Source of the DNA: Candidatus Colwelliibacteriota bacterium
GTDB taxonomy: Bacteria; Patescibacteriota; Minisyncoccia; UBA6257; Colwellbacteraceae
Length of the DNA stretch: 54,180 nt
Direction: 5' to 3'
Assembly (NCBI GenBank): GCA_028718505.1
Contig: JAQULQ010000002.1
Coordinates: forward strand, 1 to 54,180
This document shows, one piece after another, positions 1 through 54,180 of the stretch. Each line of letters starts with the position of its first letter. The stretch's first letter is position 1. A program made the translations under genes and the position numbers. Below the pieces are notes generated by a model. It had not been told where the DNA came from and did no database searches. It saw only the letters and a program-made list of their open reading frames with translations.

Positions 1-1
1 G

Positions 2-370
2 TTTAAAGACGTGAGCACTGGAGCGTCTAGCGACCTCAAGGAGGCGTCGCGTTTAGCCAGGTTACTTGTTATCCGTTTCGGCATGAGCGAAAAAATGGGG
101 CCGGTTTCTTTTGATAATCAGGATGAATATGTCTTCTTGGGGCGGGATATAGCAGCGAGTAAGAACTATTCGGAAGAAATCGCATCTAAAATAGATAAGG
201 AGGTGGAGGGTTTCATCAATGCAGCGCTCAAAACCGCGCAGAAGATTATCTCAGCCGACAGAAAAGCTCTTAAAGGTATTGCCGACACCCTCCTTAAGCA
301 AGAGGTTCTCGAACAGGACGAGTTCGAACGGCTTATTAAAAAATTCGGGTTGAAACAGGTATCCGCTTAG
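2..370 (+). CDS. ftsH: ATP-dependent zinc metalloprotease FtsH, C-terminal part (truncated by window edge)
   Basis: Open frame from base 2 reads FKDVSTGASSDLKEASRLARLLVIRFGMSEKMGPV, typical of the FtsH peptidase domain C-terminus. Confidence 0.85.
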   Translation, partial: FKDVSTGASSDLKEASRLARLLVIRFGMSEKMGPVSFDNQDEYVFLGRDIAASKNYSEEIASKIDKEVEGFINAALKTAQKIISADRKALKGIADTLLKQEVLEQDEFERLIKKFGLKQVSA

Positions 371-437
371 GATATATTTCCGTTTGACGGCGCCTATGGC
401 TCAATGATTAGGGCGGTCGTCTTGTGATTGAGAGTGA

Positions 438-544
438 GGCCGCAGCGGATATGTGGGTGCGTAGCTCAGCCGGTTAGAGCAGCCGTCTTATAAGCGGCAG
501 GTCCCTGGTTCGAATCCAGGCGCACCCACATATCCGCTGCGGCC
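438..544 (+). repeat. 17-bp perfect inverted repeat extending the tRNA-Ile acceptor stem
   Basis: GGCCGCAGCGGATATGT (438-454) is the exact reverse complement of ACATATCCGCTGCGGCC (528-544). Confidence 0.95.
455..528 (+). tRNA. tRNA-Ile (anticodon UAU)
   Basis: Cloverleaf: GGGTGCG/CGCACCC acceptor, GCTC/GAGC D-arm, GCCGT-CTTATAA-GCGGC anticodon arm, CCTGG-TTCGAAT-CCAGG T-arm. Confidence 0.88.
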
Positions 545-619
545 GAGCGAACCAATTACACGAATATATAAGTGATTACTCCCCGGTTCGGATCCAAGTA
601 GGCGCACTTTTTTGAGTTC

Positions 620-693
620 GGGTGCTTAGCTCAGCTGGCTAGAGCGTCTCGTTTACACCGAGAAGGCCGGGGGTTCGAGTCCCTCAGCACCCA
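620..693 (+). tRNA. tRNA-Val (anticodon UAC)
   Basis: GGGTGCT/AGCACCC acceptor, TCTCG-TTTACAC-CGAGA anticodon arm, GGTTCGAGT T-loop. Confidence 0.92.
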
Positions 694-756
694 CCGCTAA
701 ATCAAAAGCTTGTCCCGAACTTATCGAAGGAAATCAATACTACAGAGCTTTTTGAA

Positions 757-788
757 CAAAAAAACCGCCAATCGGGCGGTTTTTTTTA
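757..788 (+). terminator. Intrinsic terminator downstream of the tRNA cluster
   Basis: AAAAAAACCGCC-AATC-GGGCGGTTTTTTTT. Confidence 0.85.
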
Positions 789-806
789 TACTCCCCAGAC
801 AATGAG

Positions 807-911
807 TCATCTATCGCTATTTTTATCTTCGTCATCACCCGAATAATAGGCTGCAACCCCGATTATTATCACCACAAGCACCACAATAACGGTTGTCACT
901 ATATTTATCAT
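807..911 (-). CDS. Predicted 34-aa single-pass membrane microprotein
   Basis: Below the ORF-track cutoff; reads MINIVTTVIVVLVVIIIGVAAYYSGDDEDKNSDR*, hydrophobic helix plus acidic tail. Confidence 0.5.
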   Translation of the reverse strand: MINIVTTVIVVLVVIIIGVAAYYSGDDEDKNSDR

Positions 912-982
912 TATTATTAATTATAATCCTAAGACCGATCTTGGTATTATCTCCTGGGGGGCGGGTTTGATATACTTTAAAT

Positions 983-1303
983 ATGAAATTTTTTAAAGAG
1001 TGGCCGATTTCTATAGTCGCCTGTCTGCAGGCCGCAGCTCTTTTTGCCTACGTCGGGTTGGTGGGTTGGTTAGTGTCGCGCGCGGAAAATTGGCTGCCGG
1101 AAACGCCCATCTTTCTTAATATTGCTTTTTTTCTGGGGGTTTTCACCACATCGGCCCTGGTGTCTGCGACCCTTACCTTAATTTACCCGGCTTATGTGTT
1201 TTGGAAAGAGAGAAATATCTCAAAGAGCATTAAGCTGATACTAGCCACAATAGCTTGGCTGTTTATCTTTCTGATGGCTTTTGCTGTTCTGGTATCCCTT
1301 TAG
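983..1303 (+). CDS. Hypothetical multi-pass membrane protein
   Basis: 106 aa with several hydrophobic segments. Confidence 0.7.
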   Translation: MKFFKEWPISIVACLQAAALFAYVGLVGWLVSRAENWLPETPIFLNIAFFLGVFTTSALVSATLTLIYPAYVFWKERNISKSIKLILATIAWLFIFLMAFAVLVSL

Positions 1304-1380
1304 AAGCCCCACCAATTCAATCACACAAACCCGCCAGCAAGGACGGATCCGTAGCCAAAGAGCTAAAAAACTATAGGGGT

Positions 1381-1617
1381 TTATTCTTTTTTCTTTTTAA
1401 GTCCTAAAAATGATACTAGGGCGACCAGCAGATACATAAAAAATCCGTAAACGCAGGCTGGATAGCCAAAAACGGTCCCGGGTGCGCCTATCGGATTGCA
1501 GCCGGCTTCTTCGGTGGTCTCCTTAAAGATCTCTTGGTAAGACAAATACCCGGAGAACAGAGCTCCGAATAAAGAAATGCTCAAGATAGTTTTGAGGGCG
1601 GTGATTTTTTTCACCAC
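1381..1617 (-). CDS. Small membrane protein, VKOR-like fragment
   Basis: 78 aa with two TM segments and a CNPIGAPGTVFGYPACVYGF cysteine-containing segment. Confidence 0.55.
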   Translation of the reverse strand: MVKKITALKTILSISLFGALFSGYLSYQEIFKETTEEAGCNPIGAPGTVFGYPACVYGFFMYLLVALVSFLGLKKKKE

Positions 1618-1662
1618 TCTATTATATCAAAGAAGCAGGGAGGACCTGGGTATAAAAACAAA

Positions 1663-2430
1663 ATGCGGTGGCTAACAAATACCGTTTTACGCTATTATGT
1701 GAGAACTATGGAGCAAGAGGGCAGACCCCTACCCGGGCATATCGCCATTATCATTGATGGCAACAGACGCTGGGCGCGAGCACACGGTTTACGGCCGCAG
1801 GAAGGGCATGCCAAGGGAGCCAAGGTGCTGGAGAAGATCAATGAGGCTGCAGTTAATCTAGGTATAAAATACCTTACTATCTGGGGTGGATCTTATGACA
1901 ACCTCACCAAAAGAGATCCTCAGGAGATAAAAATGCTTGATGAGAAAATGTACCGGGTGTGGGCCCGCAACGGATTAAAAAATGAAACTATCTTCCGTGA
2001 GGGGGTGCACATTAGGTTCATTGGTGAATGGCCCGACCTTCTCTCCCAAGAGACACAAGATGCCATGCGGGCGCTGGAAAAGGCTACCCAGGATCACTCT
2101 GTCTATCACTACACCTATCTGATCGGCTATAGCGGGGACCGTGAGATGACGGCCGGCTTTAATAGTATCCTTCGGAGCGGCGTAGGGGGGATTAGTTTGG
2201 ATGTCATTCAGGACCATCTATGGACCAAGGACCTGCCGGCAGTAGACCTTGTGATAAGAACGGGGGAGGAAAATCCTAACATGTCCCACAACAGTAATGG
2301 TTTTATGATGTGGCACACCAGAAATGCCTTTTTTTACCACATATCTAAATTCTGGCCAGATTTCACGGTGGAGGACCTAAAGGATATAATTAAGCAATTC
2401 CGTCAAACGGAAAGGCGTTTCGGTAAATAA
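1663..2430 (+). CDS. uppS: Undecaprenyl diphosphate synthase family (cis-prenyltransferase)
   Basis: PGHIAIIIDGNRRWARAHGL and VDLVIRTGEE motifs. Confidence 0.88.
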   Translation: MRWLTNTVLRYYVRTMEQEGRPLPGHIAIIIDGNRRWARAHGLRPQEGHAKGAKVLEKINEAAVNLGIKYLTIWGGSYDNLTKRDPQEIKMLDEKMYRVWARNGLKNETIFREGVHIRFIGEWPDLLSQETQDAMRALEKATQDHSVYHYTYLIGYSGDREMTAGFNSILRSGVGGISLDVIQDHLWTKDLPAVDLVIRTGEENPNMSHNSNGFMMWHTRNAFFYHISKFWPDFTVEDLKDIIKQFRQTERRFGK

Positions 2431-2436
2431 TCCGTG

Positions 2437-2571
2437 CAGTTTCCACAGGTTATTCGGCAATGGTAATACCTTGCCGTTTCCGTTTTAATCGGCAGCTTTC
2501 CCACAATTTCCCCACAATTTATTGACGGATAGGATAAAATGTGTCTATTTCCACAGGTTCTCCACAATGTT
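2437..2571 (+). promoter_or_regulatory. Cluster of DnaA-box-like CCACA motifs
   Basis: TTTCCACAGGTT twice (2440-2451, 2548-2559), TTTCCCACA, TTTCCCCACA, TTCTCCACA (8/9 to TTATCCACA), all in one orientation. Confidence 0.35.
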
Positions 2572-2642
2572 GGAAGACCGGGTTATCGCATGGATGCTAG
2601 GTTTTTAGACAATTTCGTGTTCGGGTATTTTCACGTTTTACA

Positions 2643-3083
2643 TCATTGACGAAATCTAGGAGTATTCTTTCTATAATATCCATTTTTGTGTAATCTATAC
2701 AGAATTTTATAGCTTTCCGGGACCCATGGATCACCGCCTATCCTCTCAAGCCAGTTCTCGAACTCAAATGCTCTATTCCCCGCTAATTTATTATAGAAAA
2801 GGGGTATTATCGTATTCTTTAGACTCCCTATCTCTCTCACAATCAACATAGCCTGAGGACCTCTTTTAGCGCCATCGTGCCCTGGATAGTGATAGACATA
2901 CACTTTGTTCTTTAAGCCTAATTCATCTCTAATACCCCTTAAAAGGTCTATATTTCTTGCGTGCATCTTAATTTGAAAGGAGGGAACCCTCTTCTCTGTC
3001 CTTCTCCAAGCGCTAAAAGTGAAGCTTCCCTCGCCCTCAACTAATCCCCTGATGTACTCACAGCTTAATTTTCGATGCAACAT
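2643..3083 (-). CDS. LAGLIDADG-family homing endonuclease-like protein (free-standing)
   Basis: YIRGLVEGEGSF motif plus typical LAGLIDADG fold segments; bracketed by 12-bp direct repeats. Confidence 0.8.
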   Translation of the reverse strand: MLHRKLSCEYIRGLVEGEGSFTFSAWRRTEKRVPSFQIKMHARNIDLLRGIRDELGLKNKVYVYHYPGHDGAKRGPQAMLIVREIGSLKNTIIPLFYNKLAGNRAFEFENWLERIGGDPWVPESYKILYRLHKNGYYRKNTPRFRQ

Positions 3084-3180
3084 GTTTCACGTTTTAATTC
3101 ACCCCCCGCTTTATCTAACGTTTCACTGGGAAACGTTTATATTATACCATTAGCAATGGACGTTGAATAAAGCAGTCTCT

Positions 3181-3546
3181 ATGACTAAGCAAATCAGGCT
3201 CGGAATATTGGGAGAGAACCTTGCCGCTGAATATCTCAGAAAGAAGGGCTACGGGATGGTTGAGCGAAATTGTCGTAAAAAGTGGGGTGAACTGGATGTC
3301 GTCGCTATATCTCCAGACAAAAAGCTCGTATTTGTAGAGGTCAAGACTGTCTCTGGAATTGATCCCAAGATTACGGGCGAAGACCAAATGACCGCATCAA
3401 AAATTAAAAAGTTTAAACGAGCTGCTAAGATATACGCCGACGGCTGCGGCCAACTTCTGGCCGGAGAGAGGGGATGGCAACTAGACCTGATTACAGTTGA
3501 ACTCAGTAAGAACACGGCCAGAGTGCGCCATTATCAAAATATTTAG
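3181..3546 (+). CDS. yraN: UPF0102 / YraN-family endonuclease-like protein
   Basis: GENLAAEYLRKKGY, GELDVVA, VFVEVKTV motifs. Confidence 0.9.
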   Translation: MTKQIRLGILGENLAAEYLRKKGYGMVERNCRKKWGELDVVAISPDKKLVFVEVKTVSGIDPKITGEDQMTASKIKKFKRAAKIYADGCGQLLAGERGWQLDLITVELSKNTARVRHYQNI

Positions 3547-3598
3547 GCTGATGCGGAGAGTTGACTGGCCGTTCTAAAATCCTCATACTTAACCATCG

Positions 3599-3868
3599 AT
3601 GCCAAACACAAGAGCGGCCAAAAGGGCTTTGAGACAGAGCGAGAGGAAAAGAGTTCAAAACCTAAGAAAGAAGAGGGAGCTTGCGCATGTTATAAAGGAG
3701 TACAAAAAAACAATAGAGGGCGGCGACACAAAGGGGGCTATGGATAAGCTGCCGGAAGTCTATAAGAAATTGGATAAGGCTGCAAAGACTCATCTTATAA
3801 AAAAGAACCGGGCCAACCGACTCAAATCCAGGCTCACCAAGAAGCTTTCGACTCGCCCTACCAGTTGA
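3599..3868 (+). CDS. rpsT: 30S ribosomal protein S20
   Basis: MPNTRAAKRALRQSERKRVQNLRKK, small basic protein. Confidence 0.93.
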   Translation: MPNTRAAKRALRQSERKRVQNLRKKRELAHVIKEYKKTIEGGDTKGAMDKLPEVYKKLDKAAKTHLIKKNRANRLKSRLTKKLSTRPTS

Positions 3869-4694
3869 GCGGGTTGAATTTAAGGCCCAAAGATACGGCC
3901 ACCAAGACCTCTTCATAATCTAGCCGGCCAGCCCTAACGGCTGTGTTGTAATCAGCATACATTTCTGCTTCGGTTTCACTATTGAGCCGGAAGGCTAACC
4001 CATTAAAAAGACGTTCCGCATCATAGCGGCCGCCGCTTAAAAGTTCTTCTAAAGCAACCACCCTCTGTCCGACAGTCCCACCTTTTTTGATCTCGTTGAT
4101 GTTGAAGAAATAATTGACTGCCGTTTTCCCGCCTTCAATATTCGTACCTTTAGTTAGCGACAGCCGTTCTAATTCGGTCGCTATTCTCCAGGTGTCAGAT
4201 CCTAAAAAGTCTTTGATCTTGGTGATGCTCGGCTGTGTAAGCTCCAGGCTCAGCTCGGACGCCTGGCCTCTAATAAATTTATCCAGTTCCTTGCCCTGCA
4301 GTTTCCCAAATTCATAAAAAATATTCGGAAGTTCAGTCAAAAACTTAAAAGCGGAGGCAAATTTTTTCTCCGTGTTGATAATAACATTAATGTCATCGGT
4401 GTTAGCCCTGCTGCGCAGAATACTCTTAAGTTTTTTGGTATCTGCATATTGAAATGGATTGTCTAAGATAAGCAGTTTCTTGGGCCCGAACATAGGGGGC
4501 GTACTGACAAAACTCTCCAACCGCTGGAAGTCTTCTTCTTTTTCCAGACTAAGCCGTTCGTGCGAGCAGGCGCCTCTTTTCTGCACAAAAAAACTGATCA
4601 ACTCATTAAGTTTTTTGAGGCGCCTGTACGAGTCTTCTCCGTAAAGAGTTGTGATCACATTTAAATTATATGCGGTCGGTGTGTCGACCGCCAT
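3858..4694 (-). CDS. holA: DNA polymerase III delta subunit
   Basis: LYGEDSYRRLKKLNEL start, SERLSLTKG-like region, overall delta-subunit layout. Confidence 0.8.
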   Translation of the reverse strand: MAVDTPTAYNLNVITTLYGEDSYRRLKKLNELISFFVQKRGACSHERLSLEKEEDFQRLESFVSTPPMFGPKKLLILDNPFQYADTKKLKSILRSRANTDDINVIINTEKKFASAFKFLTELPNIFYEFGKLQGKELDKFIRGQASELSLELTQPSITKIKDFLGSDTWRIATELERLSLTKGTNIEGGKTAVNYFFNINEIKKGGTVGQRVVALEELLSGGRYDAERLFNGLAFRLNSETEAEMYADYNTAVRAGRLDYEEVLVAVSLGLKFNPLNW

Positions 4695-4735
4695 TCAGAG
4701 AATATGCACCTCTGGGGATATATTACCAGCCGACC

Positions 4736-5620
4736 CTAGAGTTTTTGACACCTTGGACAAAAATGGGCTGGCCGCTGTCCCAATACCATTCTCTGGATGG
4801 GGGTCCGACATCTTCGGCAGGGCTCACCCGTTCTACGATAAACGAGCAACTCCCGCCCGTACCCTCCGGGCCTGCCGGAGGTGTCTCTGTAGTCACCGAC
4901 GGACGTACCGCGTAATCGAATAGCTTTTTTAAGTATTTTTCTCGCAGAGATAAGGAGCTTTTTGATCTCAGATCTGTCAAGAGTGTAAGCCGGACGGGCT
5001 GGATGGACCTTGATACTCCACAGAATGTCGTCAGCATAAATATTTCCGATCCCGGCGACTACAGTCGGGTCCATGAGGGTCTGTTTAATACTTTTGCGCC
5101 TAGTCCGGATTATCTTCTCAAAGATTGCGGGGGTAAGATGTCCATCCAGAGCATCTAGCCCGAGTTTACGGATCGCGGGGAGAGAAAAGATGTACTTCGA
5201 CTCTCCGAAGTCAACTCGCGCAAATTTACGCATATCAGAGAGAGCTAACATTTTACCGTTATCGAGACTAAAAATGACGTGGACATACTGATTAACTCGG
5301 TCTTTGAATGGCCCTCGGATAGGGTTTGTCACCAGCCAGCCAGCTCGCGTTTTCTTGAGAAACCACCTGCCGACCATTAGGTGGCCTGTCATTTTTTGAT
5401 GAATAAGCAGCGCGCGGTCTCTATCGAGCGTTATCAGAATATTCTTACCGAGACGCTTCACGTCTAAGATCTTTGAGTCCCTTATTCTCTTCTTGAGTAT
5501 GGCGGGCGTTATACCCTTTATACTCTTCGGCCAATCTGTCCAAAGATCAATAATTTTTCGATGAACCACTTTTCGCCTAAGATCATCAACGATCGTTTGG
5601 ACTTCGGGAAGTTCGGGCAT
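4736..5620 (-). CDS. mutM: Formamidopyrimidine-DNA glycosylase
   Basis: MPELPEVQTIV N-terminus and C-terminal zinc finger CRRC...CPRCQ. Confidence 0.95.
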   Translation of the reverse strand: MPELPEVQTIVDDLRRKVVHRKIIDLWTDWPKSIKGITPAILKKRIRDSKILDVKRLGKNILITLDRDRALLIHQKMTGHLMVGRWFLKKTRAGWLVTNPIRGPFKDRVNQYVHVIFSLDNGKMLALSDMRKFARVDFGESKYIFSLPAIRKLGLDALDGHLTPAIFEKIIRTRRKSIKQTLMDPTVVAGIGNIYADDILWSIKVHPARPAYTLDRSEIKKLLISARKILKKAIRLRGTSVGDYRDTSGRPGGYGRELLVYRRTGEPCRRCRTPIQRMVLGQRPAHFCPRCQKL

Positions 5621-5637
5621 AAATGTCGGCCTAAAGA

Positions 5638-6969
5638 TTAGATCTGAAAACGTTCAGCCTGCGGGATAAGATTGGGATCAGTAGGCAAAGTAAAGAAAAA
5701 CGTTGTTCCTCGGCCTAGGGTTGACTCAGCCCAGATACTGCCTCCGTGCTGCTGAATAATGTTCTTAGTGATATAAAGTCCCAATCCAGAGCCGTCAGCC
5801 TGAACCCTCCTAGCGGCGGATGCACGAAAGAATTTTTGGAACAGTTTTTCCATGTCAGCCGGGGCAATACCAATCCCCGTGTCGCGAATGCTAACTTGGA
5901 TGTAGGGCTTGTCTCTTACCGACTTCAGTCCGACCGTGACGGAGCCGCTTTTAGAATTATATTTCATAGCATTATCTATCAGGTTTGAAATAGCTAGGCC
6001 CAGTCTTACTGGATCTGCCTGGAGTTTCAATCCACTAAAGCCGCCCTTGTCGAAATACATCTCAAGTCCATATTTCTTAGCTACCAGCTGAGCATTGTCC
6101 AGAATATCACTGATAAACTTGATCAGCTCAACCTCTTCATACTTATAACCGAATCTTCCCTCTTCAATTTCGGCTACACCCAAAAGATCATTAACGGTTT
6201 TAAGAAGGCCCTTGGTTGCTAACAGTCCGCTTTGTACAAGAACTTCCCCCTCCTCATTGAGTTGTTGATTCTTAAACAGACTCTCTAACGTCCAGTTAAC
6301 GGCTGTCAGGGGTGTTCTTAGCTGGTGGGCGGCGATCGAGACAAACTCCGATTTAGATTTAACAAGTTGTACTTCTCTTGTTCTGTCTCTGATAACCTTA
6401 ACGAAGCCTAAGAGCACACCGCTTTGGGTCGCTAGTCTGTCCGTTGATACCCGGAACTCTCTCTCTGGATTAGTGAAAGAAATATCAGCTACCTGAGGAA
6501 GCGCATCGGGTGCCGATTGACTGACAACGGTCGGGGCAAGGGACGGAAAGAGCGTCTGTACCAATAGGGTAAATGACGGATCGCTGGCTTTACCAGGACC
6601 CATAATCGTTCCCAAAACCGTATCCTTAGAAATATTGAACATTTTTTCGGCGGCGCCATTAAAAACTAGGATCCTAAAATTGTTGTCATAAGCTACGACC
6701 GCGCTCGCAAGATTCATTACAATGCTCTCTAGACGAGCCGCATCTGCTGTTTCGTTAAAATGTTTTTTACTTTGCCCAAGCATTCTTGTTGTTAAAGGAA
6801 TACTGGAGATAACAGCCAAAAGCGCTATCAGCGCCCCCACAATGACACTCTTAGAAAAGAGGAGGGCGAGTGCTGCTATTACTAATCCAATACTCCAAGA
6901 TAGCCAGACGGCCCACATCTCTGGTCTTACAAGTACATGTTCTTTTTTGGCAAGTTTGTTGCGCACCAT
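5638..6969 (-). CDS. Membrane sensor histidine kinase (PAS-HisKA-HATPase)
   Basis: FVSIAAHQLRTPLTAVNW H-box, DNAMKYN N-box, DTGIGIAP and GSGLGLYI motifs. Confidence 0.93.
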   Translation of the reverse strand: MVRNKLAKKEHVLVRPEMWAVWLSWSIGLVIAALALLFSKSVIVGALIALLAVISSIPLTTRMLGQSKKHFNETADAARLESIVMNLASAVVAYDNNFRILVFNGAAEKMFNISKDTVLGTIMGPGKASDPSFTLLVQTLFPSLAPTVVSQSAPDALPQVADISFTNPEREFRVSTDRLATQSGVLLGFVKVIRDRTREVQLVKSKSEFVSIAAHQLRTPLTAVNWTLESLFKNQQLNEEGEVLVQSGLLATKGLLKTVNDLLGVAEIEEGRFGYKYEEVELIKFISDILDNAQLVAKKYGLEMYFDKGGFSGLKLQADPVRLGLAISNLIDNAMKYNSKSGSVTVGLKSVRDKPYIQVSIRDTGIGIAPADMEKLFQKFFRASAARRVQADGSGLGLYITKNIIQQHGGSIWAESTLGRGTTFFFTLPTDPNLIPQAERFQI

Positions 6970-6998
6970 AGTTGCTAGTTTATCTAATTATATTGACT

Positions 6999-7928
6999 TC
7001 AGAAAAGTTTTCCCATTTTTCTTTTGGGAGGTTCTGATTCCTGTTCGATTCTTTGCACAAGAGTTTTAAAACCGAACCCCTCAAGATACCGATAAAGACT
7101 CGTCTGATATAAATCGGCGCCGACCGCTAACTCCTCCAGGCCCTTCGGTGAGGGGGCATCTCTTAAGGCAGTAGCCAACTCTTTGGAGAGGAGGGCCGTC
7201 TCTTTATTCCGCATAAGCTTGTCGGCTAAGATGGGTGATTCTTTCTCTAACAATTGGATCTTTTGATAGATATTTTCTATGGTTCCGTAGGTTTTGATGA
7301 GAGTAACGGCTGTTTTGGGGCCGACACCCGAGACGCCCGGAATGTTATCCGATTTGTCTCCCACTAATCCTTTATAATCCGGCACCTGATTGGGTCTGAT
7401 CCCCAATCTGTCTAATACCCCCTGCTCATTATAAATAACGGCGGTGCTGATGCCTTTTTGGGGGATTTCAGCGACTACTTGATCGCCGTCAACCGCCTGC
7501 AGAAGGTCTAAATCCCCGGAGAGAATAACGACTTGGCCGACTTGGCCGCTGAACCTTTGGGCCAAAGTAGCGATTATGTCGTCTGCTTCATACCCGGGGA
7601 CGCCCAAAACTTTAATACCAAAGCGACTTATCAAATCTTTCGAAGCTTCAAGCTGTGGGATTAGGTCATCCGGAGTGGGGGGGCGAAGAGCTTTATATCC
7701 GCTGAATTTTTGCTTACGAAAAGTGGGTTCTGGCAAGTCAAAGGCAGCCGCTGCATACCGAGGATGTTTTTCTTTAAAAAGCCTGATAAGCACGCTGGCC
7801 AAACCATAAAGAGCTCCGGTAGGCTCGCCGTTAGGGGCAGTTAACGGAGGCAGAGCATGATAGGCCCTGTGAATTATTGAATTTGCATCAATTAATAGTA
7901 ATGTATCTTTCATTCTCTTTTTCTCCAT
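6999..7928 (-). CDS. PolA-type 5'-3' exonuclease (stand-alone domain)
   Basis: LLLIDANSIIHRAYHALPPL, GYEADDIIATLA, GDKSDNIPGVSGVGPKTA; no polymerase domain. Confidence 0.9.
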   Translation of the reverse strand: MEKKRMKDTLLLIDANSIIHRAYHALPPLTAPNGEPTGALYGLASVLIRLFKEKHPRYAAAAFDLPEPTFRKQKFSGYKALRPPTPDDLIPQLEASKDLISRFGIKVLGVPGYEADDIIATLAQRFSGQVGQVVILSGDLDLLQAVDGDQVVAEIPQKGISTAVIYNEQGVLDRLGIRPNQVPDYKGLVGDKSDNIPGVSGVGPKTAVTLIKTYGTIENIYQKIQLLEKESPILADKLMRNKETALLSKELATALRDAPSPKGLEELAVGADLYQTSLYRYLEGFGFKTLVQRIEQESEPPKRKMGKLF

Positions 7929-8334
7929 GCTGAAATCGGATCCAGACAGTATGGGGTGGCATAGCTACTCTCACCCTGTCTGCCCACTCTACAACAACAA
8001 TGTTGTCCTCGGACAGCATTTTGTTCCATCCTAGGTCTAGCAAGTCTTTTTTGTCTATTCTGTAGGCATCTATATGATAAATGTTCCGAAACCGACTCTG
8101 TCTGGAAAGCTTAAATCGTTTAAAAATAACAAAGGTGGGGCTTGCCACCCCTTTTTTAACGCCCAAGCTTTTAATAAGGCTTTGTGTAAAAGTAGTCTTG
8201 CCCGACCCCAAATCGCCGACTAAGCCCATCGTCACTGCTCGCTCATGTTTTTTTGGGCCCACCAGCTCCTGTGCTATGGTCTCAGCCAAAGCTCTTGTCT
8301 CTCGCGCACTGCCAGAGTGTATTTTCTCACTCAT
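7888..8334 (-). CDS. tsaE: tRNA threonylcarbamoyladenosine biosynthesis ATPase TsaE
   Basis: GLVGDLGSGKTTFTQ Walker A, ASPTFVIFKRF, HIDAYRI. Confidence 0.93.
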   Translation of the reverse strand: MSEKIHSGSARETRALAETIAQELVGPKKHERAVTMGLVGDLGSGKTTFTQSLIKSLGVKKGVASPTFVIFKRFKLSRQSRFRNIYHIDAYRIDKKDLLDLGWNKMLSEDNIVVVEWADRVRVAMPPHTVWIRFQHGEKENERYITIN

Positions 8335-8830
8335 GTCTGCTAAAAACGCTGTGCTGAAGATAAATAAAAACAGCCGTGCTAAGAACTGCGGTTAAGACTC
8401 CTAGTAAAAACGGCTCGAAGGCGCCGGCGCTGAGCGAGTGGCCATTCACTATGCCGCTCTCTGCAACATTCGCCAGAAGAGGCTCCTCGACAGTGTTTTG
8501 CTGCTCCGGTAAAAATCGCCCAGAAAAGACGATCTCACCCTCGGCGACGGATTCATCATATCCCAGCTGGTCAATCGTAGCGCCTTGTTTATCGTAGAGA
8601 GAAATTTTATCTCCGCTATTATTGAGACTGATCCCGGTCTGCTTAACTTCTACGTTTTCGCCGGGCTTGATCGCCCCAAGGCTGTTCAGAGAAAATACAG
8701 CTCCGCCATTATCCTCTATTCGCCAGCCAGACACATCTTCTGTGCCATCACCGCTGTTAGCGATCCTAATCCACTCGTTGCCGGTGTCCTGGCCGATAGG
8801 GTTGGGTAATAAGCTTTCTATATAAACCAT
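8327..8830 (-). CDS. Lamin-tail-domain protein with C-terminal membrane anchor
   Basis: NEWIRIANSGDGTEDVSGWRIEDNGG...GDKISLYDKQG.TIDQLGY pattern, terminal TM. Confidence 0.78.
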   Translation of the reverse strand: MVYIESLLPNPIGQDTGNEWIRIANSGDGTEDVSGWRIEDNGGAVFSLNSLGAIKPGENVEVKQTGISLNNSGDKISLYDKQGATIDQLGYDESVAEGEIVFSGRFLPEQQNTVEEPLLANVAESGIVNGHSLSAGAFEPFLLGVLTAVLSTAVFIYLQHSVFSRHE

Positions 8831-9846
8831 TAAACTAACTGATGAGGCGGATTGAAGCCGAGGTGTTCGAAGGCCGCTATGCCGATTACCCGGCCGGAAG
8901 AAGTGCGTTTGATAAAGCCGAGCTTCATTAGATATGGCTCGTACACCTCTTCGAGAGTGGCAACATCCTCATTAAGAGCCGCGGCAACGGTTTTAATGCC
9001 AACCGGCCCCCCGCCAAATTTCTCAATAATGATTTTCAAGAAATCCCTGTCGTGCGCCTCTAGGCCTAACGGATCGACGTCCAAAAAGCGCAGTGTCTCG
9101 CGCGCTATTTCCCCATCCACTTTTTTGTGCTTATAAACTTCCGTGTAGTCACGCGTCCGCCGCAGAAGTCTGTTCGCCACCCGCGGAGTGCTGCGCGACG
9201 CTTTAGCTAGGACCTCCGCTGCTTCACTATCAAGATCGACTCCCAATATCCGGGCAGATCTTTGGATAATCTTCTTAATGTCTTCCTGGGTATAATACTC
9301 AAGTTTGAAGGTTGCCCCGAACCTAGACCGTAGGGGGGCAGAAAGCAAGTTAACACGGGTGGTCGCTGCCAGAAGACTAAAGGCAGGTAGATCTAAGGAG
9401 ATTGTTCGTGCCCCAGCTCCTTTGCCGATTACAATATTTAATTTTCTACTCTCCATAGCTGGGTAGAGCACCTCTTCTATCATCTTGTTAAGCCGGTGCG
9501 CCTCATCTATAAACAGAACCTCGCCTGCTTCTAGGTTGCTCAAAATAGCAGCAGGATCGCCAACCTTCTCAATGGCCGGGCCAGAGGTTGTTTTGACGGT
9601 AGCCCCCATCTCTTTGGCTATTAATCTGGCCAGGGTTGTTTTGCCAAGACCAGCCTGGCCATAAAGCAGAATGTGGTCAACGGGTTCTCCTCTAAGTTTA
9701 GCGGCCTCTATGATAACTCTCGCATTCTTTTTCACCTGCTCCTGTCCTATGTATTCATCCCAGCTTTGGGGCCTTAAAATAACGTCGACCGCCTGGTCGT
9801 CGCCGTTTGTTTGTCCCCCCTTACGGGCTGTTTTGTCGGTTGACAA
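8830..9846 (-). CDS. ruvB: Holliday junction DNA helicase RuvB
   Basis: RPQSWDEYIGQEQVKKN, LLYGQAGLGKTTLA, LFIDEAHRL. Confidence 0.97.
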   Translation of the reverse strand: MSTDKTARKGGQTNGDDQAVDVILRPQSWDEYIGQEQVKKNARVIIEAAKLRGEPVDHILLYGQAGLGKTTLARLIAKEMGATVKTTSGPAIEKVGDPAAILSNLEAGEVLFIDEAHRLNKMIEEVLYPAMESRKLNIVIGKGAGARTISLDLPAFSLLAATTRVNLLSAPLRSRFGATFKLEYYTQEDIKKIIQRSARILGVDLDSEAAEVLAKASRSTPRVANRLLRRTRDYTEVYKHKKVDGEIARETLRFLDVDPLGLEAHDRDFLKIIIEKFGGGPVGIKTVAAALNEDVATLEEVYEPYLMKLGFIKRTSSGRVIGIAAFEHLGFNPPHQLV

Positions 9847-9868
9847 GATAGTTTAAATATGTTATTTT
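9840..9868 (+). promoter_or_regulatory. Sigma70-type promoter for the predicted structured RNA
   Basis: TTGACA (9840-9845), 17-nt spacer, TATTTT (9863-9868); predicted start about 9875. Confidence 0.6.
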
Positions 9869-9873
9869 AGCTG

Positions 9874-10007
9874 AGGGTCAGGGGCCTGCGGGCACCGAGT
9901 CTTTTTTCGGAACACGGACGTTCCGGCTCCGGCTAGAGCTATCCCCAGAAAAGACCCTATTTCCCCTTTAGTGGGGGCCTAATCATTGCCCGCAGACCCT
10001 TGGTCCT
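9874..10007 (+). ncRNA. Predicted structured non-coding RNA, unknown family (6S-like topology possible)
   Basis: 21-position closing helix (9874-9894 with 9987-10007), inner GTCTTTT/AAAAGAC stem, hairpins CGGAAC/GTTCCG, GCTC/GAGC and CCCC/GGGG; followed by a T-rich tract. Confidence 0.6.
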
Positions 10008-10016
10008 TTTCTCCTT

Positions 10017-11696
10017 TTATTCTACCTCTCCCTTAGGCCATTTAATAGAGCCGGTGACCTTCTCTACCTCGTCCAGAGTAGTAATACCGGCTAACACCTT
10101 TAGAATGCCGTCTTCTTGCATAGAAACCATGCCTTGCTTATGAGCATAGTTCTTCATCTTTGCCTCGCTTATCCCTTGCCCAACGATTTCGTCGAAAGAA
10201 CTATCCATAGAGAACATCTCAAAAATGCCGACCCTGCCCCTGAATCCCCCCTCACACTCGCTGCAGCCGACTTCTCGATAGAGATTCCTTTTTTTGTCCC
10301 GAGGAACGGCCTTAGCCGGAAGCCTTGCATAAAAAGCGTCTATTCTTCTGGCCATGCTCTCATCGGCGGTCACCGCCGATCGACATTTTTCACACAATCG
10401 TCTTACTAGCCTTTGCGCCATTATCAAATTAATAGCCGGGGCAATACTGCCGGGTTTTACTCCTAGGTCTATCAGGCGGGGAACCGCCCCCAGAGCACTG
10501 TTGGTGTGTAAAGTAGAAAAAACCAAATGCCCAGTCAGGGCTGCATTAATGGCCGTATCAGCGGTCTCCTTATCTCTTATCTCGCCTACCAAGATCATGT
10601 CCGGATCTTGCCTAAGAGCCGAACGCAGGCCCGAGGCAAAGGTATAGCCGTCCTCTGGGCTGACTTGGGTCTGCTCAATCCCCTCTAGGTGATATTCTAT
10701 GGGGTCTTCGATAGTAACTGTTTTAATACCCGGTGAATTACCTGTTCTCAAAAAAGCGTAGAGGCTGGTTGTTTTACCGCTGCCTGTCGGACCAGTAACC
10801 AATATCATTCCGTTGGGCTGTTTAACTGCTTCCAGAACGATGGCTTCATCGTCTGCCCGAAGACCAAGATCGGCAAGCCCTAGATTAACCGTCTGCGGGT
10901 CCAGTATTCTTAGCACTACCGACTCTCCATATTCTGCCGGCATAACTGAAACTCTTGTGTCTACATCTCCCTTCTGGCGCCTAATGGTGAACCTCCCATC
11001 CTGAGGCCTATCTTTAATGTTGAGCTTAAGGTTGGCCAACAGTTTTATTCTTCCGGTGATCCGCCGATGGATATCGGCGGGGAGTTTTGCTACCTCATAC
11101 AGAATGCCGTCTATCCGAAACCTAACTGGTGCCGTTGTTTTACCGGATTCGAAATGAACATCAGATGTCTTCAGGGCGATAGCATCAGCCAAGATCTTGA
11201 CCAGGGCATCGGTAGTAGAAGTGTCCGGATCGATGTCCGTCAGATCATCAGATGCAATGACCACCGACTTGATGTTAGCTTTTGACTGTAATACTCCTTC
11301 GGCTAATCTAATCTCCGAAACGATCTCTCCACGATCTTCGACCCTGACAGAAGAATATTCACGCCATCCCTCCTCCAACCCGCTTAAGGATGTTATAGAA
11401 ATGTCTGGTTCTAATTTCTTTTCTTCGAGGAAGAGAAGCAGTTTAGCCAGCTCTCCGCTTTTTGAGGTAAGAGCAGCTAGGCCTATTCTCTTTTTATCCT
11501 TTCTAAAGGGTATAGCTCTAGCCGTCCTGGCAAGGTCCTCTGCAATTAATTCGAGAGCGCTGCGGTCAATGGCCTGCCTCCTTAGATCCAGATATGGAAG
11601 CCTTTCCTCGACCGCTCGTCTCTTGGCTTCTCTTTCCTCCGCTTCTCTCCGAATATTCTTGATCTTATCTTCTATGGGCTGCTGGCTGAATTTCAT
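10017..11696 (-). CDS. pilB: Type IV pilus / type II secretion ATPase (PilB/GspE family)
   Basis: GPTGSGKTTSLYAFL, TIEDPIEYHLEGIEQTQV, LRQDPDMILVGEIRD, CEKC...CSEC zinc motif. Confidence 0.92.
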   Translation of the reverse strand: MKFSQQPIEDKIKNIRREAEEREAKRRAVEERLPYLDLRRQAIDRSALELIAEDLARTARAIPFRKDKKRIGLAALTSKSGELAKLLLFLEEKKLEPDISITSLSGLEEGWREYSSVRVEDRGEIVSEIRLAEGVLQSKANIKSVVIASDDLTDIDPDTSTTDALVKILADAIALKTSDVHFESGKTTAPVRFRIDGILYEVAKLPADIHRRITGRIKLLANLKLNIKDRPQDGRFTIRRQKGDVDTRVSVMPAEYGESVVLRILDPQTVNLGLADLGLRADDEAIVLEAVKQPNGMILVTGPTGSGKTTSLYAFLRTGNSPGIKTVTIEDPIEYHLEGIEQTQVSPEDGYTFASGLRSALRQDPDMILVGEIRDKETADTAINAALTGHLVFSTLHTNSALGAVPRLIDLGVKPGSIAPAINLIMAQRLVRRLCEKCRSAVTADESMARRIDAFYARLPAKAVPRDKKRNLYREVGCSECEGGFRGRVGIFEMFSMDSSFDEIVGQGISEAKMKNYAHKQGMVSMQEDGILKVLAGITTLDEVEKVTGSIKWPKGEVE

Positions 11697-11762
11697 TGTT
11701 CGTCTTTATAATAATTTTGGGTGGTCCAAATTGCAAAAAAGAAGTAGTAATATGAGTAGAGT

Positions 11763-12287
11763 ATGTCGGGTCACAGCAAGTGGAAACAGATCAAACATAA
11801 AAAGGCGCTGGCTGACCAGGGCCGGGGCAAGCTGTTCTCCAAATTAGCAAAAACCATCGCGGCGGCGGCACGGAACAATCCCGATCCTAAGTTTAACCCC
11901 ACTCTCAGGAGCGCGATCGAGCAAGCAAAACGTCAAAAGATGCCCCAAGCGAACATCGAACGAGCAATTAGCCGGGCTAGTGAAGCCGAGAACCAAGAAG
12001 AGTTGTTGTTAGAAATATATGGCCCCGAAGGGGTTGGTGTCTTGGTGGAGGTTATAACCGACAGCCGCAATCGGTCTATAGCAGAAATAAAATCCGTCCT
12101 CAAAGAGCATGGAGCAAAAATCGCTGAGCCCGGTAGTCTAATTTGGGCTTTTGAAAAAATCGAGGAGGGGTATCGAGCCAAGTTTGCCGGTGCTGTATCG
12201 GATGGCGCCAAAAGAGCGGTCACAGACCTTGTCTCTCGGCTAGAGGAGAGGGAAGACGTCGTGGGTATATATTTTTCTTTTCCCTAA
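11763..12287 (+). CDS. yebC: YebC/PmpR family protein (shortened)
   Basis: MSGHSKWKQIKHKKALADQGRGKLFSKL; only 174 aa. Confidence 0.9.
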   Translation: MSGHSKWKQIKHKKALADQGRGKLFSKLAKTIAAAARNNPDPKFNPTLRSAIEQAKRQKMPQANIERAISRASEAENQEELLLEIYGPEGVGVLVEVITDSRNRSIAEIKSVLKEHGAKIAEPGSLIWAFEKIEEGYRAKFAGAVSDGAKRAVTDLVSRLEEREDVVGIYFSFP

Positions 12288-12763
12288 TGAAAATCTTAGG
12301 GATTGATCCTGGCACAACTCGCATCGGCTATGGTTTGATAGAAAAGAACGGGGGCGTACGCCTTATAAGCTCGGGTCTGATAGATGGGGGAAAAGTCCCC
12401 CGGGATCAACGCCTGGTTTTGTTGGAAGGTGAACTAACTAAGCTGCTAAAGCGCTTTCGGCCCGATCTGGTGTCTTTAGAAAAGCTTTTTTTTACCAAAA
12501 ACAAGCGAACCGCTATGAGTGTGTCCGAAGCGAGGGGGGTAATTACTTTAACGATCCAAAAACTAAATATTCCACTTTTAGAGTTTACACCTAGCGATAT
12601 AAAGGCGGTGGTGGCGGGCAACGGCCGCGCCGATAAAGAAGAGGTAAAAAGGGCTGTTTGTTACACGCTTGGGATAGAATCTATTCTCGGACCCGATGAT
12701 GTTTCGGATGCCTTGGCGGTTGCTCTCCGGGGCTCTTTTGAACACACGCTCGACTGCGCTTGA
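12287..12763 (+). CDS. ruvC: Crossover junction endodeoxyribonuclease RuvC
   Basis: MKILGIDPGTTRIGYGLIE, SLEKLFFTKN, DVSDALAVAL. Confidence 0.95.
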   Translation: MKILGIDPGTTRIGYGLIEKNGGVRLISSGLIDGGKVPRDQRLVLLEGELTKLLKRFRPDLVSLEKLFFTKNKRTAMSVSEARGVITLTIQKLNIPLLEFTPSDIKAVVAGNGRADKEEVKRAVCYTLGIESILGPDDVSDALAVALRGSFEHTLDCA

Positions 12764-12867
12764 CAGGGTTCATTCTTTGAATATACTTCCGCTAGTCTAT
12801 GGGCTTAGCCCCGCAGATTGGGGCTAACTCGATAAAGGCAAAGGTCGTTAAAAACCAAACCTTTTAT

Positions 12868-13014
12868 ATGGATATTAACAAAAGCGTTCTTCTAGACGAT
12901 GACGAGAGCCTCGGAGACGACTTGGACAAGGAGGACGACGGCGTAGATACTCCAACGGACGGAGCCGCTGACGAAGAAGACGACACTGACGAAGAAGACG
13001 ACGCTGATCTGTAA
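12868..13014 (+). CDS. 48-aa highly acidic protein
   Basis: MDINKSVLLDDDESLGDDLDKEDDGVDTPTDGAADEEDDTDEEDDADL followed directly by a strong terminator. Confidence 0.6.
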   Translation: MDINKSVLLDDDESLGDDLDKEDDGVDTPTDGAADEEDDTDEEDDADL

Positions 13015-13053
13015 AAACAAAGCCGCCCTATCGCAAATGGGCGGCTTTGTTTT
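13014..13053 (+). terminator. Intrinsic terminator
   Basis: AAAACAAAGCCGCCC...GGGCGGCTTTGTTTT. Confidence 0.9.
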
Positions 13054-13067
13054 AAAATAGTTAAAGA

Positions 13068-15458
13068 ATGTTTATTCAAAGCCGCTGGCGCAAAATCTTA
13101 ATTTGGGGAATGGCCATAACCGCTGTTCTCGTGGGCTATATCGGTTTTATCTTTTTGACAACCGAGCTTCCGGAACCGGATGAGATGGGGGGTTTTAATA
13201 TAGCCGAGTCCACCAAGCTTTATGACCGAGAGGGCAAGGTAATGTTTTATGAGATCTATAAAGAGGAGAAGCGCACTCTTATTCCAGCAGAAGACATTCC
13301 AAATGTCGTTCGGGAGGCAACTATCAGCATAGAGGACAGCTCTTTCTATTACCACGGGGCATTCGATGTCAGGGGTATCGTGCGGGCATTATTTACCAAC
13401 ATGATCACGGGGCGGGTTAGTCAGGGCGGTTCCACGATCACTCAACAGCTGGCAAGGAACATTTTCCTTTCACCGGAAAAAACCATAACCCGCAAGCTGC
13501 GTGAGATCATTCTCGCTACCAAGTTAGAGAATTCATTCTCGAAAGACGCGATACTGGATATGTATCTTAATCAGGTCCCTTATGGGCCGAATATCTATGG
13601 TGTAGAGTCTGCTTCTCAAGCTTACTTTGGCAAATCGACTAAGGAGCTAAGCATCAATGAGGCGGCAACGTTGGCGGCTTTGCCTCAAGCGCCAAGCTAT
13701 TACTCTCCTTGGGGCAGTCACAGAGACGGGCTCAAAGACCGCAAGAACTCTGTGCTCAAAAAGATGTATGAGCTTGGATACTTGGACAGTCAGGAGTATG
13801 ACCAGGTGGACAAAGGCCTGCCAGAGATCATGCCGCGCTCTAATACGGGTATTCAGGCGCCCCACTTCGCGATGATTGTTCAGGAATATCTAGAAGAAAA
13901 ATATGGGGAGGAGGCTTTGCGGACGGGAGGGCTTAAGATAACCACGACTTTGAATTGGGAAATGCAGAATGTTGCCGAGACGGCCGTCGAGGAAGGCGTC
14001 CGGCGGAATAAGGAACTTTACGCCGGATATAATGGAGCTCTTTTAGCTCTCGACCCAAAAACTGGGCAGATCTTGGCTATGGTTGGGTCAAGAGACTATT
14101 TCGCCGAGTCGGAGCCAGAGGGATGCGAAGAGGGTGTTAGCTGTGCTTTCGAGGGGAATTTCAACGTAACCACACAGGCGCTCAGACAACCGGGGTCAGC
14201 TCTCAAACCCTTTGCTTATCTGACAGCGTTTCAAAGTGGCTTGACTCCAGACACTGTCGTCTGGGATGTCCCAACAGAGTTTTCAACGGTCTGTCCGCCC
14301 AACTGCTATAATCCGAAGAACTTTGATCTGATCTTCCGTGGACCCGTTACCCTTAAACAAGGGCTTTCTCAATCTATTAATGTGCCGTCAGTTAAGACCC
14401 TCTATCTGGCCGGGCTAAGTAATACTATCAAAACAGCCGAGTCTTTCGGCATTACTACCCTCAATGATCCCGAAAGACTGGGTCTATCTCTGGTCTTGGG
14501 AGGTGGCGAGGTGAGAATGATAGAACTTCTGACCGCTTATGCCACGCTGGCTAACGACGGCGTTAAAAATAAGCCCGTTTCCATTCTCAAGATAGAAGAT
14601 GCCCGAGGAAAGGTGCTTGAAGAATATAAAGAGAGCGGCGAGCGAGTGGTTGACCCTCAATATCCAAGAATAATTAACCAGATATTATCAGATGTAGGTC
14701 TGCGGTCTGGTCTTTTTACGGCCAGCCTACCCCTTACCCAAGTCCCGGGATACCAGGTGGCTCTCAAAACCGGAACGACCAACGATTATGTGGATGCCTG
14801 GAGTATTGGCTATACACCCAATCTTGTGGCCGGTGTCTGGGCTGGCAACAATAACCGTAGCGCTCTTGGCGCTAGGGGTAGCAGCCTTTTGGCCGCTATT
14901 CCTATGTGGCACAGCTTTATGTCTAAGGCTCAGCCCCTTCTGCCGGCAGAATCGTTCCCGGCTCCCGAACCCATACTTTCAGATAATCCGATTTTCTCCG
15001 GCCAACTGATCAAAGATGAATTTCACAGCATTCTCTACTATCTCGGCAGGGCGGAGGATCCGCAATATCAGAACTGGGAAGCTGGCATCAGAACTTGGCT
15101 TTCTGTTAATGGTGAAAGCGCTATTAGAATCCCTTTTGTCTCGAAAGATCCATCCGGGGATGATGGCCCCGTGTCTTCCGATAAATTAAAGATCAACTTC
15201 ATTTCCCCCCAGAACGGAGATGAGGTAGATGCGGAATTCCTGCTAATTGCTGATATCTTTTCTCCAGAAAAACTAAAACGGGTTAAGGTCTATCTGAACG
15301 GAGTGCTCGCTGTGTCAAAATCCGGGGACTTAGATGAGTCGCTTCGCTTAGAAGAGAACATCCAGATCGAAGGTTCGTCTCTCCAGAACAAATTAGCCAT
15401 AGAGGCTGTCGATGACGAAGGCAATTCGGAAAAAGAAGAAATTATTATTTACCGCTAG
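13068..15458 (+). CDS. Bifunctional penicillin-binding protein 1A family
   Basis: IEDSSFYYHGAFDVRGIVRA, GGSTITQQLARN, QPGSALKPF, KTGTTNDYVDAW. Confidence 0.95.
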   Translation: MFIQSRWRKILIWGMAITAVLVGYIGFIFLTTELPEPDEMGGFNIAESTKLYDREGKVMFYEIYKEEKRTLIPAEDIPNVVREATISIEDSSFYYHGAFDVRGIVRALFTNMITGRVSQGGSTITQQLARNIFLSPEKTITRKLREIILATKLENSFSKDAILDMYLNQVPYGPNIYGVESASQAYFGKSTKELSINEAATLAALPQAPSYYSPWGSHRDGLKDRKNSVLKKMYELGYLDSQEYDQVDKGLPEIMPRSNTGIQAPHFAMIVQEYLEEKYGEEALRTGGLKITTTLNWEMQNVAETAVEEGVRRNKELYAGYNGALLALDPKTGQILAMVGSRDYFAESEPEGCEEGVSCAFEGNFNVTTQALRQPGSALKPFAYLTAFQSGLTPDTVVWDVPTEFSTVCPPNCYNPKNFDLIFRGPVTLKQGLSQSINVPSVKTLYLAGLSNTIKTAESFGITTLNDPERLGLSLVLGGGEVRMIELLTAYATLANDGVKNKPVSILKIEDARGKVLEEYKESGERVVDPQYPRIINQILSDVGLRSGLFTASLPLTQVPGYQVALKTGTTNDYVDAWSIGYTPNLVAGVWAGNNNRSALGARGSSLLAAIPMWHSFMSKAQPLLPAESFPAPEPILSDNPIFSGQLIKDEFHSILYYLGRAEDPQYQNWEAGIRTWLSVNGESAIRIPFVSKDPSGDDGPVSSDKLKINFISPQNGDEVDAEFLLIADIFSPEKLKRVKVYLNGVLAVSKSGDLDESLRLEENIQIEGSSLQNKLAIEAVDDEGNSEKEEIIIYR

Positions 15459-15461
15459 CCA

Positions 15462-16568
15462 TTAGGGCTTGATCGGCATCAGAATATAGAAGTAGGGGCT
15501 TGTTTCTGATGACTTGATCATGGTCGGTTTTTCCTCGCCGTTTATCCCAAGAGAAACTTCTTTAGAGGGTTCATTCTTTACACCGTCCAGGAGATATTGC
15601 CAGTTAAATGCTACCTCCAAGTCCGGTCCATTCACTTTGGCTGAAACTACATATTTATTCTTACCGATATTGCTATCGCTGGCTGATATCTCCAGAATCT
15701 TTCTGTCTTTCACCTTTAGTAAGACTTCGCTGTTCCTCCCAGCAAATGAACCTGCCAACTTTAGGCCATTAATAAGATCGTCTCTATTGACCACGACTTC
15801 CGTCTCTATTTCTTTAGGAATGATGGCCTGATAGTCCGGGAACTTCCCTTCGATTACTCGGGTTACAAGTTCTAAATTCTCGCTCTCGAAAAGCACCTGC
15901 GTCTCATTCGCAGAAAAAGATATCTTTTCTTTTTCCTCAACCACCCTTGCTAGCTCCTGGGCTGCCTTGAGGGGAATGGTCATCTGAGTACCTTTTTCGA
16001 ATGTGTTCTTTATTTGTTTTCCAGAAATCGTGGCTTCTGCTAACCGAAAGCTGTCTGTAGCAACAATTTTCACTTCGGACGGCTCGATCAGGAAAAGGGC
16101 ACCGCTTATTTCGGGTCTCAGATCAGATACTTCTGCCGCGATGACCGTTTTCATAAGGGCCTCCTTCAAGATAGATCCTTCGACTTCAACTCTCTCTGAT
16201 CTTTTTTCAACCGGAGGAATGATGGGAAACTCCTTTCGATCAATACCCTGAATAGATGCCTCATAGTTATCTGTTTTTATCATGAAGTTTCCGGCTTTAG
16301 CTTCTAGGTTTACCCTCTCGGTAGAGATATTGTTGACTATGTTGGAAAGTACTGCATAGGGAATAGCTAGACCGCCTTCCTCTATGATTTTTCCAAAAAC
16401 GGTTTTAGTAAGAGCTAGTTCCAGGTTGGTGGCGGAAAGCTTTATTTGATTATTCTCGGCTCTGATAAGGACCGTACTTAACACCGGCAGATTGGCGTTT
16501 ATTCCAATACTTCTCCCCACAGCATCCAGGCCAGCTTTTAGATTGCTCTTTAAAATAATTATTTTCAT
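15462..16568 (-). CDS. dnaN: DNA polymerase III beta sliding clamp
   Basis: MKIIILKSNLKAGLDAVGRSI, VKIVATDSFRLAEA, YFYILMPIKP terminus. Confidence 0.95.
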   Translation of the reverse strand: MKIIILKSNLKAGLDAVGRSIGINANLPVLSTVLIRAENNQIKLSATNLELALTKTVFGKIIEEGGLAIPYAVLSNIVNNISTERVNLEAKAGNFMIKTDNYEASIQGIDRKEFPIIPPVEKRSERVEVEGSILKEALMKTVIAAEVSDLRPEISGALFLIEPSEVKIVATDSFRLAEATISGKQIKNTFEKGTQMTIPLKAAQELARVVEEKEKISFSANETQVLFESENLELVTRVIEGKFPDYQAIIPKEIETEVVVNRDDLINGLKLAGSFAGRNSEVLLKVKDRKILEISASDSNIGKNKYVVSAKVNGPDLEVAFNWQYLLDGVKNEPSKEVSLGINGEEKPTMIKSSETSPYFYILMPIKP

Positions 16569-16771
16569 AGATATAAATTAAGAATTAGATAGTAGTAGGA
16601 GCTGTGGATATGTGAACGCAGGGACGGATAACAGCTCGCAGAACAGTAAATCTGGATTTATGTTTCGTGGACATTCTGTGTATTTGTTTGGGAACGGAAT
16701 ATACAAGCCGTTGAATATTCGAGGAGGCAGATATATTCATGCTCAGCAGAATCATATTCTTTAAACAGGAA
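16569..16771. promoter_or_regulatory. dnaA-dnaN intergenic region, candidate oriC
   Basis: AT-rich, contains GCTGTGGATATG (8/9 to DnaA box reverse TGTGGATAA), flanked by dnaA and dnaN. Confidence 0.35.
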
Positions 16772-18214
16772 TCACTCAAACTTATTAACATCTTCTTTGA
16801 TTAAAATGATCTTCCGGCCAAGTTCGGGGTTCTTTTCTAGATCGACAACCATTTTCTTATATGCATAGATAGCGGTCGTGTGGTCTCTTTTACCGACACG
16901 GCTGGCGATATCCGGGTAAGACATATTGAGGGTGTCTCTAAGCAGATACATCACTATTTGGCGCGGCTCTACATATTCTTTGCTTCTGGATCTCCCGATA
17001 ACATCATTGGGAGAGATCTCAAAAAAGCTTGCCACCGCTTTAATGATCTGATTGGGGGTAGCTCTGGAGGCAGAGCGGTTCGTGACCTCCGAAATTATCT
17101 TTTCAGTAGTGGAAATGTCTAGCGCTCGCTTGTATGTAATTTGGTGAAAGACGAGTTTGTTGAGGATACCCTCGATCTCGCGAATATTCTTTTGGACCCT
17201 TTTGGCAACCAAATCGACGATTTTGTCATCTAGGGACGCCCCGCGCTCCTGTAGCTTTGTCTTGGCGATAGCTACGCGCGCTTCATATTCAGGACAGCTA
17301 ATGTCGGCAATCATCCCTCCCTCGAACCGGGAGCGCAGACGTTCTTCGAGACGGGCAATAGCTGCCGGCGGCCTGTCAGAAGATATGATGATCTGCTTGT
17401 TGTTCTCGTGAAGGGCATTAAAGGTGTGGAAAAATTCCTCTTGGGTTGTCTCTTTGCCGCCGAGGAACTGGATATCATCAACGATCAGAACATCGGCACT
17501 GCGATAGGCGCTTTTAATATCCTCCGCTCGGCGGTTCTTGATAGCCCAAATTACATCGTTAGCAAATTTCTCCGAAGTGACATATTTAACTCCGATCCGG
17601 TTATCGGAGATCCTGCGTATTTCGTTGCCCACACCTTGAATGAGGTGGGTTTTACCCAAGCCGACCCCTCCATATATAAAAAGAGGATTATATTTTGTAC
17701 CAACATTTTCGACAACGGCTTGCGCCGCCGAATGGGCAAGTTCATTAAAAGACGCGACTACGAAGGAGGTAAGGCTATATTTCGGATTTAAACCGGTAAT
17801 TGGATCGACTCGCATCTCCTGGAAAACCATTTGCCTTTCATCCTGCTTCTGTTGATTTTCTCTTCGGCGGCGCGAGATGGCTTTTTGCGAGAGACTGCCC
17901 TCGACCACGTACTCTACATTCTTAGTCTCATTGCTGATAGATCTTATCGAACCCAAAATGATTTTGTGGTATTTACTCTCTACCCATTCCTTAGCGAAAC
18001 CATTCGGTAGAGCTACCAGAGCGGACCCATCATGATTCTCCAAAAGCCTGCTGTTCTTAAACCACGTAAGAAAGTTCGGTTTAGAAACCTGAAGTTCTAT
18101 CTCAGAGAGAGCAGCTCTCCATAGCTCGTCTAGGTTGGTTAACTCGACAGCCTGCCTTTCCATACCCATATATCTTATTGGATGAAAACGTTCCGTCAAA
18201 CCAGCCCAAAACAT
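16772..18214 (-). CDS. dnaA: Chromosomal replication initiator DnaA (true start probably near 18169)
   Basis: NPLFIYGGVGLGKTHLIQGVGN, LIVDDIQFLGGKETTQEEFFHTFN, GKRDHTTAIYAYKK. Confidence 0.96.
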   Translation of the reverse strand: MFWAGLTERFHPIRYMGMERQAVELTNLDELWRAALSEIELQVSKPNFLTWFKNSRLLENHDGSALVALPNGFAKEWVESKYHKIILGSIRSISNETKNVEYVVEGSLSQKAISRRRRENQQKQDERQMVFQEMRVDPITGLNPKYSLTSFVVASFNELAHSAAQAVVENVGTKYNPLFIYGGVGLGKTHLIQGVGNEIRRISDNRIGVKYVTSEKFANDVIWAIKNRRAEDIKSAYRSADVLIVDDIQFLGGKETTQEEFFHTFNALHENNKQIIISSDRPPAAIARLEERLRSRFEGGMIADISCPEYEARVAIAKTKLQERGASLDDKIVDLVAKRVQKNIREIEGILNKLVFHQITYKRALDISTTEKIISEVTNRSASRATPNQIIKAVASFFEISPNDVIGRSRSKEYVEPRQIVMYLLRDTLNMSYPDIASRVGKRDHTTAIYAYKKMVVDLEKNPELGRKIILIKEDVNKFE

Positions 18215-18303
18215 CGAAAATGTGAATTAGCTGTGGAGAGATGCGCGCTGGTTGCATAAACGAACTTAACATCATCGAGAATGATGATTATAATGACCCC
18301 ATC

Positions 18304-18441
18304 ATGCCCAAAAGAACATATCAACCTAAAAAAAAGAAGAGAGCCAAGAAACACGGTTTCCTTAAGAGAAGCAAAAGCGCCGGAGGGACCGCTGTTTTAA
18401 AGAGAAGGAGGGCCAAGGGAAGAAAAAGATTAACGGTCTAA
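18304..18441 (+). CDS. rpmH: 50S ribosomal protein L34
   Basis: [45 protein letters not shown]. Confidence 0.95.
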
Positions 18442-18450
18442 GCTGAACAG

Positions 18451-18807
18451 GTGCTGGCAAAACAATACAGGTTGCCCGTAGACAACTTCTCGTCGAAAGC
18501 GCGCGTTCTCTTAAGGGGGAAAGTGGTAGTGGCGAAGGCCACCGTCAGTACGGCGGGCTTTTTGAGGGTCGGGGTTTTAACTAGCCGTAAGAATATTAAG
18601 AGTGCCGCTGTCCGCAATGCTGTTAAGAGGTTAATCTTAGATAGCTTTGCTCCTTTTACCACCGGGCCTAAGAACAATTTGAGCACCGACTTGCTGATAA
18701 TCGTAGCCGCCCCTATTATTAAGCTTGACTCACAAATTACGAGCAGACTGTCAGCAGACCTAGAGATGATAAGAACCTTGCTCCCAAGAACTCGGACCAG
18801 CAAATGA
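18451..18807 (+). CDS. rnpA: Ribonuclease P protein component
   Basis: VSRKNIKSAAVRNAVKRLI-like motif, position between rpmH and yidC. Confidence 0.88.
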   Translation: MLAKQYRLPVDNFSSKARVLLRGKVVVAKATVSTAGFLRVGVLTSRKNIKSAAVRNAVKRLILDSFAPFTTGPKNNLSTDLLIIVAAPIIKLDSQITSRLSADLEMIRTLLPRTRTSK

Positions 18808-19586
18808 GGACTCTTTTCACAGAAATCTTATATAGACCGCTGTTCAACGCCCTTGCGTGGCTTTATCAAAACATTGCCTTTCAGGACCTGGGAGTAGCCA
18901 TCATTCTTTTAACTATTGTAGTTAGGATCGTTCTCTTTCCGCTCTTTCACAAAACCGCTAAACATCAGCACATTACTCAAGATCTTCAGCCTCAAATAAA
19001 AGCCATCCAGAAGAAGCACAAAGAGGATAAAGAGACACAAGCTAAAGAGATAATGGAACTCTACGGAAAGCATAAGATAAATCCGCTTACGCCGATCCTA
19101 GTTATGCTGATACAGCTCCCTATTATTTATGCAGTCTACCGTATTTTTATTAATGGTTTTTCCAACGGAGCCCTTGACCTGCTTTATCCATCTATTCATT
19201 TGCCCGAGACGCCCAACCATGATTTTCTGGGCTTAATCAACGACTTAACCGTGCCGAGCATGGCCGTCGCTATTTTTGCGGCTATCACCCAGTATTTCCA
19301 GGGCAAGCTGGCTTTTGCTAAAAGAAAGAAGAGCGGTCAGGAGAAGAAAACGCCGGAATTTTCTGCTGAAGCGATAAGCAGGCGAATGGTTTTGTTTATG
19401 CCGGTGTTTACCCTAATACTTTTAAGCACCCTACCGGCAGCCATCGGTCTTTATTGGTCAACCACCACAGTTTTTTCTATCTTTCAGCAGGCTATAGTTA
19501 ATCGCGCCCTTAACAAAGAGAGGGCAAACAATATATCATTAGGCAGCCATGGGCGAGACGAAAGACAAAATTCTAAGGATATTTGA
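18804..19586 (+). CDS. yidC: Membrane protein insertase YidC/Oxa1
   Basis: DLGVAIILLTIVVRIVLFPLFHKTAK, LPAAIGLYWSTTTVFSIFQQ. Confidence 0.93.
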   Translation: MRTLFTEILYRPLFNALAWLYQNIAFQDLGVAIILLTIVVRIVLFPLFHKTAKHQHITQDLQPQIKAIQKKHKEDKETQAKEIMELYGKHKINPLTPILVMLIQLPIIYAVYRIFINGFSNGALDLLYPSIHLPETPNHDFLGLINDLTVPSMAVAIFAAITQYFQGKLAFAKRKKSGQEKKTPEFSAEAISRRMVLFMPVFTLILLSTLPAAIGLYWSTTTVFSIFQQAIVNRALNKERANNISLGSHGRDERQNSKDI

Positions 19587-19980
19587 GCTCGTAGGGTTCG
19601 ACAGCGTACACACAGAGGTTGACGAAGAGCAGAGAAAAATCTCGATTTCGATTAAAGATAGGATAATTGCTCCGGGTAGATTGCCAGAGTTAGTCGGTTC
19701 ATTGACCCACCTCGTAAGACAAGTGGTTAAACAGGAGGACATCCATGTTCTAATTGATGTTAACGACTATAGAAAAGAGAGGGATGCTTTAATTACCAAA
19801 ATAGCCAGAGCGGCGGCTAAAAAGGCGGCTGTCACCAAACAGCCCGTGCCCTTACCCGCTATGAATGCTTACGAGAGGCGCATTGTACACACAGAGCTGT
19901 CTATGAACCCGAATATTAGAACTGAAAGCGAAGGAGAAACAAGAGAACGCCACGTGATAGTAGCGCCGGCGGACTTGTAG
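19549..19980 (+). CDS. Jag/KhpB-type R3H-domain protein
   Basis: LIDVNDYRKERDALITKIARAAAKKA...PLPAMNAYERRIVHTEL. Confidence 0.87.
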   Translation: MGETKDKILRIFELVGFDSVHTEVDEEQRKISISIKDRIIAPGRLPELVGSLTHLVRQVVKQEDIHVLIDVNDYRKERDALITKIARAAAKKAAVTKQPVPLPAMNAYERRIVHTELSMNPNIRTESEGETRERHVIVAPADL

Positions 19981-19981
19981 A

Positions 19982-20434
19982 TTAACCAAATCGACCCAGG
20001 TATTTTTCGACCACCCTCTCTGTTTTAACCAGCCACTCGGTTGTTTTATCTACCTTCTTTTGGAGTTTGATATCGACTTCGTTGTTCCAGACCCAGATAA
20101 TCCAGATCATAATCACGGTTCTTATAGGAAGCACACTAATAAGTGGGATTTGTTCGGCAATAGTAGAGCCGATCCATTTTTTAAGCCACCGCCCGGACCA
20201 CCCCCCCTTAAGAGCGAACAGAATTACAAAGAGTATCGCAACAGCCCAATCGGCGAGTGATACTAAGAAATCGGCAACATTGAAAACTATCTCTAGAAGA
20301 TCCACACCAAGGCAGATGGCTATAGCGAAGAGGGCCTCTGGGGTAGAAATTGGGGACCTATCATCTTCTGCTTCTGCATTCTGAGCAGAGAGGGCTTCCT
20401 CTTCGTTCGAGTCTTCGGGTTGTGGCTCATCCAT
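19982..20434 (-). CDS. Hypothetical membrane protein
   Basis: 150 aa, several TM segments, acidic N-terminus; downstream of virB4-like gene. Confidence 0.6.
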   Translation of the reverse strand: MDEPQPEDSNEEEALSAQNAEAEDDRSPISTPEALFAIAICLGVDLLEIVFNVADFLVSLADWAVAILFVILFALKGGWSGRWLKKWIGSTIAEQIPLISVLPIRTVIMIWIIWVWNNEVDIKLQKKVDKTTEWLVKTERVVEKYLGRFG

Positions 20435-20449
20435 ATGTCTTAACTAGAA

Positions 20450-22837
20450 CTACCTCTGTTCGAGGATTTCCTCTGGGTTGGTGGTAATCAGTTGGTCCTC
20501 AAAATATGAGGGCACCACTTGAATAGCGGCGTGTTTTAGCCCGGCTATAAAAAGCCCCTGACCAATATCAGCCTCTAAAAGGTAGTTTTTCTCAACCTCC
20601 GTTAAAGCGAAAGCCTTACTGACAACGTCAATAGAGGCTGGCGCTTGCTTAAGTAACAGCTGCAGAGAAGAGTTGGTGATGATGGGCCGGCCGTAAGGTG
20701 AATTCAGGAAATCTTCAACATCCTGGGTAATGGTAGTCAGCCCTAGATAATATTTGCGCGAACGTTTAGCTAGCCCGAAGAGGAAAGATGCACTATCTTC
20801 GTTTTTCATCAGCAACCAAGCCTCATCTATAACCATCATTCTTTTTTTCAACTCCGCTCGAACCAGACTCCAGACGAAGTTGAGGATAATATACATAGCC
20901 ACTGGTCTAAGCTCCTCTTCCAGGTCTCTGATAGAGAAAACTATTAGACGATTATTAATGTTCACATCCGTCGGCCTATTGGTGAATCCGGAATAACTGC
21001 CTTTAGTAAAACGATAGAGACGCTCAGCCATCTGTTTACCCCCATCAGTGTTCCTTAAGACGGACTCCAGGTCTTCTAAAAGGGGGGGCGTTTTGTCCTT
21101 AAAGTCCTTATCTGGCGTGATGTCACGTGATGCATAAACAGCAGAGATCGTCTGGTCCAGTAGAGCTTCCTCGTGAGGTTCTATTTTACCCAGCATTAGT
21201 TTCAAGAGGCCGGTCAAATTGACTATATGGCTTTTGAGGACCTCGCTGGGCGTTTCATCCTCGGGGACAATAGGTATCTCAAATGGATTAATATGACTAT
21301 CCGAATCAAGGGCTATCTTAAAGACGCTTCCTCCTATCTCGTCGGCCATTCGCTCATATTCGTTCTCGGGATCTATAACGATGACGTCTGTGCCCAGCAT
21401 CAGACTCCTAAGGATCTCCAGCTTAGCAGCATAAGACTTTCCAGCCCCCGCCTTGGCAAAGATAACCATGTTGGCGTTTTCCAGGGAAAAACGGTCAAAA
21501 ATAATCAGGGTGTTATTGTGGCGGTTCACGCCATGCATTACTCCCTCATCTGACGTGAGGTTGGCTGAAACGAACGGGAAAAATGAAGAAGCTGGGCCGG
21601 AATTGAGAGGCGTGTGAATACCGAGCTGATCTTCGGCGATGGGAGTGGTAGAGTGGAGTCCTTTCAGCTGTTCAAATTGAGCTGAACGGACATTAATCAG
21701 CTTAGCATCCAACATCTCTACGATTTCCCCCTCGATCTTTTTAAGCTCTTTTTCTGAGTCGGCATAGATGGTGATATAAACAGCGGTATCAAAGAACTTT
21801 TCCTGCGATTGCAGAAGCGAATCGCGCAGCTGTTCTGCGTCCGCGAAGGCCGTTTCTAGAGTGGGATTTCTGACCAACCCTTTTTCGCGCTCCTCTTGAA
21901 GCTGTGATTCCAGCTGAGCCACCTTTTTACGAAGATTCCGAAGTACGGTGCCTGTTTGAGTTGGATGCACAAAGATAGATACGTCCATTAGCTCGGGCAT
22001 ATTAATGACTGGCGAAAGCCAGCCGGTCGTTAAATAGCGCGGATAATTGAAGATAAACAAAGTTTTAGAGAACTTATCGCCAATTTTTAGATATTGAGGT
22101 CCGACCTCAAGGGCTTGGGGGGCGATGATGTTCTCAGCCTCCGGCACCCCTTCTGCGGCCTGTTTGCCGATTTCTTGACCCCTTTTTTCGACGGCCACCG
22201 GATTATAGGCGTTGAAATAGAGTTCCAACAGCTCCGGGTCCTCTAGGGGTACCGCTCGCAGACCTATCTGTCTCAGGCCGTTGATGATCTGTTCCGTGCG
22301 CTGATGAAGCTGTTCCAGGTGGGCCGGGTTTGGAGCGTCTTGGGAGGATTGCTCCTCGAGAGGTCTCTCCCCAGTTTTTTTCTTAATGCTAAAAATCCTG
22401 GATATGCCAGAGGCTGCTCCCTCTATGCCCTTAGGCACAATAGTCGTTGGCTCATAGGGGACGACCAGGAAAAAGCTTTTTTGCATGATCGCATTCTCTC
22501 CCACGAATGATTCAATAAAACTTATGTACTCCCCGGTCTGTGTCTTGATCAGCTGGTTCGTCTCCTCCGCCTCCCTCTGTTTAAGAGAGTCTAGATAGCC
22601 TTCGATGTTTAGCTTGCGTGAGTGGATGATCGTTTGAAGGGAGAAGTCCAGGGAGTTAAGCAGGTTCTGGTACGCTCCGATAATACTTCTTTGCTCCTCT
22701 TCTGATTTGAGATCAAAGTTAATACCGTCAACCATAATGATCTTTCTTAGGCCGCCGCTCTTCATCGTTACCACCCCATCTTTAATGCTCTTAATGTGGA
22801 TTAGGTCTTGAGTCCTAGCTTTTTGTATCTCCGCCAT
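20450..22837 (-). CDS. virB4: VirB4/TraC-like type IV secretion ATPase
   Basis: NMVIFAKAGAGKSYAAKLEILR Walker A, DVIVIDPENEYERMADEIGG, MVIDEAWLLMKNEDSA. Confidence 0.92.
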   Translation of the reverse strand: MAEIQKARTQDLIHIKSIKDGVVTMKSGGLRKIIMVDGINFDLKSEEEQRSIIGAYQNLLNSLDFSLQTIIHSRKLNIEGYLDSLKQREAEETNQLIKTQTGEYISFIESFVGENAIMQKSFFLVVPYEPTTIVPKGIEGAASGISRIFSIKKKTGERPLEEQSSQDAPNPAHLEQLHQRTEQIINGLRQIGLRAVPLEDPELLELYFNAYNPVAVEKRGQEIGKQAAEGVPEAENIIAPQALEVGPQYLKIGDKFSKTLFIFNYPRYLTTGWLSPVINMPELMDVSIFVHPTQTGTVLRNLRKKVAQLESQLQEEREKGLVRNPTLETAFADAEQLRDSLLQSQEKFFDTAVYITIYADSEKELKKIEGEIVEMLDAKLINVRSAQFEQLKGLHSTTPIAEDQLGIHTPLNSGPASSFFPFVSANLTSDEGVMHGVNRHNNTLIIFDRFSLENANMVIFAKAGAGKSYAAKLEILRSLMLGTDVIVIDPENEYERMADEIGGSVFKIALDSDSHINPFEIPIVPEDETPSEVLKSHIVNLTGLLKLMLGKIEPHEEALLDQTISAVYASRDITPDKDFKDKTPPLLEDLESVLRNTDGGKQMAERLYRFTKGSYSGFTNRPTDVNINNRLIVFSIRDLEEELRPVAMYIILNFVWSLVRAELKKRMMVIDEAWLLMKNEDSASFLFGLAKRSRKYYLGLTTITQDVEDFLNSPYGRPIITNSSLQLLLKQAPASIDVVSKAFALTEVEKNYLLEADIGQGLFIAGLKHAAIQVVPSYFEDQLITTNPEEILEQR

Positions 22838-22856
22838 ATTTATGGATTATAGAACA

Positions 22857-23399
22857 CTATGAGCGATAATCGACTCGCTTAGCCACCTCTCTTTCTCCTG
22901 TTATGTGGCGAACCGCTTCGAAGCGGTCGTTTTTAACTCCTGAGAAAAATGGCTCCGTTTGGGATGGAAGGGGCTTTTCCCGGTGCGGGATAGCCGCCTT
23001 CGATGTGTTTAGTTTTGTCCACAGGTTTTTGATCCCTCCGAAGTCCGGTTTGCTGATGGTGATAGTTCTTTTCGGCGCCGGGATTTTAGACGAGGGGAGC
23101 TCCTTGATTACTTCCGCTGATTTCGGCTTAAAAATATAAATGCTTGGCGACCAGATATTTTGGAAGAGCGATTTAATAAAAATGGCGATTGGCCGGCCGT
23201 TGAACTTGCCGAAAGCCAAGAATGTTCCGATCCCGCCAAGGATGATCGTAATTAATATCCACAGTCCGATATTCAGGACGAAAAGCAGTATCCCGGACAC
23301 AACAGCAGCCGTCCCCACGTATGCAAACTGGCGGAGGCTCATTGGTCCGATCAGCTTGTCCTCCGTTTCAATGAATTGGGGGACTTGGAATTGGATCAT
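22857..23399 (-). CDS. PrgI-family T4SS membrane protein
   Basis: MIQFQVPQFIETEDKLIGPMSLRQFAYVG plus two TM segments. Confidence 0.82.
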   Translation of the reverse strand: MIQFQVPQFIETEDKLIGPMSLRQFAYVGTAAVVSGILLFVLNIGLWILITIILGGIGTFLAFGKFNGRPIAIFIKSLFQNIWSPSIYIFKPKSAEVIKELPSSKIPAPKRTITISKPDFGGIKNLWTKLNTSKAAIPHREKPLPSQTEPFFSGVKNDRFEAVRHITGEREVAKRVDYRS

Positions 23400-24301
23400 T
23401 TCGGCAGATCTTTAAGGTTCACCACATTGCTGGGCGGGACATTAGGCTTGAGTGGCTGAGCGGGAGGTTGGGGTGCGGGCTCTATGGTTGTCTCTGATAT
23501 CCGGGAGAAGGGATTTGCTTGTCCTGCAGGGGCACTATAGTGGACAACCGTGGCCTCTTCTTTGCCCACGCGGGTTGTTCTGGGTTCTATGTGGGCTGCG
23601 GGTTCAGCTTGCGGGCCAAGTTCTAGTCTGGCGGTTGGCATCGGTTCTGCATATTCTCCGATGCGCGTCTCGTAAGTTCTGGGTGATTGAAAAGACGGTC
23701 TCACTAAACTCTCGGCATAGTGATTAGTTCCTTGGGCGGCTTCAACATCTTCGTGCTGGTGTAAAACAAGGGGTGAAGGGGGTATCTCTGCTGGGAGCTC
23801 TTCGTTTTGAACGCGCGGTTTGAGAACGGTTTCTTCTTGCTGTTGAATAATAGACGGCGGAGAGGGGGTGCCCAATTCGACGTTTGGAGATGTGGGCGGA
23901 GAGACTGTCGTCGCCTGGATGGGCTGGGGTGCCGGCTGCTGTGTGGGCACCGGTGCGCCTTCAATGTGGAAACCGTGAGCTTGGGCCAGCTCATCAGCGA
24001 CGGGGTAAAGGATTTTTATCCTAATTTCTTTAGCCACATCTTCGGCGATTTGTCTATTGATTTGAAGCTGATTGGCGATTTTCTTAGCTAAATCTTCTGG
24101 ATGAAGATAACCGGTGAATAATCTAAGCAGAGCTCCGGCCACAAGGCGCATCTTTTCTTCGCTGAAATGGTGAGCCGTTGTTATCGCCTCAACCTTTTCG
24201 AGCAATTCGGGAGAATAGAGAATCTCCCTCAATGTCTCAGGAAGAGAGTCTATTTTTTGATTTAGCTCTTCTTTGGTGGGCATGGTTTTATGATGATGCA
24301 A
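23396..24301 (-). CDS. Hypothetical protein, structured N-terminus with Pro/Gln-rich C-terminal half
   Basis: Sequence reading; in the virB4/prgI cluster. Confidence 0.6.
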   Translation of the reverse strand: MHHHKTMPTKEELNQKIDSLPETLREILYSPELLEKVEAITTAHHFSEEKMRLVAGALLRLFTGYLHPEDLAKKIANQLQINRQIAEDVAKEIRIKILYPVADELAQAHGFHIEGAPVPTQQPAPQPIQATTVSPPTSPNVELGTPSPPSIIQQQEETVLKPRVQNEELPAEIPPSPLVLHQHEDVEAAQGTNHYAESLVRPSFQSPRTYETRIGEYAEPMPTARLELGPQAEPAAHIEPRTTRVGKEEATVVHYSAPAGQANPFSRISETTIEPAPQPPAQPLKPNVPPSNVVNLKDLPK

Positions 24302-27300
24302 ACGGAACGTTATCGTCTATGCCGGAAGCCCCCTCATAAAGTTTAGCCAGCTGATCTAATTGCGTGTTTACCCTATTTAGAGTTGGTCCGCTCAGTCTTT
24401 GACTAGCGATGCGTCGGAGGTCTCCGACGAGAACTTGACGCTGACCCCTAGTGGCCGGAGCAGTCTTAGCGGTCGCATGTACGTCTAGGGCTGCCACCGC
24501 CTCTCTATCGTTGTCTTCCGTGAGGGTTAGCGAACGCAGGTCGTTGTGTAGTCCCCTAGAAAGACCCGCATATTGTTCTCGTAACCCCTCCGAAATAAAG
24601 CCACGCACGTCACTATCCATATACTGTTTGGATCTAGCTAAAGCAGTCGGTTTTTGTTCCAATAGAGCGGTGCGAATAGCCTTGCCGATAGCACTATGGG
24701 CCTCTTCGGAGTCTACCCCTCCGGTTTGCCTATCTGGTTGCAATTTGAAGCTCTTGAAAAAACCACTAGACTGCTTGAGGAAAAGTGATGCTTGGGCATC
24801 CGTTACTCCCTTGAGACCATTTTTGACAGCCTCGACCAGGGCGCCTTCAAGCTGTTTCATTCTTGTCTCCTTCCCCGGATATTCTGGTCTCTTCCCCTCT
24901 CTTATCAGAGCTATTTCAGTGTGTCTCGCTTCGGCTGTTAGGTTTTCTTTTCGTGTCTTTTTAGCGGTTTCCTCCAGGCCATACCTACCGAACTCAGTAT
25001 CTCTGTCGGTCAATATATTTATTGTCCTCTTCTTTTCTTCTTCGGCCGCCTTTAACTCAACCTGTTTGGCGTTAATAGCCGCTATTCTAGTGCGAAGCTC
25101 CTCGGGGGTATTGAGACGAATTTTATCTAATCGTGCTTGTTTTTCCTGGATAGCTTGACCCCAAGCCACCTTCTCTTTTAGACCGGCGGGCGGATGCGCC
25201 TTGAGTTCTACCAGCTCGCTTTCTAGTTGATAGGGTTCCTCGAGCACCGCCAACTCTGCCTTCGCCCTATCGATAGCATCTAGCTTTGCTTTGCCGCCTT
25301 TGGGCAACTGGAGTTTTAGAAGATCGTCCTTCATCTCCAAGCTCATATCTTGGTGGTGGCCGGACTCTACTAGTTTTTTGAGAGCCGCTATCTTCTTCCA
25401 TCTCCCGTACGTTGAGTATTCACGCTTTATATCCTCTTCGGTTTTCCCCTCGAGTCCTTTTTCTTCAGTCGCAACTTTCTCCCTCCCTGTTCGTAGTCCG
25501 TAGTTTGATACCCGAGCGGCGCCACCAGCTACATATTTGCCCCCCGGGATGTTTTTAAGTAAGCCACTCTGTCCAGACTGTCTGACCCTATCCAAAGTCT
25601 TTTGTACCCCCTCTGCTCGTAGGGTCGCTTTCCCTGCACCCAAAGCTCCTCTGCCCGTGTATTTCAAAGCAGCCTTGCCCAACCACTTTCCGCTCGATTT
25701 GATAGTCCCCATAATCATTCCCGAGCCGGCAATACCCATTTTGTTGGCCACCATCGTGCCGCCCAAAAGTAGACCGATTACCACGGCTGCGTTGCCCACC
25801 GAAGCTGCTAATACCGCCATAGAACCCTTCCCCACGAAGGCTTCGCCCGGCAAGGTCGTTAAGGCATCCATATTAACTGCAGCCTTCGCTGCTAAATAAA
25901 TAAAGAACATAGCAATGGGGCCGAATAATAACCACCTCAAGAATTGTCCCCACCAAGCATTCCAGATGTTTTTAGCCCCGCCGGCAGTTGCAATTTTGGG
26001 AAAGACCCAGCCCAGCCAAACAAATGGGAAGAGGATGATAAGTAAAGAAAGGGCCACATACCTGTATATCAGCATTAGCCCCACTCCAAGGAGGGTGAAC
26101 GCGCCAAGGAAAGTGAACACAAAGTTAAAAGCTAATTCGATAAGGGTAATGGCTATCTTTTCTATATCGCTTAACCCCTCCACAATCGTATCGGCTATGT
26201 TAGCAAGGGACATACTGCTGTATGTGTTGTCATTTGGAAGCCAGCAGGCATCTGATCCTGCATACGCTTCGTCTCCAGAGTGGTTCCACTCTTGATTCCA
26301 CGGAGAACAACCGAAACCCTCATTTAATAATCGGTCTATATTTCTGGCAATTTCGGCCTCTAGACCCCGCTCTCCAACCACCGGCGTCATTGGGTTTGGG
26401 TTGGGATCAACCTTATAGGGTGCACCTCCTCGGCTAAAACAGACATCTATACCATGAGTTAGGTTTGATCCAATAACCCCTCCGCTATCTGCGTCGCCTC
26501 CGACTTCGCCGATTCCACTCCACCCCCCCGGCTCCGTGAACTCCTGCATTGAATTATCTTTGGCCCCCTCATTCATGTCCGCCAAGAATACGTCAAGCGT
26601 GGAGAGTATGCAGTCGCGCACAATCGCTCTCTGCTCGGGGGATACATAAGTCGTGAATCCATGTTCCTGGCCGCTTCTATCGAACAGAGTGTCATATCCG
26701 ATTGGTGTGACCCCGTCAAAGTTGCCCGGAGTAAGTTCATGCTGCTTAAGCCGCTCTTCGATATACGGGCCTATAACCTCTTCTTTGTATCGGAAATACT
26801 CTAGGAGTTTTTCGCCGAAGACCGCATTAGCCGGCGGTATTTTGGAAAGAGCCATCTGCGCACCGGCGAGTGATTCTACGTCGAGACGCGGCGCAAGAAC
26901 TCCGCGGAATGTGTCGTAGTTTAGTTTGGCAGCACTATAAACGTTTTCGAAAATTCCGTTAGTCGGCTCGATAAGAAGATCGGTAAGAATAAAAAAGCCG
27001 AAGTTAATCAGTAGAGCAGAGGCGATAAACTTTGGGATCGTCTTGCGAACTTCAACCAGCCAATCGGCCCGAATCATAATGGCGATAGCCACCACAACGA
27101 ACCCCACCAAAAGACCGAGGTTAGCTACGGAAAGAGATGTACTAAAACCATCTTTAACAACCGGACTCTCGCTTACAAGAGTGTTGAGCTTCATCGCCCA
27201 ATCTATAGTGGTATTGGCTACCCAGAAGAAGATGTGCCCAACAAGCGTAATTACAACGTTGAGTAAAAACGCTATTCCTCCGACAACCGCATCGATGGCA

Positions 27301-27488
27301 TTGCCAAAAATGTCACCGAATATGGTCTCTCCTGTTTGTCCTCCCACAAAGAAATCTATTATCCCGCCCGCTGAAACTACGAGAAGAAGAGCTGGCCAAA
27401 GAGCGTGTGCCTCCTGGGGCATTCCTATCACGACAAAAATACCCAGCACAGCCAGGGCTTTCCAGATATGTTTCTTATAATCCCTCAT
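24288..27488 (-). CDS. Large VirB6/TrbL-like membrane protein with long charged C-terminal region
   Basis: 1066 aa, multiple N-terminal TMs, central TM block, then about 450 aa of helical charged sequence; adjacent to prgI and virB4. Confidence 0.68.
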   Translation of the reverse strand: MRDYKKHIWKALAVLGIFVVIGMPQEAHALWPALLLVVSAGGIIDFFVGGQTGETIFGDIFGNAIDAVVGGIAFLLNVVITLVGHIFFWVANTTIDWAMKLNTLVSESPVVKDGFSTSLSVANLGLLVGFVVVAIAIMIRADWLVEVRKTIPKFIASALLINFGFFILTDLLIEPTNGIFENVYSAAKLNYDTFRGVLAPRLDVESLAGAQMALSKIPPANAVFGEKLLEYFRYKEEVIGPYIEERLKQHELTPGNFDGVTPIGYDTLFDRSGQEHGFTTYVSPEQRAIVRDCILSTLDVFLADMNEGAKDNSMQEFTEPGGWSGIGEVGGDADSGGVIGSNLTHGIDVCFSRGGAPYKVDPNPNPMTPVVGERGLEAEIARNIDRLLNEGFGCSPWNQEWNHSGDEAYAGSDACWLPNDNTYSSMSLANIADTIVEGLSDIEKIAITLIELAFNFVFTFLGAFTLLGVGLMLIYRYVALSLLIILFPFVWLGWVFPKIATAGGAKNIWNAWWGQFLRWLLFGPIAMFFIYLAAKAAVNMDALTTLPGEAFVGKGSMAVLAASVGNAAVVIGLLLGGTMVANKMGIAGSGMIMGTIKSSGKWLGKAALKYTGRGALGAGKATLRAEGVQKTLDRVRQSGQSGLLKNIPGGKYVAGGAARVSNYGLRTGREKVATEEKGLEGKTEEDIKREYSTYGRWKKIAALKKLVESGHHQDMSLEMKDDLLKLQLPKGGKAKLDAIDRAKAELAVLEEPYQLESELVELKAHPPAGLKEKVAWGQAIQEKQARLDKIRLNTPEELRTRIAAINAKQVELKAAEEEKKRTINILTDRDTEFGRYGLEETAKKTRKENLTAEARHTEIALIREGKRPEYPGKETRMKQLEGALVEAVKNGLKGVTDAQASLFLKQSSGFFKSFKLQPDRQTGGVDSEEAHSAIGKAIRTALLEQKPTALARSKQYMDSDVRGFISEGLREQYAGLSRGLHNDLRSLTLTEDNDREAVAALDVHATAKTAPATRGQRQVLVGDLRRIASQRLSGPTLNRVNTQLDQLAKLYEGASGIDDNVPFASS

Positions 27489-27523
27489 TAAGGGTATTTC
27501 CCTAATTATAACGCTCTTTAGAT

Positions 27524-28309
27524 TTAGTTGCGTGTGAATAGAAGAGATAATTGTTTTATCTCTTCTATGTTCAAATTCTGGGGGCGCGCCTTGGGGTCTA
27601 TTCCTGCCAAAAGCAGGCCCTTCTCTATATCTTCGCGTGTAAGTCCCAGCGTTTTTAGATTATTCAAAATAGTCTTGCGTGGTTGAGAGAAAAGGGCGTG
27701 AACAAATGGATGAAAACTTGGATCGGGACTCTCTTTGCGCGGGACGATTTTAATGACAGCCGAGTCAACTTTGGGGGGTGGGCTAAACGATTTCTTGGAT
27801 ATGTAACGCACGACTTCAACGCCGCTCCATATCTGGACGCTGGCCGCCAATAAATTCATTCTGGGCGGCTGAGCGCACACCCGCTCCGCCACCTCTTTTT
27901 GAACTGTAAAGACGGCGCAAACAGGCTTGTTCTCCAGGTCGCCCACCATTCGTAAGAGATGACCGGTGATATAATAGGGGATATTTCCCATTAGTTTATA
28001 GTGAGTAGTGAGTAGCTGATAATTAGTGAGGCGTGGAAGCTCTATTAGGGCATCGCCCTCAACAATGTGCAGACTCTTGTGCTCGTCCGCCAGCTTTTGA
28101 AGAAAATATTCGATCAATGCAGGGTCCTTTTCAATAGCAATCAGCTCCTTGGGGTTGTATTTAAGAGCTCTTCTAGTTAACTCTCCATGGCCGGGACCTA
28201 TTTCTATCACAACATCATCAGAAACAACGTCTAAAACCGAGACAATACGATCAAGCGCCCGCCCGTCTTTCAAAAAGTTCTGCCCTAGTTTTTTGCGATG
28301 CCTAATCAA
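27524..28309 (-). CDS. rsmA: 16S rRNA dimethyladenosine transferase
   Basis: RKKLGQNFLKD, VVIEIGPGHGELTRRAL, LMGNIPYYITG. Confidence 0.95.
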   Translation of the reverse strand: MIRHRKKLGQNFLKDGRALDRIVSVLDVVSDDVVIEIGPGHGELTRRALKYNPKELIAIEKDPALIEYFLQKLADEHKSLHIVEGDALIELPRLTNYQLLTTHYKLMGNIPYYITGHLLRMVGDLENKPVCAVFTVQKEVAERVCAQPPRMNLLAASVQIWSGVEVVRYISKKSFSPPPKVDSAVIKIVPRKESPDPSFHPFVHALFSQPRKTILNNLKTLGLTREDIEKGLLLAGIDPKARPQNLNIEEIKQLSLLFTRN

Positions 28310-30044
28310 GGTAGATATCCTCTTCTGTTGTATCGTCAGCCCGCTTAAACTGGATCAGTTCGGGTGGAATTTCGTAAAGAAAACGAGAGGCCGGGCCATT
28401 GAAAAAAATAGACAGGTTATCTTTAGCGCGCGTCATGGCGACGTACATCAGCCGGCGCTCTTCCTCGAGGTCTTCATCCGAGAAATAAGAGCGGTGATGA
28501 GGGAGTACGCCCTCGTTAGCGCCGGCGATGTAGACATCATCGAACTCAAGTCCTTTGGCGAGGTGGATAGTCATAAGCTTCACGGGTGCATTTTGTGCAG
28601 ATTTATTAATGCGGTCGCTTGCCTGAAGGAGGGAAACTCTTTCTAAAAACCTATCTAGGGTCTTGAACTCGGTCGCGAAATTGATCAATTCACGGACATT
28701 TTCAGTCCTATCTTCAGCGTTGTCGTATTGCTTGGCCAGATATTCAAAATAGTCAGTGGTTTTCAGAACGTAACCGATCAGCTCCATCAGACCCAGCTGT
28801 TTGCCCATTTTCGGAAGCCGTGAAACGAGTTCCTCTCTGACAGCCTTGCGAAAATTCTTTTCTATGCGCTCCCGGCTTAGCCCGTCCAGCGGATTTGATG
28901 CATAGCGCAGAGGGGCAAGAATATCCTTTATTTCTTTTCTCTCATAGAACTTAACCCCGCCGTAGATTTCATAGGGGATGGTGTGAAAATTCAGAGCCTG
29001 TTCGAGAGCGCGGGATTGGGCATTAGTACGATAAAGCACAGCAGAGTCTTTAACCCCCCGCCCACTTATTTTCTCAGCAATAATATCTGCTTCCTCACCG
29101 GGTGTTTTGGCTCCTATGACCGCAACTAAACTGCCGTCCGGATTCTCTGTCCAGAGATCTTTTTTGATCTGAAGGCGGTTATTGGCTATAACACCCGCGG
29201 CCGCTTTCACGATATTGCCGCTGGAGCGGTAATTTTCGCCTAGATGCACTATCTTTGCCCTCGGCCAATCACGTTCAAAATTCAGAAAGGTCCGGATGTT
29301 TGCCCCGCGGAAGGCGTAAATGGACTGCTGGTCATCGCCGACAACGCTTAGATTCTGGTGACTGCCGGAGAGCAGCTTGATCAGCTGATACTGGGCGTGA
29401 TTAATGTCTTGATACTCATCCACCAGGACATGATCAAATTTGTTTTGATACTTCATCAGAACGGCCGGACTTCTTTGGAAAAGCCGAACGGTTTTTTCTA
29501 TCAAATCATCAAAATCAAACGCGTTCTGTTGGGACAATCGGTCCTCATATTCTTCGAACACCTTTTTTTCGAACTCGCCCAGAGTATCCACGTCCTTAAG
29601 CTCAGTTTTAATATCCGAGACCACCCTCATTAAGTTTGGGGCCGAATACTGTTTAGATCCCTGTAAGTCAAACGATTTGAGTACTTTTTTGATCAGGCGC
29701 AGAGAATCATCGTCATCAAAAATGACATAATTCGGCTGCCGGCCGACAGCTTGCGCCTCTCGGCGCAGAATGCTAGCGCTGAAGGCGTGGAAGGTGCCGA
29801 TGAAAGGAGTATTGGTCCCAACCCTTGCCTTCTTGGCATTAGCCAAGATGCGTGTACGCATTTCGTCAGCCGCCTTATTAGTGAAAGTAATGGCGACAAT
29901 ACGTCTCGGACTGATGCCCGAGTTAATAAGATAAATGACTCTCTGAGTAAGAGTGCGCGTCTTGCCCGAACCAGCCCCAGCCGTTACTAAAAGCGGTCCT
30001 TGACCGTGGGTAACTGCCTCTGTCTGGCTGTCACTTAAATCCAT
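28302..30044 (-). CDS. UvrD/PcrA/Rep-type superfamily I helicase (short form)
   Basis: LLVTAGAGSGKTRTLTQRV, VDEYQDINHAQ, VVGDDQQSIYAFRGA, VKLMTIHLAKGLEFD. Confidence 0.92.
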   Translation of the reverse strand: MDLSDSQTEAVTHGQGPLLVTAGAGSGKTRTLTQRVIYLINSGISPRRIVAITFTNKAADEMRTRILANAKKARVGTNTPFIGTFHAFSASILRREAQAVGRQPNYVIFDDDDSLRLIKKVLKSFDLQGSKQYSAPNLMRVVSDIKTELKDVDTLGEFEKKVFEEYEDRLSQQNAFDFDDLIEKTVRLFQRSPAVLMKYQNKFDHVLVDEYQDINHAQYQLIKLLSGSHQNLSVVGDDQQSIYAFRGANIRTFLNFERDWPRAKIVHLGENYRSSGNIVKAAAGVIANNRLQIKKDLWTENPDGSLVAVIGAKTPGEEADIIAEKISGRGVKDSAVLYRTNAQSRALEQALNFHTIPYEIYGGVKFYERKEIKDILAPLRYASNPLDGLSRERIEKNFRKAVREELVSRLPKMGKQLGLMELIGYVLKTTDYFEYLAKQYDNAEDRTENVRELINFATEFKTLDRFLERVSLLQASDRINKSAQNAPVKLMTIHLAKGLEFDDVYIAGANEGVLPHHRSYFSDEDLEEERRLMYVAMTRAKDNLSIFFNGPASRFLYEIPPELIQFKRADDTTEEDIYLD

Positions 30045-30100
30045 ATTAATAGTCCTCCTTAGCTTGATTTTAGGCGGAAAACACCTAATATATAACTACT

Positions 30101-30994
30101 ATTCGTAGAATACCACAAAAGCTTTCCAGCAGGCTGAGGGGGGTTGTCCTGCCGGTTTTTATCGTTTTAGGAGTTGTTACAGCCGATCTGGCGTTTTTTA
30201 GGTTGGCCAACCAGGCACCCCTGCCTGATCCTGAGTTTATCGAGGATGACTTGGTTGGCAACGATCAAGACGGAGCTTTTCTAGGATCAGCTGGGCCGAC
30301 AAGCGAGATTAGCCACGATAATGTCTATGCGGACTTCGGGGGGTTTGTGTTGGTTGAAAAGAATTCCTTACTAGGCGGAGAAAATCCTTTGGCTGAGGCC
30401 GTACAGGACGAAAGCGAATTGTTGACATATAAAGTTAAGGACGGAGACACCCTTTCTAATATCGCCGCCAATTTTGGTATTTCAGTAAAAGATATCCTCT
30501 CCGCCAATGATAAGGGGAGCAGTCTTATCAAGCCCGGTGAAGAGTTGGTTATCCTGCCCGTCTCCAAGTCTGGTTCCGGTTCTGTGGTCTCGGATGATGC
30601 CGAGATAGTCGCAGATCCAGACGAAGATTTCTTTATAAGACCAGTTAGCGGAGGGTGGAATTGGGGAGAGATTCACGATAGTCAGTATATGCCCGCGATT
30701 GACATCTCAACTGCTTGCGGAGCTCCGGTCTACGCCGCGGCTGCAGGCAAGGTTATAAAGGTAGGGTCACCGAGTTATTACAACCAAGGTTATGGGGGTT
30801 ATCTCATCATTAGTCATTCAAACGGAACGAGAACTCTCTACGCCCACAACTCAGAGAACCTAGTGGAGATTGGCGACAGCGTTGAACAAGGAGAACAGAT
30901 CGCCAGGATCGGCAACACGGGCATGACATACGGAAGCACCGGCTGCCACATTCACTTTGGAGCATCCGGAGTCTCTAACCCCTTCGCTAGATAG
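30101..30994 (+). CDS. LysM + M23 peptidase domain envelope protein; start codon unusual
   Basis: LysM YKVKDGDTLSNIAANFGISVKDILSAN and M23 HSNGTRTLYAHNS...GNTGMTYGSTGCHIHFG; signal anchor in frame upstream of the TTG at 30203. Confidence 0.82.
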   Translation: MRRIPQKLSSRLRGVVLPVFIVLGVVTADLAFFRLANQAPLPDPEFIEDDLVGNDQDGAFLGSAGPTSEISHDNVYADFGGFVLVEKNSLLGGENPLAEAVQDESELLTYKVKDGDTLSNIAANFGISVKDILSANDKGSSLIKPGEELVILPVSKSGSGSVVSDDAEIVADPDEDFFIRPVSGGWNWGEIHDSQYMPAIDISTACGAPVYAAAAGKVIKVGSPSYYNQGYGGYLIISHSNGTRTLYAHNSENLVEIGDSVEQGEQIARIGNTGMTYGSTGCHIHFGASGVSNPFAR

Positions 30995-30995
30995 A

Positions 30996-32528
30996 TCAGG
31001 CCTCCCTTATTCTCAATTGAAAAGCTTCTGCTAAATGAGCGGAGGTCAGATTTTGTTCGGCCTCAAGATCGGCGATGGTACGGGCAACCTTAAGGATCCT
31101 ATAATAACTGCGCGTGGACAGCAGAGATTTATCAAAAATATTCTGGAGGAATTGTCTGCCAGCCGCATCCGGCCGGATAATCTGTTCACATTGTTTGGAT
31201 GACATTTCTGAATTCGTTTTGATATCCCACCCCAGCTCTTGAAAGCGCTCTTTCTGAGTGCGTCTGGCTGCTCGCACATTTTTTTGGGGATGTGTTTGGT
31301 TCTCTTCCGTGATGGGTGATTCATTCAATTCGTTGAGCTTGATGCGCGGCACATTTATCTGGATATCTATCCTGTCGAGCAAAGGACCTGACACCCTTTT
31401 TTGATAGCGGTAGACTTCGTTGGCTGTACAGCGGCACTCTTTTTCGTTGTCGCCCCAAAATCCGCAGGGACAGGGATTCATGGCCGCGATCAAAATAAAT
31501 TTTGCCGGGAAAGTTAAGTTTTTGCTGATCCTTGAGACGACAACCTCACCCGACTCCATCGGCTGACGCAAAGCTTCTAGCAAATCCCGACGGAACTCAG
31601 GGAGTTCATCCAGAAAAAGAATGCCTCGATGAGCAAGGCTGATCTCACCCGCCTTCGGATTTGTACCGCCCCCCATAATAGCGACCGGTGAAGCTGTTTG
31701 GTGGGGGGACCGAAAGGGACGCTCGCTGGCGAATGAACCCTTCAGCAGTCCAACAGAGCTCCACACTCGGGAGACTTCCATAGCTTCATCCAAATCCAGG
31801 GGTGGGAGAATAGAGATCATCGAATTGGCGAGCATGGTTTTACCCGAACCTGGCGGTCCGCTCATTAAAATATTGTGTCCGCCGGCCGCCGCTACCGTAA
31901 GGGCCCTCTTGGCGAACCTTTGGCCCCGCACATCATTAATGTCGACCGAAGCCCTCTGCGCGGGCATAAATTCAGTGGCTGGATAGGATGAGATAGGACA
32001 CCGCCCCTCGAGATGGTTAATCAGGTCCGATAAGGTTTCAACGGGGACTATATTAACGTCTGTTATGAAGCTTGCTTCTCGGGCGTTCTCGGTGGGTAGA
32101 AAAAGCTCCTTAATACACAGCTCTTTGGCCAGAATAGCCGTATTTAGCCCGCCGGGAATTTTTCTGACCCTTCCGTCTAAAGCCAGCTCGCCAAAGAACA
32201 TTTTGTTTTGGGGCTCCAGCAAGCCGACCTGTTTAGTGGCTGCTAAATAGCCGATCGCGATCGCCAAGTCATACTGAGTACCGGCCTTCTTAAGATCGGC
32301 GGGCGCCAAGTTCACGGTTATTTTCCGGTTTTCCCTGGAAGGAGACTTAAAGCCGGTATTTTTAATAGCCGAACCGACTCGCTCTTTCGCCTCCGAAAGA
32401 GCTTTATCTGCTAGGCCGACTATATTAAAAGCATGCAGACCGATGTTCAGATCGACCTCAACCTCTACGAGTTTCGCCTCTATCCCCTCCAGCTCAGCCG
32501 AGTAGACTTTAGCTAGGGCGCGCGTCAT
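30996..32528 (-). CDS. comM: ComM/YifB-family Mg-chelatase-like ATPase
   Basis: HNILMSGPPGSGKTMLANSM, RPFRSPHQTASPVAIMGGG, PCPCGFWGD. Confidence 0.93.
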   Translation of the reverse strand: MTRALAKVYSAELEGIEAKLVEVEVDLNIGLHAFNIVGLADKALSEAKERVGSAIKNTGFKSPSRENRKITVNLAPADLKKAGTQYDLAIAIGYLAATKQVGLLEPQNKMFFGELALDGRVRKIPGGLNTAILAKELCIKELFLPTENAREASFITDVNIVPVETLSDLINHLEGRCPISSYPATEFMPAQRASVDINDVRGQRFAKRALTVAAAGGHNILMSGPPGSGKTMLANSMISILPPLDLDEAMEVSRVWSSVGLLKGSFASERPFRSPHQTASPVAIMGGGTNPKAGEISLAHRGILFLDELPEFRRDLLEALRQPMESGEVVVSRISKNLTFPAKFILIAAMNPCPCGFWGDNEKECRCTANEVYRYQKRVSGPLLDRIDIQINVPRIKLNELNESPITEENQTHPQKNVRAARRTQKERFQELGWDIKTNSEMSSKQCEQIIRPDAAGRQFLQNIFDKSLLSTRSYYRILKVARTIADLEAEQNLTSAHLAEAFQLRIREA

Positions 32529-32536
32529 TTAACTCC

Positions 32537-32866
32537 CTAAACGGCTTTGCAGTCCTTACAAAGGCTTGATTCGGGCATGGCTTCCAAAAGCTCATCAGAT
32601 ATTTCGGTGCGGCATTGGGTACAATGGCCATATGTGCCATCGTCGATCCTTTTGATGGCAGCCTCAATATCGAGTAGGCGCTCTTCTAGAACCTGGACAG
32701 TAGCCAGCGTATTAGATGCCTCTTCCGTTTCATCAGCCTCCTCGTTGTCCAGTCCAGGTGTGTCGCCGAATTCATCATTCTTAAGCGTAGCCAGCTCTTT
32801 TTTAATGCGGTCCCGATCTTGTTTCAAAAGCCGAGCGAGTTCCTTCAGTTTTTCTTGGCGGATCAT
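32537..32866 (-). CDS. TraR/DksA-family zinc-finger protein
   Basis: RIDDGTYGHCTQCRTEISDELLEAMPESSLCKDC. Confidence 0.85.
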   Translation of the reverse strand: MIRQEKLKELARLLKQDRDRIKKELATLKNDEFGDTPGLDNEEADETEEASNTLATVQVLEERLLDIEAAIKRIDDGTYGHCTQCRTEISDELLEAMPESSLCKDCKAV

Positions 32867-32932
32867 TAATGGAATTCTACTAAAAACTTGGTCATTGAGA
32901 AAGCCCGGACCCCCACATATAATGGGGTCAGG

Positions 32933-33505
32933 ATGATATATGGTTTAACGGGAGAGCTTAAGCAGGCGGGCCTCAATTATGTTGTGCTGAATGTGGGCGG
33001 GGTTGAGTATCGGATCTCGATTCCCATTAATCAGGAAAAACAGCTAAAAGTTGGAGAAAAAATCCACATATTTACACATTTGAACGTTCGGGAAGGCGGA
33101 GCCGACCTCTATGGGTTTTTAAGCGAGGAGATTTTAGAATTGTTCGAACTTTTGATCTCGGTGTCGGGCGTTGGGCCAAAATCAGCTATGGCTATTCTTT
33201 CGGTGGCGCCAGTCCAGAATATTAAGGCATCTATCGCCGGCGGGGAGCCGGACTTGCTGCGGCGCTCATCGGGTGTGGGTAGAAAGACAGCCGAGCGCAT
33301 TATAGTTGAGCTAAGGGACAAGGTGGGACCGATGGGCAGCGGTGATACAGCCAAATGGGCTGAGTCAGACCAGGATGTATATGAGGCGCTTGTGAGTCTG
33401 GGTTATCAAAGGCGCAAGATCGAAGACGCTCTGCGTGAGATAAATCCAGACGTGACCGACGTGAGAGACCGACTCAAGGAAGCTCTAAAGAAAATCAAGG
33501 GTTAA
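32933..33505 (+). CDS. ruvA: Holliday junction DNA helicase subunit RuvA
   Basis: MIYGLTGELKQAGLNYVVLNVGGVEYRI, LISVSGVGPKSAMAIL, GVGRKTAERIIVEL. Confidence 0.95.
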   Translation: MIYGLTGELKQAGLNYVVLNVGGVEYRISIPINQEKQLKVGEKIHIFTHLNVREGGADLYGFLSEEILELFELLISVSGVGPKSAMAILSVAPVQNIKASIAGGEPDLLRRSSGVGRKTAERIIVELRDKVGPMGSGDTAKWAESDQDVYEALVSLGYQRRKIEDALREINPDVTDVRDRLKEALKKIKG

Positions 33506-33509
33506 TTTT

Positions 33510-34766
33510 ATGGTTTTGTCTTGGACAGCCTTGAATGTGATTTTGGAGGGGATGAAAAAGTTCCCGCCATTCAGGGCCCTTTATAAACTGCCCTGGGTGC
33601 CGTCCGCCTATCACTACTGCCTAGCCTTCGTAGGCGCTCTTATCTATCGGTTTCCCTCAAAAAAACTTAAGGTCATCGGCATAACGGGTACAAAAGGTAA
33701 AACGACCACCCTGGAATTTCTTAACGCTGGGCTGGAAATGGCCGGTAGTAAAACCGCCCTTCTCTCATCGGTCAGAATAAAGATAGATAAAGATTCTAAA
33801 CCCAATTTGCTGGGCAATACTCAGCCGGGCAGGTTCTTCGCCCAATATTTTATGCGGGAAGCGGTAAAAAAGGGATGCGAATTCGCTCTTTTAGAAATCG
33901 GCTCCGAGGGGGTAGTGTGCCATCGGCACCGATTCATAGACTTTGATGCAGCCGCCTTCGTTAATATCCATCCTGAGCACATTGAATCACATGGCAGCTT
34001 TGAAAAATACCGTGAAGCTAAGCTGAAGTTCTTTCGGTATGTCAGGCGGTCTCCCAAAAAGCACAAAAAGTTCTTTGTGAACCAGGATGATAAAAATGCA
34101 GACCTCTTTATCCAGGCGGCTGGCCGAGAGGAGGTTGTTCTGACCGTGAAGACAGAAGTTCCGCTTAGGATGTCTGGGGAATTCAATCGGGAAAATGCAG
34201 GCCTAGCTGAAGCTGTCCTGCGCAGCTTTGGGGTGGCTGACGGAATAATTACAAGAGCGCTCAAAGAGTTCAATGGTGTTCCCGGACGGATGGAATATGT
34301 TCAGAAAGAACCATTTGCGGTAGTGGTTGATTATGCGCACACGCCCGACTCCCTCGAGGCTGTCTATAAAAGTCTTCAGCTCCAGTCAGGAAAATTGGTC
34401 TGTGTTTTGGGTTCTGCCGGAGGGGGACGGGATAAATGGAAGCGCCCCAAGATGGGAAATATCGCCGCTCAATATTGCGCGACAGTCATTCTGACCGACG
34501 AAGATACGTTCGATGAGGATCCGGCCCAAATTCTGGAAGAGATAGAGATGGGCATACCGGCTGAACAAGGGCAAAAACTGGAGATTATTCTTGATAGAAG
34601 GCAGGCTATTCAAAGAGCTGTTGCACTAGCCGAGGGCGGAGACACAGTCATTATTACGGGTAAGGGCAGTGAACCGTATTTAAGGGTGGCGGGTGGCCGA
34701 AAAATTCCGTGGTCTGACGTCGGTGTTGCAAAAGAGATCTTAGGGTATACTAGTCCCAAGTTATGA
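33510..34766 (+). CDS. MurE-like Mur ligase
   Basis: VIGITGTKGKTTTLEFL, VNIHPEHIESHGSFEKYREAK, VVVDYAHTPDSLE. Confidence 0.88.
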   Translation: MVLSWTALNVILEGMKKFPPFRALYKLPWVPSAYHYCLAFVGALIYRFPSKKLKVIGITGTKGKTTTLEFLNAGLEMAGSKTALLSSVRIKIDKDSKPNLLGNTQPGRFFAQYFMREAVKKGCEFALLEIGSEGVVCHRHRFIDFDAAAFVNIHPEHIESHGSFEKYREAKLKFFRYVRRSPKKHKKFFVNQDDKNADLFIQAAGREEVVLTVKTEVPLRMSGEFNRENAGLAEAVLRSFGVADGIITRALKEFNGVPGRMEYVQKEPFAVVVDYAHTPDSLEAVYKSLQLQSGKLVCVLGSAGGGRDKWKRPKMGNIAAQYCATVILTDEDTFDEDPAQILEEIEMGIPAEQGQKLEIILDRRQAIQRAVALAEGGDTVIITGKGSEPYLRVAGGRKIPWSDVGVAKEILGYTSPKL

Positions 34767-36118
34767 GACTATCTTTTCACGGCGGAGTCAGATCTGTGAC
34801 GGGCTCTAACTATCTTATTGAAAGCGGCGATACGCGCGCTCTAGTCGATTGTGGATTACATCAAGGGAGTTATGTCTGCGAAGTCGATAATTACGATAAG
34901 TTCCCGTATGACCCTGCATCTATAGATGTGCTTTTTGTGACCCACGCTCATATTGATCATGTCGGGAGGATACCCAAATTCTATAGAGAAGGGTTTAGGG
35001 GCAAAATATTTTCTACACCCCCCACCAAGGAATTTGCCGAGGAGCTTTTACTCGACTCTATGGATTTGCTGAAAAGGGAGGCAAAGCGATGTCAAAAAAA
35101 GCCGATCTATGAAGCCGCAGACGTGGAAGGTGCTATGGGCTTGTGGAAAACCGAAGGCTATCACAGGCGAATAGTGGTCAAGGACATGACGGCTGAATTT
35201 TATGACGCGGGGCACATTCTCGGCTCCAGTTCAGTTATGCTCGAAGCCGAAGGTAAAAAGATTATATTCTCCGGAGATTTAGGTAATTCACCGGCTTCTC
35301 TTATCAAGGGATTTGAAGAGGTCAAAGGAGCTGACTACGCCGTTATGGAATCGACCTACGGCAACAGATTACACCAGGATGTATTAGAGCGCAGAAGTTT
35401 ATTGGAAGATGTTATTGAAGACACCCTTAAAAAGGGGGGAGCCCTGGTCATCCCGGCATTTGCTATGGAGAGAGCACAAGAGCTGCTCTCTGAGCTGAAC
35501 GAGTTGGTGGAAAACGGACGTATTCCTAGGGTGCCGGTTTTTTTAGACAGCCCATTGGCCATCAAGCTCACGGCTATTTACAAAAAATACGAGAGGGACA
35601 GCCAGTATTTTAATCAAGAGTCCCTCCGCTCTGTCCGCGGGGGTGATGCCGTCTTCCAGTTCCCGGGACTCCAGATGGTTCTTAAAACAAAAGATTCAAG
35701 ACACATTAAAGATGTACCCAATCCCAAGATCATTATCGCCGGCAGCGGTATGTCTCAAGGCGGCAGGATTGTTTATCACGAGAAAGCATATCTTCCTGAT
35801 GAGAGAAGCACTATTCTCTTCGTTGGATACCAGGCTCAAAATTCTCTGGGCAGGAGAATTTTGGACGGGGAAAAGAGTGTTGAAATTATGGACGAGTTAG
35901 TACCGGTACGGGCAAGCGTCAGAAGCATCGACGGTTATTCAGCACATGCCGACCAGAATCTTCTTTTGAAATGGTTAAAGTCTATGAAATATGGGCTGAA
36001 GGCACTTTATCTAGTGCACGGAGAGGAGGATCAGACAACTCCTTTAGCTCAGAAGATCGGGGATTTTATGGCCATTAACACTGTGATACCCGAGGTTGGA
36101 GAAACGGTTGTACTATAG
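34763..36118 (+). CDS. Metallo-beta-lactamase fold RNA hydrolase (beta-CASP type)
   Basis: FVTHAHIDHVGRIPKF, IIFSGDLGNSPASLIKGFE, GYSAHADQNLLLKWL. Confidence 0.93.
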   Translation: MRLSFHGGVRSVTGSNYLIESGDTRALVDCGLHQGSYVCEVDNYDKFPYDPASIDVLFVTHAHIDHVGRIPKFYREGFRGKIFSTPPTKEFAEELLLDSMDLLKREAKRCQKKPIYEAADVEGAMGLWKTEGYHRRIVVKDMTAEFYDAGHILGSSSVMLEAEGKKIIFSGDLGNSPASLIKGFEEVKGADYAVMESTYGNRLHQDVLERRSLLEDVIEDTLKKGGALVIPAFAMERAQELLSELNELVENGRIPRVPVFLDSPLAIKLTAIYKKYERDSQYFNQESLRSVRGGDAVFQFPGLQMVLKTKDSRHIKDVPNPKIIIAGSGMSQGGRIVYHEKAYLPDERSTILFVGYQAQNSLGRRILDGEKSVEIMDELVPVRASVRSIDGYSAHADQNLLLKWLKSMKYGLKALYLVHGEEDQTTPLAQKIGDFMAINTVIPEVGETVVL

Positions 36119-36132
36119 ACTATAATTGAAGT

Positions 36133-36729
36133 ATGAGCGAGAATAGGACACTTAATATCCAGATGTGCGTTTCCGGAGCAGCCGAAACGGATTTCTGCAA
36201 CGAAGCGGCTTTGCGGGCGGCCGAAGCTATCGGCCAGGCCATCGCCAAGAACGGCTGTACCATGCTGGATGGTGCCACTACAGGATTCCCATACTGGGCG
36301 GCTAAGGGCGCTAAGCAGGCCGGCGGGCAGGTGGTTGGATTTTCTCCGGCGATCAGTGAGAAAGAGCACATCAATTGGTATCATCTGCCCCTGGACTACC
36401 ACGATGTAATTATCTATACCGGTTTCGGGTATGCGGGGCGCAATCTAATATTGACTCGGGCAGCCGACGCGGTCGTAGTGGGTTGTGGCAGGATCGGCAC
36501 CATCAATGAATTTACCCACGCCTTTGAGGACAAAAAACCGATTGGTGTTCTGACGGGTGAGTGGGAAACGGACGAAGTGGTAAAATTTGTTCTCGAACAC
36601 TCTCATCGCGCTGAAGAGATGCAGGGGAAAATAGTCTTTGAAGAAGACCCGGAAGTGCTAGTCAAAAAGTTGGTAGACATTATTAGGCAGGAGAAGCTAA
36701 CGGGCGGGCCTGCCACGGATGTTAAATAA
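36133..36729 (+). CDS. LOG/SLOG-family (lysine decarboxylase-like fold) protein
   Basis: GATTGFPYWAAKGAKQAGGQVVGFSPA, GYAGRNLILTRAADAVVVGCGRIGTINEFTHA. Confidence 0.75.
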   Translation: MSENRTLNIQMCVSGAAETDFCNEAALRAAEAIGQAIAKNGCTMLDGATTGFPYWAAKGAKQAGGQVVGFSPAISEKEHINWYHLPLDYHDVIIYTGFGYAGRNLILTRAADAVVVGCGRIGTINEFTHAFEDKKPIGVLTGEWETDEVVKFVLEHSHRAEEMQGKIVFEEDPEVLVKKLVDIIRQEKLTGGPATDVK

Positions 36730-36752
36730 AGGTCGAAGATGTATTTATTACT

Positions 36753-37010
36753 GTGAAAATGGATGTAAAAAAACCCATAGGCGAAGTAGTCCACTTTTTT
36801 AACAACATTAATGTTGCGGTTATAAAGTTTAACCGAAAAGTAGCGGCCGGTACGGAAGTTCATTTTTCGGGCGCGACCACCGACTTCAAACAAAAACTGG
36901 ACTCAATGCAGTTGGACCATAAGGAAATTAAGGAAGTAGCAAAGGGTAAAGAGGTGGGGGTCAAGGTAAAGGATAGGGTAAGAGCCGGAGACGAAGTATA
37001 CGAGATCTAA
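36753..37010 (+). CDS. Small translation-factor-like (EF-Tu domain 2-type) beta-barrel protein
   Basis: GEVVHFFNNINVAVIKFNRKVAAGTEVHFSG...VGVKVKDRVRAGDEVYEI. Confidence 0.65.
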   Translation: MKMDVKKPIGEVVHFFNNINVAVIKFNRKVAAGTEVHFSGATTDFKQKLDSMQLDHKEIKEVAKGKEVGVKVKDRVRAGDEVYEI

Positions 37011-37017
37011 AATCTAG

Positions 37018-38697
37018 ATGCCCCTTTTCTCAGAGATAGCCCTTGCTTTGGTTTTGGCTGTCGTTTTCGGCTTTATCGCCCACGCCTTCAGACAGCCTCC
37101 TATTATCGGTTTTATCCTGGCAGGCGTGACGGTCGGTTTGTTAGCCAATCCTGGGTCAGCAGCCGTTGGAATAATGGATGGATTGGCTCCCATCGGTCTC
37201 GCCCTATTGCTTTTTCTGGTTGGTCTGGAGATGAATATGGCGGACTTGCGCCACGTTGGCTGGCCTTCTTTAGTGGTTGGGCTTGGGCAGACGGTTTTGA
37301 TATTTATCGTTGGGTATTTTCTAGTGACCGCCCTTGGCTTCGGCGGTATTACCGCTGTTTATATTGCCATTGCTCTGGCTTTCTCTTCGACCATTATCGT
37401 AGTCAAACTTCTTTCAGAAAAAAAGGAGCTCAATAGTCTCTATGGCAGGATCGTGGTCGGTTCTCTACTGGTCGAAGACTTCGTAGCCATCCTGACCATT
37501 GTTATCCTGGCGGGTTTGCGGAGCGATGGGGCGCCCCTTCTCTCATTTATAGAGACCCTTTTTAAAGGAGGAGTACTCGTCGGGCTGATCCTATTCACCT
37601 CTCGTTTTTTTCCTCGGCTATTGGACAGAATCGGGCGTTCTCCCGAAATGCTTTATCTTTTTAGTATTGCTTGGGTGCTGGGTGTGGCTACCTTAACGGA
37701 ACTAGTCGGTCTCTCAGTAGAAATCGGCGGATTTTTAGCCGGACTGGCGTTGGCCAACTCTTCTGAGCACTTCCAAATAGGTGCCCGCATGAGACCAGTG
37801 CGGGATTTCTTCCTGATTCTTTTCTTTGTGAGTCTGGGCGCGGGCATGTTGGTAGAAGGAGCAACCGTGCCTCTGGGCCCGGCCTTAATCCTATCTTTGT
37901 TCGTTCTGATTGGAAACCCCCTGATAGTTATGATTTTAATGGGGCTGTTAGGCTACCGATCCCGGACGTCTTTTTTAACCGGCCTGACAGCCGCACAGAT
38001 ATCCGAATTTAGTTTGGTGATAGCTGCCTTAGGCCTGCGTCTTGGGCACCTTGATCCAGACAGTACCGCTCTCGTTACCCTTGTGGGCATTGTTACGATA
38101 TTTTTATCGTCCTATCTCATTATTTATGGCAATCAGATATACCGTCTGCTAAAGCCCGTTCTTAGAATCTTTGAATTCAGACGCAAACTAGTGGAAGATA
38201 CTCCGATTGCCGGTGAATATCAGAACCACATTGTGCTGATCGGAGTGCACAGAACGGGCTACAGTATCTTGCAGACATTGATTAAAGCAGGTGCGGAGTT
38301 CGTGGCAGTAGACTTCGATCCGGTTCTAGTCAAATCCTTGCGAGGCAAAAAAGTTCCGGTAATCTACGGCGATATCGCCGACGAGGAGATACAAGAGGTT
38401 ATCGGTTTGCGTAAAGCTAAGGCGGTCATTTCGACAGTGCCCGACAATCAGGACAATCAGATAGTGCTGAACACCGTTAAGAACATTAATAAAAAAGCCA
38501 AGATTATTTTGACCGCCAACGAGAAAGAGGATGCCACTCGTTTTTATCGGGACGGGGCCAGCTATGTTATCCAGCCGCATTTTGTCGGCGGTTGGGAATT
38601 AGCTCAGGCCCTCGGGAATAAGAGTGATTTCAGCGGTTTGATTAAGCTTCAAGAGAGAGACGCGAGGGTTCTGGATCTGCGTAGCTTAGGAAAATAG
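37018..38697 (+). CDS. CPA2 monovalent cation:proton antiporter with C-terminal TrkA-N domain
   Basis: PPIIGFILAGVTVGLL, multiple TMs, HIVLIGVHRTGYSILQTL NAD-binding domain. Confidence 0.92.
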   Translation: MPLFSEIALALVLAVVFGFIAHAFRQPPIIGFILAGVTVGLLANPGSAAVGIMDGLAPIGLALLLFLVGLEMNMADLRHVGWPSLVVGLGQTVLIFIVGYFLVTALGFGGITAVYIAIALAFSSTIIVVKLLSEKKELNSLYGRIVVGSLLVEDFVAILTIVILAGLRSDGAPLLSFIETLFKGGVLVGLILFTSRFFPRLLDRIGRSPEMLYLFSIAWVLGVATLTELVGLSVEIGGFLAGLALANSSEHFQIGARMRPVRDFFLILFFVSLGAGMLVEGATVPLGPALILSLFVLIGNPLIVMILMGLLGYRSRTSFLTGLTAAQISEFSLVIAALGLRLGHLDPDSTALVTLVGIVTIFLSSYLIIYGNQIYRLLKPVLRIFEFRRKLVEDTPIAGEYQNHIVLIGVHRTGYSILQTLIKAGAEFVAVDFDPVLVKSLRGKKVPVIYGDIADEEIQEVIGLRKAKAVISTVPDNQDNQIVLNTVKNINKKAKIILTANEKEDATRFYRDGASYVIQPHFVGGWELAQALGNKSDFSGLIKLQERDARVLDLRSLGK

Positions 38698-39315
38698 CTG
38701 CGGCTGTTCTTTCGTCCGCGGATGGCTATCCTCCGTATGAGGCTCTCTCTTCTGCAGTAAGGTTTCGTATTCCGCCGTCAGTGCAGAGATTTTCTTGAGT
38801 CCACCGAGAATGTCATTTACTAAATCAGCTCGGCGAAGGGCAGCGGCCGGATGGTAGAGTGGCATGAGCAAGGCATTCTGCCACCAAAATATCTTGCCTT
38901 GATCGCGGGATATTTTCCCTTCAGGCAGAAAGTAGTTCATAGCATATCTGCCGAGAGCGATAATTATCTTAGGAGCAATAATATCTATCTGCTTTTCTAA
39001 ATAGGGTTTGTAGGCCCCTATCTCTTCTGGAAGCGGGTCGCGATTATTAGGTGGTCTGCGTTTAACGATGTTGGTTATATAGAACTCTTGTCTTTGGTGG
39101 TCAGCCTCCTCGATGAGTTTATCCAGAAGTTTGCCGGCTCTCCCCACGAACGGTTTTCCCTCCAGATCTTCATAAAATCCGGGAGCTTCGCCGATTAACA
39201 TAACTTCTGCGTCGGGATCTCCTTCTCCGAAAACTAAGCGGGATTCGTGCAGGGGGAGCAGTGCGTCATTGGCCATTTCTCGCAGGAGTTTTGCCAGCTC
39301 GAGCTCTTTAGTCAT
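38686..39315 (-). CDS. Type-4 uracil-DNA glycosylase
   Basis: VMLIGEAPGFYEDLEGKPFVGRAGKLLD, YITNIVKRRPPNNRDP, PLYHPAAALR. Confidence 0.93.
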   Translation of the reverse strand: MTKELELAKLLREMANDALLPLHESRLVFGEGDPDAEVMLIGEAPGFYEDLEGKPFVGRAGKLLDKLIEEADHQRQEFYITNIVKRRPPNNRDPLPEEIGAYKPYLEKQIDIIAPKIIIALGRYAMNYFLPEGKISRDQGKIFWWQNALLMPLYHPAAALRRADLVNDILGGLKKISALTAEYETLLQKREPHTEDSHPRTKEQPQLFS

Positions 39316-39354
39316 GGCTTAATTATACGAATTAACCTGTGTTAAACTAATGCT

Positions 39355-40020
39355 ATGAGCGGGGAGTTATATTTTCGTTATCCTATTCTAGATCTCACCT
39401 ATGGGCAGCGTTTTATCAGGAGAACTGGGTACACAACTCTTCATATTATTCTAGCCGTAGCGGCAGTTGTCATGCTGTTTTCAGATGTTTCTAATCTATT
39501 TTTGCTGGGCGTGCTGGCCTCCGCTTATCTGCTCTTTAGATTTGGGATAAAATTAATCAGATCAAAACCTAGGATTAGGTTTAGGGGAGGCAACCTGCTC
39601 GAATTTACTGCGCCGAGGACCAAAAAGATTATTCTAGCCGCCTATGATAGGTCTGTTTTTCTGGGGGGCAGTTTTTTGCTGTACTTGGCGCGAGAGTTAA
39701 TTGAAGAACCGATGATCATTAGAGTATTAAAAGGACTGGATGTTGGCCGGGATGAGTTCATTTCCAAGCTAGAGGCCTATCTAGCTGATGAGAGGGGTAT
39801 TAAAGAGACTAATATCTGGAGGCAGGCTAAGCTTGAAGAAGCAATGATCCAGGCGTTCATTTTGCAGGAAAGTGAGAAGTCTCCTATTTCCCCCTTTCAT
39901 CTTTTTGTAGCTCTGCCCCACACAGATAACGAGAAGGTTAGAAGGCTCTTTGTGCTTTTTGGTCTGGGCACGGACAACCTTACTCGGGCAGCTCGCTATC
40001 ATTCGCTCATCAGTGTCTAG
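39355..40020 (+). CDS. Membrane protein with Clp-N-like cytosolic domain
   Basis: Two TM segments then AMIQAFILQESEKSPISPFHLFVALPHTDNEKVRRLFVLFGLGTDNL, reminiscent of Clp N-terminal repeats. Confidence 0.5.
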   Translation: MSGELYFRYPILDLTYGQRFIRRTGYTTLHIILAVAAVVMLFSDVSNLFLLGVLASAYLLFRFGIKLIRSKPRIRFRGGNLLEFTAPRTKKIILAAYDRSVFLGGSFLLYLARELIEEPMIIRVLKGLDVGRDEFISKLEAYLADERGIKETNIWRQAKLEEAMIQAFILQESEKSPISPFHLFVALPHTDNEKVRRLFVLFGLGTDNLTRAARYHSLISV

Positions 40021-40053
40021 GGTGGAGAATAGGTAAGCATCATTAGCGTTAAA

Positions 40054-41775
40054 ATGAATAATTCAGAAGTCGCAGCCATCCTGGCTGAGATAGGAGAGTA
40101 TCTTTCTTTGCAGGATGAACCTTTCCGTCCTCGAGCTTATCGAGTGGCTTCCGTAGCTATTGAAGACTTAGATAGAGAGCTGGATGACATTTATAAGAAG
40201 GGAGGTATTAAAGCTCTGATGGAAGTGTCTGGGATAGGCCGGGCGATCGCTGAAAAAATTGAAGAACTCCTCACGACCAATAATCTTCGATATTACGAAG
40301 AGCTAAAGCGCAGTCTGCCGGTGGACCTCTCAGCACTCTCAAAGATCGAAGGTTTGGGTCCAAGAAAGATCAAAACTTTGTACGAAAAGCTGGGTATTAA
40401 AACCGTCAGCGATCTCGAAAAAGCAGCTGCATCCCGCAAGATAAGCAAACTGGCCGGGTTCGGGGTTAAATCGGAAGAAAATATTCAAAAAAGTATAGAT
40501 TTTCGCAAATCTCAAGGAAGCCGCATGGGTTTAGATATAGCTATGTCCCTAGCCGCAGTTTTGGTAGAAAGGCTCTCTGCCCTGCCGGGCGTTTCGAGAG
40601 CGGTCATAGCCGGCTCATTAAGGCGTCGGAAAGAAACGATCGGAGACTTGGACCTCTTAGCAGTTTCCCTGAACCCGGACAGGGTAATGAAGTTCTTCAC
40701 ATCTCAGCGAGAAGTAGCCCGAGTGCTGGCAAAAGGGAGCACCAAAGCCTCAGTTACTCTCAAGCAGGGCATAGATGCAGATCTAAGAGTGGTGGGGGCG
40801 GGCTCTTATGGAGCAGCTTTGGCATATTTTACGGGCAGTAAAACCCATAATATTGCCTTGAGAAAAATTGCTCAAAGCAAAGGATTAAAACTGAACGAGT
40901 ATGGTTTATATAGAGGCAGTCGGAGGATCGCCGGAAGATCGGAGGAGGAAATTTATGAGAATTTAGGGCTTCAGTATGTTGAACCGGAAATGCGTGAGGA
41001 TCGGGGAGAGATCGAACTAGCTCGACGGCACGCTCTGCCCAGATTGGTCCGTTATGGGACGCTCAAGGGAGACTTACAAATACAGACCAATTGGACGGAC
41101 GGCAAGAATTCCATATCTGAAATGGCCCAGGCGGCCCTAGCAAGAAAATTAGAATACATCGTTATTACTGACCACACACAGAATTTAAAGATGGTTCACG
41201 GCCTCGATGTTAAGAGGCTGACAGCTCAAGGTAAAGAGATAGACGCTGTCAATAAAAAGTTAAGAGGCAAGATTAAGATCCTGAGAGGCGCTGAGTGCGA
41301 TATTTTGAAAGATGGCAGTATGGACTTACCAGATAGGGCGCTGGCCGAACTGGATGTAGTCGGAGCTTCTATTCACTCTTATTTCAATCTGAACAATCAA
41401 CAGCAGACAGAGCGGGTAAAACGGGCTTTGGCCAACCCTCACGTTGATATTCTTTTTCACCCTACGGGCAGATTAATCGGCAGAAGGCCTCCGCTCGAGT
41501 TGGATATGGAGGAAATCATACGTTCTGCTCATAAAACTAAAACGATCTTAGAAGTTAATGCTTTCCCAAACAGGTTGGATCTAGGGGATGAGTATATCAG
41601 ACAGTGTGTAAAAGGAGGGGTCAAAATGTCCATTAGCTCGGATGCACATTCTGGCAAACATCTGGATTTTTTGGACTTCGGTGTGGCCCAAGCCAGAAGG
41701 GGTTGGGCACGCAGAGAGGACATTATCAACGCTTGGCCTATGAAAAAGATGCTTAGTTCTTTGAAAAAGGCTTAA
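40054..41775 (+). CDS. polX: Family X DNA polymerase with C-terminal PHP domain
   Basis: SGIGRAIAEKIEELL HhH, GSLRRRKETIGDLDLL, YIVITDHTQNLKMVHGLD, ISSDAHSGKHLDFL. Confidence 0.93.
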   Translation: MNNSEVAAILAEIGEYLSLQDEPFRPRAYRVASVAIEDLDRELDDIYKKGGIKALMEVSGIGRAIAEKIEELLTTNNLRYYEELKRSLPVDLSALSKIEGLGPRKIKTLYEKLGIKTVSDLEKAAASRKISKLAGFGVKSEENIQKSIDFRKSQGSRMGLDIAMSLAAVLVERLSALPGVSRAVIAGSLRRRKETIGDLDLLAVSLNPDRVMKFFTSQREVARVLAKGSTKASVTLKQGIDADLRVVGAGSYGAALAYFTGSKTHNIALRKIAQSKGLKLNEYGLYRGSRRIAGRSEEEIYENLGLQYVEPEMREDRGEIELARRHALPRLVRYGTLKGDLQIQTNWTDGKNSISEMAQAALARKLEYIVITDHTQNLKMVHGLDVKRLTAQGKEIDAVNKKLRGKIKILRGAECDILKDGSMDLPDRALAELDVVGASIHSYFNLNNQQQTERVKRALANPHVDILFHPTGRLIGRRPPLELDMEEIIRSAHKTKTILEVNAFPNRLDLGDEYIRQCVKGGVKMSISSDAHSGKHLDFLDFGVAQARRGWARREDIINAWPMKKMLSSLKKA

Positions 41776-42121
41776 CCGCCCCCGCCCCCTCAATAACGCG
41801 TTTAAAAGTAGCCGGCTCATTCTCAGCCAGATCAGCCAAGATTTTGCGGTCTAGTCCGATTTTTTTCTTAGCCAAGACGCTCATAAGTTGGCTGTAAGTA
41901 GTTGTATTGATTCTGGCGCCGGCATTGATCTTCGTCTGCCAGAGCTTGCGGAACTCTCTTTTTTTGACGCGTCGGTCACGGTAGGCATACGTCCCAGCCT
42001 TAAGTACTGCCTGGCGGGCAGGGCGCTCTTTAGACTTTCTGTCCCATCGATAGCCCTTAGTGCGCTTTAGGAGATTGCGTCTGGTTTTTGTGGCCTGCGG
42101 GCCTCTTTTAACTCGTGCCAT
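41753..42121 (-). CDS. rplT: 50S ribosomal protein L20
   Basis: MARVKRGPQATKTRRNLLKRTKGY. Confidence 0.95.
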   Translation of the reverse strand: MARVKRGPQATKTRRNLLKRTKGYRWDRKSKERPARQAVLKAGTYAYRDRRVKKREFRKLWQTKINAGARINTTTYSQLMSVLAKKKIGLDRKILADLAENEPATFKRVIEGAGAVKPFSKN

Positions 42122-42123
42122 TT

Positions 42124-42315
42124 TTAATTAAGGTATGCATTAACATTACTCCGGTCTGCCCCGCTGATACTAGTCATACTGCGGTTGTTCTTGATCAGCT
42201 TCTGATTCTTCTTGGTTTTGGAGTGTCCTAAACCCTTCTTGCGGCGAAGAAGCTTTCCGGTCTTGGTCACTCTGACCCTTTTTGTGTAACTCTTTTTGGC
42301 CATTGCTCGGGGCAT
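42124..42315 (-). CDS. rpmI: 50S ribosomal protein L35
   Basis: KKSYTKRVRVTKTGKLLRRKKGLGHSKTKK, operon position. Confidence 0.88.
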   Translation of the reverse strand: MPRAMAKKSYTKRVRVTKTGKLLRRKKGLGHSKTKKNQKLIKNNRSMTSISGADRSNVNAYLN

Positions 42316-42388
42316 GCTGTGAATTAAAGCAAGTGCTATTCTAATCTAAGACTATCTATCAAATCAAGCCGGCTGGACCGAAGGGGTT

Positions 42389-42916
42389 TTATTTCGGCTC
42401 TATCTGAGTGGTGAGTCCTCTGCCTCCGGGGGAGATGGTCTGCGTTTGCTTAAAGGGCGTTTCGATGCGTCCGAGAAAATCTTCTAATTTTCCGCGGGCA
42501 TAATCTCGCATGCCTTTCTCTCGTCCCCTAAGGGTCATTTGGATCTCTACTTTGTGCCCGGCTTTCAGGAACTCTTCAAGTTTCTTGAGTTTGAACAGGA
42601 GGTCATGTTCGGCTTCTCTGGGGCTGACTTGGATCCGCTTCGATTCGGGATTCTTTTGCTTCTTCTGTTTCTTAAGTTCCTTTTCTTTCTGATAACGGAA
42701 CTTGTCGTAGCTGGTGATCTTGACCACCGGCGGATCAGAGCTCTCGGTGACCATTACCAGGTCTAATCCCGCTGTGCGCGCCCGGCTTTTGGCCTCTTCT
42801 AAATTTAAAATACCGAGGTTCTCCCCGGTTTCTCCCAAAACCCTCAACCGGGGGGCCGTTATCGCATCATTAGACTTGATCCCGCCGGTTTTGTTATTTT
42901 TGTTCCAAATAGGCAA
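42389..42916 (-). CDS. infC: Translation initiation factor IF-3
   Basis: SNDAITAPRLRVLGETGENLGI, DLVMVTESSDPPVVKITSYDKFRYQKEK. Confidence 0.94.
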   Translation of the reverse strand: MPIWNKNNKTGGIKSNDAITAPRLRVLGETGENLGILNLEEAKSRARTAGLDLVMVTESSDPPVVKITSYDKFRYQKEKELKKQKKQKNPESKRIQVSPREAEHDLLFKLKKLEEFLKAGHKVEIQMTLRGREKGMRDYARGKLEDFLGRIETPFKQTQTISPGGRGLTTQIEPK

Positions 42917-42970
42917 CGCCCATAGGATACTTTATTGACCTAGCTTTGGCAAATTAGGTAAGCTTACAGT

Positions 42971-43312
42971 ATGGAAAAAACAAAAAGTGATTATAGGGTT
43001 TGGGCGGTAGTCGCGTATTTTCTATTCTTCGTTCCCCTTTTGGTGGCAGAGGCAAAGAAGAATGATTTTGTGAAGTTTCACGTTCGTCAGGGCCTGGGGT
43101 TATTAATAACCTTCTTTGTTGCAAGAGTTCTGACCCTAGTTGTTCTCGTGCCCTTGTTTGCAGCAATCGGATTGCTGTCGCTAATTTTAGTACCGATCAT
43201 CAATATTCTGCTTCTGGTTGTGCTGGTCGCGGGTATTGTTAATGCCGCCAGTGGCGAAAAGAAACCCTTGCCAGTAATTGGCGAGTGGTCCGAAAAATAC
43301 TTGAAGATTTAG
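42971..43312 (+). CDS. DUF4870/Tic20-like small membrane protein
   Basis: AYFLFFVPLLVAEAKKNDFVKFHVRQGLGLLI, three TMs. Confidence 0.7.
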   Translation: MEKTKSDYRVWAVVAYFLFFVPLLVAEAKKNDFVKFHVRQGLGLLITFFVARVLTLVVLVPLFAAIGLLSLILVPIINILLLVVLVAGIVNAASGEKKPLPVIGEWSEKYLKI

Positions 43313-43382
43313 AGACTGAATGCGGGTTGTTATATAATAACAGCACGCATAATAGAGAGGCCAAAGCAGGAGTTCGACAGCC

Positions 43383-43805
43383 ATGAACAGTCTTCTTAAA
43401 AAATCACTTATTGTCTTGTTGCTTATCTGCGCCTTTGCGGCTGTCGCCTGGATAATAGCGATTTTGTTGCGTGGAACCCTGGCTGGCAATTCATTTAGGG
43501 ATGCAATTGGTGACTTGTCTGAGAACTCAGCCGACAACGTAGAGTGTAGAACAAGCGGAGGAGAAAAATATGGGGACACGAAGGATATAAGAGGAGACTA
43601 CACTATCGAAAGGAAGTATTTCTACAGTAAATCTCTTAGTAAATGTTTGTCTGAAACTACCGTGTCTTTTTTGGGAAGCTTGGATAGAAATACGATCGTA
43701 GATGTGGACACGGGGGAGGTGTTGGTTGTCTATGACAAGACGTGCGTGGATGCATCCTGTTTGACTCTCGATGGATACAAGACAAAAAAAGCCGAACTTG
43801 AATAG
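43383..43805 (+). CDS. Hypothetical single-TM exported protein
   Basis: N-terminal TM, cysteine-containing extracytoplasmic region, CLTLDGY near C-terminus. Confidence 0.65.
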   Translation: MNSLLKKSLIVLLLICAFAAVAWIIAILLRGTLAGNSFRDAIGDLSENSADNVECRTSGGEKYGDTKDIRGDYTIERKYFYSKSLSKCLSETTVSFLGSLDRNTIVDVDTGEVLVVYDKTCVDASCLTLDGYKTKKAELE

Positions 43806-43828
43806 TGGAGATAGAGTTCTGTATTAGA

Positions 43829-43865
43829 AGATAAATGAACCGCCGTAAAGGCGGTTCATTTATCT
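43829..43865. terminator. Bidirectional intrinsic terminator
   Basis: 16-bp perfect stem AGATAAATGAACCGCC-GTAAA-GGCGGTTCATTTATCT. Confidence 0.8.
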
Positions 43866-43925
43866 TGATGGAGACTACACGAGTCTTAATATTGCATGAT
43901 CTGGGGTTATTCGGCACCCAAAGAT

Positions 43926-44001
43926 AACAAAACCCCATTCTTAAGGGTCCTAGTGTCACACGAGAGCAATGGAATCGGCCATTTATAACGAAAGAGAGCT
44001 C
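43926..44001 (-). repeat. Cassette-associated 76-nt downstream element, copy 1
   Basis: Aligns with 44582-44657 with one gap pair (ACAAARCCCCATTNTT...TAGTRTCACA...TGGAATC...TATAAMGAAA). Confidence 0.75.
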
Positions 44002-44042
44002 CGACCCACGAGGAGTCGGAGACTCTCAGTCGTGAGCGGAGC

Positions 44043-44357
44043 TCAGTGGCTAGATGGTTCGATCACCACCAACCAGTCGGAGTAGCCGTCGAGTGGCGTA
44101 CAGATGTCACTGCCGTCGTAGATGATGCAGATGTCATCTGCCTTCACCCAACGATCCCTCTCGATCTCCAAGAAACATCCCTCAGAGGTAACTTCGTAGT
44201 TCCTCTGAACGACCGCCCCGTAGTTGGAGCACCTGGCCTGATCGGAGGCCTGACTCTTGTTGTACAACAGGGTCCCGACGGCGATGACGGCAGCAACGAT
44301 GGCTGCTATCACCAGTAGGACGCCCAGCCCCTTCAGGAGATTCTTGACGAGTTCCAT
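44043..44357 (-). CDS. Cassette A: 104-aa single-TM protein
   Basis: MELVKNLLKGLGVLLVIAAIVAAVIAVGTLLYNKS..., upstream SD GGGAAAGGAAG and sigma70-type promoter. Confidence 0.75.
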   Translation of the reverse strand: MELVKNLLKGLGVLLVIAAIVAAVIAVGTLLYNKSQASDQARCSNYGAVVQRNYEVTSEGCFLEIERDRWVKADDICIIYDGSDICTPLDGYSDWLVVIEPSSH

Positions 44358-44374
44358 CGTCTTCCTTTCCCTCT

Positions 44375-44413
44375 CGCGGATTCAACCATCAAGTCTTGGT
44401 GGCTCAATCCGCG
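44375..44413 (-). promoter_or_regulatory. Cassette A 5'UTR hairpin
   Basis: CGCGGATT...AATCCGCG with an additional internal stem. Confidence 0.75.
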
Positions 44414-44441
44414 ATGGGAGATAGTAAAAGAACGTGCACTG

Positions 44442-44470
44442 TACATACCACGAAATAGATAATGGGTCAA
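44442..44470 (-). promoter_or_regulatory. Cassette A promoter
   Basis: TTGACC - 17 nt - TATGTA on the minus strand. Confidence 0.75.
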
Positions 44471-44581
44471 TGTCGTGGATATGATACGAGAAAATTGTTT
44501 ATCCCGAGTTCGCCGAAAGGGAAATCCCTCGCTGGGTATATTTTTGAGACACCCGAGGATATCCAGAAGCTAGAAGAGATG

Positions 44582-44657
44582 ACAAAGCCCCATTATTGGA
44601 GTCTTAGTATCACATAAAGGGATTGGAATCAGTATGTCTATAAACGAAAAGGAGCCC
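44582..44657 (-). repeat. Cassette-associated 76-nt downstream element, copy 2
   Basis: See copy 1. Confidence 0.75.
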
Positions 44658-44733
44658 GCAGGTTCCTAATCGTTCCTCCCACCAACAATGTGGGTTAGAA
44701 AGTCAAGAGCCGTTGGGCTCAGCTGGGGCTGGT

Positions 44734-45126
44734 TCAGCCGCCAGATGTGTTGATGTCGATGTTGGGGATAATCGTCTCCGGTCGGAACAGGACCCGGTAG
44801 TGATAGACGTCCACTGACACCGGGTCGACCTGCTCGACGAAGTAGGTGACGTTGTCGCTCAACCCCAGGAAGTGCTTCTTGTACTCATTCGGCCCAACCT
44901 TGCACGTCACCGTCAGCTCTCCGGAGTCGTCATGGTTGCCCAGAGAGCACAGACCATCGATCTCCAGCATGTAGGTGTCGGTGATGCCGTTGTAGAACAC
45001 GATTCGCCGGTTGACCTCGAACTGGTCCGCCGCCGTCGAGATGTTCTGCGAGGCAACGTCGGCTTCGCTGCTACACGCAGCCAGAGCCAAGGCCATCAGT
45101 AGGACGAAGACCAAGAGCTTCTTCAT
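44734..45126 (-). CDS. Cassette B: 130-aa lipoprotein resembling actinobacteriophage beta-sandwich lipoproteins
   Basis: Lipobox LALAACSSE; RRIVFYNGITDTYMLEIDGLCSLGN...VTCKVGPNEYKKHFLGLSDNVTYFVEQ...YHYRVLFRPETIIPNIDI; family name is from memory, not a search. Confidence 0.75.
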   Translation of the reverse strand: MKKLLVFVLLMALALAACSSEADVASQNISTAADQFEVNRRIVFYNGITDTYMLEIDGLCSLGNHDDSGELTVTCKVGPNEYKKHFLGLSDNVTYFVEQVDPVSVDVYHYRVLFRPETIIPNIDINTSGG

Positions 45127-45142
45127 TCCGCCTTCCTTTCCT

Positions 45143-45188
45143 TATCGCGGATTCAACCACCAAACATTTAGTAGTTCAATTCGCGATA
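45143..45188 (-). promoter_or_regulatory. Cassette B 5'UTR hairpin
   Basis: TATCGCG...CGCGATA with long internal stem; homologous to the cassette A hairpin. Confidence 0.75.
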
Positions 45189-45214
45189 GGAAATATATAA
45201 AAGAACGCAGTATC

Positions 45215-45243
45215 TATATACCACAAAACAGCGAGGGAGTCAA
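45215..45243 (-). promoter_or_regulatory. Cassette B promoter
   Basis: TTGACT - 17 nt - TATATA on the minus strand. Confidence 0.8.
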
Positions 45244-45247
45244 TGTG

Positions 45248-45594
45248 TGGAGATGGCGGGAATCGAACCCGCGTATGAACCAGTCATGAGAGAACTTGCT
45301 ACAAGCCTAGTTCAGTCTGTTTTAGATAGTGAGCTGAAGACTGAACAAAAAACTCACTACCCGGCTAGAATTAGATTTCCACAGAATCTCCCTAACCAAG
45401 AGAATCAGCGTGAGCTCGAATTATGACACCGCTACCTCCTATCCGAGCATTCGGAGAGCGATGCAGCCCTTAAGCGTAAGCCAGGGCTGGTTGACGATTT
45501 AAGTTTGCACTTATTTCGTGGCGGGGTTATTTAAGAGATCCCCGACTCTGCTTGCGGTTCTCGCAATCAATGATCCAGCTAGCCGATCATCCCC
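45248..45594 (-). ncRNA. ssrA: Transfer-messenger RNA (tmRNA)
   Basis: 5' GGGGATG pairs with 3' CATCTCC; CGCGGGTTCGATTCCCGC T-arm; tag frame GCA AAC TTA AAT CGT CAA CCA GCC CTG GCT TAC GCT TAA; adjacent to smpB. Confidence 0.95.
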
Positions 45595-45595
45595 A

Positions 45596-46042
45596 TTATT
45601 TAACTCTTAAAGAACTCCTGATCTCCCTATCAGTATCGCGCTTTTTGATGGCTTCACGCTTATCGTGCTTCTTTTTGCTGCGCACCAGCCCGATACTGAT
45701 CTTAACTAGGCGGCCCTTAATATAGGCTCGCAGAGGGACAACCGTCAAGCCAGCCTCATTCATCTTGCCGATGAGATATTTTATCTCTTTTTTTGTCAGC
45801 AAGAGGCGCCGGGTTCGTTCGGAGTCATAGTCTTTGGGGGTGTTATTAGGCTGGTAGGGAGCAATAGTGGCGCCGATGAGTTGGATCTGCCCGTCTATCA
45901 GCCGCGCGTAGCTTCCGCTGAGATGCACCTTGCCGGCTTTGGCCGCTTTCACCTCAAAACCAAGCAATTCAATACCAGCCTCAATTTCTTCAAGGATGGT
46001 GTAATCAAAATATGCCCGCCTATTTCTGGCCAACTCTTTCAT
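45596..46042 (-). CDS. smpB: SsrA-binding protein SmpB
   Basis: NRRAYFDYTILEEIEAGIELLGFEVKAAKAGKVHLSGSYA, KKKHDKREAIKKRD. Confidence 0.96.
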   Translation of the reverse strand: MKELARNRRAYFDYTILEEIEAGIELLGFEVKAAKAGKVHLSGSYARLIDGQIQLIGATIAPYQPNNTPKDYDSERTRRLLLTKKEIKYLIGKMNEAGLTVVPLRAYIKGRLVKISIGLVRSKKKHDKREAIKKRDTDREIRSSLRVK

Positions 46043-46122
46043 TCGATCCGTTCCCTTAAGTATAACCCGAACAGGGGAGAGTACGGGAAGTAAAAATGTT
46101 ATGATATTTTCAGAAACAGGAA

Positions 46123-47808
46123 ATGATAAAAACTCTCACGGATATTTTGCGCGAAGAATTACCCGATCTAGACTTCGACGTCCAGACCTCCAATGATCCG
46201 GAAAGGGGGCATCTTTCGACCAATGCTGCTTTTTTCCTAGCCAAAAGGGACCACGCCTCACCTATGAAAATGGCAGAGGAACTGCGCAGCCATCTGCACA
46301 AACACGCCCCCTCTGATTATTTTGAGAAAATAGAGATTGTTGCACCCGGCTTTATTAATGTTTGGCTGACGCCGGATGCCATTCGGAGTGAATTTAAGAG
46401 GATCTGCAAAACCAAAGTCTGGGGTAAAGGCAAAAAGAGAAAAGAGACCGCCATCGTCGAATATTCCTCACCTAATATAGCTAAACCTCTGCATGTCGGC
46501 CACCTTCGCTCGACTATCATCGGTGATGCCATTGCTAACATCTATGATTTTCTCGGCTACAGCGTTGTGCGCTGGAATTATATCGGGGATTGGGGCACAC
46601 AATTCGGCAAGACAATAGTTGCCTATAAAAAGTGGGGAGACAGAGAAAAAATAAAGAAAAGTCCCGTAGAAGAACTGAGCCGGCTCTATGTTAAATTCCA
46701 CGAGGAATTGAAACAGCATCCGGAGCTGGAGGATTCTGCCAGAGAAGAATTCAAAAAACTTGAGAACGGGAACAAAACGAACCTGAAACTTTGGAGATGG
46801 TTCAAGAAAGAGTCTCTTAAAGAATTAAGCAAAATATATAATAGGCTGGGCGTAAGGTTCAGCATCTACATCGGAGAGTCTTTTTATCAGGACAAGATGG
46901 AAGGATCTGTTCGTTCTCTGATCGTGGACGGATTAACTAAGGAAAGCGAAGGGGCTTTGATCGTGCCTCTCGAGAAATATGGCCTTTCGCCGGGCCTTAT
47001 CAAAAAATCTGACGGGGCCACCCTATATCTAACCAGAGATATTGCCAACCTAGAGTTTCGTTTAGATGAATATAAGCCTAGCAAGATAGTGTATGTGATA
47101 GCCAATGAACAGGCGCTACACCTTTCCCAGCTCTTTGCGATAGCGGATCTTAGGGGACTGGGGGAGGGCGTAGAGCTTAGGCACGTTAAGTTCGGCCTAG
47201 TCCTCGGGGAAGAGGGCAAAAAGTTCTCCACGCGTGAGGGAGGAGTGATCGAATTGGGCCAAGTACTCAACGAAGCCGTAAAGCGGGCGGAGCAAACCAT
47301 CAAAGAACGAAAAGCTTCTCTTACTTTGGTTGAGGCTAAGCGAGTCGCTCAAGCGATCGGAATAGGAGCAATAAAATATAATGATCTTTCTCAAAACAGG
47401 CTTTCCGACATCACTTTTGACTGGGAGAAAATGCTCAGCCTCGAGGGCAACTCTGGCCCCTATCTTCAATATACTTATGCCAGGCTCAAGAATATTCTTC
47501 GCAAGGCCAGAGTGGTGCCTAAACTGAAAGCATCCGCCCTAGAAGAGAACAGAGATTTTGCCATTGTAATGAAGCTGGCTGAGTTTCCGGAAGTGCTGAA
47601 AAGGGCCAGTCAGTTCTATATGCCCCATTATTTAGCTAACTACTTATACGAGCTGGCGAAAAAAGCGAATTCTTTCTACCAAAGCGAGCCAGTGTTGAGT
47701 TCAACGCCCGAATTTAGAAATGTCCGCCTCAATCTTGTCAAAGAAACCGTGAAAATCCTGAAAACCGGCCTTAATCTGTTGGGCATAGAGACGGTAGAGA
47801 AAATGTAG
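46123..47808 (+). CDS. argS: Arginyl-tRNA synthetase
   Basis: VEYSSPNIAKPLHVGHLRSTIIGDAIANIY, GAIKYNDLSQNR. Confidence 0.96.
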   Translation: MIKTLTDILREELPDLDFDVQTSNDPERGHLSTNAAFFLAKRDHASPMKMAEELRSHLHKHAPSDYFEKIEIVAPGFINVWLTPDAIRSEFKRICKTKVWGKGKKRKETAIVEYSSPNIAKPLHVGHLRSTIIGDAIANIYDFLGYSVVRWNYIGDWGTQFGKTIVAYKKWGDREKIKKSPVEELSRLYVKFHEELKQHPELEDSAREEFKKLENGNKTNLKLWRWFKKESLKELSKIYNRLGVRFSIYIGESFYQDKMEGSVRSLIVDGLTKESEGALIVPLEKYGLSPGLIKKSDGATLYLTRDIANLEFRLDEYKPSKIVYVIANEQALHLSQLFAIADLRGLGEGVELRHVKFGLVLGEEGKKFSTREGGVIELGQVLNEAVKRAEQTIKERKASLTLVEAKRVAQAIGIGAIKYNDLSQNRLSDITFDWEKMLSLEGNSGPYLQYTYARLKNILRKARVVPKLKASALEENRDFAIVMKLAEFPEVLKRASQFYMPHYLANYLYELAKKANSFYQSEPVLSSTPEFRNVRLNLVKETVKILKTGLNLLGIETVEKM

Positions 47809-47813
47809 GGCGT

Positions 47814-50768
47814 TTATTTCCGGATAGCGATAGTCAGCTCTCCTTTAAAAAGCTTTTCACCTTGGACAGCACTCTCTTTTCGTATTTCTTTGAGGTGGCC
47901 CAGTTCTTTGATGCGGTCTGTCTCTCGGCCGATGAGGTCCAATAACTTTTGCGAATCTGTTGTGTAAGCCAGGTCAACTTTTTGGCCGACATTGAGGCCG
48001 GCTTTTTTCCGGGCGTCTTGGAGTCCCCTCATGAGTTCTCTAAGTAAGCCCTCGGCCACAAGCTTTTCAGTCAGATTTTTATCCAGATAAACAGTCGCTC
48101 TGCCGACTTTAACAGAGACAAAGTTCTTCCCGGGCCTTTTTGTATAGAAGGAAACGCTCTCAACATTAATCTCGTCCCGCAAAAGCTCTGTGAGTGCCCT
48201 CTCTGTCTTTAGCTCATTGGTGCCCTTCAGCACAACAGCAGCCATGCGCTGACGCAAGGGCTGTTGGGCTTTAGCCCTAAGGGTGTGTACCGCCGACGCC
48301 AAGGTTCTGACAAGGCCCATTTTTTCCAAAAGCTTTTTGTCAGCGGGGGAAAGTGTGTGTGGACGCGGATAATTGCACAAGTGAACTGATTGCGGATCTT
48401 TAACCCCGCGTAGAGTGTGATATATGTGTTCGGCCGTGAATGGTAGGGTGGGCGCCACTGCCTGGCTGAACCTAAGCAGGACACTATGGAGTGTTGCCAG
48501 TGCCTTGGGGTCACCTCCCGCGAACCGGTCCCGGCTTCGCCTGATATACCAGGTAGATAAGTCTTCGACAAAAGGTTGGATAGCCCGGGTGGATTTAGGC
48601 AGGTCAAAGGTATCCAGGCCGCCGCTGTAGTCTTGGATAAATTGCTCGAGACGGATATTTATCCACCTGTCCAGAATATGATTCGAGGTACTCTTGGTCA
48701 GTCTACCCTGAGCAGAGCCGAAGGGCCTACCCTGAGCGGAACCGAAGGAGCGCCAATGGTGCAAGTCGGCGTATGTCAAAAGATATTTATGGGTGTTGTG
48801 CAGAATATTAACCGTGTTTCTTGCCTCTCGGATACCCTCCTCGTTCATATTGGGGTCTTCGCCCAGCATTACTTTACTGGCCGAAAAATAAAGTCGCAGC
48901 GCTTCAGCCCCGTATTTTTCAATGATCTGCCGGGGGTCTGGGTAGTTGCCGTAATTTTTACTCATCTTGCGTCCGTCGGTACCCATCAGCACGCCGGTCG
49001 TAATGACGTTGGTAAACGCAGGCTTGTCCCAAAGGGCGTTAGCCAGCACGTGCAGGTAATAGAACCAGCCCCTCAACTGCCCGGTGTATTCAATAATGAA
49101 ATCGGCCGGGAAGCCGGCCTCGAATTTTTGTTTGTTCTCGAAAGGATAGTGGTCTTGGGCGAAAGGCATTGAGCCGGATTCGAACCAGACGTCTAAGACT
49201 TCCTTAACGCGGTAAGCCTTCTTGCCGGAGGGCAGGGTCAAGACTACCTCATCGATACCGGGGCGATGTAGGTCATGCACCTTTTTGCCGGAAAGCTTTT
49301 CTAGCTCTGCTAGCGAGCCGATAACAGCGCGCTCCCCATCCCTAGTTTCCCAAACTGGGATCGGTACTCCCCAGTAGCGTGTTCTTGAGATTGACCAGTC
49401 AGGAGCATTATTAATGTTGTATTTGAATCGCTTTACGCCGAAGTGCGGAGGTACCCAATTGATATGCTCGTTTGCCTCAAGCATCTGTTTGCGGATAGGC
49501 CCGATTTTCATAAACCAAGAACTCTGCGCCATATAAATAAGAGGCGTAGAACAGCGGTAACAGTGGGGATAGGCATGAGTGATGGTCTCTCGGCGGATCA
49601 GCAAGCTTCTCTTCTCCAGGTCCTCTATGATCAATGGGTCTGCCTTCTTGAAGTAGAGGCTTGCCCAGGGATGGTCGAAGTGTTCTAAGAACTTTCCGTC
49701 TTCGTCCAGAATGGTCGGTAGGTTGAGCTTATGGGCTAATCCGAGATTAAAATCGTCTTCGCCAAAACCGGGAGCGATATGTACTACCCCCGTACCCTCT
49801 TCGGCGTTGGCAAAGCTGGCTCCCCAGACCCTGTAGTTCGAATCACTTTTTTCAACATCGATCTCGAAAAGGGGAATGAAAGATTTGCCGATCAAACTTT
49901 TCCCGGTAACCGTTTTGATCTTTTTCCAATGGCTGAACTCCGGATAGCGCTCCAGTGCCTTTTCGGCTAAGATATATTTTTTTCGGCCGTCAGTAACGAC
50001 GATGTATTTAATGTGTGGATTAACCGCTAGGCCATTGTTGGCCGGCAAAGTCCAAGGGGTAGTTGTCCAGGCTAGAATGTATGTCTCCGGAGAATCTTTG
50101 AGCGGGAAAGCGATAGTCACGGCCGGATCGGCTACATCTCGGTAGTTCTCATCGGTGTCCATAGTGACCTCAAATTTTGATAAGGGAGTAGCACAGCGCG
50201 GACAGTAAAGCGAGACGCGCCGTCCCTTATATATCAGCCCCTTGTTATAGAGCTCTTTAAAAGCCCAGATGACGGATTCCATGTAGTTCAAGGTGTCCGT
50301 GCGGTAGGGTTTGTCTATTTCAACCCAGCGTCCGATGTGGTCGATATACCAACGCCAATCTTTAGAACCTTTGGCTACGTATTGCCGGGCAGCCTTAATA
50401 AAGTTGCCGACGCCGTAGCGCTCAATGTCCTTTTTAACCCGTAGCCCCAGCTGTTCTTCAACTTTGTTTTCTGCGGGCAGACCGTGGACATCCCAGCCCC
50501 ACACCCTTGGGACATAACGTCCCCTCATTGTTTGATAGCGAGGAATAATATCCTTGGCGATGCTTGGCAGGAGAGTGCCGTAATGGGGCATACCCGTAAT
50601 AAAAGGAGGGCCGTCGTAAAATGAGAAGATCTTGGATCTCGGATTTTTGCGAAGACTCCTCTCAAAAATTCTATTTTTCTTCCAAAAAGCCAGTACCCTC
50701 TCCTCTTTTGCGAAAAGGCTTAGGTCGGATGGATTTGGGGCAGGATTTCGGACAGGACTTTTAGCCAT
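47814..50768 (-). CDS. ileS: Isoleucyl-tRNA synthetase
   Basis: FYDGPPFITGMPHYGTLLPSIAKDI, GWDVHGLPAENKVEEQLG, GRKMSKNYGNYPDP. Confidence 0.96.
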   Translation of the reverse strand: MAKSPVRNPAPNPSDLSLFAKEERVLAFWKKNRIFERSLRKNPRSKIFSFYDGPPFITGMPHYGTLLPSIAKDIIPRYQTMRGRYVPRVWGWDVHGLPAENKVEEQLGLRVKKDIERYGVGNFIKAARQYVAKGSKDWRWYIDHIGRWVEIDKPYRTDTLNYMESVIWAFKELYNKGLIYKGRRVSLYCPRCATPLSKFEVTMDTDENYRDVADPAVTIAFPLKDSPETYILAWTTTPWTLPANNGLAVNPHIKYIVVTDGRKKYILAEKALERYPEFSHWKKIKTVTGKSLIGKSFIPLFEIDVEKSDSNYRVWGASFANAEEGTGVVHIAPGFGEDDFNLGLAHKLNLPTILDEDGKFLEHFDHPWASLYFKKADPLIIEDLEKRSLLIRRETITHAYPHCYRCSTPLIYMAQSSWFMKIGPIRKQMLEANEHINWVPPHFGVKRFKYNINNAPDWSISRTRYWGVPIPVWETRDGERAVIGSLAELEKLSGKKVHDLHRPGIDEVVLTLPSGKKAYRVKEVLDVWFESGSMPFAQDHYPFENKQKFEAGFPADFIIEYTGQLRGWFYYLHVLANALWDKPAFTNVITTGVLMGTDGRKMSKNYGNYPDPRQIIEKYGAEALRLYFSASKVMLGEDPNMNEEGIREARNTVNILHNTHKYLLTYADLHHWRSFGSAQGRPFGSAQGRLTKSTSNHILDRWINIRLEQFIQDYSGGLDTFDLPKSTRAIQPFVEDLSTWYIRRSRDRFAGGDPKALATLHSVLLRFSQAVAPTLPFTAEHIYHTLRGVKDPQSVHLCNYPRPHTLSPADKKLLEKMGLVRTLASAVHTLRAKAQQPLRQRMAAVVLKGTNELKTERALTELLRDEINVESVSFYTKRPGKNFVSVKVGRATVYLDKNLTEKLVAEGLLRELMRGLQDARKKAGLNVGQKVDLAYTTDSQKLLDLIGRETDRIKELGHLKEIRKESAVQGEKLFKGELTIAIRK
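48703..48748. repeat. Tandem 2 x 24-bp repeat inserted in frame in ileS
   Basis: CTACCCTGAGCAGAGCCGAAGG (48703) and CTACCCTGAGCGGAACCGAAGG (48727); encodes FGSAQGRPFGSAQGR. Confidence 0.9.
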
Positions 50769-50798
50769 TAACAGTGGGGAATATATCCCAACTTGGGA

Positions 50799-51776
50799 TT
50801 AAATCAAACCAGCCGCTCGTTTTACATCAGCCAGTTTTTTTTCAGCGATCCGGTTAGCCGTTTTAGTACCAGCCTCAAGTGTGCGCATTACGCCCGCTTT
50901 ATTTTGCAGTAACTTTTTGCGCCTTTGCTGTATCGGTTTCAGGAATTTGATTATTTCTTCTGCCAAAGCTTTCTTAAATTCTGCGTACCCGCTGTTCCGG
51001 AATTTTTTGACGAGTTCATTGATGGGCCTACCCGATATCCCTGAATAAATAGAAAGCAAGTTAGAAACGCCCGGCCGCTTGCGCGGGTCATAACCGATAG
51101 TCTTATGAGAGTCCGTCTGGGCTGACGCGATTTTTCTGTGGACAATATCCGGCGGGTCCGATAGAAAAAGACATCCGGCAGGAATAGACTTAGACATTTT
51201 CTTTTTCGGGTCATTAAGGCTCATGATCCTCGGGGTCTGATTATGAAGAGCCTCGGGCTCAGTTAGGGTTTTGCCGAAACGTTTATTGAAGAGCTGGGCG
51301 ATGTCTCGAGTCAGTTCAAGGTGCTGCCTTTGGTCTTCACCGACGGGTACGAAATCGGCGTCATATATCAGAACGTCTGCCGCCATCAGGATCGGGTAGC
51401 CGAAAAGTCCTGCATTCGGAACGCGTCCTTCCTGCACCTTCTCTTTGTATTCAACCATGCGGTTTAGCTGGCCGGTGGAAGTCAGGGTGCTGAGTATCCA
51501 GGCCAAGTTGTTGTGTGCAGGAACGTGGGACTGCAGGAAAATAATTGATTTTTTCGGGTCCAAACCGGCCGCCATCGCGTCGATGGCCATGCCCATTATT
51601 TCTCCCCGTTTTTCTTTGGGGCTGTAGGGTATCGTCAGGGAGTGATAATCGGCGATGAAATAAAGTCTCCGGAGATTCTTCTTCTGCAGTTCAACCAACT
51701 GCTTAACGGCACCCAAATAATTGCCGATATGGAGTTCACCAGTGGGCTTGAGCCCGCTTACAACCGTTTTAAGCAT
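50799..51776 (-). CDS. trpS: Tryptophanyl-tRNA synthetase
   Basis: SGLKPTGELHIGNYLGAVKQ, PVGEDQRQHLELTRDIA, KKMSKS. Confidence 0.96.
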   Translation of the reverse strand: MLKTVVSGLKPTGELHIGNYLGAVKQLVELQKKNLRRLYFIADYHSLTIPYSPKEKRGEIMGMAIDAMAAGLDPKKSIIFLQSHVPAHNNLAWILSTLTSTGQLNRMVEYKEKVQEGRVPNAGLFGYPILMAADVLIYDADFVPVGEDQRQHLELTRDIAQLFNKRFGKTLTEPEALHNQTPRIMSLNDPKKKMSKSIPAGCLFLSDPPDIVHRKIASAQTDSHKTIGYDPRKRPGVSNLLSIYSGISGRPINELVKKFRNSGYAEFKKALAEEIIKFLKPIQQRRKKLLQNKAGVMRTLEAGTKTANRIAEKKLADVKRAAGLI

Positions 51777-51805
51777 GTTTTTATTATAGGGTTGATACGC
51801 CAGAT

Positions 51806-51841
51806 AACAAAAAAGAAGAGGCCCCGTTCAGGAGCCTCTTC
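51806..51841 (-). terminator. Intrinsic terminator downstream of mscL
   Basis: Minus strand GAAGAGGC-TCCTGAACGGG-GCCTCTTCTTTTTTG. Confidence 0.8.
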
Positions 51842-51859
51842 AGTCTGTGCCCGATCAGT

Positions 51860-52150
51860 TTATTCTTTCTTCTTGTCCAGCTTATCGAGTTTCAATCCCT
51901 TGAAGATAAAGTAAACTACGGCTGCGATTATCAGGAAATCGATCATCGCGGTTATAAATTGGCCGTAGGTGACCGGACCGATAGCCAAACTGCTCAAGCC
52001 TTCGGTTGAACCGAGGGCATAACCGAGCAGGGGTTGAACGATATCCTGGACGAATGACGAAACGACCTTGCCGATAGCCCCGCCTAAGATAAAGCCAACT
52101 GCCAGCCCGACCACTCCCTGTTCACGAATGAATGTAATGAAGCCCCTCAT
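51860..52150 (-). CDS. mscL: Large-conductance mechanosensitive channel
   Basis: REQGVVGLAVGFILGGAIGKVVSSFVQDIVQPLLG. Confidence 0.93.
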   Translation of the reverse strand: MRGFITFIREQGVVGLAVGFILGGAIGKVVSSFVQDIVQPLLGYALGSTEGLSSLAIGPVTYGQFITAMIDFLIIAAVVYFIFKGLKLDKLDKKKE

Positions 52151-52174
52151 AGGTAATTTTATGGAACGACCTTT

Positions 52175-53983
52175 TTAAATCTCGATGACTACAGGCAGAA
52201 CCATTGGTCTGCGGTGGGTCTTGTGGAAAAGGAACTGGCCGATCTGGTCGCGGAAAAGCGATTTCAGATAATCAGCGTCCAAGCTCTGGTGTTTGGGAAT
52301 GCGCCCGACGATACCTCTGACTTTGTGTCGGATGTCTCGGAGAAGTTCCTGGTTGTCCCTAAGGTAGATGAAGCCTCGCGAAATAATGTCAGGATTCTTC
52401 AGAACTCGGCCGGTGCGTCTATCCAGAGTGACTATCAAGACTATCATTCCATCGGTTGCCAGCATTCTACGGTCGCGCAGCACCACCTCCTCCACGTCGC
52501 CGATGCCTAGGCCGTCAACCATGACATAGTTAGCGGGTACGAATTCTTTTGTGACCTCAAAAGAATCTTTGGTAAGCAGAGCGATTTGACCATTATCCAT
52601 CATTTTGACGTTTTCTTCGGGTAGGCCTGTTTCCTCAGCTAATTTGCCGGCCGCAAAGCGGAAGTAGTAGTACCCATGTACGGGCATGACATATTTGGGC
52701 TTGAGGGTTTCGATGGTGAGCTTGAGGTCGCCAGCTCGGGCGTGTCCGCTAGAGTGGATATCGACGATCTTAACGTTGTGGATGATCGCCCCCTGGCGGG
52801 CCATATTATCGGTCAGAATTTGGACGCTTCTTTCATTGCCCGGAACGATAGATGAAGAGAAGATAACAGTGTCTCCTTTCTTGAGCTGAACATAACGGTG
52901 TTCCCCGTTCACTATTCGTGTTAGGCCTGCATTCGACTCTCCTTGGGCGCCGGTCGATAGGAGCATCAGCTTGTCGTCCTTATATTTGTTGAATTCTTGA
53001 ACGGGGATAAGGGTACCTTCTTTGAACTTTATGTAGCCGAGAGCCTTGGCAGCATCTACATTCTCTCTCATGGAGCGGCCGTTGATGGCTACTTTGCGCC
53101 CCTGTTTCTCGGCCATCTTAATGAACTCAGCAATGCGGGTGAGCATCGAAGAAAAAGTCGTGATGAGAACACGTCCCTTAGCATTCTTCAGGAGCTCTTC
53201 GATATTTTCCTCAACGACATATTCAGGCATGTTATGCCCTTCCTCTAAAGCATTAGTGGAATCCATCATGAAAGTGTGGACACCCATCCTGCCGACCCGC
53301 TGGACCTCGTCGAACTGGTAGATATTACCCTCCCTGTCTCGGTCGAGTTTAAAGTCGCCGAAGTGGACGATATTACCGACGGGAGTTTTTAAAATAACCC
53401 CCATCGAATCCGGAATGGTGTGTTCGACGCCGAAGAACTCAAGGTCAAAGTATCTCCCCACGTTCTTTTTCTCTCCGTATTTGACCTCAATGATGTTGGG
53501 TTTAGGGGCATTGGGGAACTCCGCCTGCCGCCTTTCTATCAGAACCTTAGTCAGCTTAAGAGTATAAAGCGGAGGATTGCCTAATCGGCCGAGGAGATAG
53601 GGGATAGCGCCGATGTGGTCAAGATGGCCGTGGGTAATGATGACCGCCCGGATTTTATCCTTCACAGGCTCGAGGGAAGCAATGTTCGGGATGATGTAGT
53701 CGATACCTGGAGTTTCTTCCTCTGGGAACTGAAATCCCATGTCAACGATAACTATTTCATCTTCATATTCGAAATAGTTCATGTTCCGGCCGATCTCTTC
53801 CAGACCCCCGAGCGGAACAATGCGCAAGCGCTCCTCGCCCTTTTTCGGCATTTTTTGAGAAACAGTTTTCTCAGCTGCTTTGCCGGCAGCCCCTTTTGTA
53901 GTTTTTCTGGCAGCCGCCCTAGCCGAAGAGGCAGTGCGTGTGCCAGAGACCCGAATACGGGTCGATCTAGTTTTTATTGGCAT
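52175..53983 (-). CDS. rnj: Ribonuclease J
   Basis: RIVPLGGLEEIGRNMNYFEYEDEIVIVDMGFQFPEE, ITHGHLDHIGAIPYLL, HSSGHARAGDLKL. Confidence 0.95.
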   Translation of the reverse strand: MPIKTRSTRIRVSGTRTASSARAAARKTTKGAAGKAAEKTVSQKMPKKGEERLRIVPLGGLEEIGRNMNYFEYEDEIVIVDMGFQFPEEETPGIDYIIPNIASLEPVKDKIRAVIITHGHLDHIGAIPYLLGRLGNPPLYTLKLTKVLIERRQAEFPNAPKPNIIEVKYGEKKNVGRYFDLEFFGVEHTIPDSMGVILKTPVGNIVHFGDFKLDRDREGNIYQFDEVQRVGRMGVHTFMMDSTNALEEGHNMPEYVVEENIEELLKNAKGRVLITTFSSMLTRIAEFIKMAEKQGRKVAINGRSMRENVDAAKALGYIKFKEGTLIPVQEFNKYKDDKLMLLSTGAQGESNAGLTRIVNGEHRYVQLKKGDTVIFSSSIVPGNERSVQILTDNMARQGAIIHNVKIVDIHSSGHARAGDLKLTIETLKPKYVMPVHGYYYFRFAAGKLAEETGLPEENVKMMDNGQIALLTKDSFEVTKEFVPANYVMVDGLGIGDVEEVVLRDRRMLATDGMIVLIVTLDRRTGRVLKNPDIISRGFIYLRDNQELLRDIRHKVRGIVGRIPKHQSLDADYLKSLFRDQIGQFLFHKTHRRPMVLPVVIEI

Positions 53984-53985
53984 AG

Positions 53986-54069
53986 TGCCCAGGGCGGGAT
54001 TCGAACCCGCACTTCCCGAGGGAAACTAGTCCCTGAAACTAGCGCGTCTGCCAGTTCCGCCACCTGGGC
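53986..54069 (-). tRNA. tRNA-Leu (anticodon CAG)
   Basis: 84-nt class II tRNA, GCCCAGG/CCTGGGC acceptor, CTAGT-TTCAGGG-ACTAG anticodon arm, long variable arm. Confidence 0.92.
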
Positions 54070-54180
54070 TTCTTTATTAATATACTGACTTGTGTGCGGG
54101 TGACTTACCCTGCGCCGTGTTTTTGTGCAGAACAAAAGCTCAGCCGCCGCCACACGCTTAATCTATGCAAAAACTAAAAG

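Follow-up and report, generated by a model that had tools for sequence, protein, structure and literature searches.

6S RNA (RF00013), Ms1 RNA of Actinobacteria and bacterial SRP RNA (RF00169/RF01854) are the described RNAs closest to a structured element that lies between ruvB and pilB in a genome of the Parcubacteria, a very large bacterial group whose members are nearly all uncultured. Ms1 illustrates that a 6S-like RNA that binds RNA polymerase can stay unrecognized and restricted to one lineage (PMC9130861). Neither ffh nor ffs has been found in Parcubacteria (PMC4508563), in agreement with the absence of Ffh and SRP RNA reported below.

Like 6S RNA, the ruvB-pilB RNA is predicted to be free-standing, with a housekeeping-type promoter, a similar length and a long closing helix, but it has no sequence or model match to 6S RNA and lacks the open central bubble. 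Like Ms1, it is a structured RNA that is confined to one lineage and keeps its gene neighbours, although the neighbours and the lineage are different and no polymerase binding is known for it. Like bacterial SRP RNA, it is a single-copy RNA that includes an irregular hairpin with a tetraloop cap, whereas its loop is UNCG rather than GGAA, the SRP core motif is missing, and Ffh and FtsY were undetected in the genomes examined. The open-licence papers searched contain no report of a ruvB-pilB RNA, and Rfam searches miss it.

Results

Location and promoter of the ruvB-pilB RNA gene

The window (the whole stretch of 54,180 nucleotides that was analysed) contains the structured RNA gene on the plus strand at 9874-10007, measured from P1 to P1'. 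The gene matches R1, a covariance model built from six relatives, with 131.5 bits at 9873-10010, its structure covaries in 40 loci, and it has one copy in the source genome. Because ruvB (8830-9846; PF05496, E = 1.5e-67) and pilB, which encodes a type II/IV secretion ATPase (10017-11696; PF00437, E = 1.1e-120), are both on the minus strand, the RNA gene is divergent from ruvB and convergent on pilB. Elsewhere on the minus strand of the window, a lamin-tail-domain protein (PF00932) is encoded at 8327-8830 between ruvB and tsaE, a neighbour that recurs in many relatives, and a tmRNA gene (RF00023, 127 bits) lies at 45245-45594.

A σ70-type promoter, TTGACA-N17-TATTTT, is located on the plus strand at 9840-9868 (TTGACA, 9840-9845; TATTTT, 9863-9868; extended TG, 9860-9861), with a predicted transcription start at about 9875. 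It is the sole σ70-like match in the surrounding 600 nt (9600-10200), agreeing at 10 of 12 positions where 0.4 such matches are expected. Promoter and T-tract counts were made on the 83 homologous loci having enough flank, with the mirror strand as control. A promoter of at least 9/12 is found upstream of the helix in 76/83 loci and in 17/83 on the mirror strand; TTGACA is exact in 67/83 and the extended TG is present in 65/83. A first-pass annotation, made from the sequence of the window, had located this promoter, and its conservation in 76 loci bears that out.

The 3' strand of the closing helix runs into a U-rich tail at 10006-10018 on the plus strand, read directly from the sequence and anticipated by the same annotation, which presumably acts together with P1 as an intrinsic terminator. 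At least six T in eight nucleotides occur at the 3' end in 50/83 homologous loci, compared with 20/83 on the mirror strand. With a span of 130 nt, the inverted repeat of P1 is unlike a classical terminator hairpin, which counts against the explanation preferred below.

Secondary structure of the RNA

The element (134 nt) folds at −61.5 kcal/mol with a z-score of −3.6, and none of 200 dinucleotide shuffles folds as well. Its closing helix, P1, is formed by 9874-9894 and 9987-10007; of the 21 positions, three are G-U wobbles and one is a mismatch (C9885 × A9996). Double changes are found in 18/18 modelled pairs and 97.6% of cells are paired; the inner part, CUGCGGGC, is the most conserved portion of the helix. 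The first-pass annotation had given P1 exactly these coordinates and had proposed its conservation as a check, and the helix is indeed kept and covaries in relatives.

Inside P1, helix P2 pairs GUCUUUU (9899-9905) with AAAAGAC (9949-9955), and P4, a side hairpin of CCCC-UUUAGU-GGGG, occupies 9963-9976. Both had been recognized in the annotation and are present in the sequence. P2 (helix 3 of alignment A3) has double changes in 6/6 pairs with 91.5% of cells paired, and P4 (helix 5 of A3) has double changes in 4/4 pairs with 91.6% of cells paired. In alignment A3 and constrained folds, P2 is separated from P3 by an asymmetric internal loop (9906-9915), which has the form UUAG plus 4–5 nt opposite UC in most relatives and has diverged in the source genus. 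P3 (9916-9944) is a hairpin of GGA-C-GUUCCGGC-UCCG-GCUAGAGC-UA-UCC with a UNCG-type tetraloop. Its general form in relatives is GGA-N-8bp-UNCG-8bp-NN-UCC, with 95–98% of cells paired. The two apical hairpins of the first-pass annotation exist as inverted repeats, but relatives pair only 63% and 69% of their cells. Because P3 is kept and is mutually exclusive with them, they are replaced here by the single UNCG-capped hairpin. A pseudoknot between UUAG of the P2/P3 internal loop and CUAA of the junction was weakly supported (9.08 versus 8.59 ± 0.26 in cross-pairings, of which 9/300 were as high) and is not claimed.

Covariation, strand and coding potential

In the 40-locus alignment, which had been fitted to the covariance model, standard pairs fill 94.9% of pair cells (72.0% after shuffling) and double changes occur in 35/40 pairs. 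The covariation score is 0.686, compared with 0.223 for shuffled alignments, none of 500 of which reaches it, and it is at most 0.185 when the partner is slid by one column. The main fold is also recovered from a structure-blind MAFFT alignment, at −81.7 kcal/mol for the plus strand and −71.6 kcal/mol for the minus strand.

Per-sequence folding z-scores are better on the plus strand in 31/40 loci. The annotation had noted that the G-U wobbles favour the plus strand, and relatives extend this: G-U cells number 172 and A-C cells 31, an excess that indicates the plus strand to be the functional RNA. Apparent model matches on the minus strand (17–42 bits) are P1 seen in mirror image. The longest stop-free frame per locus is only 26–52 codons among the 40 loci, indicating that there is no conserved reading frame. 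Paired positions are more conserved than unpaired positions (0.87 versus 0.54 bits), with peaks at the inner P1 CUG-GGG, the GGA/UCC pairs and the UGGCUNCGGCU hairpin.

Distribution and gene order

By DNA similarity, the two other genomes of the genus both contain the element between ruvB and pilB, and weaker matches occupy the corresponding ruvB-pilB position in other genera of the family. R1, trained on six of these, finds the RNA in 23/27 genomes of the family and 141/200 of the order, usually as a single copy. A second model, R2, built from 40 loci, finds it under strict filters in at least 171/384 genomes of the class. With laxer filters applied to 37 genomes, 13 of the 36 that had earlier given no match now match, so 171/384 is a minimum. 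That some members of the class give no match, where the RNA may have diverged, been lost or been removed by the filters, counts against the explanation preferred below. A phylum-wide sample yielded 11/380 matches, nine within the class and two borderline ones (24 bits) outside it, and thus doubles as a specificity control. The core pattern of the RNA had no match among viral contigs. Named loci come from Colwellbacteria, Harrisonbacteria, Portnoybacteria, Paceibacterota and other Parcubacteria; genome sizes among the Parcubacteria searched are about 0.4–1.4 Mb.

The order ruvB-RNA-pilB is kept at nearly all loci, including those in other families of the class, and the divergent orientation to ruvB and the convergent one to pilB recur almost everywhere. 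At L096, L119, L122, L127, L137 and L138, the RNA adjoins pilB and a gene other than ruvB lies on its other side. One genome (G017) has a second, diverged copy (L147, G017:C6:9846-9974, minus strand; 57.8 bits) between genes read as rny (RNase Y) and hup (HU), and that copy is followed by a terminator hairpin that is strong and separate from it. Loci without ruvB and the second copy at rny-hup argue for an independent RNA gene and against a cis-element. Together with covariation, promoter conservation and the G-U bias, the comparisons uphold the annotation's proposal of a free-standing structured RNA on the plus strand with its own promoter.

Relation to known RNA families

The first-pass annotation could assign no family, and the Rfam scan that it suggested likewise gave none. 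Rfam 15 (4227 models, including RNase P RNA and tmRNA) has no match to the element or to two homologues, and the region searched up to E = 10 returned nothing except two chance matches on the minus strand.

The annotation had also noted a resemblance to 6S RNA, which did not hold up. RF00013 has no match in 9780-10080 at E ≤ 10, and the homologues L012 and L019 are unmatched at E ≤ 5. The source genome carries a distinct 6S candidate at another site, G000:C1:43047-43133 (L033:1501-1587), and two congeners have one as well (L031, L032). The candidates score 26.5–28.7 bits with RF00013, below the gathering score of 46.4, and carry the GGGAGACCU / CACCCACCUGG signature, of which the CACCCACCUGG strand is the 6S hallmark. 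The candidate has a closing stem and a terminator, adjoins genes read as aspS and ndk, and is likely the 6S RNA of the source genus. RF00013 has no match in the other 58 relatives, so 6S RNA in the order is either diverged or missing. R2 does not match the 6S candidate loci. In the ruvB-pilB RNA, P2 begins four nucleotides after P1 and the P4 hairpin lies in the junction, which leaves no 6S-like open central bubble. Identity with 6S RNA was rejected on the lack of an RF00013 match, on the separate candidate and on the failure of R2 to match that candidate.

The SRP RNA models (RF00169, RF01854) do not match the ruvB-pilB RNA. None of 21 relatives yielded SRP RNA, Ffh or FtsY; the Ffh M domain (PF02978) was found in 0/21 of them and in 1/380 genomes of the phylum, compared with 14/14 controls. 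The sole genome of the phylum sample with an Ffh M domain is G814 (L150, G814:C179), possibly on a foreign contig. Identity with SRP RNA was rejected because there is no model match, no AGCA/GGAA signature and no Ffh. A link between presence of the RNA and loss of SRP was also dropped, because Ffh is absent phylum-wide and the RNA is confined to one class. The RNA is not read as a replacement for SRP, since the rest of the phylum lacks Ffh and also lacks the RNA.

Discussion

The ruvB-pilB element is probably a free-standing gene for a constitutive, trans-acting structured RNA of about 135–165 nt, ancestral to the class Paceibacteria (Parcubacteria); we put the probability of this reading at roughly 0.6. 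Comparison of homologous sequences establishes the predicted gene, its plus strand, fold, promoter, synteny and range in the class. A conserved promoter of its own (76/83 loci) and a covarying secondary structure are what is found in free-standing structured bacterial sRNAs. We infer that the gene gives rise to a stable transcript and that this transcript serves as the RNA component of a ribonucleoprotein, not as an antisense sRNA or part of a cis-element. RNA polymerase would start at about 9875 from the extended −10 σ70 promoter. The transcript would comprise the 21-bp closing helix P1, a long irregular P2-P3 hairpin that contains the asymmetric UUAG/UC internal loop and is capped by a UNCG tetraloop, and a further one or two side hairpins; it probably ends at P1 and the U tract. 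A protein partner may bind the inner P1 and the P2-P3 hairpin.

Seed-type sRNAs are expected to conserve an unpaired stretch. The conserved letters of the ruvB-pilB RNA are mostly in paired positions, a pattern that points to a protein-binding RNA, by analogy with 6S, SRP and similar RNAs, and for this reason the RNA is read as a constitutive trans-acting ribonucleoprotein RNA. This pattern also bears on the unlikely explanation that the RNA is a trans-acting antisense sRNA whose conserved UCCUC beside P3, or whose junction, pairs with mRNA ribosome-binding sites. Most loci keep UCCUCG, which is complementary to the Shine-Dalgarno-like GAGGA, but at nearly every locus its UCC forms the base of P3 together with the invariant GGA. 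An RNA of 6S or Ms1 type, which would bind RNA polymerase by mimicking promoter DNA, is rather unlikely. The size of the RNA, its long closing helix, the position of a side hairpin on the 3' strand and its own σ70 promoter, together with the precedent of Ms1 as a lineage-restricted polymerase-binding RNA that can go unrecognized (PMC9130861), are consistent with such a function, whereas the failure of RF00013, the distinct 6S candidate that the source genome and two congeners carry, the lack of an R2 match to those candidates, and the closed junction argue against it.

Preserved gene order across the class, and a minus strand that by itself also folds well, would suit a cis-element, that is, a minus-strand ruvB leader or attenuator, or a bidirectional terminator separating pilB from its neighbour. 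A ruvB leader would always lie upstream of ruvB and on its strand; the RNA is on the opposite strand, to which the G-U bias and the promoter also belong, and it persists without ruvB and at rny-hup, making a cis-element improbable. A divergent SRP RNA or another Rfam housekeeping RNA is hardly credible: SRP RNA does go undetected in the genomes examined, but its partner Ffh is also missing, as published for Parcubacteria (PMC4508563), and both the AGCA/GGAA signature and any Rfam match are lacking. The reading as a free-standing ribonucleoprotein RNA is itself opposed by the tight linkage to pilB, which could hint at a local role.

The RNA is best read as a new family, every test of family membership made here having been negative, of a broad kind, the free-standing structured RNA, that is already known. 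It occupies one conserved site in much of the Parcubacteria, has a promoter of its own and matches no catalogued family, and so is probably an unrecognized core RNA of these tiny bacteria. It is possible, though doubtful, that it is an ancestral core ribonucleoprotein RNA specific to Parcubacteria, of the rank of 6S RNA or tmRNA, that carries out a cellular task by a mechanism unseen in other bacteria, in organisms from which SRP has been lost. The covariance model and the coordinates make transcription, partner and role of the RNA directly testable. A structured RNA gene held in one place across a class of reduced genomes likely performs an important task.

What the first reader, a model, noticed from the sequence alone, without database searches (positions are those of the whole stretch)
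44734..45126. Phage-type lipoprotein in GC-rich codons within a CPR-like chromosome
The protein strongly resembles, from memory of family sequences, the 'beta-sandwich lipoprotein' found in actinobacteriophages (YNGITDxYxLxIxGLCSLGN, VTCKVGPxxYKKHFLGLSDNVTYFVEQ). Codons are heavily C/G-ending (AAG AAG CTC TTG GTC TTC GTC ... GAC CAG TTC GAG GTC AAC CGG), unlike neighbouring genes. This is direct evidence of foreign ancestry and could point to the phage pool or host range (possibly Actinobacteria) of the CPR organism.
Basis: partly seen in the sequence, partly recalled or inferred. Interest (0 to 1): 0.7.

Follow-up and report, generated by a model that had tools for sequence, protein, structure and literature searches.

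The report
Phage-type lipoprotein in CPR leader cassette
A tiny uncultured bacterium carries, as a stand-alone gene beside a housekeeping RNA gene, a surface lipoprotein otherwise known mostly from phages; it is one of at least a dozen unusually GC-rich genes in that genome that share the same promoter-and-hairpin front end, a class of accessory genes that seems not to have been described.

Summary
The ORF (minus strand, 44734-45126, 130 aa, lipobox LALAAC) belongs to the phage family PF25682/phrog_478 (E 2.5e-56). Its GC3 is 0.84, the highest of any credible gene in the 577-kb Colwellbacteria genome (mean 0.50, sd 0.06). The actinobacterial reading does not hold: 797 phage records from very different hosts carry it, and the closest relatives are a Sinorhizobium phage (70%) and unassigned viral contigs (71-76%), not mycobacteriophages (54-59%). 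The gene lies directly 3' of tmRNA as its own transcription unit: sigma70-type promoter, GTTCTTT motif near the predicted start of transcription, covarying hairpin, RBS, terminator. A second genus has it at the same site (81% identity, dN/dS 0.12). The main result lies outside the finding: the same kind of leader precedes at least 12 ORFs in this genome, all GC3-rich (0.61-0.85) and mostly orphans. Same-genus genomes carry different cassettes at this tmRNA site, and related leaders and GC3-rich payloads occur elsewhere in Patescibacteria. High GC3 is therefore a property of the cassette class, not a pointer to Actinobacteria. Most likely role (inferred, untested): a constitutively made surface lipoprotein that hinders phage entry.

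The parts
44734..45126 (-). VG64-family (PF25682 / phrog_478) lipoprotein gene, 130 aa, lipobox LALAAC with Cys18, GC3 0.84
   Evidence: Cys18 invariant in a 25-sequence alignment
45215..45243 (-). predicted sigma70-type promoter TTGACT-17-TATATA (preceded by TG), beginning just 3' of tmRNA
   Evidence: read; conserved in 7 aligned leaders
45200..45206 (-). GTTCTTT motif at a fixed distance (35-38 nt) from TTGAC, at or near the predicted transcript start; boxA-like
   Evidence: order-wide pattern with zero reversed-pattern controls
45138..45193 (-). leader hairpin just before the RBS (z -6.1 as RNA); covaries across genomes
44651..44666 (-). terminator-like GC-rich hairpin followed by T run at the end of cassette 1
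   Evidence: sequence
44585..44627 (-). conserved 3' tail of the cassette (ATGTGATACTAAGACTCCAATAATGGGG), shared with cassettes in other genomes
44355..44470 (-). leader of cassette 2: promoter TTGACC-17-TATGTA, GTTCTTT 44427-44433, hairpin 44374-44414
44043..44357 (-). payload of cassette 2: 104-aa protein with one N-terminal hydrophobic segment, GC3 0.75, no homologue in 60 related genomes
44000..44020 (-). terminator-like hairpin of cassette 2 (TCCGAC...GTCGGA)
   Evidence: sequence
45247..45594 (-). tmRNA gene; cassettes lie directly 3' of it in four genomes
42971..43312 (+). DUF4870/Tic20-like gene, next to infC-rpmI-rplT; far border of the variable region in the genus

Best explanation
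The gene is a phage-type (VG64 family) surface lipoprotein that a Colwellbacteria ancestor acquired and now keeps as a chromosomal single-gene transcription unit. It is one payload of a class of moron-like 'leader cassettes'. SHOWN by sequence: promoter + GTTCTTT + covarying hairpin + RBS + GC3-rich ORF(s) + terminator; at least 12 such units dispersed in this genome; different units at the same tmRNA site in sister genomes; purifying selection on the lipoprotein. INFERRED: transcription is constitutive; the 5' hairpin stabilises or tunes the mRNA; the protein is exported, lipidated and surface-exposed. MOST LIKELY ROLE (not shown): it blocks phage DNA entry or adsorption, in the manner of superinfection-exclusion lipoproteins (Ltp of TP-J34, Llp of T5), giving the cell standing phage protection.
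For: Family. Same site, same leader and 81% identity in an independent Colwellbacteria assembly. dN/dS 0.12. Leader class: 12 of 12 de novo leader hits precede GC3-rich ORFs against a background frequency of 5.9%; Markov controls give 0-1 hits. Covariation: 9 pairs with changes on both sides, 0/500 shuffles reach the covariation score. Cassette turnover at tmRNA. Phage superinfection-exclusion lipoproteins discussed as moron genes: PMC3952083.
Against: No member of PF25682 with a tested function was found; the structure model is weak (pLDDT 67) and matches nothing in the PDB at E<0.001. No PADLOC model matches. Virulent phages also carry the gene, so a role during lytic infection is equally possible. 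No transcription data. The MAG has 7% estimated contamination, although the shared site in a second genome argues against chimerism.
Confidence: 0.5

Rival explanations
1. The protein is a recombination directionality factor (RDF), as phrog_478 and many phage records label it, left over from an element integrated at tmRNA.
For: phrog_478 label and record names; the gene lies at a tmRNA 3' end, a classic attachment site; in G380 the tmRNA end CCGCCATCTCCAC is duplicated 151 bp downstream.
Against: All members aligned carry a signal peptide with an invariant lipobox Cys, which is hard to reconcile with a cytoplasmic DNA-binding cofactor. No integrase gene lies nearby; one XerD-like protein is on another contig. 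No second tmRNA-end copy in the window. The family sits in virulent phages too.
Confidence: 0.05
2. The cassettes are integron-like mobile gene cassettes in which the hairpin is a recombination site.
For: Tandem arrays of unrelated single-gene units with shared flanks and rapid turnover between same-genus genomes; strong imperfect hairpins with a conserved internal mismatch.
Against: The hairpin lies between promoter and RBS, not at the 3' end; each unit has its own promoter and terminator; several unrelated hairpin sequence classes exist; no IntI was identified (only a XerD homologue); no clean empty sites were found.
Confidence: 0.12
3. The leader is an antitermination (nut-like: boxA + hairpin) element that lets RNA polymerase read GC-rich accessory genes.
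For: GTTCTTTGAATA, GTTCTTTGACAATTT, GTTCTTTAAAAACTC and AGCTCTTTGATAAAC (Kaiserbacteria VG64) look like rrn boxA; NusB and NusG present; a rRNA leader in the family carries TGCTCTTTTGTAA.
Against: No Rho in this genome or its close kin; the 16S leaders of the same genus lack GTTCTTT; the motif sits at the very 5' end of the predicted transcript; single genes hardly need antitermination.
Confidence: 0.25
4. The high GC3 simply reflects recent transfer from GC-rich phages or Actinobacteria.
For: Phage-family gene; GC3 0.84 equals that of the gene in phages and hosts with about 65% GC.
Against: The excess is shared by unrelated cassette genes in this genome and by CPR copies in three other lineages, persists at dS about 1.1, and a syntenic CDP-alcohol phosphatidyltransferase (PF01066) with such a promoter is GC3-rich in two genomes (0.64 and 0.72).
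Confidence: 0.25

Closest known systems
PF25682 Phage_VG64 / phrog_478
   Same: Whole-length sequence match, invariant C18, R40-R41, C60, C75, KKH and LGLSDNV motifs
   Different: Known members lie mostly in phages and prophages; here the gene is an isolated chromosomal unit next to tmRNA with a host-type leader and outlying GC3
Phage superinfection-exclusion lipoproteins (Ltp of TP-J34, PMC3952083; Llp of T5, from memory)
   Same: Small phage-borne lipoproteins, moron-like distribution
   Different: No sequence relation shown; anti-phage activity untested here
Phage morons
   Same: Single gene, own promoter and terminator, deviant composition
   Different: Not inside a prophage; a shared hairpin leader; many unrelated payloads across one host genome
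ESAS/SAS elements of cluster K mycobacteriophages (PMC3203893)
   Same: Imperfect inverted repeat directly upstream of starts of unrelated genes within one genome
   Different: SAS motif GGGATAGGAGCCC absent; here promoter and GTTCTTT are included, and the elements are in a bacterial chromosome
Integron gene cassettes
   Same: Arrays of unrelated small genes with repeated flanks
   Different: Each unit has its own promoter; the hairpin is in the 5' leader; no IntI identified

Membership tests
PF25682 Phage_VG64 | Profile score above curated cut-off over the full domain | tested here: met
   189.3 bits against 27, residues 2-125
PF25682 Phage_VG64 | N-terminal lipoprotein signal with lipobox Cys | tested here: met
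   LALAAC; Cys18 invariant in 25 sequences; the generic LPAM_1 profile is below its cut-off (12.7 against 20)
Recombination directionality factor | Cytoplasmic protein without export signal, paired with an integrase | tested here: not met
   Conserved signal peptide/lipobox; no integrase near the gene; the only XerD hit is on another contig
Superinfection-exclusion lipoprotein | Expression lowers infection by other phages | not testable with these tools
   Needs a bench assay
Moron | Own promoter and terminator, composition unlike the surroundings | tested here: met
   Predicted from sequence; GC3
Moron | Lies inside a phage or prophage genome | tested here: not met
   Neighbours are tmRNA, smpB, argS, ileS on one side and DUF4870, infC, rpmI, rplT on the other
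Integron cassette | attC-type site at the 3' end of each cassette | tested here: not met
   The conserved hairpin is 5', between promoter and RBS; no attC model was run
Integron cassette | IntI integrase in the genome | tested here: inconclusive
   One XerD homologue (37% identity to E. coli XerD) and no other significant hit by tblastn
boxA/nut antitermination leader | boxA sequence shared with the rRNA leader of the same organism | tested here: inconclusive
   Present in the 16S leader of one family member, absent as GTTCTTT in the two same-genus 16S leaders
Cluster K ESAS | 13-bp SAS GGGATAGGAGCCC next to the start codon | tested here: not met
   Sequence before the start is AAGGAAAGGAAGGCGGA

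The most novel reading that the evidence does not exclude
Patescibacteria maintain a phylum-wide pool of exchangeable, GC3-rich accessory genes delivered as autonomous cassettes with a stereotyped promoter/GTTCTTT/hairpin leader. High GC3 is actively kept in the cassettes, phage-type genes such as VG64 are captured into the pool, and the tmRNA 3' region is one of its exchange sites.
Probability: 0.35. Interest if true: 0.85.

Novelty: new variant of a known kind. Interest (0 to 1): 0.62.

Why it matters
CPR bacteria have tiny genomes full of genes of unknown function, and how they gain genes and resist phages is poorly known. A leader signature that predicts a separate class of GC-rich accessory genes gives a search handle for that pool. 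A phage-type lipoprotein fixed at one site in two genera gives a concrete candidate for a captured anti-phage function. It also warns that high GC3 in a CPR gene is not by itself a sign of recent transfer from a GC-rich donor, and that the RDF label on phrog_478 is probably wrong.

Tried and rejected
Actinobacterial origin: rejected as unspecific. RDF reading: rejected on the conserved lipobox. Assembly chimera: unlikely, same site in a second assembly. Viral source of the leader: scans of viral contigs for two hairpin motifs found nothing real (the single hit is a chance match in a coding region of a phage contig); promoter+GTTCTTT matches in viral contigs lack hairpin and GC3-rich ORF, and one precedes a tmRNA-like sequence. 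Rfam: leader matches no family. Fold search: uninformative. Tree: too few columns; CPR copies fall in separate places without strong support. Anti-Rho role: Rho not found. Empty-site mapping against G380: flanks mostly not syntenic, so cassette boundaries stay undefined. Literature on such cassettes in CPR: none found.

Full report
WHAT IS THERE. The ORF at 44734-45126 is on the minus strand: 130 aa, signal peptide with lipobox LALAAC. It is a full-length member of PF25682 Phage_VG64 (189.3 bits, cut-off 27) and phrog_478 (E 5.2e-56). It is the only copy in the genome. GC3 is 0.84 against 0.52 +/- 0.07 in the window and 0.50 +/- 0.06 genome-wide for ORFs of at least 150 aa.

FAMILY. tblastn finds it in 797 phage records: Mycobacterium 326, Gordonia 79, Bacillus 78, Streptococcus 51, Staphylococcus 47, then Streptomyces, Arthrobacter, Proteus, Vibrio, Erwinia and others. 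The closest is Sinorhizobium phage AP-16-3 (69.8%), then Bacillus and Proteus phages (60-64%); the mycobacteriophages listed are at 54-59%. Viral contigs reach 71-76%. Bacterial genomes of many phyla hold copies: 223 of the candidate stretches were confirmed. The gene is therefore promiscuous and says nothing special about Actinobacteria. The 'RDF' name on phrog_478 conflicts with the invariant lipobox Cys in all 25 sequences aligned.

CPR COPIES. It is rare in the group: 2 of 27 genomes of the window's family and only the window's own genome among 379 of the phylum. The second is Candidatus Colwellbacteria CG10_41_28 (L005/L017), 81% identical, at exactly the same place: smpB, tmRNA, then promoter, hairpin and gene. 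dN/dS between the two is 0.12 with dS 1.09 (Nei-Gojobori), so the gene is under purifying selection. Two more CPR copies, Kaiserbacteria (L020, next to tRNA-Glu) and Parcubacteria M6-OD1-3 (L025, between miaA and miaB as read from the ORFs), are also lone genes. Among 170 loci, GC3 follows local GC (r 0.85), and the four CPR copies are the four largest positive outliers. The tree places the CPR copies apart, but support is poor.

THE LEADER. Upstream lie TTGACT-17-TATATA, a GTTCTTT motif 37 nt after the start of the -35 box, a strong hairpin and the RBS; a second copy of this front end precedes the neighbouring ORF 44043-44357. Seven leaders from four genomes fold into one 25-pair hairpin; 9 pairs show changes on both sides and no one of 500 shuffles reaches the covariation score. 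The leaders fold 5.9-6.3 sd below shuffles. In the window leader, one GGAAA of the purine-rich tract pairs with UUUCC of the 5' arm, leaving a second GGAAGG free; whether this is a switch is open.

THE CASSETTE CLASS. In the two same-genus genomes the interval between tmRNA and the DUF4870-infC block holds different genes behind the same leader: four tandem units in G380 (the first with a divergent leader) and two in G379, most with a terminator and a shared 3' tail. A covariance model of the leader finds 3-8 matches in each of five genomes in three genera and none in the other 22 family genomes; some of these matches are antisense echoes of the same hairpin. A de novo scan of the whole window genome for TTGAC + -10 + strong hairpin + ORF finds 12 units against 0-1 in Markov controls. 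All 12 ORFs have GC3 of at least 0.61, a value reached by 5.9% of ORFs of at least 80 aa, and all 12 carry a TTCTTT-like motif (one mismatch allowed) that was not used in the first search. Ten payloads from these genomes tested against Pfam and ten against PHROGs gave no real match. An order-wide pattern search (promoter + GTTCTTT) finds 24 sites in 16 of 244 genomes and none with the reversed pattern; about half of the sites outside the three genera precede GC3-rich ORFs, a few with hairpins, the rest precede ordinary genes. One payload family (195 aa, G380) occurs patchily in 30 of 360 genomes of the phylum, with mean GC3 0.63 at mean flank GC 0.44 and in places GC3 0.8-0.9; two of these have a promoter with an exact GTTCTTT at 35-36 nt.

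HOW IT LIKELY WORKS. Shown by sequence: an autonomous transcription unit and selection on the protein. Inferred: constitutive transcription from a sigma70-type promoter, a 5' hairpin that stabilises or tunes the message, export and lipidation. The role in blocking phage entry rests on analogy with phage-borne lipoproteins such as Ltp, described as moron-like (PMC3952083), and on the phage distribution of the family; it is not demonstrated. The GTTCTTT motif resembles boxA, but Rho is absent and the same-genus 16S leaders lack it, so antitermination is only a rival reading.

WHY GC3 IS HIGH. Recent import from a GC-rich donor would be simplest for one gene. It does not explain why unrelated cassette genes share the feature, why CPR copies of VG64 in other lineages share it, or why it persists at dS about 1. 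A property of the class, maintained or repeatedly selected, fits better, but the cause is unknown.

LIMITS. Genomes are MAGs (window genome 7% estimated contamination). Cassette boundaries and the mobilising enzyme, if any, are undefined. The de novo scan was run in full only on two genomes; in G380 (GC3 0.395 +/- 0.071) 7 of 12 hits were GC3-rich, so its specificity is lower there. The structure prediction was weak. Novelty of the cassette class rests on searches of an open-access library only.

Noticed in passing
L253:9261-9923 (+) and G380 C3:63404: A CDP-alcohol phosphatidyltransferase gene (PF01066) with the same kind of promoter is GC3-rich in two genomes (0.64, 0.72) at a syntenic site, so some such genes are old residents.
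   Followed up: partly
L201:391-403 and 542-554: In G380 the tmRNA 3' end CCGCCATCTCCAC is duplicated 151 bp downstream, an att-like footprint of integration at tmRNA.
   Followed up: partly
G380 C7:51018 and loci L375-L404: An orphan 195-aa family, patchy in 30 of 360 Patescibacteria genomes and often strongly GC3-rich (up to 0.91).
   Followed up: partly
phrog_478 / phage records: The label 'site-specific recombination directionality factor RDF' is spread over a family that is clearly a lipoprotein.
   Followed up: yes
L200:7708-8025 (-): A GIY-YIG-like endonuclease ORF (recognised by eye only) lies between tmRNA and the first cassette in G379.
   Followed up: no
L229 and L233: Orthologous leaders in G380 and G379 precede a small cysteine-rich (zinc-ribbon-like) ORF upstream of a membrane-fusion-type efflux gene: a leader unit kept at one site in two genomes.
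   Followed up: no
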